Virus record (IMG/VR): IMGVR_UViG_3300020183_000131
Coordinates: 1 to 48,127 of that record
DNA: 48,127 bases
Direction: 5' to 3' (one strand)
Origin: a virus
The notes beneath the pieces were generated by a model, which searched no databases, was not told the origin of the DNA, and saw nothing but the letters and a program-made list of their open reading frames with translations. Shown here one piece after another: positions 1 through 48,127 of this stretch. A program made the translations under genes and the position numbers. The stretch's first letter is position 1, and each line of letters opens with the position of its first letter.

Positions 1-9
1 CTTTATGTA

Positions 10-270
10 ATGACGTATCGAAGTACTCATACTTTTGAAATTATAGAAAAAGGTGATCCAGAGTATAAAGAAATTATGAAGTTCTTGAATTATCGATGGG
101 TGCCAACTGGCGATCATGGCCGTGTTGAGCCGTATTATATCACAGGATACGTTGAAGTTTATCCTGAAACCTGGAATGGTACTTGGGAGGATTGGCCAAG
201 GTTAAAAATCCACTTTAAAAATGGTAAGTTTATAGAGTCCAGACGGATTGAACGCGGTGAAGCTTTTTAA
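10..270 (+). CDS. hypothetical protein, possibly cut at window edge
   Basis: This 86-residue protein is not recognised. It is rich in aromatic and charged residues (FLNYRWVPTGDH, YYITGYVEVYPETW) and ends in a basic-acidic tail. The reading frame stays open to the left window edge, so the true start could lie outside; the ATG at 10 is only the first one visible. It heads a run of tightly overlapping small plus-strand genes (to about 1046) that look like one operon of accessory phage genes. It has no membrane segment or signal peptide. Function unknown. Confidence 0.6.
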   Translation: MTYRSTHTFEIIEKGDPEYKEIMKFLNYRWVPTGDHGRVEPYYITGYVEVYPETWNGTWEDWPRLKIHFKNGKFIESRRIERGEAF

Positions 271-511
271 ATTTAGCCGTGAAGAGGATTTTGGTACTGA
301 TTTTACGCTTGAATTGTTGATTTTTAAGCGTTTTACGTTGATTAGCTTGTATTTTGGATGGTACGATTACAGTAGATACTTTTGTGCTATGATCTCAGGC
401 GGTATGGCGGATGCTTTAAGTATCCTAATTAGCGCTGGAAAATTTAGTTTCGAGGTCCGTATTGGTCGTGCCAATCATGTTATTAGAGGCAATGAGCCCT
501 GGTTGGATTAA
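257..511 (+). CDS. hypothetical protein
   Basis: This is an unrecognised protein of about 84 residues. I place the start at the GTG at 257, which overlaps the end of the preceding gene; an in-frame TTG at 248 is the alternative. It contains an aromatic-rich middle (LYFGWYDYSRYFCAMISGG) and hydrophobic patches but no clear membrane helix. Its stop overlaps the next start in a TAATG junction at 509-513, which implies translational coupling. Coding status is supported mainly by this packing, not by family recognition. Confidence 0.5.
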   Translation: MKLFKFSREEDFGTDFTLELLIFKRFTLISLYFGWYDYSRYFCAMISGGMADALSILISAGKFSFEVRIGRANHVIRGNEPWLD

Positions 512-738
512 TGAGAAGTTGTTACGGCGCTGGATTATTGACCGGATTCGTCCTTGGGATGCTCTTTTCAATTGCTTCACATATACTAGATGAACTGAAA
601 CCACCCCAGAAGGGGGTGGAACCACCCCGATTTAGGGTGGTTGACAAGTATGCAGGGTGTGATATTGTTCGTTGGGAACCTCAAGGTTACGCCGAGTACA
701 AATTCTTCCTTTATTGCGGAAAGACAAATGACAATTGA
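511..738 (+). CDS. small membrane-anchored protein
   Basis: This 75-residue protein has one N-terminal hydrophobic helix (about residues 7-25, GAGLLTGFVLGMLFSIASHI). A linker follows, then a soluble tail with DKYAGCDIVRWEP and YKFFLYCG, whose two cysteines could pair outside the membrane. The start ATG overlaps the preceding stop (TAATG), and the end overlaps the next gene by 11 bases. One-helix proteins like this are common near phage accessory or lysis genes, but I cannot assign a role. Confidence 0.6.
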   Translation: MRSCYGAGLLTGFVLGMLFSIASHILDELKPPQKGVEPPRFRVVDKYAGCDIVRWEPQGYAEYKFFLYCGKTNDN

Positions 739-904
739 AGTTAAGGGACTTGAAGATGGTGGCCTTGAGATTTTGTGGGATCCAGATGATCCAATTGAAT
801 GTGCTTTAAATGATTGGACGGCGGAGATGTTCATAACTGCTATACTAGAGGAAGCTAATAAAGTCATTGCCGAGCATGAGATACAAGCTCAGAGCGATTC
901 TTGA
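728..904 (+). CDS. small acidic hypothetical protein
   Basis: This 58-residue acidic protein starts at the ATG at 728, inside the end of the previous gene. It reads MTIEVKGLEDGGLEI..., has a DPDDP turn and a helical C-terminal half (WTAEMFITAILEEANKVIAEHEI). The frame is open further upstream, but earlier starts would overlap the membrane-protein gene extensively, so 728 is preferred. The pattern of a short beta start followed by a helix resembles many small phage proteins of unknown function. No catalytic motif is visible. Confidence 0.6.
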   Translation: MTIEVKGLEDGGLEILWDPDDPIECALNDWTAEMFITAILEEANKVIAEHEIQAQSDS

Positions 905-1046
905 AGACTACCTCGAGAGGGGCGTCCAGCATGGTATTAGACGTGCGTATAAGCACTCGGACAGTCCTACAGAAGGTCACTTACTCGATGAGATTCTATC
1001 GGCTATCTGGCTTGAGCTGGATAGTAAGTTCGATATTGATGAGTAA
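876..1046 (+). CDS. small hypothetical protein, 56 aa
   Basis: A short complete frame from the ATG at 876 to the TAA at 1044-1046 encodes 56 residues beginning MRYKLRAILEDYLERG and ending in an acidic DSKFDIDE. It overlaps the preceding gene by 29 bases, matching the overlapping style of this cluster. The composition is coherent: a basic helical start, then an amphipathic helix with EGHLLDEILSAIWLEL. It looks more protein-like than the longer competing frame on the same strand. Function unknown. Confidence 0.55.
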   Translation: MRYKLRAILEDYLERGVQHGIRRAYKHSDSPTEGHLLDEILSAIWLELDSKFDIDE

Positions 1047-1050
1047 ACGG

Positions 1051-1056
1051 TATAAT
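1051..1056 (+). promoter_or_regulatory. candidate -10 element TATAAT
   Basis: A perfect TATAAT lies 5 bases after the preceding stop. It heads a 139-base non-coding leader (1047-1185) before the next gene. The leader holds CCCC-TATT-GGGG (about 1069-1080) and a TTCGCT...AGCGAA inverted repeat (about 1113-1134), so it could be a structured 5' UTR. No convincing -35 is visible, so this is a candidate only. Confidence 0.3.
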
Positions 1057-1185
1057 AGGTTACGTTCACCCCTATTGGGGCGGAAGTAAGCCGACGCGGA
1101 ACGGATCGTTCATTCGCTATTCGGAAACAGCGAACGCACACGCCGACTGAAGGAACGCTCTTTAACCCTGTTAAGGAGATTCGTC

Positions 1186-1338
1186 ATGTCGATTGCTACT
1201 TATCGTGGTGTCAAATACGACATCAGCGTGCCCAAGGAAGAGTACAAAGCATGGTGGAATCAAATCCATCATGATGCTTCTCGTCATCTGGTCTACCGTG
1301 GACAGGACTATCGTCCCTGTCAAACCTCTAAGTCGTAG
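1186..1338 (+). CDS. TYRGVxY small protein, DUF4278-like
   Basis: This 50-residue protein begins MSIATYRGVKYDISV and repeats a related motif near the end (LVYRGQDYRP). The YRGxxY pair resembles short cyanobacterial and cyanophage proteins of the DUF4278 type, whose function is unknown. A strong Shine-Dalgarno AAGGAG at about 1173-1178 is correctly spaced from the ATG and decides the start. It is preceded by the structured leader described at 1051. If the family call is right, it is one of the better pointers to a cyanobacterial host. Confidence 0.65.
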   Translation: MSIATYRGVKYDISVPKEEYKAWWNQIHHDASRHLVYRGQDYRPCQTSKS

Positions 1339-1342
1339 CATC

Positions 1343-1351
1343 TGCTACAAT
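1343..1351 (+). promoter_or_regulatory. candidate extended -10 promoter
   Basis: TGCTACAAT matches an extended -10 (TGnTATAAT) with one mismatch, immediately after the stop of the previous gene. A transcript starting about 7 bases downstream would have a very short leader before the GGAG at 1361-1364 and the ATG at 1371. It would end at the strong terminator at 1585-1614, giving a self-contained unit of roughly 250 bases. No clear -35 is visible. Confidence 0.35.
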
Positions 1352-1370
1352 ACACAGGTTGGAGACCGCT

Positions 1371-1524
1371 ATGGCCGAACTCGTTCTCATCTAAAAACAA
1401 CTCAAAAAAACAGCAGAAAATCGAAGCTCACGTTTATCTGCGTTGGCAGCTAGCAATGGAGCAAACAAATGCCTCGTCTAAAACGCTGGGAGAGGCCTTC
1501 AGAAGCTCCCAGGCGCAACGATAA
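1371..1524 (+). CDS. small ORF needing a +1 frameshift
   Basis: An ATG at 1371 sits 6 bases after a good GGAG ribosome site, yet its frame stops after 7 codons (MAELVLI, TAA at 1392-1394). In the +1 frame, from the TCT at 1390, 44 codons run to the TAA at 1522-1524 and read as a coherent basic/helical protein (for example HVYLRWQLAMEQTNASSKTL). The junction CTC-ATC-TAA-AAA could be a programmed +1 site, a natural lesion or a sequence error. An alternative reading is a 7-codon leader peptide or a small RNA. Confidence 0.3.
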
Positions 1525-1584
1525 AAGCCGTCAGGCATCAGCGCGTCTAAGGCAGATCAAGAAAGCTACAAAAGCCCAAATGAA

Positions 1585-1614
1585 GCGACTCCGTGAAAAG
1601 GGTCGCTTTTTTTT
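1585..1614 (+). terminator. rho-independent terminator
   Basis: The stem GCGACTC/GGGTCGC (7 pairs, one G-T) with an 8-base A-rich loop is followed by eight T residues (1607-1614). This is the cleanest terminator in the left part of the window. It ends the unit beginning near 1343. A longer plus-strand frame (1469-1816) runs through it, which argues against that longer frame being translated as one protein. Confidence 0.8.
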
Positions 1615-1627
1615 GGTATCCAAGCTT

Positions 1628-1816
1628 ATGAACCCAGATAAACAAAGAAATAAAATGAAAAAAGCTCTTTGCGGAGCCCAAGAGGCTCTTAGCAGAGAGG
1701 ATGCATTGAAATACCTGAAAAAATATGAAAAAGCATTTCAAAAACTAAATAACGGAGTAAGTATCAAAGATAAATCTTCTTACGACAATAGAAATCATAA
1801 CTGCTCGGCAGAATAA
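1628..1816 (+). CDS. small lysine-rich hypothetical protein
   Basis: This is a lysine-rich helical protein of about 62 residues (REDALKYLKKYEKAFQKLNN) lying between the terminator at 1585-1614 and the first virion gene. The frame is open upstream to an ATG at 1469, but that version would span the terminator, so I choose the ATG at 1628; the ATG at 1655 is also possible. No good ribosome site supports any of these starts. Function unknown and coding status uncertain. Confidence 0.4.
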   Translation: MNPDKQRNKMKKALCGAQEALSREDALKYLKKYEKAFQKLNNGVSIKDKSSYDNRNHNCSAE

Positions 1817-1834
1817 CCTAGACATAAAGCCCCA

Positions 1835-2338
1835 ATGGCCAGTCCTCTGCTTAGTTACGCAAATACGAGGCTGAGGATTGTTGCATCTAGCACGGTAACA
1901 GTTGTTTCGGGTAGACCTACGGAGACACCTGGGGATGTCTACTTGATTAAATGTTTTCTAAAAAGAGCTCAATACAAAGGTGTTTCATCTGGATCGAGGA
2001 AAGTCCCGCTACCTGCTGAACTTGGTGGTTTAATGATGCCGGGCGCCGCTGGCGATCAGTTTTACTATCGAGGTTATGCATTACAAAAAGCTATTATCAC
2101 CACTGGTTTTGCCTGGCAAACAGATAATTTGAAGTCAATCAAATTTACAGATATCACAGCGCAAGAAACATTTCTCCTGCCTGGAATGCAAGTACAGATG
2201 AAACTTGGTAATGATCCATTAATGAATGGTATTATTGAGCGATCTAGTGGCGTATTTGGCGGTTTGGGTATTGATCAAATTATTTATCCAAATATTGGTG
2301 GAGTCGAAATTCAAATCAAGGGTGGAGAATTAGAGTAA
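1835..2338 (+). CDS. putative head-tail connector/head closure protein
   Basis: This 167-residue, mainly beta protein (PGDVYLIKCFLKRAQ, GGVEIQIKGGELE) sits directly before an HK97 gp10-like gene and the tail chaperones. That slot normally holds head-closure or stopper proteins of siphoviruses, which seal the portal-adaptor complex. I assign it by position and beta-rich pattern, not by a recognised motif. Two bases separate its stop from the next GTG start, so the two are probably translated together. Confidence 0.5.
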   Translation: MASPLLSYANTRLRIVASSTVTVVSGRPTETPGDVYLIKCFLKRAQYKGVSSGSRKVPLPAELGGLMMPGAAGDQFYYRGYALQKAIITTGFAWQTDNLKSIKFTDITAQETFLLPGMQVQMKLGNDPLMNGIIERSSGVFGGLGIDQIIYPNIGGVEIQIKGGELE

Positions 2339-2340
2339 TT

Positions 2341-2898
2341 GTGGCTAAATCGATAAACGCAAATAGCATAATCAAAAGCTTAAAAAAATTAAACACAATA
2401 TTTGAAACAGTTGAGAAAACAGGTAAAACCCATACATCCCGACTAGAGATAAGCACAAGAACGGAAGGAGAAGAGGTCTTTGAGTTAATAAAAAAGTTTC
2501 CTTATGAAGCTAGAAAAGCTTACAAGTTAGCACTTGAAGTTACTGCAAACGATTTAGCTGCTTCGCTAGATGAAGCGATGGAATCAAGTGTATGGCGATG
2601 GAATGATGATACCAGGGATATAATTGATACCGGTGATTTAAGGGATTCACAGAAAGTTGAGGTTGACGAGAATGGTATTATTATCAGATATAGAGAAGAA
2701 TATGCTGCTATTGTTCATTATGGAGGCTATATCGAGTCTGGACTCAATCCTGCTGTTCTTATTTATTATCCGGCTCGGCCATGGATTGAGGCTGTACTAA
2801 CAGGGAATGGCCCAGTAGAAAAATTTGATGTCAGGAAAGAGCTCGAGGAGAATTTACTTGAGTTTTTAGGGAAAAGTATTTTAGGTAAATCACGCTAG
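2341..2898 (+). CDS. HK97 gp10-like neck/tail-completion protein
   Basis: This 185-residue protein has a helical N-terminal half and then the hallmarks of the HK97-gp10 neck family. These are IDTGDLRDSQKVEVDENG (the TGxLR/S strand), YAAIVHYGGY (the family's 'YA..vh.G') and YPARPWIEAVL (the 'PARPFl' strand). These proteins join the head connector to the tail tube. The start is a GTG two bases after the preceding stop. A TAGGAATACTAT motif (2896-2907) overlaps its stop and precedes the next gene. Confidence 0.75.
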   Translation: MAKSINANSIIKSLKKLNTIFETVEKTGKTHTSRLEISTRTEGEEVFELIKKFPYEARKAYKLALEVTANDLAASLDEAMESSVWRWNDDTRDIIDTGDLRDSQKVEVDENGIIIRYREEYAAIVHYGGYIESGLNPAVLIYYPARPWIEAVLTGNGPVEKFDVRKELEENLLEFLGKSILGKSR

Positions 2899-2907
2899 GA
2901 ATACTAT
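2896..2907 (+). promoter_or_regulatory. GGAAYAMTA candidate late-promoter motif, copy 1
   Basis: TAGGAATACTAT lies 19 bases before the tail-chaperone ATG. It shares GGAAYAMTA with five other sites upstream of virion genes (5038, 12917, 17088, 17894, 19361). Intergenic placement and shared orientation suggest a -10-like element, possibly read by a phage sigma factor. No shared -35 could be aligned by eye. Confidence 0.4.
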
Positions 2908-2925
2908 TTCGCTTTTTAAAAGAAA

Positions 2926-3453
2926 ATGGCAAAACTTCCTTTTATCGTTGAGCCCAAATCAAAGCCCGTCTTAACAAAAATCGGGAATGATGAAATTGGT
3001 ATTTTCGAAATCGAAAGACGAGGATACTTGACCGTCTCGGAGAAGACTTTTGTTGATAGCTTTACTCAGTCTAGTGGGATCTTGAAGGATATTGTAAAAA
3101 TTTCGAATCAAGTATCCTTGTTAATGAAAATGGGTCGCGACGAGGCCTATAATCTTGTTGTTAGAGTTTTAAGTGGAAACACTGAGACCAAGAACGAGAA
3201 AGCTGTAGCAGAAAGATATGAAGTCGAAATTGCTGAGATGACATCCAATATGGCTGAGATGCAATCAAAGAGGGCACTTGCTGTAGCAACCGTATTATTA
3301 CAGAGTCGAGTTGATTCGGAATGGGAATTTCAAGATACTTTAGGTTTAGAACCTCAGATAGTAGAGGAGCTTTGTTCGTTGTACGATTTGGAAGAGTCTA
3401 AGATCAAACCGGAGCAACCCGAGACCCTGGCACAAGAAATACTGGGAAAGTAG
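2926..3453 (+). CDS. tail assembly chaperone, short (gpG-like) form
   Basis: This 175-residue, largely helical, charged protein lies just upstream of the tail-tube and tape-measure genes. It ends in ...EILGK with the codons CTG GGA AAG TAG, so the last sense codons form the heptamer G GGA AAG, identical to the phage lambda G/GT slippery sequence. In lambda-type phages the short form and a -1 frameshifted long form together coat the tape measure during tail assembly. I infer the same here from the slippery site, the gene position and the open -1 frame. Confidence 0.8.
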   Translation: MAKLPFIVEPKSKPVLTKIGNDEIGIFEIERRGYLTVSEKTFVDSFTQSSGILKDIVKISNQVSLLMKMGRDEAYNLVVRVLSGNTETKNEKAVAERYEVEIAEMTSNMAEMQSKRALAVATVLLQSRVDSEWEFQDTLGLEPQIVEELCSLYDLEESKIKPEQPETLAQEILGK

Positions 3454-4082
3454 AATCAGGTGAATACGGAGAGCCAATTAATTTCTCTGAAATCTATTGG
3501 TTTTTGAAATTCACCTTCCCAGGCGATACGGAGTTTACATTTGAGAGATACGGGGAATTACCATATATCTATGTCTTAGAGGCATATGAAAATGGATTGA
3601 GAATAAATAGAAAAAATCTTCATTACTATGAAGCGCCACACGCTCTTCAGACATCTATACTTGCCAATATTAATAGAGATCCTAAAAAGAATCGCAAACC
3701 CTTTTCTTTTGAGGATTTCTGTATGTATTTATCTTTAGAGGATAGAGATATTCCAAGTTCTGAATTCGGATCAGCGGCAATGGTGTTGATCGAAAAAAGA
3801 ATCTTTCCATCATGGGCTTTATTTGCATACAAAGATCTTAAGAGTGCAGCCTCTGGGCTGCCGCCAGATGTCCTTGCTTATTTGTCAGATGATATTATTA
3901 TTTTGGCTCCACAGATTTCCGAAGGTTCTGTTAAAGGTATGATGATAGCAATGCAAAAAGCATCTGGAAAATTAAGATATCTGGAATCACCCTGTCATAA
4001 ACAAGTAATCATTAAAGTACCAAAGTTTGACGGTAAATTTTATTGTTGTGAAAATGTAGTGATTGAATTAATTACTGGTTAG
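2926..4082 (+). CDS. tail assembly chaperone, frameshifted (gpGT-like) fusion
   Basis: This is the -1 frameshift product of the chaperone gene: 175 residues of the short form, then about 210 residues from the downstream frame (VESGEYGEPINFSEIYWFLK onwards, entered at 3450). The downstream part has no good independent start: only a TTG at 3504 with no ribosome site. This supports translation only as a fusion of about 385 residues. Its 3' end overlaps, tail to tail, the antisense HNH gene by 11 bases. The tube gene lies between the chaperones and the tape measure, unlike the usual tube-chaperone-tape order. Confidence 0.8.
3444..3450 (+). promoter_or_regulatory. -1 programmed frameshift site GGGAAAG
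   Basis: The heptamer G GGA AAG is in the correct phase (X XXY YYZ) and is followed at once by the zero-frame stop TAG (3451-3453). The -1 frame entered at GTA 3450 is open for 210 codons to 4082. Lambda uses the same heptamer between G and T. No obvious stimulatory stem-loop was needed to make this call. Confidence 0.85.
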
Positions 4083-4449
4083 AATTGTATTGAAGAATTT
4101 TTCCTGTATTAAGCCATTCATCAATCCTTTCTTCATTAATCAAGGAATAAAAATTTTGCAGTCTATACCAAGACCTCCAATCCAAGCTACCTTTTGAATG
4201 GTTGCATGATTTGCATGCGGGAACACAATTACTTGTTCGATCTTTACCTCCTCGGCTTTTAGGTCTAACGTGATCAACAGTTAAACTTTTCTCATCAATT
4301 GGAGGGCTGTTGCAATAAGCGCATCTGTTGTTCCATGCCTCTTTAATACTATTACGCCACAATCGTTTGGCTTCTGTTGTTGTCATTGCCTCAAGATTAA
4401 AAAGGTATTCGAAAGCCTTCTCTCGAAGGGGAATAATCTGATTAATCAT
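4072..4449 (-). CDS. HNH endonuclease, likely free-standing homing type
   Basis: This 125-residue protein carries a clear HNH nuclease core: CAYC, then LTVDHVRPKSRGG, then NCVPACKSCNHSKG. This gives the two zinc-binding CxxC pairs and the catalytic His. It is the only minus-strand gene inside the tail block and sits between the frameshifted chaperone and the next tail gene, the typical pattern of an invading homing endonuclease. An inverted repeat at 4464-4521 lies just outside its 5' end. Its likely role is cleavage of related genomes lacking the insertion; a packaging role is less likely given the position. Confidence 0.85.
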   Translation of the reverse strand: MINQIIPLREKAFEYLFNLEAMTTTEAKRLWRNSIKEAWNNRCAYCNSPPIDEKSLTVDHVRPKSRGGKDRTSNCVPACKSCNHSKGSLDWRSWYRLQNFYSLINEERIDEWLNTGKILQYNSNQ

Positions 4450-4463
4450 TGAGCTATTGTTTG

Positions 4464-4521
4464 GACAACCACTAAGGGAGTGTAAGCAAGTGGGCTTTTC
4501 ATAAGCGCTTTAGCGGTTGTC
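4464..4521. repeat. inverted repeat with internal hairpins
   Basis: GACAACC (4464-4470) and GGTTGTC (4515-4521) are perfect inverted repeats flanking 44 bases. The interior can form CACT-AAGGG-AGTG (4470-4482) and GCTT-TTCAT-AAGC (4494-4506). The result looks like a small branched structure in the 124-base gap between the HNH gene and the next tail gene. It could be an RNA leader for 4574, a terminator region or part of the mobile HNH unit. It is too short for a tRNA. Confidence 0.45.
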
Positions 4522-4573
4522 TAATATATGTTTCCGGCAAATGGCACACTAAAACGCGGATTTATACTCATTA

Positions 4574-5011
4574 ATGGCTCAAAATTTTCCAACCTCGCCA
4601 TTGGTGATTTATAACACCTTGGGCGCAAATACAACTTTTGTAAATAGCCTTGGCGATTATACTTTTACTGGTGGTTCTACATCAAAAGCATTTGCGATTG
4701 TCACACCTGGCAGACCATTGCCAAACTTAGAGAATGTTACCGGTGTTGAATGTATTATTCATGATATTGGTGACGTAAGAAGGAAAAATTATTTAACCGA
4801 TAATAGCAGTCTTTTATCGACCTGGAAGGTGTTTTTAATTGCGTGGGATCCAGCATATGGTACAAACATTAATACAAGTGCCAATATTATTCTTTCGACT
4901 TTTGCGGGATCTAAGGCAATAGAAACAGTGGCAACCTCTTCTGGCTTGACTGCGCGAGTTCAAACGCTTGTTTTGATTCCAGAAGAAGGTGCAATTAATC
5001 CAAACCCATAA
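4574..5011 (+). CDS. tail protein, possible tail terminator
   Basis: This 145-residue beta-rich protein (FAIVTPGRPLPNLENVTGVECIIHDIGDV, WKVFLIAWDP) lies between the chaperones and the tail tube. Size and position would suit a tail terminator or completion protein, which docks on the head-proximal end of the tube. There is no diagnostic motif, so this is an inference from position. The start ATG follows the structured gap at 4464-4521. Confidence 0.45.
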   Translation: MAQNFPTSPLVIYNTLGANTTFVNSLGDYTFTGGSTSKAFAIVTPGRPLPNLENVTGVECIIHDIGDVRRKNYLTDNSSLLSTWKVFLIAWDPAYGTNINTSANIILSTFAGSKAIETVATSSGLTARVQTLVLIPEEGAINPNP

Positions 5012-5037
5012 CAGGGTAAAAAGTAGGCTACCGTCAT

Positions 5038-5049
5038 TAGGAACAATAA
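5038..5049 (+). promoter_or_regulatory. GGAAYAMTA candidate late-promoter motif, copy 2
   Basis: TAGGAACAATAA lies 59 bases upstream of the tail-tube ATG, in the 96-base gap after the preceding gene. It belongs to the shared motif set described at 2896. The predicted transcript would carry the two hairpins at 5056-5102. Confidence 0.4.
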
Positions 5050-5055
5050 CTTAGT

Positions 5056-5102
5056 GGGGTGAACCCCCCGAATTTGCACTTCGTCCGGGCAAACCGGTTT
5101 TT
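5056..5102 (+). promoter_or_regulatory. two-hairpin 5' leader of tail-tube gene
   Basis: GGGG-TGAA-CCCC (5056-5067) and CCGG-GCAAA-CCGG followed by TTTTT (5085-5102) lie between the candidate promoter and the tube ATG at 5108. No purine-rich ribosome site is visible close to that ATG. The second hairpin plus T-run looks like a weak terminator or attenuator right before a presumably highly expressed gene. Hairpins could also stabilise the 5' end of the mRNA. Confidence 0.4.
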
Positions 5103-5107
5103 CACCC

Positions 5108-5761
5108 ATGGCAAATTATTCAGCCGCATTTGGCTACGACGTTTACCTGATGCCGCTGGCTTCCAGTAGCGTTGATATTGATTTTACTGGCGTTACTAGC
5201 GCCACTGGTACAACTCAGCCTGCAGCCTTTATTAAGACTGACACCACTACACTTGGCAACGGTTTAAACATCGTTCCTGCCACTGCCTCAGTTGCGTACA
5301 ATGGCACGACTGGTGTTTTCACGGTTGCTGGTTCTGCGTTCAGCATGAATGGCACTGATAAGCCGGTCCGTCTGTACGGTTTAACGAACGCTGCGCTAGA
5401 GACCGATACCAGCTCCGAAGACATCATCACTTATGATGATGAAACCAAGGGTTATGCCACTTCAATTGCTACCTCCAAGACTTGGAGCATGACCCTCGAG
5501 GGTGTTGCCGACTTCCAGGATTCTGGCTATCAGATTCTCCGTCTGACTGAGCAAAATACCGTTGCCAACTCCCTGCGCGTCAAGATCGCCCGTATCGGCC
5601 CCACGGGTACTGACGAAGCCGTTTATGGCTACGGCACTCTTGAGGGTTATTCAGAGTCGATTGAGGCGGGCTCAATTGTTAGCTGGAGCGCCACACTTTC
5701 CGGCTATGGGCCTTACAAGCTTGATATTGATGCCAATCCGGCTCCGGCTCCTACTCCGTAA
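5108..5761 (+). CDS. major tail tube protein
   Basis: This 217-residue protein begins MANYSAAFGYDVYL and has the beta-rich, Thr/Ser/Gly-rich make-up of tail-tube proteins. It contains ATSKTWSMTLEGVADF, LRVKIARIGPTGTDEAVYGYG and GSIVSWSATLSGYGPYK, matching the tube family's 'ves.s.tgs.ds..ws.tl.g.G' end. Codon use is more GC-rich and biased than its neighbours, as also seen in the capsid gene, which fits high expression. It is isolated between a structured leader and a strong terminator, directly before the tape measure. Confidence 0.8.
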   Translation: MANYSAAFGYDVYLMPLASSSVDIDFTGVTSATGTTQPAAFIKTDTTTLGNGLNIVPATASVAYNGTTGVFTVAGSAFSMNGTDKPVRLYGLTNAALETDTSSEDIITYDDETKGYATSIATSKTWSMTLEGVADFQDSGYQILRLTEQNTVANSLRVKIARIGPTGTDEAVYGYGTLEGYSESIEAGSIVSWSATLSGYGPYKLDIDANPAPAPTP

Positions 5762-5787
5762 CTTTTCGATCATTTTTGTATCAACTA

Positions 5788-5809
5788 CCCCGCTACGGCG
5801 GGGTTTTTT
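5788..5809 (+). terminator. rho-independent terminator
   Basis: CCCCGC-TACG-GCGGGG followed by six T residues gives a strong intrinsic terminator after the tail-tube gene. It probably limits read-through so that the tube protein is made in excess over the tape measure. Confidence 0.9.
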
Positions 5810-5840
5810 GTTGGCAGACTAGCTTAGCATTTTGACCATA

Positions 5841-8800
5841 ATGGCAAACGAGATAATTATTTATGTTTCTTCGAAGGCTGATGTAAAGGGCCTCTTGGGC
5901 GCAGAGATGGCGGCAGATAAGCTGGTAAAAAGTCTTAGTCAATACCCCGATGTCGCAGATGAGATCAATAAGACTCCAATGAGGGTTAAGATTGAAGCAA
6001 CTAAAGGCGGGAATGTAAGAATTGCAGAGATTACGGAACAGATTAACGATTTAAATGACGCAGATACTAGACGTTTAAAAATAATTTCCAAAACTGCTAG
6101 TGTAGAAAAAGATTCACTTATTAGCAAAAGACAACTTCTTTCGGTCCTAACACAACAGAAGAATAGTGTTAAAGCTGGGACTGAAGCATTTAGAGAACTA
6201 GATGGGGCTCTAAAGCGTGTCAAGCTGGAAGTTCTTGAAGCGCAGGGCGTGCAAAACGGTAGTATTGCTCAAATAGAAGCCATTAATTCACAGTACAGAC
6301 AACAGCAACGTGAATTGAATAATACCGCAGAGACATATAACAATTTACAGGACAAAATACGGGAGAATGAACAAGCAATTAGGACCCTGCAAGGTGTTCA
6401 GAAAGGTAGTAGAACGGATCTAGTAGCTACTATACGTTTACTGGAGCAGCAACGTGATGCAATTAATCCAGCTACCGACAGAGGAAGATTTGATGATTTA
6501 TCAAAAGAAATAGACGGTCTAAAGGGCGAACTTGCGGGTTTAGATGGTCCATTAAAAAACTTTAATAAAATAGTTGATGGCGTTGCTCGATTGAGAGTTG
6601 TTTTCGATTCACTAAATGGTGCGATAAGGATAATTAACGGAACTATCTCGATTTTTGTTAATAGATTAAAGCAAATAGAGGCATTTCAATTAGCATTGCA
6701 AAATGTTGGATTTGCGGCCTCTAGGGCAAATGTGGCATTACAAAAAAGCTCTGATATAGCATTGAAACTTGGCGCACCACTTCAAAGTGTTGAACAGTCT
6801 TATAGAAGGATGATTCCTTCATTGGTATCACTTGGAATCGAATCAAACAAGAGTGATGCATTTATTGAGTCGTTGACAGCAAGAACGCAAATTCTAGGCT
6901 TAAACTCTGAACAGACTGGGCGATATGTTGAAGCATTTGCTCAGGTGTTGGCAAAAGGCAAACTTTCGGGAGAGGAATTAAATCAGCAGATCTCTGAACT
7001 TGACGGTAAGCTTCGATCTGATTTAGCTCAATCGCTTGGTATTAGCACCACTAAATTCGTTGAATTGGTTGAAGCAGGACAGATAGGAGCAAATACATTT
7101 GTAGACGCTTTCATTAAATCAGCAAATGGAGCCGATGTACTTGCTGCTAATGTAGAAAATGGAACTGCTACAATTCAACAGTTACAAAATATTCTTGGTA
7201 CTATCAATACTAAAAACATAGAAGTTCTTTCTTTGCAATTTGAGTCATTATTTAAAGCAGTTTTACAAACACAAGTAGCTTTCGCAAAATTGGTCAGCGT
7301 TTTAATTAACAGTCCTGTTTTCATATTGATTGCAGGAATCGTTAGAGATTTAGTAGAAGGATTTCTTTCATACCAAAGAGCGACTCTGGGATTAGTTACT
7401 TCTCTAATTAATCTTCTTCGTCCTTTAAATGATGTTTTATTCAAATTGGAAGAGCTCACCGGAATCGCCTCTGGAGTAGCTAAGGCAGTTGGTGTATTAT
7501 TTGGGTTACTACTCACCTCTTCCGCTTTATTTTTGTTCGCCAAAGGTTTAGGAGCACTTAAAGGGGCCTTTGCGGCTCTTGGAGGAGGGATCATAATTAA
7601 AGCAATTACCAGTCTTCAAATTTTTAGTCAAGTTGTCACCGCAATTAATTTAAACGGTCTAATTGCTGGATTGAGATTATTAGGCGCAGCCTTTTTAAAT
7701 TTTGCAATCTTAAAAATTGGCAATCTCTTCTTGGGAATTATCAAGGGGGGTGGTTCTTTCTTGGGTATCATCTTTAAAATTGTTGCGGCTTTGGGATTAT
7801 TGAAAACTGCGCTAATAGTCGTTGGAATTGCAACAGGAATACAGTTAATCAGGTCACTTGTTGCAGGAAGAGAGGGATTTCGAAGAGCGACTGAGGCAAC
7901 AGACGTAGCGACCAAAGCATTAGAAAACTTTAATAAAACTTATAACACATCAAATTTAAAACCACCAACACTTCTAGGTAAATCCACAAAGTCCTTTGAA
8001 GGATTTTTTAAAGCCTTATCTAATCAAGCTGGCTTAAAAAGCTATAATGAATTTATAAGGGGACTACAAAAGGCTGACCCCATTTTCCGTGCCTTTCAAA
8101 AGGAAATAAATAAATCAGGTGGAGAATTGAAGACTTTTAATGATCTTCAAAAGATAAATAGTCAGGATATTGTAAAAAACCAGGCAGCGCAGGATGGCTT
8201 ATTAACCTCGTCCAAGGCGAGACTTTCAGTGATTGAAGCGCAGATAGCATTGATGGAAAAAGAAAATCCAGGTATGACACAACAAATAAACAATTTAAAA
8301 AAAATGGCGGAAACGACGAAGGCAGAAATAAATCTTAGACAGGCTAATATTAAAGCCTTGGACGAGGAGATCGAAAGAAGAATTCTTAATGGTGAAAAGA
8401 TAGGCAGCAATGAGCAAAGAATACAGGCACTTGATGCTGCAATCTCCAAGATGGTAAGACAGCAAAAAGATTTAGATGTAAGCATTCAGGCTAAAACCTA
8501 TAAAGAATTAGCAAATAATATTATTACTGCTGAGCAGGCGCAGGCTAAAAATGCGGTCTCTACAATTATTAGTAATAAATCCTTGATTCAAGCTTACAGA
8601 ATACAACTACAGACACTAGAGGAAAGAAGAGTTACAAACGGTAAGTTGAATGCAGAAGAACAGTTGAAAGTTGATGAATTGAATTCAAAGATCCTACAAG
8701 CTACCGCTGAGGAAGCGCAGGCCTACGGACAGCTTAAACAAGCCATTACAGATGCATTCACAAAAGGCATACAAGATGCCCAACGGCTTGCGGATGTTGC

Positions 8801-10082
8801 TATAACTGCTGCTGGCAACATTAAAAGTGCTTTTGATTCTATTAGTCAAACTGCTGTCAGTGGAATACAGGCAGGACTTAGTGTTATATCCGCAATATCA
8901 TCAGCAATTCAAGCTGATGCCGATAGAGCACTTCAGGCAAGTATTGCTGATCTAGAAGCAGTTGGACTGCAGGGAATTGATTTTGAAATAGCAAAAGCAA
9001 AACTTCAAGCAGAAGCTGATGCCAAAAAGAAAGCCGCTCTTGAGACTGAGCTTCGATTACGTTCGCAAATGTCTAATATTGAATTTGAAATTGAAAGCAT
9101 CAGGATTGAGGTTGCCAAAAGAGTCGCGATTACAGAGGCGAGAATAGCCCAGCAGAGATTAGCGGCTGAAGCTGCGATTGCTAAGGCTAGAGGACAAGAT
9201 GATTTAGCTCAAGCATTAACGAACGCAGCTCAATTGCAAAACCAAGTTATCAGGGGCATCCAGATTGAGGCTGATCTAAATCAAAAAATTCTCTCATTTA
9301 AGAGGGACCAGGAAAGAGTTGCTATCGCTACCGCTGCTGCTGATGCGGGCATCCAGGGATTTGCAAATCTTGATCTTGGATCCTCTATAGGTCAACTTCA
9401 GCAATTTGCCGGACAGGCTAGATCTGCAGTTAATGAATTTGCTAATTTAACGGATGGTACCTTTGAACTTGGTCGAAATATTGATAGCACTGCGGTTCAG
9501 AAAGGGCAAGAGGAGGCCGACAAGATCAAAGAGAGTATCGACGCCGCCGCTGCGGCGGCAACCAGTATGAGCGATAATTTTAAGGCGGCGGCGGAATCCA
9601 TGAGTTCAATAACTGATAATTCCTTTACTCTTCTTAGAAACATAGAAGCGATGAATGCTTTTGCTTTTAATGCTCGAGCAACGGGTGGCCCAGTTACTGC
9701 CGGATCGCAATATACAATTAATGATGGCGGCGGGCGAGAGGCATTCTTGAATAAATTTGGTCGCATGAGCATGCTTCCGGCAGGACGCAATCTCCAGTGG
9801 ACCGCTCCTACCTCCGGCTTGGTCATTCCGGCTAATTTGGTCTCTGACTATATGGCTAATGTCAGAGCAAAACAAATCAGTACTCTGAGTACAAGAAATC
9901 AATTCAATAATGGTGTTTCTGGGAATCTTATAACACATGTATCTACAAGTTCAAGTCGCAATTCCTCAAGTGCTAACTCCAGAATTGTTAACAATGTAAC
10001 AATTCAAAGTCAAAATCCAGTTGCGGATGCTTCAATGCTGATGACTCAAATACAGAAGATCAAATCGCGGAGGAGAAGATGA
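5841..10082 (+). CDS. tail tape measure protein
   Basis: This 1413-residue protein sets tail length and is ejected with the DNA. The N-terminal part is coiled coil. A tape-measure N-terminal domain (TIGR02675-like) is seen around residues 310-420 (LGAPLQSVEQSYRRMI, AKGKLSGEELNQQISELDGK). A hydrophobic central segment holds several membrane-like helices at about 485-690 (VGVLFGLLLTSSALFLFAKG), followed by long Ala/Gln-rich coiled coils. It ends with the common RATGGPVTAGSQYTIND tail. I choose the ATG at 5841; a TTG at 5832 is in frame. The end overlaps the next start (ATGATG at 10079). Confidence 0.95.
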   Translation: MANEIIIYVSSKADVKGLLGAEMAADKLVKSLSQYPDVADEINKTPMRVKIEATKGGNVRIAEITEQINDLNDADTRRLKIISKTASVEKDSLISKRQLLSVLTQQKNSVKAGTEAFRELDGALKRVKLEVLEAQGVQNGSIAQIEAINSQYRQQQRELNNTAETYNNLQDKIRENEQAIRTLQGVQKGSRTDLVATIRLLEQQRDAINPATDRGRFDDLSKEIDGLKGELAGLDGPLKNFNKIVDGVARLRVVFDSLNGAIRIINGTISIFVNRLKQIEAFQLALQNVGFAASRANVALQKSSDIALKLGAPLQSVEQSYRRMIPSLVSLGIESNKSDAFIESLTARTQILGLNSEQTGRYVEAFAQVLAKGKLSGEELNQQISELDGKLRSDLAQSLGISTTKFVELVEAGQIGANTFVDAFIKSANGADVLAANVENGTATIQQLQNILGTINTKNIEVLSLQFESLFKAVLQTQVAFAKLVSVLINSPVFILIAGIVRDLVEGFLSYQRATLGLVTSLINLLRPLNDVLFKLEELTGIASGVAKAVGVLFGLLLTSSALFLFAKGLGALKGAFAALGGGIIIKAITSLQIFSQVVTAINLNGLIAGLRLLGAAFLNFAILKIGNLFLGIIKGGGSFLGIIFKIVAALGLLKTALIVVGIATGIQLIRSLVAGREGFRRATEATDVATKALENFNKTYNTSNLKPPTLLGKSTKSFEGFFKALSNQAGLKSYNEFIRGLQKADPIFRAFQKEINKSGGELKTFNDLQKINSQDIVKNQAAQDGLLTSSKARLSVIEAQIALMEKENPGMTQQINNLKKMAETTKAEINLRQANIKALDEEIERRILNGEKIGSNEQRIQALDAAISKMVRQQKDLDVSIQAKTYKELANNIITAEQAQAKNAVSTIISNKSLIQAYRIQLQTLEERRVTNGKLNAEEQLKVDELNSKILQATAEEAQAYGQLKQAITDAFTKGIQDAQRLADVAITAAGNIKSAFDSISQTAVSGIQAGLSVISAISSAIQADADRALQASIADLEAVGLQGIDFEIAKAKLQAEADAKKKAALETELRLRSQMSNIEFEIESIRIEVAKRVAITEARIAQQRLAAEAAIAKARGQDDLAQALTNAAQLQNQVIRGIQIEADLNQKILSFKRDQERVAIATAAADAGIQGFANLDLGSSIGQLQQFAGQARSAVNEFANLTDGTFELGRNIDSTAVQKGQEEADKIKESIDAAAAAATSMSDNFKAAAESMSSITDNSFTLLRNIEAMNAFAFNARATGGPVTAGSQYTINDGGGREAFLNKFGRMSMLPAGRNLQWTAPTSGLVIPANLVSDYMANVRAKQISTLSTRNQFNNGVSGNLITHVSTSSSRNSSSANSRIVNNVTIQSQNPVADASMLMTQIQKIKSRRRR

Positions 10083-10540
10083 TGGCCATAGGTACATTTA
10101 GGTTGCAATACACATCAAATGCCAGCAATTTATATCAGATTGATTTCAGGCATTTTCTTGACGAAGAAATACCAAGAAAAACGCTAGGACAGACTAATAT
10201 TAATTTTTCTGTGTTGGGTGTTCCTTATGGTGTAGGCCCCGCTGTAACACAGCCTAGTATCTGGACATTAAATTGCGCACTAGAAAATAAAGTTACAAGT
10301 TTTGCCCTTAAGAATTCAGCCTCCTATAACGAAGTCCGTTTACTGAAGGAATTATATTTAGCTTGGGATACTGATAGGGCAAACGGTCTTGCTGCCAAAT
10401 GTGTACTAACTGATGGGTTGCTATCATTTGGTTCTTCATATGTGGCCGATGTATGGTTCTCTGAGCCGCCTGTTTATTCGTTAATGTCTAGTTACGCTTC
10501 CAAGTATATTAACGTCGTCATGGGTCTTACAGAGGTGTAA
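10079..10540 (+). CDS. putative distal tail protein
   Basis: This 153-residue beta-rich protein follows the tape measure and overlaps its end by 4 bases. It begins MMAIGTFRLQYTSNASNLYQIDF, and a second ATG at 10082 could be used. The slot right after the tape measure normally encodes the distal tail (Dit-like) or minor tail protein that forms the ring on which the hub is built. It is shorter than classical Dit proteins. Its stop overlaps the next gene start (TAATG). Confidence 0.5.
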   Translation: MMAIGTFRLQYTSNASNLYQIDFRHFLDEEIPRKTLGQTNINFSVLGVPYGVGPAVTQPSIWTLNCALENKVTSFALKNSASYNEVRLLKELYLAWDTDRANGLAAKCVLTDGLLSFGSSYVADVWFSEPPVYSLMSSYASKYINVVMGLTEV

Positions 10541-12912
10541 TGGGTTACCTTCCTGTTAATACTGCTGGTATTAGATTAATGATAGATGGAGTTAATTACT
10601 CCAACGAATTAATTTCTTTTGATGTATCAGATGATTCGATTATTGGATCATCGATTATAACGACCAATGGCACGATTGTATTAGCTCAAACCCCAACGGG
10701 TCTAGCCGTCAACGACTACAATAATTCTGTATTTTATACTGGACAGATAGTAGAATTAGATATCAAGCAGCCAAATGGTGAATTTGTAAGGCACCCACGA
10801 GGGTACTTAATTGTTAAGAGTTCTAATTATAATACGGAGTCAAAAGAAATAACCATCGATGTTGGATGTTGTCTTTCTTTAGCCTTGAATTACGAAGATT
10901 TAATCAAAGATGATCCAGCAAATCCAAATTTTATCACTCAATTAAAGTCCTTTACTGACGCAAATTATTACAATAAATTACCTGCTGATCAGGAATACGA
11001 TGCAAATGTTATTGCCAACCTTTTGACGGCTGAAGGTGCATGCATTTATCAAGATAGATGGGGATATATACAAAAAATAAATATTTTTGGTTCAAGTGGC
11101 ATTCTTGCATCTAATGTAACAAGCAATTATAAATTTACGGCATCTGATGTCCAGACATGTTTATCCTTAACACCCCAAGCAGATGAGCAGTCAACCGTCC
11201 AGGCCGTAAGGGTTACCTTTGATTATGATCTTTTCGGTAGAGGTGAGGGTACTAATTTTACGCCTTATGCAACTGATGCTGAATATACTGCTGCAAACAC
11301 TTGCGATGCTTCCGATACTAGTGATGTCGACGAGGATATTGCGATAGCACAAGTTGAAAATCCTTCCTACGAATTTATTACTACAAGGCCTGAATTTATT
11401 ACAAGCGAAACAGTAACGATAACAACCAAAAAATACAATGGGCCTGGTAAACAGATATCCCAAGAGAGAACAGAGGTACAGGTCACGAAAAGAGATTATC
11501 TGCGTGACTATTTTACCGCGTATGTAGAGTATTTACAAAACAATCCAGTAAACCCTAGTGATACTACTGAATCTATTGTTCTTGCTGCTGAAAACATTTT
11601 TCATCTTCACTCAATTTCGACAAGTCTTACTGTAACTGACTATTATTATGGCTCTGGTGGTGAGCAAATAAAACAAATAAAATCAGATTATACGTTGGGA
11701 GCGGCCTGGGAAGAAACCGAAGCTGTTATCGAAAGTATTGTTGGATTTTCTGGATCACCTACGAATGTAAATTATTGGTTTAGTCTATGGTCGCGTGTAG
11801 CACAACAAAGTATAACGACCAACCGTTATTTTCCAACTTATACGGAAGAAATAGTTGTCGAATATGACTACCAAGCCCAAGCCACCGGAGATCCTTGGTA
11901 CAAAAAAACAATCAGGAGATCCGGAGGTAATCTTGCAAATCCTGACCAGCAGGATTACATGAAAGATCTTGATGAATGCGCCCCAGAAGATCAACGTACA
12001 GAAAATAGAGAATATATTGCTAGAGAAAACCTAGCATTACCAACTGGACTTCCTTACATCACTTTTTCGAACAATGGATTAAGCGGTCTTCAGGTAAATA
12101 GATTTGAAATTATAGAAGATTACACTTATCCATTAAGCTATGCAGAAGCCAAGAGCCTGGAAAGTGAAACATCTTATAAAAACCATGTAGACAAATATGC
12201 TTTAATTACTTTAGCCAAAACCACTCTTGATCGATATGGCTTTACAATTCAAGAAGCTCTGAGAGCCGAATTTTACTCCTGGTATCCGGGATACCCATAT
12301 AGATTATTGTTGGAAAGCGAAAATAGAGCATTTTACATGAGGATTACTGGGGCAACCTGGAGTGTTAATCAAAATGAAGCTGTTTGTTCATTTGAGAGCA
12401 TGATGGTGTCTGAATATAGCGGACATGCAGGCTATCCAACTCTCTCGAACTCACAATTACAGTATTTATTACCAGAGGTTATCTCAGCAACTTCTTCTAA
12501 CAACAGCATTGCCAATCATGAAGCCACTTTGGGTAATTCAGTTAGGTCTGTTACTGTTACTGTTACGCCTAGCCCTAGTCCAACGCCTCCTCCCAGCCCT
12601 GTTTCTGTTGCTGTAACAAGCCTGCCGACAATCAACCCCGTTTTACTGAAGCCTTTACTTTCAATTGCACAGCCAATTGTATTCACCCTGCCTGTTCGTC
12701 CCTCTATCGTCGCAGCTAGCCTCATACCATTAACCCCGACCCCTGGTCCGGTTGCTATTCAGTTCAACCTTCCGATTACCTTGAGCTTCAGTTCGATACC
12801 AATCAACTTTGGTACAATCACTGCTCCAATAAATTCCTTGAACATGGGAACAATTCTTACTCCAAATACACAAGCAATTAATCTCGGTACAATCACTGCC
12901 CCCACTCTTTGA
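10540..12912 (+). CDS. tail hub / tail-associated adhesin
   Basis: This is a 790-residue protein. The first part (IDGVNYSNELISFDVSDDS, HPRGYLIVKSSNYNTESKEITIDVG) resembles baseplate-hub proteins with beta domains. The middle is a long beta structure with many aromatic residues. The last ~110 residues begin with a Pro-rich linker (VTPSPSPTPPPSP) followed by hydrophobic repeats (INFGTITAP, LNMGTILTP, INLGTITAP). This tail looks like a spacer carrying short repeats, perhaps a trimerisation or receptor-contact segment. The hub role is inferred from position after the tape measure and distal tail genes. Confidence 0.6.
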   Translation: MGYLPVNTAGIRLMIDGVNYSNELISFDVSDDSIIGSSIITTNGTIVLAQTPTGLAVNDYNNSVFYTGQIVELDIKQPNGEFVRHPRGYLIVKSSNYNTESKEITIDVGCCLSLALNYEDLIKDDPANPNFITQLKSFTDANYYNKLPADQEYDANVIANLLTAEGACIYQDRWGYIQKINIFGSSGILASNVTSNYKFTASDVQTCLSLTPQADEQSTVQAVRVTFDYDLFGRGEGTNFTPYATDAEYTAANTCDASDTSDVDEDIAIAQVENPSYEFITTRPEFITSETVTITTKKYNGPGKQISQERTEVQVTKRDYLRDYFTAYVEYLQNNPVNPSDTTESIVLAAENIFHLHSISTSLTVTDYYYGSGGEQIKQIKSDYTLGAAWEETEAVIESIVGFSGSPTNVNYWFSLWSRVAQQSITTNRYFPTYTEEIVVEYDYQAQATGDPWYKKTIRRSGGNLANPDQQDYMKDLDECAPEDQRTENREYIARENLALPTGLPYITFSNNGLSGLQVNRFEIIEDYTYPLSYAEAKSLESETSYKNHVDKYALITLAKTTLDRYGFTIQEALRAEFYSWYPGYPYRLLLESENRAFYMRITGATWSVNQNEAVCSFESMMVSEYSGHAGYPTLSNSQLQYLLPEVISATSSNNSIANHEATLGNSVRSVTVTVTPSPSPTPPPSPVSVAVTSLPTINPVLLKPLLSIAQPIVFTLPVRPSIVAASLIPLTPTPGPVAIQFNLPITLSFSSIPINFGTITAPINSLNMGTILTPNTQAINLGTITAPTL

Positions 12913-12916
12913 TTTA

Positions 12917-12928
12917 TGGAATACTAGG
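12917..12928 (+). promoter_or_regulatory. GGAAYAMTA candidate late-promoter motif, copy 3
   Basis: TGGAATACTAGG sits in the 33-base gap between the hub gene and the next tail gene, 17 bases before its ATG. It contains the same GGAATACTA core as copy 1. Such a short gap leaves little room for anything else, which favours a functional element. Confidence 0.4.
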
Positions 12929-12945
12929 CGGAATTTAGGGACCAG

Positions 12946-13665
12946 ATGGCTATCATAAGTGCGGAGGAGCTGAATAATCAGGTTGTAGATCTGTATACTG
13001 GTACTGATTATTTTTACGGTCTTCTTCTGAATGCACCCGGCACGACCTTCACTGGTGCTAGCACGCTTGAAGATGTACTGGCCTTTGAGGTAAATTCAAG
13101 CATCGGTGGTTACGAAAGACAAGAGTTTTATTATGTTTCTGGCGATATAAATACATATAGCGGTGGTGTATCGGTTGACGCCAAAAGAATTACTTTTACC
13201 AATAATGCAATTGCCGGACCGTCTACCAATTGGGACGTTACCCATGTAGCAGTGATTCGATCGCCGTTAACGCTCTCTGCGAGTAATGTAAAGTCAAATT
13301 ATTGCACCTTCAATCAATCTGCTACTGGTGTTGATATTGTAAGCAACAGACTGACTGTTTCCAGTACTACTTTTCTAGCAAATGGTTATGCTGCAATTGT
13401 TTATCCGGCCTCCGGTCAAAGCCTACCTGCAGGCATAACTGCCGATACAGTTTATTATGTTAAGGTTATATCCTCTGGTATTATTGAACTTTATACTACT
13501 TCCGCCTTGAGTACTATAGTGGATATTACTGGCGTTTCTGCAGGTATTGGATTTATCAAGAACGCTAATGGTAATTTGTTTGGCACCTATGCTCTACCGT
13601 CTAGCGTGACTGTTGCCGGTACTCAAAGCGTGATTTATGATATAAGCGTTAAACAGGGTCAATAA
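12946..13665 (+). CDS. tail protein, possible fibre/adhesin subunit
   Basis: This 239-residue protein starts MAIISAEELNNQVVDLYTGTDYFYG. The N-terminal half is beta-rich. The second half contains IVSNRLTVSSTTFLANGYAAIVYPASGQSLPAGITADTVYYVK; segments of this kind ('lp.gl..g..YYV') recur in phage fibre and decoration modules. It lies between the hub and a large tail protein, so a baseplate or fibre role is likely. Two bases separate it from the next gene. The assignment is partial. Confidence 0.5.
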   Translation: MAIISAEELNNQVVDLYTGTDYFYGLLLNAPGTTFTGASTLEDVLAFEVNSSIGGYERQEFYYVSGDINTYSGGVSVDAKRITFTNNAIAGPSTNWDVTHVAVIRSPLTLSASNVKSNYCTFNQSATGVDIVSNRLTVSSTTFLANGYAAIVYPASGQSLPAGITADTVYYVKVISSGIIELYTTSALSTIVDITGVSAGIGFIKNANGNLFGTYALPSSVTVAGTQSVIYDISVKQGQ

Positions 13666-13667
13666 CT

Positions 13668-13964
13668 ATGGCGGATCCCCAGGGGATTATCACCAGGAAT
13701 ACTGATCTTCGTAAGAGCAACCGAGTAGGGGCTCAACCGGTATCCCTTAAAGATGGATTATACAATGCATTGAATGGTGCAGAAGAAGGAGTGTATAATC
13801 ATAAGGTTAGATGGCAGGGCTACAATAGTTCTAATAATCCTATAGTAAAGGCCTATGGGACTACATTGGTTGTTGACCAAATCCATGGTTCTAAAGGCAT
13901 TCCGAAAGGTACGGAAGTCGTATTAAGGGCATCTGAAGGATTTACTTCTATTGATTTTCGCTAA
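13668..13964 (+). CDS. small tail-region protein
   Basis: This is a 98-residue unrecognised protein (MADPQGIITRNTDLRKSNRVGAQ...). It is probably compact and beta-rich (HKVRWQGYNSSNN, GTTLVVDQIHGSKGIPKGTEVVLRAS). The end has an SH3-like feel, with a short loop before TEVVLRA. It overlaps the next gene in a TAATG junction and is close behind the previous one, so the three form one translation-coupled tail set. Confidence 0.5.
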   Translation: MADPQGIITRNTDLRKSNRVGAQPVSLKDGLYNALNGAEEGVYNHKVRWQGYNSSNNPIVKAYGTTLVVDQIHGSKGIPKGTEVVLRASEGFTSIDFR

Positions 13965-16252
13965 TGATCCCAATTCAATATTTAAATCGAATTCTTAATG
14001 ATGCCTATAGAAGAGCAGAACTTGGCTCAAGGCGAAAGGTAGAACAAAACAAAAAAGCAAATACCAGAGGTTATAACAGTAACAATGACTTTGAGGCGAA
14101 GCCATCGACTGGCAGTAGCAGGAAAGTTGATTTTACTTATAATGCAGGGTTACCCAGAAATAGAAAAGTTGTCATTGATGATTTGGATGCAATCAGTAGT
14201 CAATCATCGGTAAAGAGAAAAAAACTAGAAGAATACAAAGAATTAGACAAATCATATAATTATGAATATTTTCAAATCAGCAGAAGGGATGGCTTTTGCG
14301 CTATTTTGCGTATCGGCGTATTAAAAACCGCTACATCTGAAAGTCTGAGAGAAAAAACCAAGAGGATAAAAGCCAAAAGAAAAGCAAGTGATTCCCTAAA
14401 AAAAGATAAAATTATAGCACATATTGTTGTTTTAACATATGGAGCGGTTTGGGAGCCAGAAAATATATTTGTAGATGGTGTACTCAAAGTTGGCTCTCTT
14501 AAATTTAACGAGCAGAACTGGACCAAGTTATTTACACCCGGACTTATTACTTCTAATGAGCCCATTAGCAATAGTCCAGGATCTTACACTTCGATAAGAT
14601 TTTGGGAGAAAAGTAGTATCATCGCGAATGGGATCGGGACATCCACCGGGGTATCTCAATTTCCATTAAGGGTTACTGACTATACTGGATCTGGATCTTT
14701 ATTGCCAAGTTTCGATTTACCTACTTATCCTTTTGATCGTCAATTTGTACTCGATCTTCATAAGGGGGTTTGCGATTTTGCTTACATAAGAAAAAATACA
14801 CCAGCAGGCACCCCCGCAGACACAAAATTTTCTATTGTCAGTGAAAAAGACTCAAGTCATAAAATTTTATATACAACCAATGTTTCTGGAGGTGGTCCAA
14901 AAGCAGAAAGTTTTGGAGAGCTTAGTCGTGATAGCTATGAAGTATACAATATTGGCAGGAAGCGATATATTGATGCCCAGATTTCGTGGGGCGCTCCTTT
15001 GGTTATAGATCGGAATCAAATATTAGTTAGTGCGGTAGGTCATATGGAAATTACCCTCTCCCCCCATGTCAGTACAGTTTACTCAAGGGATATTCAGCAA
15101 TGGGGTCTGATTTTTCCAAAAGGTTTCACTTTTACTGGAACGGGGATCAGTGGTCAACCTTCCTTCTCTCGAGGAGCAAATCAAGAACATACCAAGCTGG
15201 CTGTAATATTAGATGGAACAAATAGCACAGTATATGTGGCGAAGCAGGATAACACAGACCCAAGCTTGGCAGGCCCTGAGAATTTCTATATCAGTGATGT
15301 ATTTGTTTTGCCGGAATTTTCGGTGGAAGTTCATGGTGAAAAACTATGGTTAAATTATTATACGACAGTTAGTGGTATAGATTCGCAGCCAATCCAAGCA
15401 AATGCATTGATTTGGAGTGATTGGAATAACCCTCATCCAATTCATAGCTTCACGGATCCGTATTGGAAAGTCTTTATACCACAAGGTCAATCAGTCTTCT
15501 ATGTGATTGAAGACAATAGTGGAGCCAAAGATGAACAAAAATTATGTAGATGGTGTGTGTCGCAAAGAACCTCGTATTCTTCATATACTTATAGCTGGAT
15601 AAAAAATGACTTTCTTGCTTTCAAAGATAATCCACTTTCTGGCGGGCTTGAGCTTAAGAGTGCAACAATTATCCCAAAATTTCCAGGTGATCCAGAATTG
15701 AACTATACGGTAAGCAGTGGCACTGGCTATTTAAGTGACACTTATTACTCAAATCTAACCGGTGGTTTACTACCTTTGCTTAGATATGCCGAAAGTTCTT
15801 ATGCTTTACCTAAGGAGAAAAAGATTACCGTCAAGCTTACGGAAGATGGAGACTTGTATGTTTGTCAACCTGGTAGCGACAGAGACTTTGGATCTACTGA
15901 GTTCAGTCCACTTGTCAAAAATGGGACTCCCGGAAAATTAATACCTTTCAAAACTGCAAATATTGCTGACAGACTTGAATTACCGGATACGTCTATATAT
16001 CCGTCGAGGCGGGCACCCCTTTTCACATCTATGCCATTAGAAATTCAGACGATTCCCAGTTCCGCGCGGTCTGTTGCCACCATGTACTTTAAACCCGAGA
16101 ATTATAATTTAACTGCTTCTTTAGGCATTATTTCCATGGGTGGCGCAAATTTCAATGGGAATATTGATGATACCCAGGTTTCTATTGACGAGATTTCTGA
16201 AGTGTTGTTTCATACGGTTCAATATAAACGCAAAATTTATTATTATGGCTGA
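13964..16252 (+). CDS. large tail/baseplate protein, unrecognised
   Basis: This 762-residue protein has a basic, disordered-looking N-terminus (RRKVEQNKKANTRGYNSNND) and a Lys/Arg-rich helix near 130-150. A long beta-rich body follows with many aromatic and Ser/Gly residues (GGGPKAESFGELSRDSYEVYN, SHKILYTTNVSG). It sits between baseplate-type genes and a fibre gene. It could be an upper-baseplate or tail-wrapping protein; the basic start might contact the tape measure or DNA. I do not recognise the family. Confidence 0.55.
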   Translation: MIPIQYLNRILNDAYRRAELGSRRKVEQNKKANTRGYNSNNDFEAKPSTGSSRKVDFTYNAGLPRNRKVVIDDLDAISSQSSVKRKKLEEYKELDKSYNYEYFQISRRDGFCAILRIGVLKTATSESLREKTKRIKAKRKASDSLKKDKIIAHIVVLTYGAVWEPENIFVDGVLKVGSLKFNEQNWTKLFTPGLITSNEPISNSPGSYTSIRFWEKSSIIANGIGTSTGVSQFPLRVTDYTGSGSLLPSFDLPTYPFDRQFVLDLHKGVCDFAYIRKNTPAGTPADTKFSIVSEKDSSHKILYTTNVSGGGPKAESFGELSRDSYEVYNIGRKRYIDAQISWGAPLVIDRNQILVSAVGHMEITLSPHVSTVYSRDIQQWGLIFPKGFTFTGTGISGQPSFSRGANQEHTKLAVILDGTNSTVYVAKQDNTDPSLAGPENFYISDVFVLPEFSVEVHGEKLWLNYYTTVSGIDSQPIQANALIWSDWNNPHPIHSFTDPYWKVFIPQGQSVFYVIEDNSGAKDEQKLCRWCVSQRTSYSSYTYSWIKNDFLAFKDNPLSGGLELKSATIIPKFPGDPELNYTVSSGTGYLSDTYYSNLTGGLLPLLRYAESSYALPKEKKITVKLTEDGDLYVCQPGSDRDFGSTEFSPLVKNGTPGKLIPFKTANIADRLELPDTSIYPSRRAPLFTSMPLEIQTIPSSARSVATMYFKPENYNLTASLGIISMGGANFNGNIDDTQVSIDEISEVLFHTVQYKRKIYYYG

Positions 16253-16298
16253 TCTTAATTATACAGCAAAGGTAAACTAAACTGCTTTCAAAAAGACC

Positions 16299-17090
16299 AT
16301 GCCTTTACAAATTAGACGTGGATTGTCGTCTCAGATGACATCAAGTGTCACACCAGAGGTTGGTGAACCTATTTTTACTACTGATACCGATAAGCTATAT
16401 ATTGGCGATGGCACTACAACAGCAGATGTACTAGTTCCCGTCAATCCAGATATGGACACGAGGGACTTGGGAGACGTTTCTACATCTTTACCTGTCGATG
16501 GCCAATTTTTACTTTACGATAGCGCATTGACATCTTATGTTCCAACAAACGCAACAATAGATAACTTAACCAATGTAGATATCACTTCGGTCGCGAACGG
16601 TGAAACATTGGTATATAATTCGACAACATCTAAATGGGAAAACGGAGCAGGTGGCGGCGGTGGAGGTACTCTAAGTGGTTTATCTGATGTTACAATTACA
16701 AGCGTTGATGACGGCGATCTTATTAGATATAACAGTGTAACGGGTAAATATATTAATGATCCGTATGCAAGAGGACTATCAACTTTGATTCCCGCTTATA
16801 TGGGCGGTGGCGCACAGATAGAGGCGGTTGGTGGCAACACTTCTTTACTTTTTGTGAACGGTCCTGGTACCTATGCTGGAGTTATGGATAACTCATTTAG
16901 TACTGGTACCATTGGACAATGTTTAACGGCTGATGGTAATGGTGGGCTGAATTGGGAGCAGTTATTGCTTGAGAATGCAGCAGGTGGTACTCTTTACGAT
17001 GCGGTAGATGATGCTGCTGCTGCTAGCGGAGGTGTTCCGGTTGGCGGCATTTACAGAGATGGATCAACGCTGAAGGTAAGAGTTTCGTAG
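16299..17090 (+). CDS. tail fibre with repeated LSDV modules
   Basis: This 263-residue protein begins MPLQIRRGLSSQMTSSVTPE...GEPIFTTDTDKLYIGDG, the widespread fibre N-terminus of cyanophages and relatives that attaches to the baseplate. Three short repeats follow with the pattern L-x-DV-x(6)-DG-x2-L-x-Y: DLGDVSTSLPVDGQFLLYD, NLTNVDITSVANGETLVYN and GLSDVTITSVDDGDLIRYN, with an AGGGGGG linker between the last two. The C-terminal part (GGVPVGGIYRDGSTLKVRVS) is a typical short fibre end. An 11-codon ORF in the same frame lies just upstream (16245-16280). Confidence 0.75.
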   Translation: MPLQIRRGLSSQMTSSVTPEVGEPIFTTDTDKLYIGDGTTTADVLVPVNPDMDTRDLGDVSTSLPVDGQFLLYDSALTSYVPTNATIDNLTNVDITSVANGETLVYNSTTSKWENGAGGGGGGTLSGLSDVTITSVDDGDLIRYNSVTGKYINDPYARGLSTLIPAYMGGGAQIEAVGGNTSLLFVNGPGTYAGVMDNSFSTGTIGQCLTADGNGGLNWEQLLLENAAGGTLYDAVDDAAAASGGVPVGGIYRDGSTLKVRVS

Positions 17091-17099
17091 GAATAATAT
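17088..17099 (+). promoter_or_regulatory. GGAAYAMTA candidate late-promoter motif, copy 4
   Basis: TAGGAATAATAT overlaps the stop of the fibre gene and lies 30 bases before the scaffold ATG. A small GGCG-TGA-CGCC hairpin (about 17111-17121) follows in the leader. Identical to copy 5 over TAGGAATAATA. Confidence 0.45.
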
Positions 17100-17129
17100 G
17101 CTGCACCTTAGGCGTGACGCCTGTTACTT

Positions 17130-17864
17130 ATGAGCGAAGAAAACCTTCAGGCTACCGAGACGGAGTCTGTAGCGCAAGAAAACGCTACCCAAGATCCTAA
17201 GGATGGGAAAACCTACAGTCCTGAGGAAGTTGCCAATCTGATGAAGGCCTTACGGTCTGAACGAGAAACTCGCAAGACCTATGAGCGTCAGATAAGAGAG
17301 AAGGATAACCAACTTCAGCGATTTGCTGATGTTAATCCTGATGAATACGAAAAGCTGCTAGTCGAGGCTTCTCGTGCTGCTGAAATCGAATCACGTTATG
17401 GTGAATCCATTAGAGCGATTGAAGAAAAGTACGGTCGACAAGCTGCTGAAGCCGAGCAGAAAGCAAAGTTTGCCGAATCTCGAATTCAAGAATTAAACAA
17501 AAGATATGCACTTGAAAAAGTGTTTAATGCAGTCGGAGGTCGTACCGATGCTGCGGATGGCGTATCGTTCTTCGATATGTTTGCCGATCAAATGGGGGCA
17601 CGTTTCCGGCAAGAATCTGATGGTTCTCTGACGGTTGTTGATCAACAAGGTGATCCTTTGCTGGATTCGGAAACTGGTAAGCGTTTGACTTCTGAGGATT
17701 TTGTCGCTTCATTCAAGATCCATCCTGTTTACGGGACATTCTTCAAGGGCGTCAAAGGCTCGGGTGCTGGGCTTAATTATGGTGGTACTGATAACAACGG
17801 TATTCCCATTGAGGATCTCAGTGGATTGAGTCGAGACGAATTATTCCAAAGAGCATTTGGTTAG
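17130..17864 (+). CDS. capsid scaffolding protein
   Basis: This 244-residue acidic protein has a disordered Gln/Thr/Glu-rich start (TETESVAQENATQD) and a long central coiled coil (about residues 30-135; ALRSERETRKTYERQIREKDNQLQR). Its C-terminal region ends LSGLSRDELFQRAFG, a common scaffold ending. It lies immediately upstream of the major capsid gene with its own candidate promoter and terminator. Scaffolds organise capsid assembly and are then lost. No separate protease gene is seen nearby. Confidence 0.8.
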   Translation: MSEENLQATETESVAQENATQDPKDGKTYSPEEVANLMKALRSERETRKTYERQIREKDNQLQRFADVNPDEYEKLLVEASRAAEIESRYGESIRAIEEKYGRQAAEAEQKAKFAESRIQELNKRYALEKVFNAVGGRTDAADGVSFFDMFADQMGARFRQESDGSLTVVDQQGDPLLDSETGKRLTSEDFVASFKIHPVYGTFFKGVKGSGAGLNYGGTDNNGIPIEDLSGLSRDELFQRAFG

Positions 17865-17871
17865 GATCAAG

Positions 17872-17889
17872 GCCCCGCAAGGGGCTTTT
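17872..17889 (+). terminator. rho-independent terminator
   Basis: GCCCC-GCAA-GGGGC followed by TTTT lies 8 bases after the scaffold stop. It separates the scaffold from the capsid transcription unit, whose candidate promoter begins 5 bases later. Confidence 0.8.
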
Positions 17890-17893
17890 CCAT

Positions 17894-17906
17894 TAGGAAT
17901 AATAAT
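17894..17906 (+). promoter_or_regulatory. GGAAYAMTA candidate late-promoter motif, copy 5
   Basis: TAGGAATAATAAT begins 5 bases after the scaffold terminator and 150 bases before the capsid ATG. The 137-base leader (17907-18043) has no gene and ends in CTTAGGAGTTATTTAAA, a strong ribosome site. A terminator directly followed by this motif before the most expressed gene is the best single argument that the motif is a promoter. Confidence 0.5.
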
Positions 17907-18043
17907 CTTTTGGAATTATATGTTAGAAAGCACCCGGTTTTTGTCGGACTGTGATAGTTGGACTGGCGGGGTGTTTCGATGTAGGGCGTGATGCTCAACA
18001 AAGTTTCACCTTTCCTTTTTGTTCAACTTAGGAGTTATTTAAA

Positions 18044-18943
18044 ATGGGACTTAGTCTCGTCGAAGCTAAAAAGCATTCGCGCAATCCCCAGGAACTCGCA
18101 ATTGTTTCCGAGTTAGCTGCCGGGCCTCTGCTTTCTGTGATGCCTTTCCGCGAAATCCAGGGCAATGGTCTGTTCTGGAAGCGTGAAGAGTCGCTTGGCG
18201 ACGTGGGCTTCAGAAACTATAACGCTAACTACAGCGAGAACTACGCTGAAGTTAGCCAGCAGTCTGAGAGCCTCCGCCTGTTCGGTGGCGACATCAAGAT
18301 TGACCGCGCTATCCTTGACCTCGAGGGTCCTGAATCCCGCGCTTATCAAGTGCAAGCCAAGACTCGTGCAATGCGTCTGGCTTGGGAATCCCTGTTCATC
18401 AATGGTGATTCCAACCAGTCTCCTGCTGAGTTCGACGGTCTGGCTACTCGCCTGCCTGCTGCTGCTTTTGCAACCAACAGCCAGGTGATCCGTAACGACA
18501 CGACCGCTCAGCCTCTGGATCTGGGTAAACTGGATGAGGCTATCGATGCTGTGGATGCCCAAGGTGGTACCAAGTATCTGGTCATGTCCAAGTCTGCTCG
18601 TCGTCATCTGACCTCGATTGCACGCACCTCCGCTCAAATCGACATCGCTCGTAATGAGTTCGGTTATCAGCAGATGGTGTATGCCGGCCTGCCCGTGATC
18701 GAACTGGATCGCGACCACCAGAACGCCGCTATCCTCGATTCGACTGTCGCTGATCAGAGCATCTTCGTCGTAACGTTCGGCAACGATCTGCTGACTGGTA
18801 TTCAAAACGGTGGCGTTCAGGTTCGTGACCTGGGTGAGTCCAGCGCTTCTCCTCAGGTTGTGATCCGCGTTGAGTGGTATTGCGGTTTAGCCATGGTGAA
18901 TGGCCGCTCTGCTGCTCGTCTGACCAACGTCGACGCATCCTGA
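18044..18943 (+). CDS. major capsid protein
   Basis: This 299-residue protein builds the icosahedral head, presumably with the HK97 fold. It begins MGLSLVEAKKHSRNPQELAIVSEL, and motifs common to phage capsid proteins include FINGD (about residue 125), EFDGLATRLP and the strand AGLPVIELDRD. Its codon use is strongly biased toward C-ending and common codons and differs clearly from neighbouring genes, as expected for very high expression. A good AGGAG ribosome site precedes it, and it is flanked by terminators. No N-terminal delta domain is evident, consistent with a separate scaffold. Confidence 0.9.
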   Translation: MGLSLVEAKKHSRNPQELAIVSELAAGPLLSVMPFREIQGNGLFWKREESLGDVGFRNYNANYSENYAEVSQQSESLRLFGGDIKIDRAILDLEGPESRAYQVQAKTRAMRLAWESLFINGDSNQSPAEFDGLATRLPAAAFATNSQVIRNDTTAQPLDLGKLDEAIDAVDAQGGTKYLVMSKSARRHLTSIARTSAQIDIARNEFGYQQMVYAGLPVIELDRDHQNAAILDSTVADQSIFVVTFGNDLLTGIQNGGVQVRDLGESSASPQVVIRVEWYCGLAMVNGRSAARLTNVDAS

Positions 18944-18948
18944 TAAAC

Positions 18949-18975
18949 GGGGCTACGGCCCCTGTTCCCTTTTTT
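18949..18975 (+). terminator. rho-independent terminator
   Basis: GGGGC-TACG-GCCCC (18949-18962) follows the capsid stop, with a T-run at 18970-18975. The gap between stem and T-run makes it weaker than the tube-gene terminator, and partial read-through into the next gene is plausible. Confidence 0.7.
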
Positions 18976-18997
18976 GTACCTCTACCCTTTTAGATAA

Positions 18998-19348
18998 ATG
19001 GCTGCAAGATCTACTGGTATTTTTCCTAGAGAAAAATTTGATTTAGACGCCAATCTGGTTGTCACTACTTCTGATGTAGACCCTGGTGTGACTTTCACCG
19101 GAATCAGAACCATCCGTTGCATTCTGGTCAACACCACCATTACTGGTAACGCTACTGTTACCTTTAACGTTGGTGGCAAGGATGTTGTCTTCACCGCTGA
19201 CGATCTCGATCCGAACGGTGTCGGCATTGCTCATGTCCGTGGCGCACTATGCGACACTGATAACCTCGTTAACTTCACTCCTGCTGCCAATGCTGGTACC
19301 GTTAGCGTTGGTGCTGCTTTCCTCGATATGGTCGACAACGTCTGCTGA
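18998..19348 (+). CDS. possible capsid decoration protein
   Basis: This 116-residue, Val/Thr-rich beta protein (VVTTSDVDPGVTFTGIRTIRCILVNTTI, GNATVTFNVGGKDVVFTA) lies directly after the capsid gene and shares its codon bias. Small beta proteins in this position are often head-decoration proteins that bind capsomers. There is no decisive motif; position, size and codon use support the idea. It ends in ...DNVC and is followed by a strong terminator. Confidence 0.55.
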   Translation: MAARSTGIFPREKFDLDANLVVTTSDVDPGVTFTGIRTIRCILVNTTITGNATVTFNVGGKDVVFTADDLDPNGVGIAHVRGALCDTDNLVNFTPAANAGTVSVGAAFLDMVDNVC

Positions 19349-19360
19349 AATTGACGAAAA

Positions 19361-19372
19361 CGGAATAATAGG
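19361..19372 (+). promoter_or_regulatory. GGAAYAMTA candidate late-promoter motif, copy 6
   Basis: CGGAATAATAGG lies between the decoration-like gene and the next gene at 19402, and its end touches the terminator stem at 19371. If it is a promoter, transcription would start within or just after the terminator of the preceding unit. Confidence 0.35.
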
Positions 19373-19395
19373 GGTGGCTAGGGTCACCCCTTTTT
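19371..19395 (+). terminator. rho-independent terminator
   Basis: GGGGTG...CACCCC with an 8-base loop is followed by TTTTT (19391-19395). It ends the capsid/decoration transcription unit. Confidence 0.8.
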
Positions 19396-19401
19396 ATTGT
19401 C

Positions 19402-19620
19402 ATGCATTTACCTGAACTTCCTACTATTTTCGTAAAGAACGGTGAGGAGCGCAAAGCTTACTTTACTGTTCAAGCCAAAGAACTTGTCGAGGCTGGATGG
19501 GTTCAGAAGGGCACCAAAGAGCACAAGCCCTCAGCCGCGAAAACCAACCAAAAGGCTACTGGAGCCGTAGAAGAAATCAAGCCCGTATCTGAAGCACCCA
19601 AGGAAGAGGCTGCAAAATGA
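19402..19620 (+). CDS. small head-region protein
   Basis: This 72-residue protein has a folded start (MHLPELPTIFVKNGEERKAYFTVQAKELVEAGW) and a Lys/Glu/Ala-rich disordered tail. The pattern 'v..g....a....a.ell..GW...' resembles short phage proteins that follow capsid genes. It overlaps the next gene by 4 bases (ATGA). Function unknown; a head-related role is inferred only from position. Confidence 0.6.
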   Translation: MHLPELPTIFVKNGEERKAYFTVQAKELVEAGWVQKGTKEHKPSAAKTNQKATGAVEEIKPVSEAPKEEAAK

Positions 19621-19802
19621 ATGAGGATATTCAATATTTGAAAGGTCCTCGCATTGTAGATGGCGTCAATCTTGACGCCGACATTCTTGCTTCTCATCCA
19701 ACCATTCAAAGGCGTGAGATCAGTGATTCTATTAATGATGGGAGTTTAGGTAAGCCTGCTTATGCTCCTAATTCACAGAACAAAGATGGTTCACCTTTTT
19801 GA
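19617..19802 (+). CDS. small hypothetical protein
   Basis: This is a 61-residue unrecognised protein (MNEDIQYLKGPRIVDGVNLDADILASH...). It starts inside the ATGA overlap with the preceding gene and is followed one base later by the next ATG. It is acidic at the start and has a Gly/Asn/Ser-rich end, without membrane segments. It belongs to a run of five coupled small genes after the capsid block. Confidence 0.5.
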   Translation: MNEDIQYLKGPRIVDGVNLDADILASHPTIQRREISDSINDGSLGKPAYAPNSQNKDGSPF

Positions 19803-19803
19803 T

Positions 19804-19941
19804 ATGCCATTCAAATCAGAAAAACAAAAGAGATATTTATACGCAAAGGAACCTGCTGTTGCGCAAAAGTTTCAGCGTGAAGAAGACAAACAGAAACGGC
19901 AACGCAATATAAAAAAAAAAGAAAAAGAAAAGGAAGCCTAA
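19804..19941 (+). CDS. small basic phage protein, MPFKSEKQ family
   Basis: This 45-residue protein begins MPFKSEKQKRYLYAKEPAVAQKF, a start shared by a very common family of tiny basic phage proteins ('MPFKSEKQRRYLWAKEPAVA'). The family is usually found near head or DNA-packaging genes and has no known function. It ends in a run of Lys/Glu, partly encoded by a poly-A tract (about 19911-19920). The start lies one base after the preceding stop. Confidence 0.75.
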   Translation: MPFKSEKQKRYLYAKEPAVAQKFQREEDKQKRQRNIKKKEKEKEA

Positions 19942-19956
19942 ACAAAAGGAGTTAGT

Positions 19957-20136
19957 ATGGCGTTATCGCTGATTGCCGCAAGAATGACCTCTGGACCTAA
20001 GTCCAAGAGTGGTAAGGTCATTTCTGAATATGGCAGCAAGGCTTCTCCCGTAAATAAGATTAGGCGAAACGGTGCCACTGATCGCTATAGAAGGAAGGGA
20101 GGAGAGGCACCCGCTAAAGGTAGTGGGAGAAGATAA
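19957..20136 (+). CDS. small basic hypothetical protein
   Basis: This 59-residue basic protein (MALSLIAARMTSGPKSKSGKV..., ending GEAPAKGSGRR) has a consensus ribosome site, AAAGGAG, 6 bases before its ATG, which settles the start. Its stop overlaps the next ATG (TAATG). The Arg/Lys/Gly-rich, probably disordered chain suggests nucleic-acid contact, but nothing more can be said. Confidence 0.6.
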   Translation: MALSLIAARMTSGPKSKSGKVISEYGSKASPVNKIRRNGATDRYRRKGGEAPAKGSGRR

Positions 20137-20429
20137 TGGCTGGCAAATCAAGATCTGCTGAGTTTTACGCCAAGAATCCTGAGGCACGTAAGAAAAAGTA
20201 TGCTTACGATAAGAAGAGGAATGCAACTTCTGAACGCAAAGAATATCGTGCAGAATTAGCAAGAGAGCGTCGCGCTAGAGGGATTATGGGTAAAGGTGGC
20301 CCTGATGTTAGCCATGCTACTGGAGGGGGTTTTAAGCTTGAGGATCCCAAGAAAAACAGGGCGAGGAATGGTCACGGAAATAATGGCAGACTAGCGCCTG
20401 GAAAGGGCACAAAAAAAGCCAAGCGCTGA
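20136..20429 (+). CDS. conserved basic phage protein
   Basis: This 97-residue, very basic protein begins MAGKSRSAEFYAKNPEARKKK and continues with YDKKRNATSERKEYRAELARERR and KGGPDVSHATGGGF. That combination (NPEAR, TxERxxYR, DVSH, NRARNG) resembles a widespread family of basic proteins in cyanophages and other phages, function unknown. The charge suggests DNA or RNA binding. It closes the small-gene run after the capsid genes; 34 bases without a gene follow. Confidence 0.65.
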   Translation: MAGKSRSAEFYAKNPEARKKKYAYDKKRNATSERKEYRAELARERRARGIMGKGGPDVSHATGGGFKLEDPKKNRARNGHGNNGRLAPGKGTKKAKR

Positions 20430-20463
20430 TTTTGTGGCAACCTAAAAAAGCCTGATTTGTTCT

Positions 20464-21855
20464 ATGGCGACGCGGATTAGCAGTGCAGAATCAATCCGCT
20501 TAGCACTCCAAAAGGATGCACTTGTGGCGTCTATTTTGGAGGTAATTTCTATTGATATTTCGGGTCGTGCGCCGATTGCTCTTGGTCCATCGGCAGCGAT
20601 CAAAAGGATTCCGAATATTGATGGTTTAGAAGCGGCGTGGGATCTAGAATTTATTGGCTTAACGGATGAAGAAGCTTCTATAGTGGCAGATGCAATACGT
20701 TCGTTATTCATTGATTCAGAGGTTTCTTTTAGTTCGTCAAAACTTACTGCTCGGATTTACAGCCTTGTTACGCCGCAATTAAAAGCTTTTGTTGAACAAG
20801 CGAAGAAAGATGAAGAAGATCGCAATCGCGTGAAGCGCGTTGAGAGCGCCATACAGGTTGCTCAAAGCGTCAAAGACGGGAAAGATGGCGCAATAGGCTC
20901 ACAAGGCCCTCAAGGCCCTCAGGGGCCACCGGGAGTGCCTGGTGATCCCGGACCACAGGGTTTACCAGGTAGAGACGGCAAAGATTTACTTGCTACCGAT
21001 GCGACTCTTAATGATCTCAAGGATGTTTATATTGAAGACAGCAAAGTTGGGCAAGTATTAACATACGACGGAGCGACTTGGGTTTCCCGTTATGCACCGC
21101 AAATATCCAAAGCTGCTGGTGGCGGTGGTGGTGGAATCACCTTGCCAAGTGGTGGCAATGAATTCGCAATACTTGAGAAAGCTTCTTCTGCTAATAATGA
21201 TTATAGATTTACAAATTCACCTACTCATGATAGCGTTAAATTTGATACAACTTATGTCGCAACACCTACAACGGGAGAATTACTTTGGGATCCGGATGAT
21301 CTAAGTTTAAATCTGGGAACAAATGGTATTCAATTACACTTAGGACAGGAAACTGCTGTTTTATGTAGAAATAACAGCAATACTGTAACAATTCCGAAAG
21401 GTACTCCTGTTATGTTTGCGGGAACCTTAGGAACTAGTGGTCGACTAAAAGTAAAACCCGCTATTGCAGACGGATCATTACCTGGATATTACTTTTTTGG
21501 TGTTACTGAACAAAATATACTTGGTGCATCTGATGGTTTCGTAACAACTTTTGGCAAGATACGCGGTATTAATACTACTGCATTTGCGGATGGCGACATC
21601 CTTTGGTGTGACCCTTTAACCCCAGGTGGATTTGTTAATGTTGAACCTACGGCACCCAACCTGAAACTTCCTGTCGCTGCGGTAATTCGCTCCCATAGCA
21701 ATGGTTCAATATTTGTTCGATGGAATACCGGTACCAGGCTTAAGGATTTAAGTGATGTTGAAGCGAATGGCTCAAAAGTTGATGGAGACATATTGACATG
21801 GGTTGCGGCATATAATAGATGGGAACCATCAGCTATCGATGGGGGCGACTTTTAA
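20464..21855 (+). CDS. tail fibre with collagen-like stalk
   Basis: This is a 463-residue adhesin. The N-terminal ~135 residues are helical and may attach it to the virion. A collagen-like segment of Gly-X-Y triplets follows at about residues 138-172 (GPQGPQGPPGVPGDPGPQG), which should trimerise. Next come an LxDV...YDGATW module, a poly-Gly hinge (AGGGGGGI), a large beta domain and a C-terminal module RLKDLSDVEANGSKVDGDIL...AIDGGDF. The LxDV module and the DGGDF ending recur in neighbouring genes. Its role is presumably host contact. Confidence 0.8.
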   Translation: MATRISSAESIRLALQKDALVASILEVISIDISGRAPIALGPSAAIKRIPNIDGLEAAWDLEFIGLTDEEASIVADAIRSLFIDSEVSFSSSKLTARIYSLVTPQLKAFVEQAKKDEEDRNRVKRVESAIQVAQSVKDGKDGAIGSQGPQGPQGPPGVPGDPGPQGLPGRDGKDLLATDATLNDLKDVYIEDSKVGQVLTYDGATWVSRYAPQISKAAGGGGGGITLPSGGNEFAILEKASSANNDYRFTNSPTHDSVKFDTTYVATPTTGELLWDPDDLSLNLGTNGIQLHLGQETAVLCRNNSNTVTIPKGTPVMFAGTLGTSGRLKVKPAIADGSLPGYYFFGVTEQNILGASDGFVTTFGKIRGINTTAFADGDILWCDPLTPGGFVNVEPTAPNLKLPVAAVIRSHSNGSIFVRWNTGTRLKDLSDVEANGSKVDGDILTWVAAYNRWEPSAIDGGDF

Positions 21856-21871
21856 AATTTAGCAATCAGGT

Positions 21872-21886
21872 ACCCTAATTTAGGGT
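21872..21886. repeat. near-perfect palindrome before fibre gene
   Basis: ACCCTAA-T-TTAGGGT is a 15-base dyad lying 12 bases before a GTG start in the 42-base gap between two fibre genes. It could be a weak hairpin or a protein-binding site. No T-run follows, so it is not a standard terminator. Confidence 0.4.
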
Positions 21887-21897
21887 TACTGTATTCC

Positions 21898-22227
21898 GTG
21901 ACGCCAGGCACACTTGATATAACTGTATACCAGAAATCAACATTTAGTCTAAATGTTGATGTAAGCTTTAGCTTAGTAGGCCATAGCGTTTATGCGCAAA
22001 TTTGGGATAGTAGAGCTTTAACAAAAATCGCTGATCTAACCGTAACCGTAACCAATGCGGCAGCAGGTCAATTTACCCTAAGTCTTAGTCATACTGTTAC
22101 TACAACCTTGACGAAATCCGTTCTGCGTAATGCCGTCTGGGATTGCATGGTGGTTTATAGTACCGGTGTTAGGGAGTATATACTAGAAGGCGACGTATTA
22201 TTTGACCCTGGATATACGGTGCCTTGA
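21898..22227 (+). CDS. fibre-associated beta protein, GTG start
   Basis: This 109-residue protein reads MTPGTLDITVYQKSTFSLNVDV... then YAQIWDSRALTKIADLTVTVTN and GQFTLSLSHTVT. This is the pattern of beta-sandwich 'BppU-like' N-terminal domains in phage receptor-binding complexes: 'd..i..G.tf...v....dltg..v.a.ir' followed by 'G.f.l.ls...t'. It probably serves as an adaptor or chaperone for the adjacent fibres. The GTG start is the first usable codon after the palindrome at 21872. Confidence 0.6.
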   Translation: MTPGTLDITVYQKSTFSLNVDVSFSLVGHSVYAQIWDSRALTKIADLTVTVTNAAAGQFTLSLSHTVTTTLTKSVLRNAVWDCMVVYSTGVREYILEGDVLFDPGYTVP

Positions 22228-22245
22228 CCTGTTCGAAACAGAACA

Positions 22246-22593
22246 ATGGTTAACGTTAACGTACAGTCAAGCTCAGTCATTGTTTCTGGTACTTCTGTTG
22301 CGGTTACATCAACCCCAAGCGTATCCACCACAGTTTCCGGAGGTACTACTGTATTGGTGGATAGCGTTCCCGTTGTTAACAGTGTAGTTCCCAGTCAGCA
22401 AATTATATCTGTAGATTCATTACCTACGGTTAGCAATATGCTGACTGGGGTTAGAACATTGGAGGACTTGCTGGATGTTGACTTGACTGGAAGAATAGAC
22501 CAGAGCTTGCTCGTTTATGACCAGTCGACAGGATCTTTTACCACTGCTCAGGGTCATACTGTTCCCAGCATTGCCGATGGAGGCAATTTCTGA
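22246..22593 (+). CDS. short fibre protein with LxDV/DGGNF end
   Basis: This is a 115-residue Val/Ser/Thr-rich protein. The first 65 residues are a low-complexity beta segment (SVAVTSTPSVSTTVSGGTTVLVDS). The C-terminal part holds one LxDV module (TLEDLLDVDLTGRIDQSLLV) and ends SIADGGNF, close to the DGGDF end of the fibre at 20464-21855. Its stop overlaps the next start (TGATG), so it is coupled to the large fibre downstream. It may be an adaptor or cap protein. Confidence 0.6.
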   Translation: MVNVNVQSSSVIVSGTSVAVTSTPSVSTTVSGGTTVLVDSVPVVNSVVPSQQIISVDSLPTVSNMLTGVRTLEDLLDVDLTGRIDQSLLVYDQSTGSFTTAQGHTVPSIADGGNF

Positions 22594-24266
22594 TGAGTAA
22601 CACCATCCGCATCAAACGTAGATCTTCTGGTGCTGCTGGCGCTCCAGCTAGCCTTCAAAATGCAGAAATTGCTTTTAACGAAGTAGATAATACACTCTAT
22701 TACGGAAAAGGTACTGGGGGTGCTGGAGGCTCTGCTACCACCATTGAGGCCATTGCTGGTCCTGGTGCATACGCAACGCTAACCAGTGCTCAGACTATTA
22801 GTGGTGGCAAAACATTCACTGGATCTGTTTCGCTTGGTTCTTCCGCTACTGCAACAACGCAATCCGCAAATAACAATAGTACATCTGTAGCGACTACTGC
22901 TTACGTTGACGGTGCTCTTGCTAGCTTTAGCAGTACTTTAACTGTTGCAGCAGATTCTGGAAGTGCGGAGACAATTGATCTTGCGACTGAATCGCTAACA
23001 ATCTCTGGCGGTACTGGACTCAGTTCAATTACCAGTACAAATCATGTTACCTTAAATCTTGACAATACTGCGGTAACCAGCGGCAGCTACGGTTCGGCTA
23101 CTGAAGTTGGGACTTTCACTGTTGATGCGCAGGGTAGATTAATTGCTGCTTCTAATACATCGATTAATATTACCGCATCACAGGTTTCTAATTTTAGCAG
23201 TGCGGTTCAATCCGAATCAATTAGTGATCTAATAGCTCCTACGGGTGCGTTGAATTTAAATGGTCAGTTTATTCAGTTTCTTGCTGATCCGATAAACGCT
23301 CAGGATGCTGCCACAAAAAATTATGTAGATAATATTGCTGCTGGCATTCATACCCATGAAGCTGCCCGCGCAGCAACTGCAGCCGCTCTACCTAGTTATA
23401 CATATAGTAATGGGACTAGTGGTGTTGGCGCAACATTAACTGGCACCTCTAATGGCGCTTTGTCGATTGATGGTGTAAGCGTATCTCAGAATGATAGAGT
23501 TTTAATTAAAGATGAAACCTCTGGTAATGCTCCATACAATGGCGTCTACGACGTAACCACAGTTGGAAATGCCAGTAATCCATATGTATTAACTCGTTCT
23601 ACTGATTTCGATCAAGATACCGAATTACCGGGATCATTTATCTTTGTTTCAGAGGGATCCACCAATGCAGATAATGGTTTTGTTTGCACGACGGATTTAC
23701 CTATAACAATTGGCAGTACTGCCATTAGCTTTACCCAGTTTTCTGGTGCAGGTCAAATCGCCGCAGGTGATGGTTTAACCAAATCGGGCAATACCTTTAA
23801 TGTTGGGGGAACCACTGATCGCATAACTGTTGCAGCCGATTCGGTCGATATTGCCGCTACTTATATTGGGCAATCAAGTATTACGACCCTGGGTACAATT
23901 ACGACCGGAACTTGGAATGGCACATCGATTGCGATTGCAAACGGCGGTACCGGTGCGACGGATGCTGGTACAGCAAGGACAAATCTCGGATTGGCTATTG
24001 GCACTGATGTTCAAGCATACAATGCTGAACTGAGTACCCTAGCTGGCATGGGGTCGGCGACTGCCAGTGCCTTGGCTATTTTAACAGCAGCGGAAGTTCA
24101 GTCAATTGATGGTTCAACAAGTGCAACGGCAACCACACTTGCTGCTACCGATAGATTTGTTGTTAACGATGCTGGCAGTATGGTGCAGGTTGCTTTGAGC
24201 GATCTGGTTACGTTCTTAAAAGATGACACTGCATCTGGTTTTGATATTGATGGTGGCACTTATTAA
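22593..24266 (+). CDS. large tail fibre protein
   Basis: This 557-residue fibre begins MSNTIRIKRRSSGAAGAPAS...AEIAFNEVDNTLYYGKG, a common fibre attachment N-terminus. Long Thr/Ser/Gly/Ala-rich repeats follow, typical of trimeric fibres. They include ATKNYVDNIAAGIHTHEA (the 'AatkaYVD...' motif), a PYNGVYDVTTVGNASNPYVLTRSTDFDQDTEL-type domain and TLGTITTGTWNGTSIA repeats. It ends DTASGFDIDGGTY, again a DGGxF/Y-type ending. Likely the main host-recognition fibre. Confidence 0.85.
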   Translation: MSNTIRIKRRSSGAAGAPASLQNAEIAFNEVDNTLYYGKGTGGAGGSATTIEAIAGPGAYATLTSAQTISGGKTFTGSVSLGSSATATTQSANNNSTSVATTAYVDGALASFSSTLTVAADSGSAETIDLATESLTISGGTGLSSITSTNHVTLNLDNTAVTSGSYGSATEVGTFTVDAQGRLIAASNTSINITASQVSNFSSAVQSESISDLIAPTGALNLNGQFIQFLADPINAQDAATKNYVDNIAAGIHTHEAARAATAAALPSYTYSNGTSGVGATLTGTSNGALSIDGVSVSQNDRVLIKDETSGNAPYNGVYDVTTVGNASNPYVLTRSTDFDQDTELPGSFIFVSEGSTNADNGFVCTTDLPITIGSTAISFTQFSGAGQIAAGDGLTKSGNTFNVGGTTDRITVAADSVDIAATYIGQSSITTLGTITTGTWNGTSIAIANGGTGATDAGTARTNLGLAIGTDVQAYNAELSTLAGMGSATASALAILTAAEVQSIDGSTSATATTLAATDRFVVNDAGSMVQVALSDLVTFLKDDTASGFDIDGGTY

Positions 24267-24351
24267 TAGATAGCAGAAGGTAGAATATAGTTGATTATAC
24301 TGGCTACATAGTCAGTTGGGTCCCGCTAAATAGCCTGAAGAAGACTGCCAA

Positions 24352-24589
24352 ATGGCAAACACTGTTAAATTACGCAGATCAGCTACGTCTGGGTCTATCC
24401 CCACAACTGCGCAAATTGCCTTAGGGAAAGTTTCAATTAACACTTTTGATGGCAAGGTTTTTCTCAAAAAATGATGGTACGGAATCCATCGTAGAGGTTG
24501 GAGGTATAAGCTATACGATCAGTTCAACGGAAGAGTTTTCGTCTTTGATGTCAGATCGATCAAAGTTGCCAGTTTATCCAACAAGGTAA
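24352..24589 (+). pseudogene. fibre N-terminal gene broken by frameshift
   Basis: An ATG at 24352 opens MANTVKLRRSATSGSIPTTA...FDGKVFLKK, the same fibre-attachment N-terminus as its neighbours, then stops at TGA 24472-24474 after 40 residues. In the +1 frame the sequence continues naturally as NDGTESIVEVGG to a TAA at 24587-24589. The switch falls in a run of six A (24466-24471): one extra A explains it. It may be a decayed fibre remnant, a sequencing error or a slippage site for phase-variable expression. The complete product would be only about 78 residues. Confidence 0.65.
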
Positions 24590-24628
24590 ATATTACGATA
24601 CAATAATTATTAGATTATCATAGGGCTT

Positions 24629-24838
24629 ATGTATTGCGATAAAGCACAGTTAACCGCATTTATACAGGCTTATGCCATTGCCGTTAAAACTGAAAATCAA
24701 ATACTCATGGGATTAGCGGGTGATGCTATCAATAAACTGCTTGACACAATACAATTTGATGATAATAATGGAATAGATCAAGAAGCAAAACCTTCGAGCA
24801 GTAGGAAAAGAAAAATAACAGATGAAGAATTTCAGTAA
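24629..24838 (+). CDS. small hypothetical protein before lysis genes
   Basis: This 69-residue protein is helical (MYCDKAQLTAFIQAYAIAVKTENQILMGLAGDAINKLLDTI) with a charged Ser/Lys/Arg-rich tail. No membrane span is evident. It lies between fibre genes and two small membrane proteins. Short helical proteins here often appear as accessory tail or lysis proteins; I cannot go further. A GGTAGAATAAATAG element (about 24842-24855), similar to the candidate late motif, follows it. Confidence 0.5.
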   Translation: MYCDKAQLTAFIQAYAIAVKTENQILMGLAGDAINKLLDTIQFDDNNGIDQEAKPSSSRKRKITDEEFQ

Positions 24839-24869
24839 ATGAGGTAGAATAAATAGTCAACCAAATACC

Positions 24870-25094
24870 ATGAAAGAGTCTGAATCGCCCGTATTTGGGA
24901 TAATCGAGAACTCTGTACCAATTCTACTTGGTGCTGCTTGCATAGGTTTGGCGGGTTTATTTGTGCAAGTGGCGAAGCTTGACAGTCACATGTCCAGTGT
25001 TATTCGTGACATCCAGGAGCTAAAGGTTGATTCAAAGGATCGTATCAATGAGCTAGAAAGAAGGGTGCGAGATTTAGAAATGAAGAGACGTTGA
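24870..25094 (+). CDS. small membrane protein with coiled-coil tail
   Basis: This 74-residue protein has one transmembrane helix (about residues 15-36, SVPILLGAACIGLAGLFVQVA). A charged coiled-coil tail follows (VIRDIQELKVDSKDRINELERRVRDLEMKRR). The layout matches i-spanin or single-helix holin-like proteins of phages, and the endolysin gene is close downstream. Which of the two small membrane proteins is the holin cannot be decided from sequence alone. Confidence 0.65.
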   Translation: MKESESPVFGIIENSVPILLGAACIGLAGLFVQVAKLDSHMSSVIRDIQELKVDSKDRINELERRVRDLEMKRR

Positions 25095-25128
25095 TTGGTT
25101 GGCAAACTAAATCGATCGCATAAGGACC

Positions 25129-25314
25129 ATGGGCTTTTTTGCTTGGTTGCTTGAAAATCATACGGATGTGTTTGCTGTATTAATGACACTGCATGCAGCA
25201 GCGGTTGTTATTGTAAACATGACTCCAACTCCAAAAGATGATGAGGTCGCAGGGAAAATATACAAAGTAATTGAAATGGCTGCTGGTATTTTTACAAAGA
25301 TTGCGAAAAAATAG
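25129..25314 (+). CDS. putative holin
   Basis: This 61-residue protein has an N-terminal MGFFAWLLENHTDV, one hydrophobic helix (about 16-32) and then NMTPTPKDDEVAGKIYKVIEMAAGIFTKIAKK. The 'TPTPKDDE...GKIYK.IE..AG' segment resembles small phage proteins often annotated as holins. It has a good ribosome site (AAGGA) 5 bases before the ATG and lies directly before the endolysin. Holins time lysis by opening the inner membrane. Confidence 0.65.
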   Translation: MGFFAWLLENHTDVFAVLMTLHAAAVVIVNMTPTPKDDEVAGKIYKVIEMAAGIFTKIAKK

Positions 25315-25353
25315 GGAGACTATGCGGCATAACTGTCGCCTTGAGTTTCTGTC

Positions 25354-26502
25354 ATGTCAGCTCTTAACTGGCAAGATATTGCATTAATTGCAAAAGATTT
25401 GGGCGTAAAATATTACGATCTTCTGGCTGCGCAGTGGGCGTTGGAAAGCGGATATGGCAAGTATGAGTCCGGCAAGAATAATTTTTTTGGTTTAAAGGGT
25501 AAAGGAACTGTTAAAAGAACAAGAGAAGTATATAACGGTAAAGAGGTATTCATAGATGACGAATTCATGGATTTCGATACCCCCAAGGATTGCATTAAAT
25601 ATATTGCAGATAGGTGGTATAAGGATTATCAGGGTTACCAGGGTGTAGACAGAGCGGCCAATCGAGAGGCTGCGGCAATCGAACTTGAAAAGCAAGGTTA
25701 CGCCACTGATCCAGAGTATAGCAAATTACTAATTACATTAATGAAAGAGAACGCGCCGATTACGGCTGCGACTACAAAAGACACGCCAAGCAAGGGCATC
25801 AAGTTAAGGGATGCTGCTAAATATTATGAGGAGAAACCCCATCAGGTTGAGGCCTGGGACAGGCTGCAAGCAACCTTGACGGCTGATCAGATCAAGACCT
25901 TTGAAACTCTTTACAGGGGGAGCTTGGAGACGCCCGGAAAGAGCTCTAGCGAGTTCCCCTTGAAAGTTCCCTATTATTACCAAAGAAATAGTACAACGGG
26001 TCATGGCGAAAGAATGTGCCAATCCAGTTGTATCTCAATGGCAATAGAATATATTTTCCCCGAGGTAATCGATGGAGATGATGATAGCTGGTTGCTGGAG
26101 GTATTCAAGCATGGAGACACAGTTTCGCAAATTGCGCAAATGAAAGCTCTTAAAGCGAATGGCATTGAAAATGTAAAATTTTTGATGGATGGTTCAGAAA
26201 AAGATTTAATTAGGATTTTAGATAAGGGCTATCCTATTCCTGTTGGAATTTTGCATAAGGGATCTGTTGGGTCACCCAGTGGTGGTGGTCACTGGATTTT
26301 GCTGATTGGTTATAATAAAAAGTATTTCTATGTTCATGATCCATTTGGTGAATTGGATGTAATTAATGGTGGATATGTAAAAACGGATCCTAATGATGGA
26401 AAAAATCAAAAGTATACCAGAACCAATTTAATGAAGAGATGGTTGATCGCCAGTAAGTCTGATGGCTGGTATTATGATTTCTCACAAGCGAGATTAGTAT
26501 AA
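25354..26502 (+). CDS. bifunctional endolysin: glucosaminidase plus C39-like peptidase
   Basis: This 382-residue endolysin has two domains. Residues ~5-135 match the glucosaminidase (FlgJ-type) fold: QWALESGYGKYESGKNNFFGLKG with likely catalytic Glu31, and KDCIKYIADRWYKD. A linker follows. Residues ~200-382 form a papain-like C39-type peptidase: Cys in ERMCQSSCISMA (C222 or C226), His313 in GGGHWILLIGY and Asp329 in VHDPFGE. It would cut both glycan strands and peptide cross-links. No signal peptide is seen, so it needs a holin. Its stop overlaps the next start (TAATG). Confidence 0.9.
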   Translation: MSALNWQDIALIAKDLGVKYYDLLAAQWALESGYGKYESGKNNFFGLKGKGTVKRTREVYNGKEVFIDDEFMDFDTPKDCIKYIADRWYKDYQGYQGVDRAANREAAAIELEKQGYATDPEYSKLLITLMKENAPITAATTKDTPSKGIKLRDAAKYYEEKPHQVEAWDRLQATLTADQIKTFETLYRGSLETPGKSSSEFPLKVPYYYQRNSTTGHGERMCQSSCISMAIEYIFPEVIDGDDDSWLLEVFKHGDTVSQIAQMKALKANGIENVKFLMDGSEKDLIRILDKGYPIPVGILHKGSVGSPSGGGHWILLIGYNKKYFYVHDPFGELDVINGGYVKTDPNDGKNQKYTRTNLMKRWLIASKSDGWYYDFSQARLV

Positions 26503-26711
26503 TGACAAATCAACAAGTATTAATACCATTCCTGCCTGGATATATGTGGAATGGCGTTAATCTAGAATCGACCGGAGTTGCTCTTCCGCCAGCGCAGGTC
26601 ATTAATCCTGAAAATGGAGAAATACGTTATTACATCAAGCCGATTGGCTGGGTTTGTTCGGCATATATCCGCCGGAATGGAATTCTCTCATACCTGGAAA
26701 CACTTCATTAG
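26502..26711 (+). CDS. small hypothetical protein after endolysin
   Basis: This 69-residue protein (MTNQQVLIPFLPGYMWNGVNLESTGVALPPAQVINPENGEIRYYIKP) is coupled to the endolysin by a TAATG overlap. It is the last gene of the rightward late block and overlaps the last gene of the leftward replication block by 77 bases on the opposite strand. Both frames look protein-like, so this appears to be a genuine convergent overlap. Function unknown. Confidence 0.5.
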   Translation: MTNQQVLIPFLPGYMWNGVNLESTGVALPPAQVINPENGEIRYYIKPIGWVCSAYIRRNGILSYLETLH

Positions 26712-26823
26712 CAACCCAAGTTGTAAACCCTTCTGAAATTAAATAGGCTCTTTTGTCGGCAAGAGTATGATCGTTTACTTCTTCGGTGACTAGAACACCA
26801 GAACGGAATCCGCAAAGTCGCAT
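26635..26823 (-). CDS. small hypothetical protein, end of minus operon
   Basis: This protein of about 62 residues begins MRLCGFRSGVLVTEEVND when started at the ATG at 26823; a GTG at 26835 would add four residues and overlap the previous stop. It contains FTTWVANEVFPGMREF. It is the last of four coupled minus-strand genes that begin with the replication initiator. There is no known motif; the overlap with the convergent plus-strand gene is noted there. Confidence 0.5.
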   Translation of the reverse strand: MRLCGFRSGVLVTEEVNDHTLADKRAYLISEGFTTWVANEVFPGMREFHSGGYMPNKPSQSA

Positions 26824-26827
26824 TTTA

Positions 26828-27214
26828 TTAACCACGACTTGAATTTATTCTAGCATCTGCATCGTTAATCATGCCGTGAATATAGGATTGGATTCTGGAT
26901 TCTTTCCAATCATGATCATTAAAAAGGATATTTGCAATTATATTTAGATCGTTTTCATGATCTTGATTCCATTCGCCTTGAATGACGGCATCTTCAACAA
27001 CTAGATTAATTTGAGATAGAACATTTAATTCAGTGATTTCTTCTTGCTGTTCTATAATAGATGTCGCATGATTTATTCTGTTTTTATCTAACATCTTAAG
27101 AATAAGGAAACCTGTTTCCGAGTTAACAAAAATAAGCCAATCGGCTAATGCTTGTATAGCAGAAGTAATCAGATTACTTGAGGATGCAACCAATGTAAAT
27201 AGATAGCCTTTCAT
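26828..27214 (-). CDS. hypothetical protein in replication operon
   Basis: This 128-residue helical protein begins MKGYLFTLVASSSNLITSAIQ. A hydrophobic N-terminal half (LADWLIFVNSETGFLILKML) is followed by an acidic C-terminal half (EQQEEITELNVLSQINLVVEDAV). Its ATG lies one base after the helicase stop. It might be a helicase partner by position (for example a loader), but no AAA+ or loader motif is present, so that remains speculation. Confidence 0.5.
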   Translation of the reverse strand: MKGYLFTLVASSSNLITSAIQALADWLIFVNSETGFLILKMLDKNRINHATSIIEQQEEITELNVLSQINLVVEDAVIQGEWNQDHENDLNIIANILFNDHDWKESRIQSYIHGMINDADARINSSRG

Positions 27215-27215
27215 T

Positions 27216-28982
27216 TCATAGTCCCAATGAAACTCTTGGTTTGTTCATATCCTGAACCTGTATTCCAGTATCATCAGATTGAACGGATGCCGTTTCATAA
27301 TGCAGTGTAACTAAACTTTTACTGCAAAATCCTTTGACACTTTCAAGGATGCCGAGATCATAATTCCATACTGCTTGCCTTCCTCTAACCTTAGAATGCC
27401 ATACTTCTAGGGGTCTATGCTGATCCTTTTTATCATCACTTGATGGCTGCCTTCTGATAATCCAGGCGGCATGGGCAACGTGCGAGAGAGCGTCTGTTCC
27501 ACGGATTTCATTCAGTTGAGGCTCTTTATCGGATCCAAAGTTTTCGAGCCCGACCCTGTTGGTTTGAGCCAAAACAAATAGATCAACATCCAATTCCTTA
27601 GCTGCCGTCATAAGTTTATAAGCTCTATCCTCTAACATTGAACTTGGATTAGTTGTTGAACTACCTTTATGACGTGCTAAGGCATGGAAGTGATCAATTA
27701 CAATAGCACGAAGTTCTGGGTCTTTTGCTTTCATGCTGCGCATTGTATTAATGCATGCGTCAACACAAGCACCCCATGGTGCTTCAACTAAAATTTTGCC
27801 ACCTACTTTTTCTAATTCTTGAGCAACATATGCAACAATTTCTGCAACTTTATGTTGAGCCTTTGTTGCGCCAGGAAGTTCTAACTCACCAACAGTTACG
27901 TGGCCCAGTCCATTAGTTGTTGACCAATGTGGTTTAAAAGTGGCTTTACTAATGTTTGCAATGATTCGAGCTTCAATTGAGCGTGCATCAAGTTCTGCTG
28001 AGATAAATCCTACCTTTAAGCCGCCAAGACCGAGTGAGGATGCTATTTGAACGCCCAAGGCGGTTTTACCAACGCCTGTTCGAGCGGCAATAACCATTAG
28101 TCGGCCAGCCCTTGGCACACCGGGACGAGGCTTGGTGACACCACCTTCTATGTCCAAATCAAAGGCGGGAACTCCGGTCGGGATGGGTGCGTCTTGCTCT
28201 TTAGCGTTAAGGATATAATCGGCCCAGTTCAGTCGGCCATTTCCTGGATCACCTGCGATGGCTTCGGTAAGATCTACAATTTGGCCTTGATTCCCGATTG
28301 TTCCACTCAGCATGCCAATCCCTTCCATGATTCGTTTATGGACGAATTCATGCGCTGACTCTAAGTTTGGATCAGTCTTCAAGTATTGAGATGCTTGATA
28401 TAATGTATCTTTATAAAGAGATAATACTCGTTTTTGTTTTAAAATATCTAATGCTGTATTCCATTCTGAATCAGCATCGCCGAAAACACGCATAGCGGAA
28501 AGTGATGACAATTCAGAAATTGTTGTACAGAAATCAGAAAAGGGTACTTCTAATTCTTTTTGTGGTAAATTTTCGTAGCCTGTGATAAGACTTGTAGGAG
28601 AGATTATTTTTCCAGTGCGTTCACCGATAAAGGTGAGATCGATTTCTTTTGCGATTATGCGCAATACATTTATCGACCAAAGGCTTGGGGGAAGTTCTTG
28701 TCCATGACCAACGCCGAAGGCAGTTCTAAATTGTGACCACAATTCGCGTGCGACACCCGAGGCGCTACCTAGAACCCTGGACAGAACTATAGATTCTTGT
28801 GTTTGAGTTTCATCTCGGTCGGCGATAGTCGATGGTTGTAGTTTCTCGACAATCCGAACAGTCGACATAACAGTATTGACTGCATCTTTATTAACTTTGG
28901 TTACCTTGCCGTTTTCAATTTGAAGCAGAGCAAGCTCGGCTGCCTTATTGATGTAATAGGGAAGATTAGAGTCAGGGTTCAT
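27216..28982 (-). CDS. dnaB: replicative DNA helicase, DnaB-type
   Basis: This protein is about 588 residues. The C-terminal RecA-like ATPase domain has a Walker A ARTGVGKT (about residues 300-308), the Walker B-like LRAIVIDHFHAL, a DnaB-type motif LFVLAQTNR and an EIRGTDALSHVAHAAWIIRR segment like the DnaB H3/H4 region. The N-terminal ~270 residues are helical and poorly conserved. I choose the ATG at 28982, which overlaps the upstream initiator-like gene by 11 bases; a TTG at 29048 is in frame but would overlap far more. It unwinds the fork together with the phage primase encoded at 38313. Confidence 0.9.
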   Translation of the reverse strand: MNPDSNLPYYINKAAELALLQIENGKVTKVNKDAVNTVMSTVRIVEKLQPSTIADRDETQTQESIVLSRVLGSASGVARELWSQFRTAFGVGHGQELPPSLWSINVLRIIAKEIDLTFIGERTGKIISPTSLITGYENLPQKELEVPFSDFCTTISELSSLSAMRVFGDADSEWNTALDILKQKRVLSLYKDTLYQASQYLKTDPNLESAHEFVHKRIMEGIGMLSGTIGNQGQIVDLTEAIAGDPGNGRLNWADYILNAKEQDAPIPTGVPAFDLDIEGGVTKPRPGVPRAGRLMVIAARTGVGKTALGVQIASSLGLGGLKVGFISAELDARSIEARIIANISKATFKPHWSTTNGLGHVTVGELELPGATKAQHKVAEIVAYVAQELEKVGGKILVEAPWGACVDACINTMRSMKAKDPELRAIVIDHFHALARHKGSSTTNPSSMLEDRAYKLMTAAKELDVDLFVLAQTNRVGLENFGSDKEPQLNEIRGTDALSHVAHAAWIIRRQPSSDDKKDQHRPLEVWHSKVRGRQAVWNYDLGILESVKGFCSKSLVTLHYETASVQSDDTGIQVQDMNKPRVSLGL

Positions 28983-29937
28983 TTTGAGCAGTTTCCTGGT
29001 TAAAAATGGTTTCAGAGAATTTGTCGATTTCCGCTTGCCATTTATCAATTTCTAATTGATTTCTTCTGGCTTTAGCAAGATCAAGTCTATATTTCAAGTT
29101 AGCCAATTCGTTATTAAAAGTTTCTTTTGTTTCCTTTAGTAGGACTTGTTGGGCTTCATCGTTTACCAATCCAAGATCGTAAAATTTTTGCACATTGCCT
29201 CTTTTTTTCTCCTGTACTTTACCTGATCCAAATATCCCTTCATATGAACGATTGGTACATTCTTTTACCCACCAATCATCTTTATTTAAACCTTTACAAA
29301 TTATTTTAATAAAACCTTCGACATCATTTTTATCATAATTAAGGTTAGACATATGACTGACTAGTGCTTGCCAGCGATCATTTCCAAAACTATTTAAGCT
29401 ACTATATGTGTCAGGTTTATAAAAATTCCAGCTATCGATACAACGTTGTCGATCATTTTCGGTGGGTCGTTGTACTGTTGAGACTGGGGTTGTTTTTTTA
29501 GGCTTCTCTTCAACTTTTACAATCTCTTCTTTATGTAAAGCGATTTCACTTACCTCAATATGCCTAATTTGACTACGTGATGTTAAAATTTTTCTTTCGC
29601 TGTCGAGTTTTTTTGAGCTGTAAGCAATATAAGGATCTTTTAAGATTGCGATGCCCTCGTCGGAAATCTCAAGAAATCCTTGAGATATGAGTTGACCGAG
29701 GCAGTTTTTCCGCGCCTTGGTTTGGCAGTCGAGTTCGATCTCGCAATCTTTCCAGGTGTAGTCGGGACTACCCTCCTTGAGAGATGCGAGCCAAAGCCAG
29801 AGCAGTCGAGCCTGCTTGGAGAGGGAGCTGTTGCAAACGATTTCGCGGATTGGAGCCCGGACCCAACCGTTTTTGTAATCCCACGGACGATGGACCGAAT
29901 GGAGCGGACCGGAAGGCACTGAAGGTGCGTCGTTCAT
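28972..29937 (-). CDS. replication initiator-like protein, wHTH N-terminus
   Basis: This 321-residue protein is the first gene of the minus-strand operon and is read away from the iteron array. Residues ~15-110 look like a winged-helix domain (NSSLSKQARLLWLWLASLKEG, WKDCEIELDCQTKARKNCLGQLISQGFLEI), as in phage replication proteins of the O / helix-turn-helix replisome-organiser type. The middle is Lys/Thr/Pro-rich, and the end is a long charged helix. Position next to the helicase and directly beside the candidate origin supports an initiator role. The start is the ATG at 29937; a TTG precedes it. Confidence 0.7.
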   Translation of the reverse strand: MNDAPSVPSGPLHSVHRPWDYKNGWVRAPIREIVCNSSLSKQARLLWLWLASLKEGSPDYTWKDCEIELDCQTKARKNCLGQLISQGFLEISDEGIAILKDPYIAYSSKKLDSERKILTSRSQIRHIEVSEIALHKEEIVKVEEKPKKTTPVSTVQRPTENDRQRCIDSWNFYKPDTYSSLNSFGNDRWQALVSHMSNLNYDKNDVEGFIKIICKGLNKDDWWVKECTNRSYEGIFGSGKVQEKKRGNVQKFYDLGLVNDEAQQVLLKETKETFNNELANLKYRLDLAKARRNQLEIDKWQAEIDKFSETIFNQETAQNEP

Positions 29938-29940
29938 CAA

Positions 29941-30181
29941 CGTGTTTTGACCTGACAGAACATAGGGACGGTGTCAACCCCTGCCGCTCACAGCATATGG
30001 ATTTTCATCGGGGGTTACCTGAGGAAAGGTTGCTTCAGGGAAGGTTTGGGGTTGTCTTAGGCAACCTTTGGGGGTGGTCTCAGGAAACCCAAGGGGGGTT
30101 GTCTTAGGCAACCCCATCCTTAGATATATATATACTAGATTAAAAAAGATTAAGAAGACTCTTATCATCATCATTAGTCTT
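29941..30181. other. candidate phage replication origin
   Basis: This 240-base gene-free gap lies between divergent operons (initiator-helicase leftward, recombination genes rightward). It holds five 17-bp iterons (30013-30113) followed by an AT-rich tract with alternating TA (about 30121-30150), which could serve as the DNA-unwinding element. The arrangement iterons plus AT-rich DNA beside an initiator gene is the classical theta-origin layout (compare the lambda ori next to gene O). It must also contain the promoters of both operons. Confidence 0.65.
30013..30113 (+). repeat. five 17-bp iterons, consensus GGTTGTCTTAGGNAACC
   Basis: Units start at 30013, 30028, 30050, 30073 and 30097. The third and fifth are identical (GGTTGTCTTAGGCAACC); the others are GGTTACCTGAGGAAAGG, GGTTGCTTCAGGGAAGG and GGTGGTCTCAGGAAACC. 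Each is itself an imperfect palindrome (GGTTG...CAACC). Spacing is about 15-24 bases and three of the intervals are near two helical turns, as expected for sites bound cooperatively by an initiator dimer. Confidence 0.8.
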
Positions 30182-30583
30182 ATGCGCGAACCGGAAGAAA
30201 AAGTCCCCAAAAGCAGGCTTCTGTACAAAACCGAGGAGGCGTGGCTGAATGCCCAGGAGAGCAAGCGCCGCTACTGCCGGAGGTACCATGAGCAGCACCG
30301 GAAGGAGCTCTACGAGAAGAACAGGCGCCGCAAAGCTGCCAAGGCTGCTGTGGCACGACGGAAGAGGCAGCGGATCAAAAATCGATTCGATGCGGTCAAC
30401 GAGGAGTTCGGCAAGGTAGTAATCCGACTGAACTTCGAGCTTTTGATGAGCCAGACAGCGATCTTCGACCTACTGGGTGGGCTGATCTCATCTCAGGACA
30501 TTGCAAAGATTTGCAAACGCGAGCAACAAAGACTCCATAGACTGCGGGAAGCAAAAGCCAAACGCAATGCAAAACGCCATTGA
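30182..30583 (+). CDS. basic helical protein, possible DNA-binding
   Basis: This 133-residue, highly basic protein begins MREPEEKVPKSRLLYKTEEAW. It has a long Arg/Lys-rich helix (KSRRYCRRYHEQHRKEL-like region at about residues 27-65), a short hydrophobic middle (FELLMSQTAIFDLLGGLISS) and another basic helix at the end. The frame is open upstream through the iterons, but the ATG at 30182 just after the AT-rich tract is the sensible start. First gene of the rightward operon; it overlaps the annealing-protein gene by 17 bases. Function unknown. Confidence 0.6.
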   Translation: MREPEEKVPKSRLLYKTEEAWLNAQESKRRYCRRYHEQHRKELYEKNRRRKAAKAAVARRKRQRIKNRFDAVNEEFGKVVIRLNFELLMSQTAIFDLLGGLISSQDIAKICKREQQRLHRLREAKAKRNAKRH

Positions 30584-31247
30584 GATCCCAAACTTGAGCG
30601 GGATTGCCACCAAGGACCTTGTTGAGCAGATTGGGTCTGGCAGCTTCAAGGCCAGTTACATCAACTGGTCTCGCACCATGAACCTCCTTAGAATGCACGC
30701 CCCAGGTTGGATGTGCGAAACGGTGTTTTCCACAGATGGTGGCCTGGTTCATCAGGCACCAGTTGGCGGTTACCTTCTGATCCGCTATCGCCACGTTTCC
30801 GGATTCACCACGCCCGAGGTTCCGCAGGCGATCATGGACCATCGGAATAATTCGATACCTTTTGAGAAGATCACTTCTCGAGACGTGACAGACACGCAGC
30901 GCAGGGGTGCTTGCCTGGTTGCCGCTATGCAATTCGGACTGGCATATGAATTATGGGCAAAGATGCCCCTGGAAAGCGGGTATGCCGTAGAGGAGTCGCG
31001 AGAGGTCCCTGTAAGCCCCTCCAAGGCCCCTGCGAACGATGTCTCGCCTAAACGCTCGACCAAGAAGAAACAGACCTCTGAGGCCGATTTCCGCGAGCTG
31101 GCGGCAGAGAAGGGGCTTTGCACTGAAGCCATCGATGCTCTCGTCGCCCGAATTGCTGGAAAATTTGACATCGGCGTTGACACCCTTAAATCAAAGGACG
31201 AGTCTTGGGTTGAGACTGAAAACTCTAAATTTCAAGAAACGTATTGA
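30567..31247 (+). CDS. single-strand annealing protein, DUF1071/Sak3-like
   Basis: This is a 226-residue protein. Residues ~32-140 show the DUF1071/Sak3 annealing-protein pattern: INWSRTMNLLRMHAPGW, GGYLLIRYRHVSG, then MDHRNNSIPFEKITSRDVTDTQRRGACLVAAMQFGLAYELWAKMPLE. This compares with 'MD..n..i....it..din...mR.lvkaiA.hGLGly.w'. The rest is a Lys/Ser/Pro-rich linker and a small helical end (FRELAAEKGLCTEAIDALVARIAG). An SSB, a RecE/Cas4-like exonuclease and RusA lie downstream, which together make a plausible Red-like recombination set. Confidence 0.65.
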   Translation: MQNAIEIPNLSGIATKDLVEQIGSGSFKASYINWSRTMNLLRMHAPGWMCETVFSTDGGLVHQAPVGGYLLIRYRHVSGFTTPEVPQAIMDHRNNSIPFEKITSRDVTDTQRRGACLVAAMQFGLAYELWAKMPLESGYAVEESREVPVSPSKAPANDVSPKRSTKKKQTSEADFRELAAEKGLCTEAIDALVARIAGKFDIGVDTLKSKDESWVETENSKFQETY

Positions 31248-31312
31248 CGATCTCGCCCTGAATCTCGCCAGGTTCTTTGATGGGACTATTGTTGAGATCT
31301 GCAATCTTAATT

Positions 31313-31335
31313 AAGGGGGGTTGACGCCCCCTTTT
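31313..31335 (+). terminator. rho-independent terminator
   Basis: AAGGGGG-GTTGACG-CCCCCTT with following T residues gives a strong hairpin after the annealing-protein gene. The loop contains a TTGACG that could be the -35 of the next promoter. Confidence 0.8.
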
Positions 31336-31348
31336 CTTTGCATATCAT
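31321..31348 (+). promoter_or_regulatory. candidate sigma-70 promoter for sigma gene
   Basis: TTGACG (31321-31326) and TATCAT (31343-31348) are separated by 16 bases and lie just before the sigma-factor ATG at 31371. The -35 falls inside the loop of the preceding terminator. If used, the start site would be near 31355 with a very short leader. Confidence 0.4.
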
Positions 31349-31370
31349 TGTTTCGTTGAATGAAAACAGT

Positions 31371-32159
31371 ATGTCTTCGAGCGATGACAGTTTGCTCTTT
31401 TGGCTCAATAATGCCGGACGGTTTCATGTGTTATCGCAAAATGAAGTCATTAGGCTCTCCCGAGATATTCATGAGCACGGCGAAGATTCGCGTAAAGGTC
31501 AAAGAGCAATAAAAAAACTTGTCAATCATAATTTAAAATTGATCCCGATCATCACAAAAAGAATACTCGCACCAAGAAAGCTGTTTAAATTTGGAGATTC
31601 TCATACAATTGATCTTTTGCAGGCTGGTGTATTTGGTCTGTATCGTGCTGCAGTGCTTTATGACTATCGTCGTGGTTACAGGTTTAGTACTTATGCCCAT
31701 GGATGGATATATCAAAACGTTCAAAGACATCTCTATAGTCTGACATCACTCATCTACGTGCCAGAACAGTACCATAGAGATCAAAAATATTTAACGGATA
31801 TTAAATACATGACTGAAAAGCGCGAGCAACGCCCTCAGTACTACGAACGTTCACTAATGGCGCAAAACGCTCTCAGTCCTGCCTTGTCGCTTTACGCAAG
31901 AATTTCCGAAGACGAAGAAATCGAAAGACACGACCTGGCTTTACAGACCAATAAACTCGAGCCGATTGACTCTATTGAAGATATTTTCAATCTTTCTGAA
32001 CTAGAAATTGATCCTGTTCATAAAGACATCGTCGTTCAGGTTTGTTGTTATAATGCCCGGATCATTGATCTTGCTAATAAATATCAGATGAATAGACATG
32101 AAATAAGGACAATTATGAATTCTACGCTTGGCAAGCTCAAAACTGCAATGAGCACATAG
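31371..32159 (+). CDS. RNA polymerase sigma-70 family factor 1
   Basis: This sigma factor of about 262 residues would redirect host RNA polymerase. Region 2 is clear: VNHNLKLIPIITKR, then DLLQAGVFGLYRAAVLYDYRRGYRFSTYAHGWIYQNVQRHL (about residues 80-121), with the core-binding DLLQAG and the -10 reading FSTYA..WI. The C-terminal ~35 residues (ARIIDLANKYQMNRHEIRTIMNSTLGKL) form a region-4-like helix-turn-helix for -35 recognition. I choose the ATG at 31371 over an upstream TTG at 31338. A second, different sigma gene lies at 37674. Confidence 0.85.
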   Translation: MSSSDDSLLFWLNNAGRFHVLSQNEVIRLSRDIHEHGEDSRKGQRAIKKLVNHNLKLIPIITKRILAPRKLFKFGDSHTIDLLQAGVFGLYRAAVLYDYRRGYRFSTYAHGWIYQNVQRHLYSLTSLIYVPEQYHRDQKYLTDIKYMTEKREQRPQYYERSLMAQNALSPALSLYARISEDEEIERHDLALQTNKLEPIDSIEDIFNLSELEIDPVHKDIVVQVCCYNARIIDLANKYQMNRHEIRTIMNSTLGKLKTAMST

Positions 32160-32189
32160 ACTGAAGTGTACATCACAGGGACCCCACCC

Positions 32190-32540
32190 ATGGCACAGAC
32201 AATGGTTTCCGGCACGGTTGTATGCAAGCAAGGCGAACCCGCCGCAACTCTCCGTGAACTTAATAGCGGCACTAAGAGCCTTGAGTTCAGTGTTCGAGAC
32301 ACTGAGTACTTTTACTTTAAGGGCGATTCCAAGCCCGGCCAGTTCTACAAAGTACAGGTGATCGGCAAGCAAGCTGAAATTCTAGCTGAGCGCATTGAAC
32401 GCGGTGATTTTATTGTCGCAAATGGCCAACAGGTTATGCGTGAATACAATGGGCGCACTTATGTCGACATCAAAGATGCGCGTGTAAACATGCCTTACAA
32501 AGCAAAAGATGAGACTGATGTAGCTTCTTCAATGTTTTGA
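32190..32540 (+). CDS. ssb: single-stranded DNA-binding protein (OB fold)
   Basis: This is a 116-residue protein beginning MAQTMVSGTVVCKQGEPAATLRELNSGTKSLEFSVRD. The beta pattern of an OB fold follows: YFKGDSKPGQFYKVQVIGKQAEILAERIERGDFIVANGQQVMREY and RTYVDIKDARVNM, as in bacterial and phage SSBs (GD-V-G). The short acidic end (DETDVASSMF) fits the usual partner-binding tip. The ATG at 32190 is preferred over a GTG at 32166. It sits amid recombination genes. Confidence 0.8.
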   Translation: MAQTMVSGTVVCKQGEPAATLRELNSGTKSLEFSVRDTEYFYFKGDSKPGQFYKVQVIGKQAEILAERIERGDFIVANGQQVMREYNGRTYVDIKDARVNMPYKAKDETDVASSMF

Positions 32541-32564
32541 TCTGTCTTAGGTAGCCAATTGGGT

Positions 32565-32588
32565 GGGGTATAAGCCTCACCCCTTTTT
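32565..32588 (+). terminator. rho-independent terminator
   Basis: GGGGT...ACCCC with a 9-base loop followed by TTTTT closes the SSB gene, 24 bases after its stop. Confidence 0.75.
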
Positions 32589-32597
32589 GTTTGTATT

Positions 32598-33035
32598 ATG
32601 TTTAGCTATTACGATTTAGAGGACTGCTATTATTGCGGTTCCCTTGGTGCATTAATTGATGATCTACCAATGATCACTCACGCCAATGTTAGGCCTTATG
32701 TGATTGCAGTCTTGCTGCATCGTGGTGCTGTTAGCTTTTCTGAAATTGTTAGCTCGATAAGCCCACACTGCCCGATTGATGATTTAAGAATCACAGATGA
32801 TGCTGAATTCGAGAAATCCAGACTAGAGATTATCGTAGAAGAAGTTCTGGGTGAAATGGTCCAAGAAAAAATTCTTCGCTATAATGAAAACAGGGACTTC
32901 TGGGTTCTGTCGCCCGGATCTTACCATCAAAATGTACCTAAGGTAATATCATGGGCGTCAAGTCTTGGCGCTCAAATTCCTCATCACTTTACGTTAGAGA
33001 TGTCCATAGCACTTAGCGATTATGGCAACAAGTAA
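32598..33035 (+). CDS. hypothetical protein, possible winged-helix
   Basis: This is a 145-residue acidic protein. A stretch of about 30-110 residues (VRPYVIAVLLHRGAVSFSEIVSSISPHCPIDDLR, then EVLGEMVQEKILRYNENRDFWVLSPGSY) reads like a winged-helix domain with a wing strand. It begins MFSYYDLEDCYYCGSLGAL. It overlaps the next gene by 14 bases. It could be a transcription or replication regulator; that is inference from the predicted fold only. Confidence 0.5.
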   Translation: MFSYYDLEDCYYCGSLGALIDDLPMITHANVRPYVIAVLLHRGAVSFSEIVSSISPHCPIDDLRITDDAEFEKSRLEIIVEEVLGEMVQEKILRYNENRDFWVLSPGSYHQNVPKVISWASSLGAQIPHHFTLEMSIALSDYGNK

Positions 33036-33267
33036 TTACATCGCAAAAAAGAAGGCTATTGATAACGCCGCTTGGATGAATCAACCGCCTCATCCTCTTC
33101 CCATCCTTCGTAAAGGATCAAAGGTTAATGTTTATCGCGGATCAGGATGGAGCGCTGCCATAGTTGTCAATAGCACACGGGACGGATGCTGTGTCGAATT
33201 TATTCAGTCTGGACAAAGAGTTAAAATCTACGATGCCAGAAGCCTTAAACCAGTAACAGATCAATGA
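33022..33267 (+). CDS. small protein with SH3/KOW-like fold
   Basis: This 81-residue basic protein has a beta pattern LRKGSKVNVYRGSGWSAAIVVNSTRDGCCVEFIQSGQRVKIYDARSLKP, which resembles an SH3- or KOW-like barrel. The short helical N-terminus (YIAKKKAIDNAAWMN) may bind a partner. It overlaps its neighbours (14 bases upstream, 4 downstream), so it is expressed in the recombination operon. No further assignment. Confidence 0.55.
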   Translation: MATSNYIAKKKAIDNAAWMNQPPHPLPILRKGSKVNVYRGSGWSAAIVVNSTRDGCCVEFIQSGQRVKIYDARSLKPVTDQ

Positions 33268-33617
33268 ACAACAATTGCATCAAAATTGCTCAAGCCTGTG
33301 ATTCAATCAAGCAACTTCTCCTTGATAAGAATTTCAAGTATGGAGATAGCGCATTAAACCCAACCCGTATTTTCAGTAAGTCTTCTACTGTTGAGCAGTT
33401 GCTTGTTCGAATTGATGACAAGCTCAGTCGAATTAAGAAAGGTTCTGAATTGATCGCATGTGATGAAGATGTAATTCAAGACCTGATTGGATATCTGATC
33501 CTGCTAAAAATTGCATTAGCCGATTCCAAGCCATCTGCTGATGGGGAATATTTTGAAGAGGACCCTTGGAAGCTATTTGATGCAGCATATAGCTGGTCAG
33601 AAAGATGTCCGGACTGA
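33264..33617 (+). CDS. DUF1599-like nucleotide-associated protein
   Basis: This is a 117-residue all-helical protein with KNFKYGDSALNPTRIF, LLVRIDDKLSRIKKG and EDVIQDLIGYLILLKIAL. These match the 'kn.dYG.s...r......RidDKl.Rl' and 'eD.i.DL.gY.il' motifs of the DUF1599 (nucleotide-modification-associated/MazG-like) family. Such proteins are linked with nucleotide metabolism in phages, though the exact reaction is unclear. It sits a few genes upstream of ThyX. Confidence 0.65.
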   Translation: MNNNCIKIAQACDSIKQLLLDKNFKYGDSALNPTRIFSKSSTVEQLLVRIDDKLSRIKKGSELIACDEDVIQDLIGYLILLKIALADSKPSADGEYFEEDPWKLFDAAYSWSERCPD

Positions 33618-33985
33618 TGCAAAGCTATCCAGACGTGATTCTTAGGGTCAAGCTTATGTCCAAGGCTAGGCCAAGAGTTACCAGGAATGGCACCTTCATG
33701 CCAAAGAACTATCAAAACTGGCGCAAGGAAGTTGCGAGGCAAATGCAAGAGCAATGGCCATGCCCACCAATTGAAACCCCGATAGCGGTTGACATCTCCT
33801 GTGCTGGTGCTGCCCGTGGCGACATTGATAATTACATGGGGGCTATTTTTGATACTGGTAATAAAATACTTTGGGTTGATGATCGAGCAACAATCATTCA
33901 GTCGGCTTCTATTACCTACCAAAAAGCGCCAGAGAAAGAAAGCTTTATAAAAATTTCCATTCACAATATTGACGCTGAACTATAG
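33605..33985 (+). CDS. rusA: Holliday junction resolvase, RusA family
   Basis: This 126-residue protein carries the RusA hallmarks: KARPRVTRNGTFMPKNYQNWRKEV near the N-terminus, then the metal-binding aspartates RGDIDNYMGAIFD (Asp73, Asp75 region) and WVDDRATI (Asp92/Asp93). It resolves four-way junctions made by recombination before packaging. Start at 33605 or, with a TGATG junction, at 33617. Its context with SSAP, SSB and exonuclease supports the call. Confidence 0.85.
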   Translation: MSGLMQSYPDVILRVKLMSKARPRVTRNGTFMPKNYQNWRKEVARQMQEQWPCPPIETPIAVDISCAGAARGDIDNYMGAIFDTGNKILWVDDRATIIQSASITYQKAPEKESFIKISIHNIDAEL

Positions 33986-34003
33986 CCCTTATACTGACAA
34001 TAA

Positions 34004-34885
34004 ATGGTGCTGTCGATGATCAGTAACGCCGAGGTTTGCTATTTTCAGCCAGATAGGCAGTATCGTGTTGAAGCCGGGGAGAATCAATCCAGCCTTAAAC
34101 ATATCCTGACCAGCCCTGCTCATTACCTGGCAAGCAAGCAAAGGCGATTTATGCCAAGTCCAGTAATGACAATTGGTACAGCTACCCATTGCAGGGTGCT
34201 AGAGGGCGATGAGATATTTGAATCATCTTTTGTTAAGAAACCAGACGACATTAAATTCACTTCTAAAGAGGGTAAGGAATGGAAAGACAGAAATAGCAAG
34301 AAGACAATCCTTGCTAATGATGGGCAGTACAGGCAATGGGATGCTGTTATGGGTATGTCAGAACGCCTAAGGCAACTCGAATGGTTTGACCCTTCTCAAA
34401 AGGATTATCGGAAATTCAATGAGGTGTCCATCTATTGGGATTACGAAGATATTCGCTGTAAAGCCCGTCTAGACAGGGTTTTAGTACTTGAAGATGAAGT
34501 TATTGTTGTCGATCTAAAAACGACGGATTCTGTTGATGTTGATAAATTTCAAAGTAAATCAATTGATCTTGGTTATGATTTTCAGGCTGGCTGGTATGCC
34601 TCTGCTGCTGAAGCCATTTACGGTAAGCCTGCTAGATTTATCTTTGTTGCGATCGAACGTAATGATCCTTATACAATAGATCTGTTTGAGGTGCCTGACT
34701 TCATGCTCAAAGAAGCTAAGCTCAAAAACCAACTGGCCCTGCAACTTTTGCGTGATTGCAAAAAATCTGGCGACTATCCAGTACCTTTACCAACCCTAAA
34801 GAATCTTAATTATCCGAAATGGTACAGCCCGTTGGACTTAGATAGAATGAATCAGACGACCAAAAGCCTTGAACCACTTTTCTGA
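34004..34885 (+). CDS. RecE/Cas4-like exonuclease (PD-(D/E)XK)
   Basis: This is a 293-residue nuclease of the PD-(D/E)XK superfamily, close to the exonuclease VIII/RecE (PF12684-like) group. The order is NQSSLKHILTSPAHYLA (substrate-binding helix), MTIGTATHCRVLEGDE (GTxxH, His62 and Glu67), RCKARLDRVLV (Asp157), VVDLKTT (Asp170, Lys172) and YDFQAGWYASAA (the QxxxY-like motif at 191-200). It would resect DNA ends for the annealing protein. A second ATG at 34016 is an alternative start. Confidence 0.85.
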   Translation: MVLSMISNAEVCYFQPDRQYRVEAGENQSSLKHILTSPAHYLASKQRRFMPSPVMTIGTATHCRVLEGDEIFESSFVKKPDDIKFTSKEGKEWKDRNSKKTILANDGQYRQWDAVMGMSERLRQLEWFDPSQKDYRKFNEVSIYWDYEDIRCKARLDRVLVLEDEVIVVDLKTTDSVDVDKFQSKSIDLGYDFQAGWYASAAEAIYGKPARFIFVAIERNDPYTIDLFEVPDFMLKEAKLKNQLALQLLRDCKKSGDYPVPLPTLKNLNYPKWYSPLDLDRMNQTTKSLEPLF

Positions 34886-35513
34886 ATGTAAACTGGTTTC
34901 TGTTACGCCAGACGCAGAAAAGATAATTGTTTATTGTGCCAGGGTCAGTAATCCATCTGGCCAACAAAATGATGACTATGTAAAACTAATTAAGTATCTA
35001 ATTAAACATCAACACTGGTCTCCATTTGAGATGGGGAATATGGTTGTTGAAATTAATACCACGAGAGGAATTTCTCCGCAAATTCTTCGACATAGATCAT
35101 TTTCATTTCAAGAATTCTCACAGAGGTATTCTGATGTTGGGTCTTTGGGTTCTGCGTCAATTCCGCATCTTAGGAGACAAGATCTCAAGAATCGTCAAAA
35201 CTCTATCGATGATCTTTCCACTGAAATTATCTCAAACTACTACAGACGCATAGGCGAAATCTTCGAAGAAAGCGAGCATCTGTATAAAGAAATGGTAAGC
35301 AATGGAGTTGCGAAAGAATGCGCACGAAGCATTTTGCCCCTTGCTTCACCTACTAGACTTTATATGAATGGCACCATCAGATCATGGATACATTATTTGC
35401 AAATTAGAAGTGGAATTGAAACTCAACTAGAGCATAGGCAAATTGCTCTACAAATTCTTGATATATTCAAGGAACAGTTTCCTACAATCCATGAAGCCGT
35501 TTTTTCTGATTAA
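34869..35513 (+). CDS. thyX: flavin-dependent thymidylate synthase
   Basis: This 214-residue enzyme makes dTMP from dUMP using FAD and methylene-tetrahydrofolate. The signature RHRxxSxxxxSQRY is intact as RHRSFSFQEFSQRY (residues 74-87). Further support comes from HWSPFEMGNMVVEI and the C-terminal IRSWIHYLQIRSGIETQLEHRQIA. The start TTG at 34869 overlaps the exonuclease gene; no ATG lies in a suitable place. ThyX is common in cyanobacteria and their phages and works here with RNR and dCTP deaminase. Confidence 0.95.
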   Translation: MNHFSECKLVSVTPDAEKIIVYCARVSNPSGQQNDDYVKLIKYLIKHQHWSPFEMGNMVVEINTTRGISPQILRHRSFSFQEFSQRYSDVGSLGSASIPHLRRQDLKNRQNSIDDLSTEIISNYYRRIGEIFEESEHLYKEMVSNGVAKECARSILPLASPTRLYMNGTIRSWIHYLQIRSGIETQLEHRQIALQILDIFKEQFPTIHEAVFSD

Positions 35514-35544
35514 ACGGTATCCTACAGCGCTTATATAGGTTGGA

Positions 35545-36126
35545 ATGGCGGTTCATTGCTACGATTTTAGGAAGGGATATACATTACCCCCTAGATATGG
35601 TAAGCATGAGAATGCCGAACAGTTTAGAGCATTTCAGGAGTATATGAGAATGGGACCCAAAAGGTCTCTTTCTGTTATTGCTGAAATGTATAAAAAAACT
35701 CTTGACACCATTCAGCACTGGTCAAAGAAATATCAATGGGAAAAACGAACTGCTCAATGGGATAAAGAGCAGGTTGCAATGATCTGGAAAGATACTGAAA
35801 AGCTCCGAGAGCAAAGACACAAGCAATCCATCATGGAGTTCCGTGATGCATCGGAACGCCAAGCACGTTTGATGATGGATGTTTCCGAGGATTTGCTTGA
35901 GGTCTTGACTAAACGTGTTAAACAGGCACATCAATCAGGTGAGGATGTGCCACTTCCTTTGGTTGCCGGTTTACTAAGAGCCACAGCAAATATTACAGAG
36001 CAATCAAGACAAGCCTGGGCTGCTGCCTTGGGCGTTGAAGACATGCTTCAATTAGTTGAACAAGAACTAGAGCGTGTTGAAGTTGTAGATATTAATGATG
36101 ATGATGTCATCTGTCTCGATGAATAA
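35545..36126 (+). CDS. terminase small subunit-like protein
   Basis: This 193-residue helical protein lies two bases before the large terminase gene. Its N-terminal part contains AEQFRAFQEYMRMGPKRSLSVIAEMYKKTLDTIQHWSKKYQWEKR, a helix-turn-helix like those of TerS proteins, which recognise the packaging site. The centre is a coiled coil. It ends in an acidic tail (EVVDINDDDVICLDE) that may contact TerL. No specific TerS family is recognised. Confidence 0.75.
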   Translation: MAVHCYDFRKGYTLPPRYGKHENAEQFRAFQEYMRMGPKRSLSVIAEMYKKTLDTIQHWSKKYQWEKRTAQWDKEQVAMIWKDTEKLREQRHKQSIMEFRDASERQARLMMDVSEDLLEVLTKRVKQAHQSGEDVPLPLVAGLLRATANITEQSRQAWAAALGVEDMLQLVEQELERVEVVDINDDDVICLDE

Positions 36127-36128
36127 TT

Positions 36129-37652
36129 ATGGCACAAAAACTAGGTAGAGATTACTTAAAAAGATCAGCCCGAAATCAGGGCATGCTTAAGGCGTTGCGT
36201 GATAAGAAGACGCAACAAAAAGAAGTTGGCGAGAGGATTGTACTTCATAAGTTCATTAAAAAAGTACATCCGAACTATAAATTTTACAAGTTCCACGCAA
36301 CCCTAATTCAACAGCTACAAAAAGTTATTGACGGCGATTGCAATAGATTAATATTGCAAGTCCCACCCAGGACCGGCAAAAGTCTCCTTAGTTCACAATT
36401 ACTTCCTGCTGCCTATCTATTAGCTCATCCAGATCGTTTTGTTGGTATTTCTTCTTACTCTGCTGAATTGAGTCAGGGATTCTCTCGTAAAGCACGAGAA
36501 TACTTTAAAGATGGCGGTGGATTACTAGATCCTGTTCAGCAGGCTGTTAACGCTTGGGGTACACAAGGTGGCGGCGGCTTATGGGCAGCAGGCGTTGGAG
36601 GCGCAATTACTGGTCGTTCAGGTCACCTGCTGATTATTGATGACCCTGTCAAAAATAGAGAGGATGCAGAGAGTCCACGGATGATGGATAAGCTTTGGGA
36701 CTGGTATGCATCAACCTTGTATACACGTCTTGAGCCAGAAGTTGGAGCAATCGTTGTTATTCAAACTAGATGGTCCGAAAATGACATGATCGGACAATTG
36801 TTTGAAAACGAAATGAACGTGTCCGAAAGCGGAAGAGAAAACTGGACAATTGCAGATTTTCCCGCTTTATATGAAGACAAAGGTAGTCGACCTATCCTTC
36901 CTAGTCATTGTGAATCCATCCCTGACTGGAGAGAACAGGCAGACCAAGCCGTTTGCCCACAGCGTTACGATACGCAAGATTATGAAAGGATCAGGGAAGC
37001 GATTGGAGTAAGGGAATTTGCGGCTTTATACCAACAAAGACCAGCTCCAGTCGGGGGTAACATGTTTAACCCTGATTGGTGGCAGTATTATGAACATGAT
37101 ACTGTGATACCCGATTTTGACAGAATTATTCTGTCAGTCGACTGTACCTTTACCGATGCAAACACGAGCGACTATGTTGTTGGGATTGTCGTTGGTCAAT
37201 CTGTTAATAGCTTTTATGTGCTTGATCTTTTTAGAGAAAAAACTGATGTGATTGGTACTTTGGCAATGATATCAAGGATGTACAAAAAACATGTCCTTGA
37301 TGGAACGATTATTGAACTTGCCGCCAGTGGTTATGCCGTTTTTCAAATGGCAAAGAAAAAAGTTCCCGGATTGATTGGTTTCAAGCCAGAAAAAAGTAAG
37401 CAGGCTCGCGCATCTGCAATTGTTCCATTAGTAGAAGCGGGGAACGTATTCTTACCGGCAAGCGATAGATGGCTTGATGCTTTTGTGTCTGAGTTCAGCT
37501 TATTTCCTGCTTCAAAGAATGATGACCAAGTTGATGCGCTAACAATGGCAGTAAACTATTGTTTGCAACGTACAGCGCCACAAGTCACGGAAGTTCAATG
37601 GGGAAGAAGTTCAAGACATTTGCCAAATGTAAAAACAATAGAATTATGGTGA
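36129..37652 (+). CDS. terL: terminase large subunit
   Basis: This is the 507-residue DNA-packaging motor. The ATPase domain has Walker A QVPPRTGKS (about residues 78-86), Walker B LLIIDDP (167-173), and a likely coupling/C-motif region VVIQTRWSEND. The nuclease domain has SVDCTFTDANTSDY (Asp338), IIELAASGYAV and DDQVDALTMA (465-474), as in terminases of the T4-like nuclease fold. The stop of TerS is two bases upstream. It lies far from the portal (43540), an unusual separation. Confidence 0.95.
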   Translation: MAQKLGRDYLKRSARNQGMLKALRDKKTQQKEVGERIVLHKFIKKVHPNYKFYKFHATLIQQLQKVIDGDCNRLILQVPPRTGKSLLSSQLLPAAYLLAHPDRFVGISSYSAELSQGFSRKAREYFKDGGGLLDPVQQAVNAWGTQGGGGLWAAGVGGAITGRSGHLLIIDDPVKNREDAESPRMMDKLWDWYASTLYTRLEPEVGAIVVIQTRWSENDMIGQLFENEMNVSESGRENWTIADFPALYEDKGSRPILPSHCESIPDWREQADQAVCPQRYDTQDYERIREAIGVREFAALYQQRPAPVGGNMFNPDWWQYYEHDTVIPDFDRIILSVDCTFTDANTSDYVVGIVVGQSVNSFYVLDLFREKTDVIGTLAMISRMYKKHVLDGTIIELAASGYAVFQMAKKKVPGLIGFKPEKSKQARASAIVPLVEAGNVFLPASDRWLDAFVSEFSLFPASKNDDQVDALTMAVNYCLQRTAPQVTEVQWGRSSRHLPNVKTIELW

Positions 37653-37673
37653 TAGAATGAATATATTATATTA

Positions 37674-38288
37674 ATGAAAATGGCTCGCAAAACCAGAAAA
37701 TTTTACTTAAATGAAGAACAGCAGAGATTAGCGTCTGAAAACATTAATCTGGCTAGAAGAGAAGCTTGGCGGCTGCAAAGAACTGCCGATATTGATTATG
37801 ACACACTTGAAGGTGCTGCTTTAGAAGGGCTCTGTAAGGCGGCTTATCGCTACAATCCTGAATCTGGATTCAAGTTCAGTAGTCTTGCCGTTCCAACGAT
37901 TAGGGGCGAATTACTTCATTGGATTAGGGACCGGACGTATGCAGTGAGACTAACCCATAAGATGCGAGACAATTGGTTGCGTGGTCGTAAAATGCTTTAC
38001 GAAGGCATGTCTGAAGCCGCTATTTGCGAGAAGCTGGATCTCGAATCAAGCGAATGGCAAGAGATTATTAGCGTTTGTAGTGGACCACCACTTGAAATCA
38101 ATGATCAGGCAAGTCCATCAGCAAGTCTTGAACCCGATGAAGTTGATTTTGCATCTCAGTACTTGAATGAAATAGAAACAAAAATTAACAAAATGAGTCC
38201 AGGCGAAGTCTCATTGCTTTCAAATTATTTCAAGGGTTCGAATTCCAGATCTGGTGTTGCGCTGATCAATTCTTTATGGCAGGATTGA
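37674..38288 (+). CDS. RNA polymerase sigma factor 2 (SigB/F/G-like)
   Basis: This 204-residue sigma factor has region 2 as INLARREAWRLQ, then DYDTLEGAALEGLCKAAYRYNPESGFKFSSLAVPTIRGELLHWIRDRTYAVRL (about residues 42-92). 'AVP.IRGE.l..iR' with a following region-3-like helix resembles SigB/SigF/SigG-type group 3 factors rather than the main sigma. The second half (RGRKMLYEGMSEAAICEKLDLESSEWQEI) could read promoter DNA. Region 4 is weak. It is located right after terminase and before primase; it is a candidate reader of the GGAAYAMTA late motif. A second ATG at 37680 is possible. Confidence 0.8.
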   Translation: MKMARKTRKFYLNEEQQRLASENINLARREAWRLQRTADIDYDTLEGAALEGLCKAAYRYNPESGFKFSSLAVPTIRGELLHWIRDRTYAVRLTHKMRDNWLRGRKMLYEGMSEAAICEKLDLESSEWQEIISVCSGPPLEINDQASPSASLEPDEVDFASQYLNEIETKINKMSPGEVSLLSNYFKGSNSRSGVALINSLWQD

Positions 38289-38312
38289 CACGCGATATAT
38301 TGAAGGCAATCC

Positions 38313-39905
38313 TTGGGGATCTCATCTAAGACTATTGATCAAATAAAAGCCCTGCCAATCTCCCATGTACTGGAAGCAGAGGGCGTCCCCATGAAGCGCG
38401 TGGGGCGAGAATTTATATGTCAGTGTGTCTGGCATGATGACACCAATCCATCTCTGACGATTTCAGATCAGAAAGGATTTCTGTTTTGTCATGTTTGTAG
38501 GAATTCGGGAGATGCAATCAATTATATCAAAGAAAAGTTTGGTCTTAGCTTCCGCGAAGCTGTTGAGAGAATTGCAGAAAAATCTAATATACAAGTTCTT
38601 TATGTTGACGAAAACTCAGAGGAGCTACAAGCGCGTCGAAGGGAAATCGAAATCGCATATGAACAAGTCGAATCAACACAAAGACTTTTCAGGGAAAACT
38701 TGCGCCTCGATCAAAAGGTGAAAGACTTTATTAAATCAAGAAATATTGAACCAGCGACAAGCAGGGAATTCGGACTTGGCTTTAACAAAAGTAGAAATCG
38801 TTTAACTATACCCATTCAAAGTTCAAGTGGGAAAATTATTGGATTTACCCAAAGAGCAATAGGCAATGACAAGCCAAAATACATTAACACAGAAAATAAT
38901 ATAATCTTCAATAAATCGAATATTGTTTTCAATGAATTCCGTGCGCTAGAAAGTATTCGCGAGGCAGGAGAGTGCGTCTTCGTCGAAGGACATATTGATG
39001 TTATTGCGTTGCATCAATACGGAATCAAAAACGTGGTAGCCCTGCAAGGTACGGCATCGCCGGATATAGCAGTAATTAAGCGGTTGATGAAACGAACCAC
39101 AAGATTTGTACTTTGCATGGACGGAGACGAAGGCGGGAGGCGAGCAATTGGCAAATTTCTTGCCGCGATAGAGCAATACGCATTGTCTGGCAAGCTTGAT
39201 GTTCGTATTGCAAGCCTCCCAAATGGCAAGGATCCCGATGATTGCATTAAAGAAGGAGTTGACATGAGATCCTTGATTGCAGGCTCCCTAAGTTGGCTCG
39301 ATTGGATACTGGATAGCTGGCTTTCAAGTCTTGATTTTAATGATTCCGTGGTCATTAATGACGTTGAAAAGCGAATCAAAAATTTATTCTCTAAGATATC
39401 TAGCCAATCATTGCGGACTTATTACATTGACAAGGCTGCATTGAGGCTTGCACAAAATAAAGAAAATCTTGCCACTCAAATCGCCAAAGATTTACATGAA
39501 TCGGTAAAGTATTATCGTCTAACAAAAAGCTGGACCAAGCCTGGATTGCTTGACACAAGAAAACTGGTAGAAAAAAGATTAATTCGTTTGTATATTCATA
39601 AGCCACACATAAGGACTGTCTTGGCTCCATTAATGGATTTACTTTACTTCCCTGAAATGAAATGGCTGTGGAATCGGATAAAGGAGGTAGAGAGTGTAGA
39701 TGAAACTTATTCTATTCCAGATGTATTGATGGCAATGCTTCTTGTAGCAGAACCGCAGTATCTTCAACAATTACGTCCGATCATTGTGCCAACTATAAAT
39801 ATTGATTCGTCGCCGGGGGTCATACACCATATTGAAGACATAATGGTGTCACCAATCGAGGATGATACGCTTTCTGCCCCAAAGAATATGGAAGACTCCC
39901 TGTAG
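38313..39905 (+). CDS. dnaG: DNA primase, DnaG-type
   Basis: This 530-residue primase has a CHC2 zinc finger (Cys38, His41, Cys59, Cys62 in CVWHDD...FCHVC) and a DnaG core with FGLGFNKSRNRLTIPI and PKYINTENN. A TOPRIM domain has ECVFVEGHIDVIAL (Glu225) and FVLCMDGDEGGRRA (Asp270, Asp272), then GKDPDDCIKEG. The C-terminal ~180 residues are helical and could bind the helicase. The start is a TTG at 38313 with AAGG 7 bases upstream; no earlier in-frame start exists because of stops. Works with the helicase encoded at 28982-27216. Confidence 0.9.
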   Translation: MGISSKTIDQIKALPISHVLEAEGVPMKRVGREFICQCVWHDDTNPSLTISDQKGFLFCHVCRNSGDAINYIKEKFGLSFREAVERIAEKSNIQVLYVDENSEELQARRREIEIAYEQVESTQRLFRENLRLDQKVKDFIKSRNIEPATSREFGLGFNKSRNRLTIPIQSSSGKIIGFTQRAIGNDKPKYINTENNIIFNKSNIVFNEFRALESIREAGECVFVEGHIDVIALHQYGIKNVVALQGTASPDIAVIKRLMKRTTRFVLCMDGDEGGRRAIGKFLAAIEQYALSGKLDVRIASLPNGKDPDDCIKEGVDMRSLIAGSLSWLDWILDSWLSSLDFNDSVVINDVEKRIKNLFSKISSQSLRTYYIDKAALRLAQNKENLATQIAKDLHESVKYYRLTKSWTKPGLLDTRKLVEKRLIRLYIHKPHIRTVLAPLMDLLYFPEMKWLWNRIKEVESVDETYSIPDVLMAMLLVAEPQYLQQLRPIIVPTINIDSSPGVIHHIEDIMVSPIEDDTLSAPKNMEDSL

Positions 39906-39978
39906 GGTCTCTTGTTTCGACTGATCCGCTTTTATTCTGAAAAAACGGGTAACTTGGCTTAGTCATCTCGATTAAGCC

Positions 39979-40125
39979 ATGGCTGTCTACAAAAACGTCG
40001 AATTCACTCCGGGACCGCCAAAGCGTACTCGCATTGGAGATGGTAAGCGTGTTCGTACTCGCCTCAATCAAGGTCGGACTAAGCGTAGTCCATCCAGGAA
40101 ACCCTACAGGGGACAGGGCCGGTGA
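39979..40125 (+). CDS. small basic cyanophage-like protein
   Basis: This 48-residue, strongly basic protein reads MAVYKNVEFTPGPPKRTRIG then RVRTRLNQGRTKRSPSRKPY. It is Arg/Lys/Pro-rich and probably disordered, so it may bind nucleic acid. It resembles tiny basic proteins of cyanophages. It overlaps the next gene (GTGA) by 4 bases. Between the primase stop at 39905 and its ATG are 73 bases in which I see no other feature. Confidence 0.55.
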   Translation: MAVYKNVEFTPGPPKRTRIGDGKRVRTRLNQGRTKRSPSRKPYRGQGR

Positions 40126-40349
40126 AACCTGATCGGCTTCTAGGTTTAGGGGCCGAATTAGACAACAGAATCTTGCTGTTACTTCTTGGCCTTATTGGCA
40201 AATTGAGATGGGCGGATTGTGTAATTCTGTTACGCCACATCTATTTCACCGATCAATCAAGATGGCTCTTTTTGCGAGAAAAACTTTTATTCGCAACAAT
40301 GAACCATAATAATACTACTGCGACGATCCTCTGGGCATCATGCCTCTAG
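40122..40349 (+). CDS. hypothetical hydrophobic-helix protein
   Basis: This is a 75-residue protein starting at a GTG within the previous stop. The segment LLLLLLGLIGKLRWADCVILLRHIYF is very hydrophobic but interrupted by charges, so it is probably a buried helix. The C-terminal half (SRWLFLREKLLFATMNHNNTTATILWASC) is compact and Trp-rich. I do not recognise a family with certainty. Its coding status is supported by the coupled start and coherent composition. Confidence 0.5.
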   Translation: MKPDRLLGLGAELDNRILLLLLGLIGKLRWADCVILLRHIYFTDQSRWLFLREKLLFATMNHNNTTATILWASCL

Positions 40350-40394
40350 GATCCCTCTGGTTTTTATTCTTACATACCAGGTCTTGCAACAAAA

Positions 40395-40538
40395 ATGATG
40401 AAAGAAAATCTCAGTGAGCAAGACCCTAAACAGCGGGAAGACTTGCTACCAGAAAAAACCGAAAATGTCCTCCCATTTTGGGATAAGTTTTGCGACGAAA
40501 ACCCTTTAGATATCAAGTGCAAAAACTTTGATCTTTAG
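40395..40538 (+). CDS. small acidic protein, FWDKFCDENP motif
   Basis: This 47-residue acidic protein starts at ATGATG (40395) and ends PFWDKFCDENPLDIKCKNFDL. This ending is distinctive, with two cysteines, and looks like a conserved small phage protein, but the function is unknown. It precedes the ribonucleotide reductase gene by 48 bases, a gap with an A-run and no clear promoter. Confidence 0.5.
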   Translation: MMKENLSEQDPKQREDLLPEKTENVLPFWDKFCDENPLDIKCKNFDL

Positions 40539-40586
40539 AAAAAAAAAGCCAGGATCCGGTAGCCTGATATCACCCGCAAGCACTTG

Positions 40587-42929
40587 ATGTCTGAGTTTTC
40601 GTCTACCGCTCCCAGCGCTCTTGCCGTTTTCTATCGGACCTATAGCCGTCGAAAGCCAGATGGTTCGAGGGAAACCTTCAAGGAGGCCATGACGCGAACG
40701 ATTGATGATGTCGCTCGCGTTGGTCAATACACGGAAGAGGAGAAAAATCTTGTACTTGATCAGGCACTAAATCAACACTGCTTTCCTTCTGGCCGAGCGT
40801 TTTGGGTTGCTGGAACCGACTGGGCTGCTGAACAGAAGAATTTTAGTGGCTGGTATAATTGCACTAGCACTAACATCGTTGACCTTGATGCATTCAAACT
40901 TATCATGGAACTGGCCATGATGGGTTCTGGAACAGGCGCGATTCTTGAGACTGATCTTATTGAAAAACTACCAGCAGTTAAGAACAAAATTAATATCATT
41001 AAGATCAATAAAGTTGGCACGATTGCCAAGAAAAATCGCCAAGAGAATTCTTCGTTAGAACAACAAAACGATCTATTTGTCCTTACTGTTGGCGATAGCC
41101 GTCAGGGTTGGGCAGATGCCTATCGGATGGTGTTGAGTTTGGCAATGGAAGCCAAATGGCAACAAGGCGGTTCTACTCTGGATCTAAAGATTGGTCTTGG
41201 TAATATTCGACCCGCTGGTGAGCGTCTCAAAGGCTTTGGTGGTACAGCTAATCCAATCAAGGTCGAAGAAATGTTCACCAAGATCATCAACCTCCTTAAC
41301 AAAGCACAAGGGAGGAAGCTGACTTCGGTTGAATGTTGCTTGCTGATTGATGAAGCGGCCACCTGTGTTGTAGCAGGTAATATTCGCCGTAGTGCAGGCA
41401 TGCGCCAATTTGGCGAAGCCGACACTGAGGCAGCCAATTGCAAAATGGGTCTTTATACCCAAGATAAAGATGGTAACTGGAAAGTCGATCCAGAAAAGGA
41501 AGCGCTGAGAATGGCTAACCATACTCGCTGCTTTCATAATGTGCCCACAATCGAAGAGGTAGAGCAGTCCATCCGTCAGCAGTTTTATTCCGGTGAAGGT
41601 GCCATTCAATTTGTTCCGGAAGCTATTGCAAGAGCAAATCGTGATCTTCTCAACACATCCCATTCACGCGAAGTCTTCTTGAGTACTTACGCGGATGACA
41701 AGGAAATCGCCAAAAGTTACCTTGATTATCGCGCTCAGGAACTTGGTATTAGCATTGACGAGCGAGAACTTGAGCATCGAATGATGCGATATGGTCTTAA
41801 TCCTTGCGGGGAAATTATTGGCTCCGACTTCCACTGCAATCTGGCTGAAATTCATCTAAATACAATCAGTCCTGAAAACAAAAAAGGTCAGGATGATGCT
41901 TTCCGAGCAGGTGCATTGCAGGCAGCCGCATTGCTGCACCATGAATTTTATCATGAACGGTATCAATACAGTCGCTTAATTGATCCAATTGTTGGCGTGA
42001 GTTTTACCGGCCTATTTGATTTCTTTGTACATGCCTTTGGTAGTACTTGGCTGCAATGGATGATGAATGGCCGCCCAGGTGGCCGTATCGGTAAGGCTTT
42101 CATTCAATCAGAGCGGGAATACTTGGTGCGTTGGCGTGCGGTAGTGCGTGAAGCGATCAAGGAATATTGCGAGCGTCATGGACTTCGTGTTCCGAATCGT
42201 GTAACAACGGTGCAGCCTGCTGGCACTAAGAGCCTGATGACGGGGGCCTCCCCTGGCTGGCATCCTCCTAAGGCACAACGCTTTATTCGCCGAATCACCT
42301 TTGGCAAAACCGATCCACTAGTCTCTGCGCTGCGGGATTGGGGCTATTCAGTTGTTCCCGCTCAGTCCGCAAAGGATGAAGATGGAAATCTTCTGGATGA
42401 CATCATGGATCCTCGCGTCCATGAGGTTCTAGTTGAGATTCCGACCGCAGTCTCCTGGGCAAATGTAAACGGTTGCGACAAATTTGACCTGAGTAAATTG
42501 CCTGCAATTTCTCAGTGGGGCCTTTACATGCAGGTTCAGACTCACTACACTGAGCATAACACCTCTGCGACCATTGAGTTTCGAGAAGATGAAATTCCTA
42601 TTCTTACTTCTTGCATTCACTCCTCAATGGAGCAGAGTGCTGGTTATATCAGCGCTGCTCTTCTGGCTCGCTTTGATGTCAATGAAACTTTTCCCCGGCT
42701 TCCATTTGAACCAATCGATGCCCAGACCTACGAAAGACTTCATGGCGTCGCATCTTCTTACAGAAGCGCCCTCCCAATCATTTTTGGAAAAGATAAGGTG
42801 GATTTCTTAGAGGTTCTACAGCAGTATGACACCCCAGACTACGAGCTCAAGGGGGCTGCAGGATGTGATTCTGACAAATGTCTTTCCGAGGCGGAGAAAG
42901 ACGCTGATCAAGTTGGTAAGCAAATTTAA
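40587..42929 (+). CDS. nrdJ: class II ribonucleotide reductase, B12-dependent
   Basis: This 780-residue enzyme reduces ribonucleotides to deoxyribonucleotides using adenosylcobalamin. NPCGEIIGSDFHCNLAEIHLN (about residue 405, the NPCGE finger-loop cysteine) and QPAGTKSLMTGASPGWHPP (about 543) match the monomeric triphosphate-type class II enzymes of cyanobacteria and phages. NCTSTNIVDLDAF near the N-terminus carries the active-site pair cysteine. The C-terminus GCDSDKC holds the redox-active cysteines reduced by thioredoxin. I choose the ATG at 40587; a TTG at 40584 precedes it. It lies directly before dCTP deaminase. Confidence 0.95.
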   Translation: MSEFSSTAPSALAVFYRTYSRRKPDGSRETFKEAMTRTIDDVARVGQYTEEEKNLVLDQALNQHCFPSGRAFWVAGTDWAAEQKNFSGWYNCTSTNIVDLDAFKLIMELAMMGSGTGAILETDLIEKLPAVKNKINIIKINKVGTIAKKNRQENSSLEQQNDLFVLTVGDSRQGWADAYRMVLSLAMEAKWQQGGSTLDLKIGLGNIRPAGERLKGFGGTANPIKVEEMFTKIINLLNKAQGRKLTSVECCLLIDEAATCVVAGNIRRSAGMRQFGEADTEAANCKMGLYTQDKDGNWKVDPEKEALRMANHTRCFHNVPTIEEVEQSIRQQFYSGEGAIQFVPEAIARANRDLLNTSHSREVFLSTYADDKEIAKSYLDYRAQELGISIDERELEHRMMRYGLNPCGEIIGSDFHCNLAEIHLNTISPENKKGQDDAFRAGALQAAALLHHEFYHERYQYSRLIDPIVGVSFTGLFDFFVHAFGSTWLQWMMNGRPGGRIGKAFIQSEREYLVRWRAVVREAIKEYCERHGLRVPNRVTTVQPAGTKSLMTGASPGWHPPKAQRFIRRITFGKTDPLVSALRDWGYSVVPAQSAKDEDGNLLDDIMDPRVHEVLVEIPTAVSWANVNGCDKFDLSKLPAISQWGLYMQVQTHYTEHNTSATIEFREDEIPILTSCIHSSMEQSAGYISAALLARFDVNETFPRLPFEPIDAQTYERLHGVASSYRSALPIIFGKDKVDFLEVLQQYDTPDYELKGAAGCDSDKCLSEAEKDADQVGKQI

Positions 42930-42935
42930 TTTCCA

Positions 42936-43481
42936 ATGAGTACTCTTGTTGATTGGCAACTGGCACTTATGTGCATGGAGGACAAACTTATTTCTCCTTT
43001 TGATCTCAAGTATGTCAACCCCGCGTCAATCGATGTAACCCTTGGCAAGGAAATCCTTGTTGAGGGGCACATCTGTGGCCCTGAGGCACTTCGCACTCGT
43101 TGGTTACCTTTTGACCTGACAGGGTTTTCTGAAGACGAACCCTTTAGGTTGCGCCCTAGTAATTTCATCCTGGGCGTAACTAATGAGATTATCAAAGTGC
43201 CTGACTGGGCAGAAGCTCAATATCAACTCAAGAGCACTCTCGGTCGCATGGGACTTGAACATCTCATGGCTGGATATATCGATCCAGGATTTGAGGGTCG
43301 AATTACGCTCGAGTTGTTTAATGTTAATCAAAGGCATGATATTGAGCTTTGGCCTGGCATGCGAATTGGCCAATTGAGGTTTGCGCGACTTGATCAAACT
43401 CCTACAAATTCCTATGCAATTACAGGTAGATATATGAATGACATGACTGTTCAGCCCAGCAAGGGGATCAAGGTAGACTAA
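42936..43481 (+). CDS. dcd: dCTP deaminase / dUTPase-like
   Basis: This 181-residue trimeric enzyme converts dCTP to dUTP (and dUMP in bifunctional members), feeding ThyX. YVNPASIDVTLGKEI (the 'np.siDl.l' motif), PSNFILGVTNEIIKVPDW, KSTLGRMGLEHLMAGYIDPGFEGRITLELFNV (the core S-S-R...A.wIDPGF.G.itlEl.N) and PGMRIGQLRF are all present. It starts 6 bases after the RNR stop, so the two are one unit. The catalytic Glu sits in the GRITLELFN strand. Confidence 0.9.
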   Translation: MSTLVDWQLALMCMEDKLISPFDLKYVNPASIDVTLGKEILVEGHICGPEALRTRWLPFDLTGFSEDEPFRLRPSNFILGVTNEIIKVPDWAEAQYQLKSTLGRMGLEHLMAGYIDPGFEGRITLELFNVNQRHDIELWPGMRIGQLRFARLDQTPTNSYAITGRYMNDMTVQPSKGIKVD

Positions 43482-43539
43482 TAAGAGTCGCGAGAAGCGG
43501 CACAGATTCTTGCTGTGAAGGCAAATTGCTATTCTAAAA

Positions 43540-45129
43540 ATGCAGGGAGTACCGCATCCTATAAATGACCCTTCATTGGTGTCATATCATCGACCTGAGG
43601 TCGTCCGCATTCTCCCTTCATTACAGCTTGCGTCTGATTGCTGGTATTTATTAGACGGCACTTTTGTTGATGACAAAGGTTTAGCAAAGGATTTGAAGTC
43701 AAAATATTTAATGCAGGAGGACGGCGAACCTAACAGAGCTTATTACGGTCGCCTATCCAGATCTACCTACACTCCCATTTACAGAGACAGCATTCGGGCA
43801 TATGCTGGTCTGTTAAGCAGATTTCAAGTTATCGGTGCCCCTGCTTCGATGGATAATGCAGAAAAGAATATCGACCTTCAGGGCGAAAGTATTCAAAGTT
43901 TTTGGAACAAGTGCGACGAAAAAGCCCTGAGGGATGGTGGCGTTTTTATCATGGTTGATATGACGCCTGGCGAATCTGAGGAGAACTTCTTTGATGAGCA
44001 ATCGATAGGTCGCAGACCCTATATGCTCATGATTGAAAGAAAAGACGTGATCAATTGGTCTGTCACCTACGAGAATGGCAGAGAAAAACTTGCTCATGCT
44101 ACGATTCGTCAGATCAGGCAGAAAATCGAACCCGGCTCCTTTGGTGTTGAATTAGAAGCGATTTATCATGTTTGCCGCCCTGGATCGGTTGAGACATATC
44201 GATTAGAACGCAATGGTAGGGAGTGGAGACAGATCAAGGAACGCGAAGTAGCTACTTCTTTGCCTGTTGTTCCGATTGCATGGTATGGGGCTACGGTCTC
44301 TAGATTCGCCTCAGGTGATATCCCGTTAAACGGTTTAGCGGAATTATCAATTCAGCACTTCCAAATGCGCTCGGATCTGCATGAATTGATCCATAAATGC
44401 GCAATGCCAGTGCCTGTGCGTACTGGAGCCAAGATCGGACCAGATGGGCAACCTCTTCCTTTAATTCTTGGACCAAATACCGCAGTTGATCTTGATACCG
44501 AAGGCGGTAAGTTTGAATTTGCAGAGCCTTCTGGTCGCAGTCTTGAGCGCCATCAGGCGGAAATCCGTCATGTTGAAGGACTGATGGATCGCAGCGGCCT
44601 GAACTTCCTTTATGGGGCTGAAGTTAAGACTGCTACGGAGGCATCGCTGAGGGCGGCTCAAGTCGCGTCTCAAGTGTCTTCATTGGTACGCAACAAGACA
44701 TCTTCGTTCAATCTTGTGATGCGCTTCTGGGCCGCCTATAACGGCGAGATCAACCAGATCAACAACGAATCAGGATTGGCGATGAATGATAGTTTGATCA
44801 ACAAGCCAATGGATGCGTCGGATGTTGCTCAGCTTGTTAATCTTTATTCACAAGGGCTGGTCTCCAAGAGGACAGTGCTAGATGAACTGCAACGTGGAGG
44901 GGTCCTCGATCCTGATCTAAAGGTTGAGGATGAACTGCAAAGGACCGAGCAAGATCGCATGGATCAAATTGAACAGTCTCCTAATGATCAGTCCATAGTC
45001 GCGGAAGTGAATGAAGCCGTAAGCCGGGGTAGTGATAACAGATCTGCCAACAATCAAATAGATGGGCAGCCTAATGCAGATATTCAAACTCCAGAAAAAG
45101 TTCAAGCTTCAGCGGCGAGATCTCAGTGA
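43540..45129 (+). CDS. portal protein, DUF4055-like
   Basis: This 529-residue protein is the dodecameric portal of the DUF4055 type. VRILPSLQLASDCWYLLDG, then SRSTYTPIYRDSIRAYAGLLSR (the N-terminal helical wing) and VPIAWYGATVSRF...PPLNGLAELSIQHFQMRSDL-like core helices are followed by TATEASLRAAQVASQVSSLVRN (long stem/crown helices). The C-terminal tail is disordered and Gln/Asn-rich (QSPNDQSIVAEVNEA...). It lies next to dCTP deaminase, well separated from TerL. Confidence 0.85.
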   Translation: MQGVPHPINDPSLVSYHRPEVVRILPSLQLASDCWYLLDGTFVDDKGLAKDLKSKYLMQEDGEPNRAYYGRLSRSTYTPIYRDSIRAYAGLLSRFQVIGAPASMDNAEKNIDLQGESIQSFWNKCDEKALRDGGVFIMVDMTPGESEENFFDEQSIGRRPYMLMIERKDVINWSVTYENGREKLAHATIRQIRQKIEPGSFGVELEAIYHVCRPGSVETYRLERNGREWRQIKEREVATSLPVVPIAWYGATVSRFASGDIPLNGLAELSIQHFQMRSDLHELIHKCAMPVPVRTGAKIGPDGQPLPLILGPNTAVDLDTEGGKFEFAEPSGRSLERHQAEIRHVEGLMDRSGLNFLYGAEVKTATEASLRAAQVASQVSSLVRNKTSSFNLVMRFWAAYNGEINQINNESGLAMNDSLINKPMDASDVAQLVNLYSQGLVSKRTVLDELQRGGVLDPDLKVEDELQRTEQDRMDQIEQSPNDQSIVAEVNEAVSRGSDNRSANNQIDGQPNADIQTPEKVQASAARSQ

Positions 45130-45162
45130 TTTTGAATACAATGAACTATCGGAGCGGAATTG

Positions 45163-45360
45163 ATGATTATTGCCCGTTTTCAGTTCAAGCCAGGAGCTGC
45201 TAATCAATTTTGCTGGCTAGCTAGCCAGGAGATTGTGGAAATGACTTTTAATACCACTGCGGAACTTGTTGAGCTCTGCAAAGAAATCGAAGATTCGCTA
45301 GTGGATTGCACTGCATTGGTTAATGACAAAATCCTTGTGCTGTCTGGTTTCGCTTCTTGA
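45163..45360 (+). CDS. small hypothetical protein after portal
   Basis: This 65-residue protein starts at the ATG at 45163, 8 bases after a GGAG; a TTG at 45160 is less likely. It reads MIIARFQFKPGAANQFCWLA...TFNTTAELVELCKEIEDSL, with a short beta start and an amphipathic helix. The next gene starts in its stop (TTGA). No motif recognised. Confidence 0.55.
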   Translation: MIIARFQFKPGAANQFCWLASQEIVEMTFNTTAELVELCKEIEDSLVDCTALVNDKILVLSGFAS

Positions 45361-45710
45361 ATCATCCACTAAAATCAGGCACCGTCATCCGTTCGCACGG
45401 CGGATCATTTGCCTACAAAACGATTGGACCAGTTTGCGTTTTGTATGATCGGGAAGAGCTGCCTTGGCCTTCCTGTTCAATGCAATGGAAAGGTAAGCAG
45501 CCCAGTTGGAACAGGATCGGCAAAAGATTCGTCCCAGACCTGGCGGCATCAAGATGCCCTAGTTATGCTGTAAGCGGTATTGACCTGCATGGTCATATCT
45601 GGACTCAAGTACATATTTTGTACTATGAGCGACTTTCCAATACGGAGAAAGCCTGGTGGTATTCGAAGATCCCTCAAGGAAAACAATATCCGGATCTAAC
45701 GGATCAATGA
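45357..45710 (+). CDS. hypothetical protein, TTG start
   Basis: This is a 117-residue protein rich in Trp, Tyr and His (PWPSCSMQWKGKQPSWNRIG, IDLHGHIWTQVHILYYERLSNTEKAWWYS). It begins at a TTG overlapping the previous stop. The aromatic-rich compact beta make-up suggests a folded domain, maybe binding a ligand or carbohydrate, but no family is recognised. It ends inside an ATGA overlap with the next gene. Confidence 0.5.
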   Translation: MNHPLKSGTVIRSHGGSFAYKTIGPVCVLYDREELPWPSCSMQWKGKQPSWNRIGKRFVPDLAASRCPSYAVSGIDLHGHIWTQVHILYYERLSNTEKAWWYSKIPQGKQYPDLTDQ

Positions 45711-45847
45711 GCCCTGAATTTTGGTCTAGGATTCTTAAGGAAAAGAAGCTGGAACCACCTGGAAGGGATGAGGCAGTTGCGGCAACCATTAGGCATATTG
45801 AGGAGAAAAAGCAACGAGCTAAAGCTGAGCACCAAAAAAAGAAATGA
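45707..45847 (+). CDS. small conserved phage protein
   Basis: This 46-residue protein reads MSPEFWSRILKEKKLEPPGRDEAVAATIRHIEEKKQRAK. The 'SPEFW.ri...kkLe.PGRd.A' pattern is familiar from small phage proteins located near structural or packaging genes, function unknown. It starts in the previous stop (ATGA). It has a charged, helical C-terminus. Confidence 0.6.
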   Translation: MSPEFWSRILKEKKLEPPGRDEAVAATIRHIEEKKQRAKAEHQKKK

Positions 45848-45914
45848 TTCCCGTAAACTTTGTTGTATTTGCGTTAAATTGCAGTAGATTGATTCGTTAT
45901 TTCGGTAAATTTCC

Positions 45915-46121
45915 ATGGATAAAAAGGATTTCAGCTTTAACCTAAGTACAGATGAAATGAGAGAGCATGCTGGGGATTTGGGTGTTGTTGGCGGATGCAT
46001 AGCAGCAGCATTTGCTATCGCTGCCCTGATTACCCTTAGCCTGTTGCTTTCGCCGATTGTCGGTGTTAGCGCCTGGAAACTTGTCTTGATTTTGTTTTTG
46101 GCAAGATTCTGGTTTGTTTGA
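45915..46121 (+). CDS. small two-helix membrane protein
   Basis: This 68-residue protein has a polar start (MDKKDFSFNLSTDEMREHAGD) followed by two hydrophobic helices (GVVGGCIAAAFAIAALITLSLLL and AWKLVLILFLARFWFV). It could be a holin-like or other membrane-modifying protein. It lies away from the main lysis genes, 7 bases before the tRNA-Arg, and no assignment is certain. Confidence 0.55.
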   Translation: MDKKDFSFNLSTDEMREHAGDLGVVGGCIAAAFAIAALITLSLLLSPIVGVSAWKLVLILFLARFWFV

Positions 46122-46128
46122 GTTGTCT

Positions 46129-46202
46129 GGTCCAGTAGCTCAGCGGAATAGAGCAACTGCCTTCTAAGCAGTCGGTCGCAGGTTCGAATCCTGCCTGGAT
46201 CG
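46129..46202 (+). tRNA. tRNA-Arg (anticodon UCU)
   Basis: A complete 74-base cloverleaf: acceptor GGTCCAG/CTGGATC, D stem GCTC/GAGC, anticodon stem ACTGC/GCAGT with loop CTTCTAA (anticodon TCT, reads AGA/AGG), variable CGGTC, T arm GCAGG-TTCGAAT-CCTGC. Discriminator G; CCA is not encoded. Reads codons often favoured by AT-rich phages. Confidence 0.95.
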
Positions 46203-46278
46203 TTTGTAACTTGCCCGAGATATTCATTTTTTTTATAAGCGCAAAAAAGATATATTGACTTAGGCCAAATTTTTAAAC

Positions 46279-47322
46279 ATGAACGCCTTTCAGCACCCGC
46301 TCCGCATTTATGCGGATCAAGAGGCAAATGGTATGTTCCTGTTGATTGGTAACGATAAATCTTCTAATGTCGTATCACACGCAGAATTTATCAGGGCTAA
46401 ATGGCTCCGCTCAATTCCGCTTGACAACTGCGACTTAATTGAGATTGTCTTGGAACGTGCTCACACCATTTGCGCGGATAAATCACCAGCCCAACGCTTT
46501 ACAGACACCCAATGGAGTTGTTTCAAGAAGATGTGCTACGAGATTGGTGCCGCGCGAAAAGTGAAGATTCGTCTCCTGGCATTTCCTGAGCGGATCACAC
46601 CTTCTGCGCGGCAGTTGGCATATGGCTGCTCAGATAAGTGGAGTGCCTTAGAGAAAAAGAATCCCATTAAAAAGCTCAGTCCGGACTGCGGCACTCATGA
46701 CATTAAGGCTATCCGTAGCTACTGTAATGCTTTTCCTGACACGGTTCCGCTTATGGATCTAATGGAGCGCAAGTCTCCGACTCCTGATGCAATTATTAAA
46801 GCGGTCAACGAACATAGGCAGCGACTCAATTTAGAGCTAGTGCGCCTGAAATCTCGTGGTTATAAGGATGAAAATCATCCCTGGATTAAGCAGATCAAGT
46901 CCGCGCTTCCAGTGTTGCTTGAAAAAATGAGCCAAAAACAGTTGGAAGAGCTCGGAATTACCTTTAATAAGCGTAACGGCAAGCTGAATAAAATTGTCAA
47001 AATGGCACGTCTTGTGACGTTGTGGGCTCTGACACATGACCTCGACGGCAGGGTGCTTAAGGATGATTTAGGTCGTCCCGCTGGTCGTCGCTATTATCAG
47101 CGCTTGATTAGTTCCTCACCGTTCCGCACCCGTAAGGCTGGCATCCATCGCGCAAATCTATATCGGGATTACAGAAGCACATACATCCGCCGCCAAATGG
47201 GCAAATTGTCTAAGTCTGAAGTTGTAGGCAATCTCGAATTCCGTCGGCACCGTAATTCTTACACTAAGATGATTTTTGATTTAATCAAGGTTTTTCAAAC
47301 AGTAGAGTGCGTAATGGAATAG
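46279..47322 (+). CDS. unrecognised protein, possible RNase H-like nuclease
   Basis: This 347-residue protein lies between tRNA genes. Its N-terminal half hints at a RuvC/RNase H-like fold: a first strand with Asp (LRIYADQEANGMFLLIG), then DLIEIVLERAHTI (Glu), then SPDCGTHDIKAIRSYC (Asp...Asp). The spacing suits the three or four carboxylates of such nucleases, and the second half is Arg/Lys-rich (GRRYYQRLISSSPFRTRKAGIHRANLYRDYRS), which could bind nucleic acid. A RuvC-like resolvase or tRNA/DNA-cutting enzyme is possible; this is inference. It could equally be a domain of unknown fold. Confidence 0.55.
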   Translation: MNAFQHPLRIYADQEANGMFLLIGNDKSSNVVSHAEFIRAKWLRSIPLDNCDLIEIVLERAHTICADKSPAQRFTDTQWSCFKKMCYEIGAARKVKIRLLAFPERITPSARQLAYGCSDKWSALEKKNPIKKLSPDCGTHDIKAIRSYCNAFPDTVPLMDLMERKSPTPDAIIKAVNEHRQRLNLELVRLKSRGYKDENHPWIKQIKSALPVLLEKMSQKQLEELGITFNKRNGKLNKIVKMARLVTLWALTHDLDGRVLKDDLGRPAGRRYYQRLISSSPFRTRKAGIHRANLYRDYRSTYIRRQMGKLSKSEVVGNLEFRRHRNSYTKMIFDLIKVFQTVECVME

Positions 47323-47327
47323 TTACA

Positions 47328-47336
47328 TGCTATACT
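47328..47336 (+). promoter_or_regulatory. candidate extended -10 promoter for tRNAs
   Basis: TGCTATACT is an extended -10 (TGnTATAAT, one mismatch) 5 bases after the preceding stop. It begins the 124-base gap (47323-47446) before tRNA-Ile, which also holds a GTCTTG-CCG-CAAGAC hairpin (47370-47384). No -35 found. Likely drives the tRNA cluster and the zinc-ribbon gene. Confidence 0.4.
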
Positions 47337-47417
47337 GTATTTTAAGAGGTTATTGACCCTCTACACATGGTCTTGCCGCAAGACGGCATACACTGACTCT
47401 GAGGGCAACCTAGTACT

Positions 47418-47444
47418 ACTTACTTCATGCTAAAATAAGTAAGT
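47418..47444. repeat. 8-bp inverted repeat before tRNA-Ile
   Basis: ACTTACTT (47418-47425) and AAGTAAGT (47437-47444) form a perfect stem with an 11-base loop that contains TGCTAAAAT (47428-47436), a second extended -10-like string. It ends 2 bases before tRNA-Ile and could be a processing signal, an operator around a promoter or a terminator. Confidence 0.5.
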
Positions 47445-47446
47445 GG

Positions 47447-47521
47447 GGGACTGTTGCTTATTGGTTAAAGCCGTCGCCTTATAAGCGGCAGAACCGGGTT
47501 CAATTCCCGGCAGTCCTACCA
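47447..47521 (+). tRNA. tRNA-Ile (anticodon UAU)
   Basis: Cloverleaf with acceptor GGGACTG/CAGTCCT (first pair G-T), D stem GCTT/AAGC, anticodon stem GTCGC/GCGGC with loop CTTATAA (anticodon TAT), variable AGAA, T arm CCGGG-TTCAATT-CCCGG, discriminator A and an encoded CCA (47519-47521). UAU reads AUA directly; most bacteria instead use a CAU anticodon modified to lysidine. Confidence 0.9.
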
Positions 47522-47522
47522 A

Positions 47523-47596
47523 GGCTGACTAGCCCAATCGGCAGAGGCAAGCGACTTAAAATCGCTCCAGTCTGAGTTCGAATCTCAGGTCAGCTA
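47523..47596 (+). tRNA. tRNA with Leu anticodon UAA, short variable arm
   Basis: Cloverleaf with acceptor GGCTGAC/GTCAGCT (first pair G-T), D stem GCC/GGC, anticodon stem AGCGA/TCGCT with loop CTTAAAA (anticodon TAA, Leu UUA), variable CCAGT, T arm CTGAG-TTCGAAT-CTCAG and discriminator A. It lies one base after tRNA-Ile. The variable arm is only 5 bases, whereas bacterial Leu tRNAs normally have a long one. No CCA encoded and no group I intron. Confidence 0.85.
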
Positions 47597-47615
47597 TCTA
47601 CTCTCCTTCTTCGCC

Positions 47616-47804
47616 ATGCAGTGCCCTAAGTGCGGGAACATCACCAATCTGACGAACTCCCTGTCGATTGGTATTTCCGTTCAACGCTATCGTCGATGCC
47701 CACGATGCGACCATAAATTCATGACTTATGAGATTCCCGAGTCTCACATAAAAAGCGCAATTGACTACCTCGACCTTGAAAATCGTGGTAGACTAACGAA
47801 ATAA
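47616..47804 (+). CDS. NrdR-type zinc-ribbon protein without ATP-cone
   Basis: This 62-residue protein begins MQCPKCGNITNLTNSLSIGISVQRYRRCPRCDHKFMTYEIPE. The two CxxC pairs and the 'RyRrCprCdhkFmTyE' end match the N-terminal zinc ribbon of NrdR, the repressor of ribonucleotide reductase genes. The ATP-cone that follows in full NrdR is absent; only ~20 further residues remain. Co-occurrence with a phage RNR suggests nucleotide-pool regulation, though this zinc ribbon also occurs in other small phage proteins. Its position directly behind tRNAs suggests co-transcription. Confidence 0.75.
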   Translation: MQCPKCGNITNLTNSLSIGISVQRYRRCPRCDHKFMTYEIPESHIKSAIDYLDLENRGRLTK

Positions 47805-47843
47805 GCGATCATTTCCGCTTCGAGCCCCTCCAGGGTTCGCCCC

Positions 47844-47879
47844 CGGCATTGGGGATCGATGCCGTTGAGCTCTATTTTT
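47844..47879 (+). terminator. candidate terminator after zinc-ribbon gene
   Basis: CGGCAT-TGGGGATCG-ATGCCG forms a 6-bp stem, and GAGC (47822-47825) can pair with GCTC (47869-47872) outside it. A TTTTT follows at 47875-47879. It separates the zinc-ribbon gene from the secreted protein downstream; the base of the helix is loose, so the call is moderate. Confidence 0.45.
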
Positions 47880-47883
47880 AACA

Positions 47884-48127
47884 TTGAAAAAATTAATTAC
47901 TCTTTTTACCGTGCCCTGTCTTCTATTGAGCACTGTAAAAGCAGCATTTGCCAGTTCCTGTACTTATGTATCCCATTATGGTGTTGGCGATGGTTACCAT
48001 GGGAAGCGTACAGCGAGCGGGCAAATCTTTAATGCCTACGGATTTACAACTGCTCATAGATACCTGCCATTCGGCACTAGGTTACAAGTATTTAATCCAA
48101 ACAATGGTAAAAAAATCACAGTTCAAG
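47884..48127 (+). CDS. secreted RlpA-like double-psi barrel protein, partial
   Basis: The gene is cut by the right window edge after about 81 codons. It begins at a TTG (47884) with a classical signal peptide (KKLITLFTVPCLLLSTVKAAFAS, likely cleaved near residue 24). It continues SHYGVGDGYHGKRTASGQIFNAYGFTTAHRYLPFGTRLQVFNP, which matches the RlpA/septal-ring lytic-transglycosylase-like domain ('YG...G..TA.Ge.f......tAAHr.lPfGt...v.n'). It might act on host cell wall as an extra lysis factor or a virion-exclusion factor. The TTG start lacks a strong ribosome site. Confidence 0.8.
   Translation, partial: MKKLITLFTVPCLLLSTVKAAFASSCTYVSHYGVGDGYHGKRTASGQIFNAYGFTTAHRYLPFGTRLQVFNPNNGKKITVQ

Follow-up and report, generated by a model that had tools for sequence, protein, structure and literature searches.

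The predicted shift site and its reading frames

The analysed DNA, here called the window, is the complete 48,127-nucleotide stretch of the virus record IMGVR_UViG_3300020183_000131. Downstream of a tail-completion/neck gene it carries a short open reading frame that is overlapped by a second frame, and the features of this pair and of the genes behind it are collected in Table 1. The short frame ends in ...CTG GGA AAG TAG, with the heptamer G GGA AAG touching the stop codon and lying in the X XXY YYZ phase needed for tandem −1 slippage. This is the arrangement claimed in an earlier note made from the letters of the window, which had recognised the lambda G/GT heptamer in the correct phase before the TAG. 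The note had also described the −1 frame as open from 3423 to 4082; the openness and the end were correct, but the frame opens at 3402.

Table 1. Features of the predicted frameshift locus and of neighbouring genes in the window
Feature	Position	Strand	Details
Open reading frame of the putative gpG-like short tail assembly chaperone	2926-3453	+	175 aa; stop TAG 3451-3453
Slippery heptamer G GGA AAG, predicted −1 frameshift site	3444-3450	+	in phase with ORF 2926-3453
−1 open frame	3402-4082	+	open 3402-4079; stop 4080-4082
T-like domain, used after predicted slippage	3450-4079	+	210 aa; phrog_34388, E = 1.4e-42
Predicted gpGT-like fusion coding region	2926-4082	+	385 aa; −1 shift after codon 3448-3450
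Predicted RNA hairpin, 7 nt past the heptamer	3458-3516	+	AGGTGAAT (3458-3465) pairs with ATTCACCT (3509-3516), inner helix
HNH endonuclease gene, convergent, overlapping the end of the T frame	4072-4449	-	Pfam PF01844, E = 3e-14; neighbour, outside the frameshift
Major tail protein	5108-5761	+	Pfam PF06199, 2.8e-05; phrog_38654, 1e-79
Tape measure protein	5832-10082	+	Pfam PF20155, 3.4e-26

Among the 10,892 codons of the plus-strand genes of the window, GGGAAAG occurs in phase a single time, and codon shuffles of the 3'-terminal part of the short frame put an in-phase slippery heptamer into the overlap in 1% of trials. The first ATG, GTG or TTG of the −1 frame is a TTG at position 3504, which is not preceded by a Shine-Dalgarno sequence (duplex energy −0.9 kcal/mol), in agreement with the earlier statement that the downstream frame has no good start. 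This codon sits within conserved sequence, and starting there would remove conserved residues. The predicted fusion, with ILGK-VESGEYG across its junction, was computed at 175 + 210 = 385 residues, as the earlier note had estimated. An identical junction was present in a second, non-identical contig of the same virus (99.4% identity over 8 kb). A sequencing error was therefore rejected as the source of the junction, given the agreement of this independent, approximately 99% identical contig.

Conservation and gene context in related loci

Homologous loci were collected by protein similarity from S-CBS2, S-CRES1-3, PSS2 and IMG/VR contigs, and both proteins were placed by profile with frame and heptamer ignored, giving 90 distinct loci. 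Homologues of the downstream frame were found in S-CBS2, S-CRES1-3 and PSS2 (33-44% identity) and in 73 IMG/VR contigs, and those of the upstream protein in 46 IMG/VR contigs. The earlier note had pointed to relatives lacking the heptamer, or carrying the downstream frame as a free gene, as findings that would tell against a fusion. In the collected loci, the downstream protein was offset by −1 relative to the upstream protein in 90 out of 90 cases, and GGGAAAG, AAAAAAG or GGGAAAA was located in phase within the overlap in 89 of them. The sole locus without a canonical heptamer, L050, reads ACG GAA AAG TAA, i.e., G GAA AAG. The conservation of the downstream frame starts at the heptamer.

At a threshold of under 90% identity, 70 lineages were distinguished, with AAAAAAG in 37, GGGAAAG in 28 and GGGAAAA in five. 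Codon shuffling of the 3' end predicted 0.64 heptamers per 70 lineages against the 70 observed; these lineages were drawn from heptamer-bearing loci, and the fair comparison is about 99% (89/90) versus about 1% expected. The predicted fusions are 375-422 residues long, and the zero frame continues for 0 to 213 nt beyond the site. Mapped onto a T-domain tree, the heptamer changed class about four times, and the zero-frame stop moved so that its placement immediately behind the heptamer was gained or lost at least 12 times. The codon preceding GGA in the 33 lineages that have it was variously CTG, GTG, GAG, TTG, ATG, TCG, GGG or AAG, its third base always being G, a constancy that follows partly from the selection of heptamer-bearing loci. 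Because a heptamer was always retained despite the class switches and the moving stops, it is the slippery property that selection preserves while the surrounding sequence changes.

The order of the genes was likewise stable. Wherever a major tail gene was identified (63 lineages), it followed the pair, and in all 37 lineages with an identified tape measure gene that gene also lay downstream of the pair; in lambda, the pair is situated between these two genes. The site, its phase, the lack of a start of its own in the downstream frame, the conservation and the gene context are established. In 68 of the 70 lineages the HNH gene was present at this position and on this strand, and in 63 it overlapped the T stop. 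Its Cys pairs and Asp-His are retained, and its identity between pairs of lineages correlates with that of T (rho 0.52). The gene seems to be permanently settled at this site, unlike a homing endonuclease that moves around. The gene at 4574-5011, between the HNH gene and the major tail gene, comes after HNH in nearly all lineages; its homologue in S-CBS2 is annotated only as an unknown structural protein, and it is possibly the tail terminator. Three tRNA genes (Arg-TCT, Ile-TAT and Leu-TAA, at 46128-46203 and 47447-47596) are located close to the right end of the window.

Sequences flanking the heptamer were analysed for elements that could stimulate slipping. The hairpin predicted in the window folded with a z of −2.2, with 7 of 200 shuffles equally good, and with a z of −4.7 when a 70-nt folding window was used; no support from covariation was obtained for its exact stem. 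A stimulatory role of this hairpin is plausible from its predicted fold. Among the 33 lineages of the GGGAAAR class, the 70 nt beyond the heptamer folded better than control segments (z −2.2 versus −0.2, p about 1e-4), whereas folding in the 37 AAAAAAG lineages did not differ from controls (p 0.24; between classes, p 0.01), all these p values overstating independence since the lineages are related. Just past the heptamer, a recurrent GCCAGG(A/G) could form a stem with TCCTGGC, which spans the conserved Phe-Pro-Gly-Asp codons, at about +7 to +75. This was observed in about a dozen GGGAAAR lineages (L006, L036, L037, L042, L043, L044, L046, L109 and others). For this stem, 88% of cells were paired, compared with at most 58% when it was slid, and its covariation was no better than that of shuffles; the data hint at a long-range stem that stimulates slipping in phages with GGGAAAR sites. 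An upstream Shine-Dalgarno sequence (energy <= −5) was somewhat more frequent in the lineages (0.51-0.64) than in controls (0.28). We do not claim it as a stimulator: it is absent in the window (−1.5), and purine-rich Glu/Gly codons may explain the excess.

Proposed slippage and competing explanations

Our reading, to which we assign a probability of roughly 0.93, is that the overlapping genes of this cyanophage-like virus are joined by −1 slippage at GGGAAAG; the products would be a chaperone pair. We infer both the occurrence and the rate of slippage, as well as the chaperone function. Most ribosomes translating the upstream frame would terminate at the TAG at 3451 and release the short chaperone of 175 residues. 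A minority, holding GGA in the P site and AAG in the A site, would move back by one base to GGG and AAA, continue in the −1 frame with GTA GAA TCA... and finish at 4080 with the 385-residue fusion. The adjoining stop codon and the hairpin 7 nt downstream would probably aid the slippage. If the pair acts as gpG/gpGT does in lambda, the tape measure protein would be coated by the short protein, the rare fusion molecules would recruit the major tail protein through their C-terminal domain, and the ratio of the two products, set by slippage, would control tail assembly.

It could be argued that the downstream frame is instead a separate gene with its own start and that no functional frameshift takes place. 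All of the eight public records checked miss the fusion and present the downstream frame as a separate CDS, usually truncated, or as a hypothetical protein, and some actinophages have separately expressed pairs with no evident frameshift (PMC7302621). That ordinary annotation would overlook the fused protein had been anticipated in the earlier note and proved true in S-CBS2, S-CRES1-3 and PSS2. Yet in 64 of the 70 lineages no ATG, GTG or TTG exists in the T frame from six codons before re-entry to the conserved aromatic-x-Leu-Lys motif, leaving no start between the heptamer and the conserved core, and the first ATG is frequently 40-160 codons in. Together with the unsuitable TTG 3504 of the window and the almost universal in-phase heptamer, this makes a separate gene very improbable; on the sequence evidence the downstream frame lacks an independent start, as in gpG/gpGT-type chaperones. 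A fusion produced by RNA polymerase slipping on an A-run, rather than by ribosomes, is barely credible. Although A-runs of 7-8 nt, in principle long enough, occur at the site in many relatives, the window has only GGGAAAG and no long homopolymer, and the alternation of homologous sites between GGGAAAR and A-runs fits tandem tRNA slippage, not polymerase slippage.

A further alternative accepts the frameshift and assigns the products another task, such as head-tail joining or a different structural role. It could draw on the position of the pair before the major tail gene, adjoining the neck gene, and on the lack of significant homology to known tail chaperones. Scans of the G family with Pfam, PHROG and NCBIfam gave no consistent match beyond scattered chance hits. 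The T-like domain of the window was matched by phrog_34388 over residues 43-207, as was that of all 66 members (best 2e-70); this family represents the downstream domain, not the joined protein, and is listed without a function. Comparison by hhalign with seven lambda-like G and T sequences yielded nothing significant (probability 1.7 and 0.1), and a PDB sequence search with both profiles returned no match. The AF2 models, with pLDDT of 90.7 for G (beta hairpin and helices) and 94.4 for T (helical part and C-terminal beta domain), were compared by Foldseek. The G model had no significant PDB match and only unnamed matches at E 1e-3 or better in the viral library; the T model had one strong match, which is unnamed, and no significant named one. 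Foldseek matches bearing the names tail assembly chaperone or pre-tape-measure frameshift protein had E > 1 and were discounted as evidence. On the other side stand the overlapping short/long −1 architecture in the tail module (about 170 residues plus an extension), the absence of any other such pair between the major tail and tape measure genes, and the weak matches of the T domain to the Pfam family Minor tail protein T (PF06223, Phage_tail_T), which were seen in 13 of 66 members and stayed under the family cutoff (best E 0.0043). A non-chaperone role is thus unlikely. Since lambda gpG/gpGT likewise consists of a short tail-module protein and its less abundant −1 extended form, a chaperone role of the pair in tail assembly is, by this analogy, highly likely.

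This reading would provide a probable function for two unnamed protein families of cyanobacterial siphoviruses and many marine contigs, and it corrects records that consistently list the downstream gene as free-standing and truncated. The approximately 70 lineages, with their switching heptamers and moving stops, offer a natural series on what sets the frameshift rate.

Comparison with lambda and other known systems

Slippage of this kind has been on record since lambda (Levin et al. 1993, cited in PMC5009743); frameshifting between G and T is widespread among long-tailed phages, and experiments in E. coli have shown both G_GGA_AAG and A_AAA_AAG to be prone to shifting (PMC5009743). Of the lambda products, G attaches to the tape measure protein and the T part to the major tail protein (PMC5009743, a review). 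The lambda record has the same GGGAAAG close to the end of G, with the stop five codons after the heptamer, whereas in the window the stop follows directly. The T domain comprises 210 residues in the window and about 144 in lambda. The gene orders also differ: lambda has V-G-T-H (major tail, G, T, tape measure), and the window has G-T, the antisense HNH gene, an unnamed gene, major tail and tape measure, with the pair before the major tail gene. No significant similarity to lambda G or T was detected by sequence, profile or fold. Of the gpG/gpGT pair proposed in the earlier note, the lambda-like mechanism and the approximate position stand, and homology to the lambda proteins went undetected. 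By position and architecture the pair would work like gpG/gpGT.

The closest named counterparts are the homologous short and downstream proteins of S-CBS2 (gp015/gp016), S-CRES1-3 and PSS2 (gp064/gp065), which have the same −1 offset, an in-phase A AAA AAG or G GGA AAG and 25-44% protein identity to the window; none of these records annotates a fusion. The predicted junction in S-CBS2 is ...TTKK-VSSGEAVYDFDR, and in PSS2 the zero frame extends 117 nt beyond the site. A DNA-level search of phage records gave no match. We found no description of a frameshift in S-CBS2-type phages in the literature retrieved, the original S-CBS2 paper, which may mention one, being outside those results. The GGAAAAG of the exceptional relative L050 is the annotated −1 site of phage LLS (phi80-like, with a lambda-family T), a coliphage with lambda-type G/T proteins and gene order, unlike the window.

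Taken jointly, the data would admit a more elaborate interpretation that we regard as doubtful. A chaperone family not recognisably related to lambda G/T would use the same −1 slippage, fixed before the major tail gene and with the convergent HNH gene directly behind it; GGGAAAR lineages would need a long-range hairpin with its 3' arm in the conserved Phe-Pro-Gly-Asp codons, and AAAAAAG lineages would not. If true, the frameshift would have been recruited independently and the strength of the stimulator tuned to the heptamer type. The locus is very probably an unannotated case of a known and widespread mechanism, in a family of its own; that long-tailed phages produce their tail chaperone by frameshifting is a known rule, which the locus confirms without extending it.

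Follow-up and report, generated by a model that had tools for sequence, protein, structure and literature searches.

The closest described counterparts of the locus studied here are initiator-bound replication origins of phages and of a phage satellite. In phage lambda, the origin consists of 4–6 iterons bound by the initiator, with an AT-rich tract adjoining, and it is served by the winged helix-turn-helix (wHTH) O-type initiator and a helicase-loading step (PMC7466680). In PLE, of the Vibrio cholerae/ICP1 system, the iterons are semi-palindromic and intergenic and the initiator is of the RepA_N type; the DNA-binding domain of that initiator co-varies with the origin, the two forming a module that can be swapped, whereas the remainder of the protein is conserved (PMC8263062). 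A third point of reference is the replisome organizers of the Firmicute DnaD-DnaB/SPP1 type, which combine an N-terminal wHTH with a helical C-domain that hands over to the replicative helicase. To our knowledge, no replication origin has been mapped by experiment in the Synechococcus siphoviruses S-CRES1, S-CRES2, S-CRES3, and S-CBS2, and a literature search on cyanophages and iterons found none.

We analyzed a 48,127-nucleotide stretch of DNA (IMG/VR virus record IMGVR_UViG_3300020183_000131; hereafter, the window) in which a cluster of repeats lies beside replication genes. The cluster resembles lambda ori in being a regular group of partly palindromic repeats with an adjoining AT tract and a neighboring wHTH initiator. 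Unlike the lambda array, which lies inside the initiator gene, this array is upstream of the gene in a divergent gap, so it would work like the lambda origin but without the lambdoid layout. It also differs from lambda in that a DnaB-type helicase and a primase are both phage-encoded, and in that the iteron sequence varies by lineage while the spacing is constant. With PLE the locus shares intergenic semi-palindromic iterons and a modular co-variation of the initiator DNA-binding domain with them; however, PLE is a satellite with a RepA_N initiator and three ~30-bp iterons, whereas here a different wHTH family, sites of 15–17 bp, and a whole phage family are involved. The domain plan is that of the Firmicute proteins, but there was no significant fold-level match to them (E 0.4), and both the host group and the origin sequences are unrelated.

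Repeat Array and AT-Rich Tract in the Window

An earlier note on this DNA, made from its letters, had described five 17-bp repeats, two of them identical, and this was borne out. Five copies occupy 30013–30113, at start-to-start spacings of 15, 22, 23, and 24 bp, and the array starts ~75 bp upstream of the initiator gene start (Table 1). Copies 3 and 5 are identical, near-perfect palindromes; because copies 1, 2, and 4 are degenerate, the description of every copy as a GGTTG...CAACC palindrome is valid for those two only. The motif is unique in the window: allowing up to 3 mismatches, matches to GGTTGTCTTAGGCAACC were confined to the array. The chance expectation was 0.05 matches per shuffled window, and five matches were reached in none of 100 shuffles. 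The palindromic-family score of the gap was 9, compared to 7 for the next-best 200-bp stretch of the window and a maximum of 7 among 30 dinucleotide shuffles.

The AT-rich tract that had been noted after the repeats was also confirmed: no other 50-mer of the window is as unstable as the one it holds. This tract probably serves as a DNA unwinding element, and it may in addition act as the -10 region of the rightward promoter. A promoter scan returned one weak site.

Table 1. Positions of the repeats, the AT-rich tract and neighboring genes in the window.
Feature	Position	Strand	Remarks
HNH endonuclease	4072–4449	-	Among tail genes; same relative place as S-CRES1 gp74
Third gene of leftward operon	26828–27214	-	Occupies the place of the S-CRES1 RNase III-like gene; no Pfam match
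DnaB-type replicative helicase, 610 aa	27216–29048	-	Pfam DnaB_C, E = 9e-19
Initiator (predicted), 321 aa	28972–29937	-	AlphaFold2 model, family matches, co-variation with array
Iteron 1	30013–30029	+	GGTTACCTGAGGAAAGG; degenerate, in register with other copies in alignment
Iteron 2	30028–30044	+	GGTTGCTTCAGGGAAGG; degenerate, 15 bp from iteron 1
Iteron 3	30050–30066	+	GGTTGTCTTAGGCAACC; palindrome GTTGTC-N3-GGCAAC
Iteron 4	30073–30089	+	GGTGGTCTCAGGAAACC; degenerate
Iteron 5	30097–30113	+	Same letters as iteron 3
AT-rich tract	30119–30169	.	TTAGATATATATATACTAG...; ~45 bp, directly past the array
First rightward gene, small basic protein, 133 aa	30182–30583	+	
Sak-type single-strand annealing protein	30570–31247	+	Pfam SSAP_Sak
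SSB	32166–32540	+	Pfam SSB
DnaG-type primase	38313–39905	+	Pfam

At window 30113–30249, two contigs from one metagenome (L003 and L034), which are 99.8% identical to the window, break inside the array or AT tract. One of them begins exactly at the last repeat base, and the AT tract of L034 has one additional TA.

Gene Neighborhood and Relatives

A megablast search of phage records with the region found no near relative at the nucleotide level. Protein searches grouped the window with S-CRES1/2/3 and S-CBS2, to which its helicase is 45–50% and its Sak protein 44–57% identical. In those phages the leftward genes are an RNase III-like gene, the DnaB helicase, and a “DNA replication protein”, and past the gap the rightward genes are one or more small genes, Sak, a sigma factor, and SSB. 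Phage PSS2, also considered for comparison, has a more distant helicase and a different gene order, and no array was found near its helicase.

That the array sits beside a wHTH initiator-like gene and a helicase was upheld by the DnaB_C match and by the wHTH in the AlphaFold2 model. The earlier note was mistaken in calling this the only divergent gap, because the minus-strand HNH gene creates a second one at 4450–4573. No DNA polymerase was found among the window ORFs scanned, and the replicase is therefore likely the host polymerase. Two sigma-70-like genes (31338–32159 and 37674–38288) are present in this one phage. No end repeats were found at the ends of the record, which may be less than the whole genome.

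Arrays Across the Family

Loci were gathered by helicase and Sak alignment scans of viral contigs and by one scan of bacterial-genome contigs. The comparison set comprised 47 non-redundant loci, all carrying this helicase/initiator module and drawn from S-CRES1, S-CRES3, S-CBS2, and uncultivated phages. In nearly all of them the same gap carries 3–8 palindromes of 14–18 bp each. By an automatic test the array scored above all 30 dinucleotide shuffles in 29 of the 47 loci, and in 28 no other 200-bp stretch of the locus scored as high. Repeats were discernible by eye in ~12 of the 18 loci that fell below this test, while no clear array could be made out by eye in L061, L071, and L114. The last of these (contig DGOV01000074.1) carries the same module in a MAG labeled Proteobacteria UBA4457, and is probably a phage contig binned with that MAG.

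The sequence of the array differs between lineages and its geometry is constant. The repeat is GTGGACAAGGTGTCCAC in S-CRES1, TACCCAACCGTTGGGTA in S-CRES3, TGCCCAGCCAGTGGGCA in S-CBS2, AGGATGATTCGTCCT in L038, and GTTGCATTTTGCAAC in L012. Among 113 spacings, 64 were 21–24 bp and 31 were 14–17 bp, and the 15-22-22-23 pattern of the window type recurs with unrelated sequence in L014, L028, L038, and L077. The earlier note had raised the prospect of relatives that keep the replication genes and lack the repeats; instead, array position and geometry are kept across the family. Sak homologues in phages without the helicase/initiator module were accompanied by no comparable palindromic array.

Across the family, the AT tract flanks the array on the side that does not face the initiator gene. 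Mean AT content was 0.5 within the array, 0.80 at +10 to +20 bp past it, and 0.5 again by 50 bp, and in 27 of the 29 loci scored, the one-sided unstable tract ranked within the 0.4% of 50-mers with the lowest stability. A TATATA element is conserved at a near-constant, short distance past the last repeat. L039 and L041 have good palindrome arrays with no unstable AT-rich tract after them, and their opening site may be elsewhere.

Two loci (L015 and L025) were observed to have 14-bp spacing instead of 22, with abutting half-sites and a different packing geometry. Among the Sak homologues without the module, L088/L090 and L097 were rejected as palindromic arrays, their high scores being due to low-complexity tandem repeats.

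The Initiator Protein

The AlphaFold2 model of the initiator (pLDDT 87, pTM 0.47) has a winged HTH at residues ~24–100, a long helix at 102–135, a flexible linker, and a helical C-terminal domain. As modeled, the long helix appears suited to dimerization. The window protein itself had no family match in Pfam or the PHROG profiles. Among 42 members of the initiator family, 10 matched Pfam HTH_36, 15 matched the PHROG “DnaD-like helicase loader” (best 1.3e-9), and 9 matched the PHROG “replication initiation O-like” (best 1.3e-4, the window protein not being one of these); no RepA_N match was among the Pfam families listed for the 42. A structure search against the PDB gave no significant match, its weak returns being Geobacillus primosome DnaB (whole-length, E 0.4) and regulators of the MarR/GntR type. 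Against viral models the best match was a 359-aa protein, probably the homologue encoded by S-CBS2, followed by phage HTH and RepA-like initiators.

In S-CRES3 gp3 (L005) the reading frame extends to an ATG at 3224, which restores the N-terminal HTH; the annotated start at 3107 is probably too far downstream.

Co-Variation of Array and Initiator

The best correlate of array similarity was the identity of the initiator N-terminal domain (Spearman 0.46). A partial Mantel test that controlled for the helicase, Sak, and the C-domain of the initiator gave r 0.33, and r 0.38 when only automatically found arrays were used (p = 0.001). The first run had included 12 arrays chosen by eye; a rerun without these and without close pairs left the result unchanged. 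Neither Sak nor the rightward gene added array signal once the initiator N-domain and helicase were controlled. The initiator column that co-varied most was residue 78, which falls within the predicted recognition helix.

The pair L044 and L045 shows such a change occurring naturally. Their helicase and downstream-gene products are 99–100% identical and the AT-tract sequence is common to both, yet the array copies change from TTTCATTTTGAGACC to TTCCATTTTGGAACC and the recognition helix of the initiator from KLGCGSTARRRSLQVL to KLHCGPSARRRSLQIL. A comparable switch distinguishes L077 from L026 and L033. We tentatively suggest, as one possible account, that specificity switches jointly in the DNA-binding domain of the initiator and in most or all iterons, within an origin of fixed geometry. 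If so, cyanophages would carry many mutually orthogonal initiator/origin pairs, and the switching could be driven by rivals, satellites, or defenses that target the origin, as known for PLE/ICP1. The initiator/iteron pairs of this family offer a natural series in which to study DNA recognition by a wHTH and shifts in origin specificity.

Proposed Origin Function and Alternative Explanations

We consider it likely, from comparison of sequences, that 30013–30169 is an iteron-type, initiator-bound replication origin of the phage. This agrees with the proposal of the earlier note, and is supported by an array that is kept in place, co-varies with the wHTH, and is absent where the initiator/helicase module is absent. 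Taken across the family, position, spacing, and co-variation with the initiator convert what one genome could only suggest into an origin that is specific and testable, in a phage group widespread in aquatic habitats. A dimer of the initiator would bind each 15–17-bp palindrome through its N-terminal winged HTH, and the bound initiators would stack over the repeats. The resulting nucleoprotein complex would strain the AT-rich tract to the right of the array and open it. The C-terminal part of the initiator would then recruit and load the phage DnaB-type helicase encoded in the same operon, and the phage DnaG-type primase and SSB, probably with the host replicase, would complete the fork. We infer a theta mode of replication. 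The cumulative GC-skew minimum that had been expected at the repeats lies elsewhere, and neither the window nor S-CRES1 has a turning point at the array.

Because the array lies between divergent promoters, initiator binding probably also represses or times both operons. This position and the constant TATATA element make it likely that the array has an additional, autoregulatory role over the leftward initiator-helicase and rightward recombination operons. The main rival to the origin reading takes this role as the only one: the array would be purely an operator, at which wHTH dimers regulate the divergent operons, and replication would start elsewhere. wHTH proteins are often regulators, the structure search did return weak MarR/GntR-type matches, and a TATATA at a fixed place past the last repeat would suit a promoter -10 element with an operator in the space between the operons. 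However, the co-variation points to an O-like/DnaD-like protein, operonic with the helicase, as the binding partner; the copies number 3–7, compared to 1–2; and the adjoining unstable region, at ~40 bp, is longer than a -10 element. On this evidence we regard a function as operator only as unlikely.

It is very improbable that the partner of the repeats is instead the small basic protein encoded by the first rightward gene, acting as an early regulator. Its gene adjoins the array and the proteins of the window clade end in an HTH-like stretch, but there was no convincing HTH family match, the correlation with the array was r 0.04–0.06 (p 0.2–0.3) once the initiator N-domain was controlled, and the L044/L045 array switched though the small basic protein is 99% identical. 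We give equally little credence to the palindromes being RNA or single-stranded DNA hairpins (a leader structure or single-strand initiation site) rather than protein sites: the single strand does fold more stably than shuffles (z -4.7), but good folding is expected of any palindrome array and the score does not discriminate; moreover, the spacing clusters near two helix turns as expected for a duplex-bound protein, the sequence switches follow the DNA-binding domain, and the single Rfam match was a chance miRNA, with no Rfam family found.

Other Inverted Repeats Near the Gap

A small hairpin, distinct in position from the array, is conserved between the AT tract and the first plus-strand gene in L077, L026, and L033. 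Its sequence is CCTTTAC-TTC-GTAAAGG, and the L033 version, CCATTAC-TTC-GTAATGG, represents a compensatory change; judged from these sequences, the hairpin is a possible leader RNA structure. Similar inverted repeats, AATTCCATAAATGGAATT, were observed in L042–L045.
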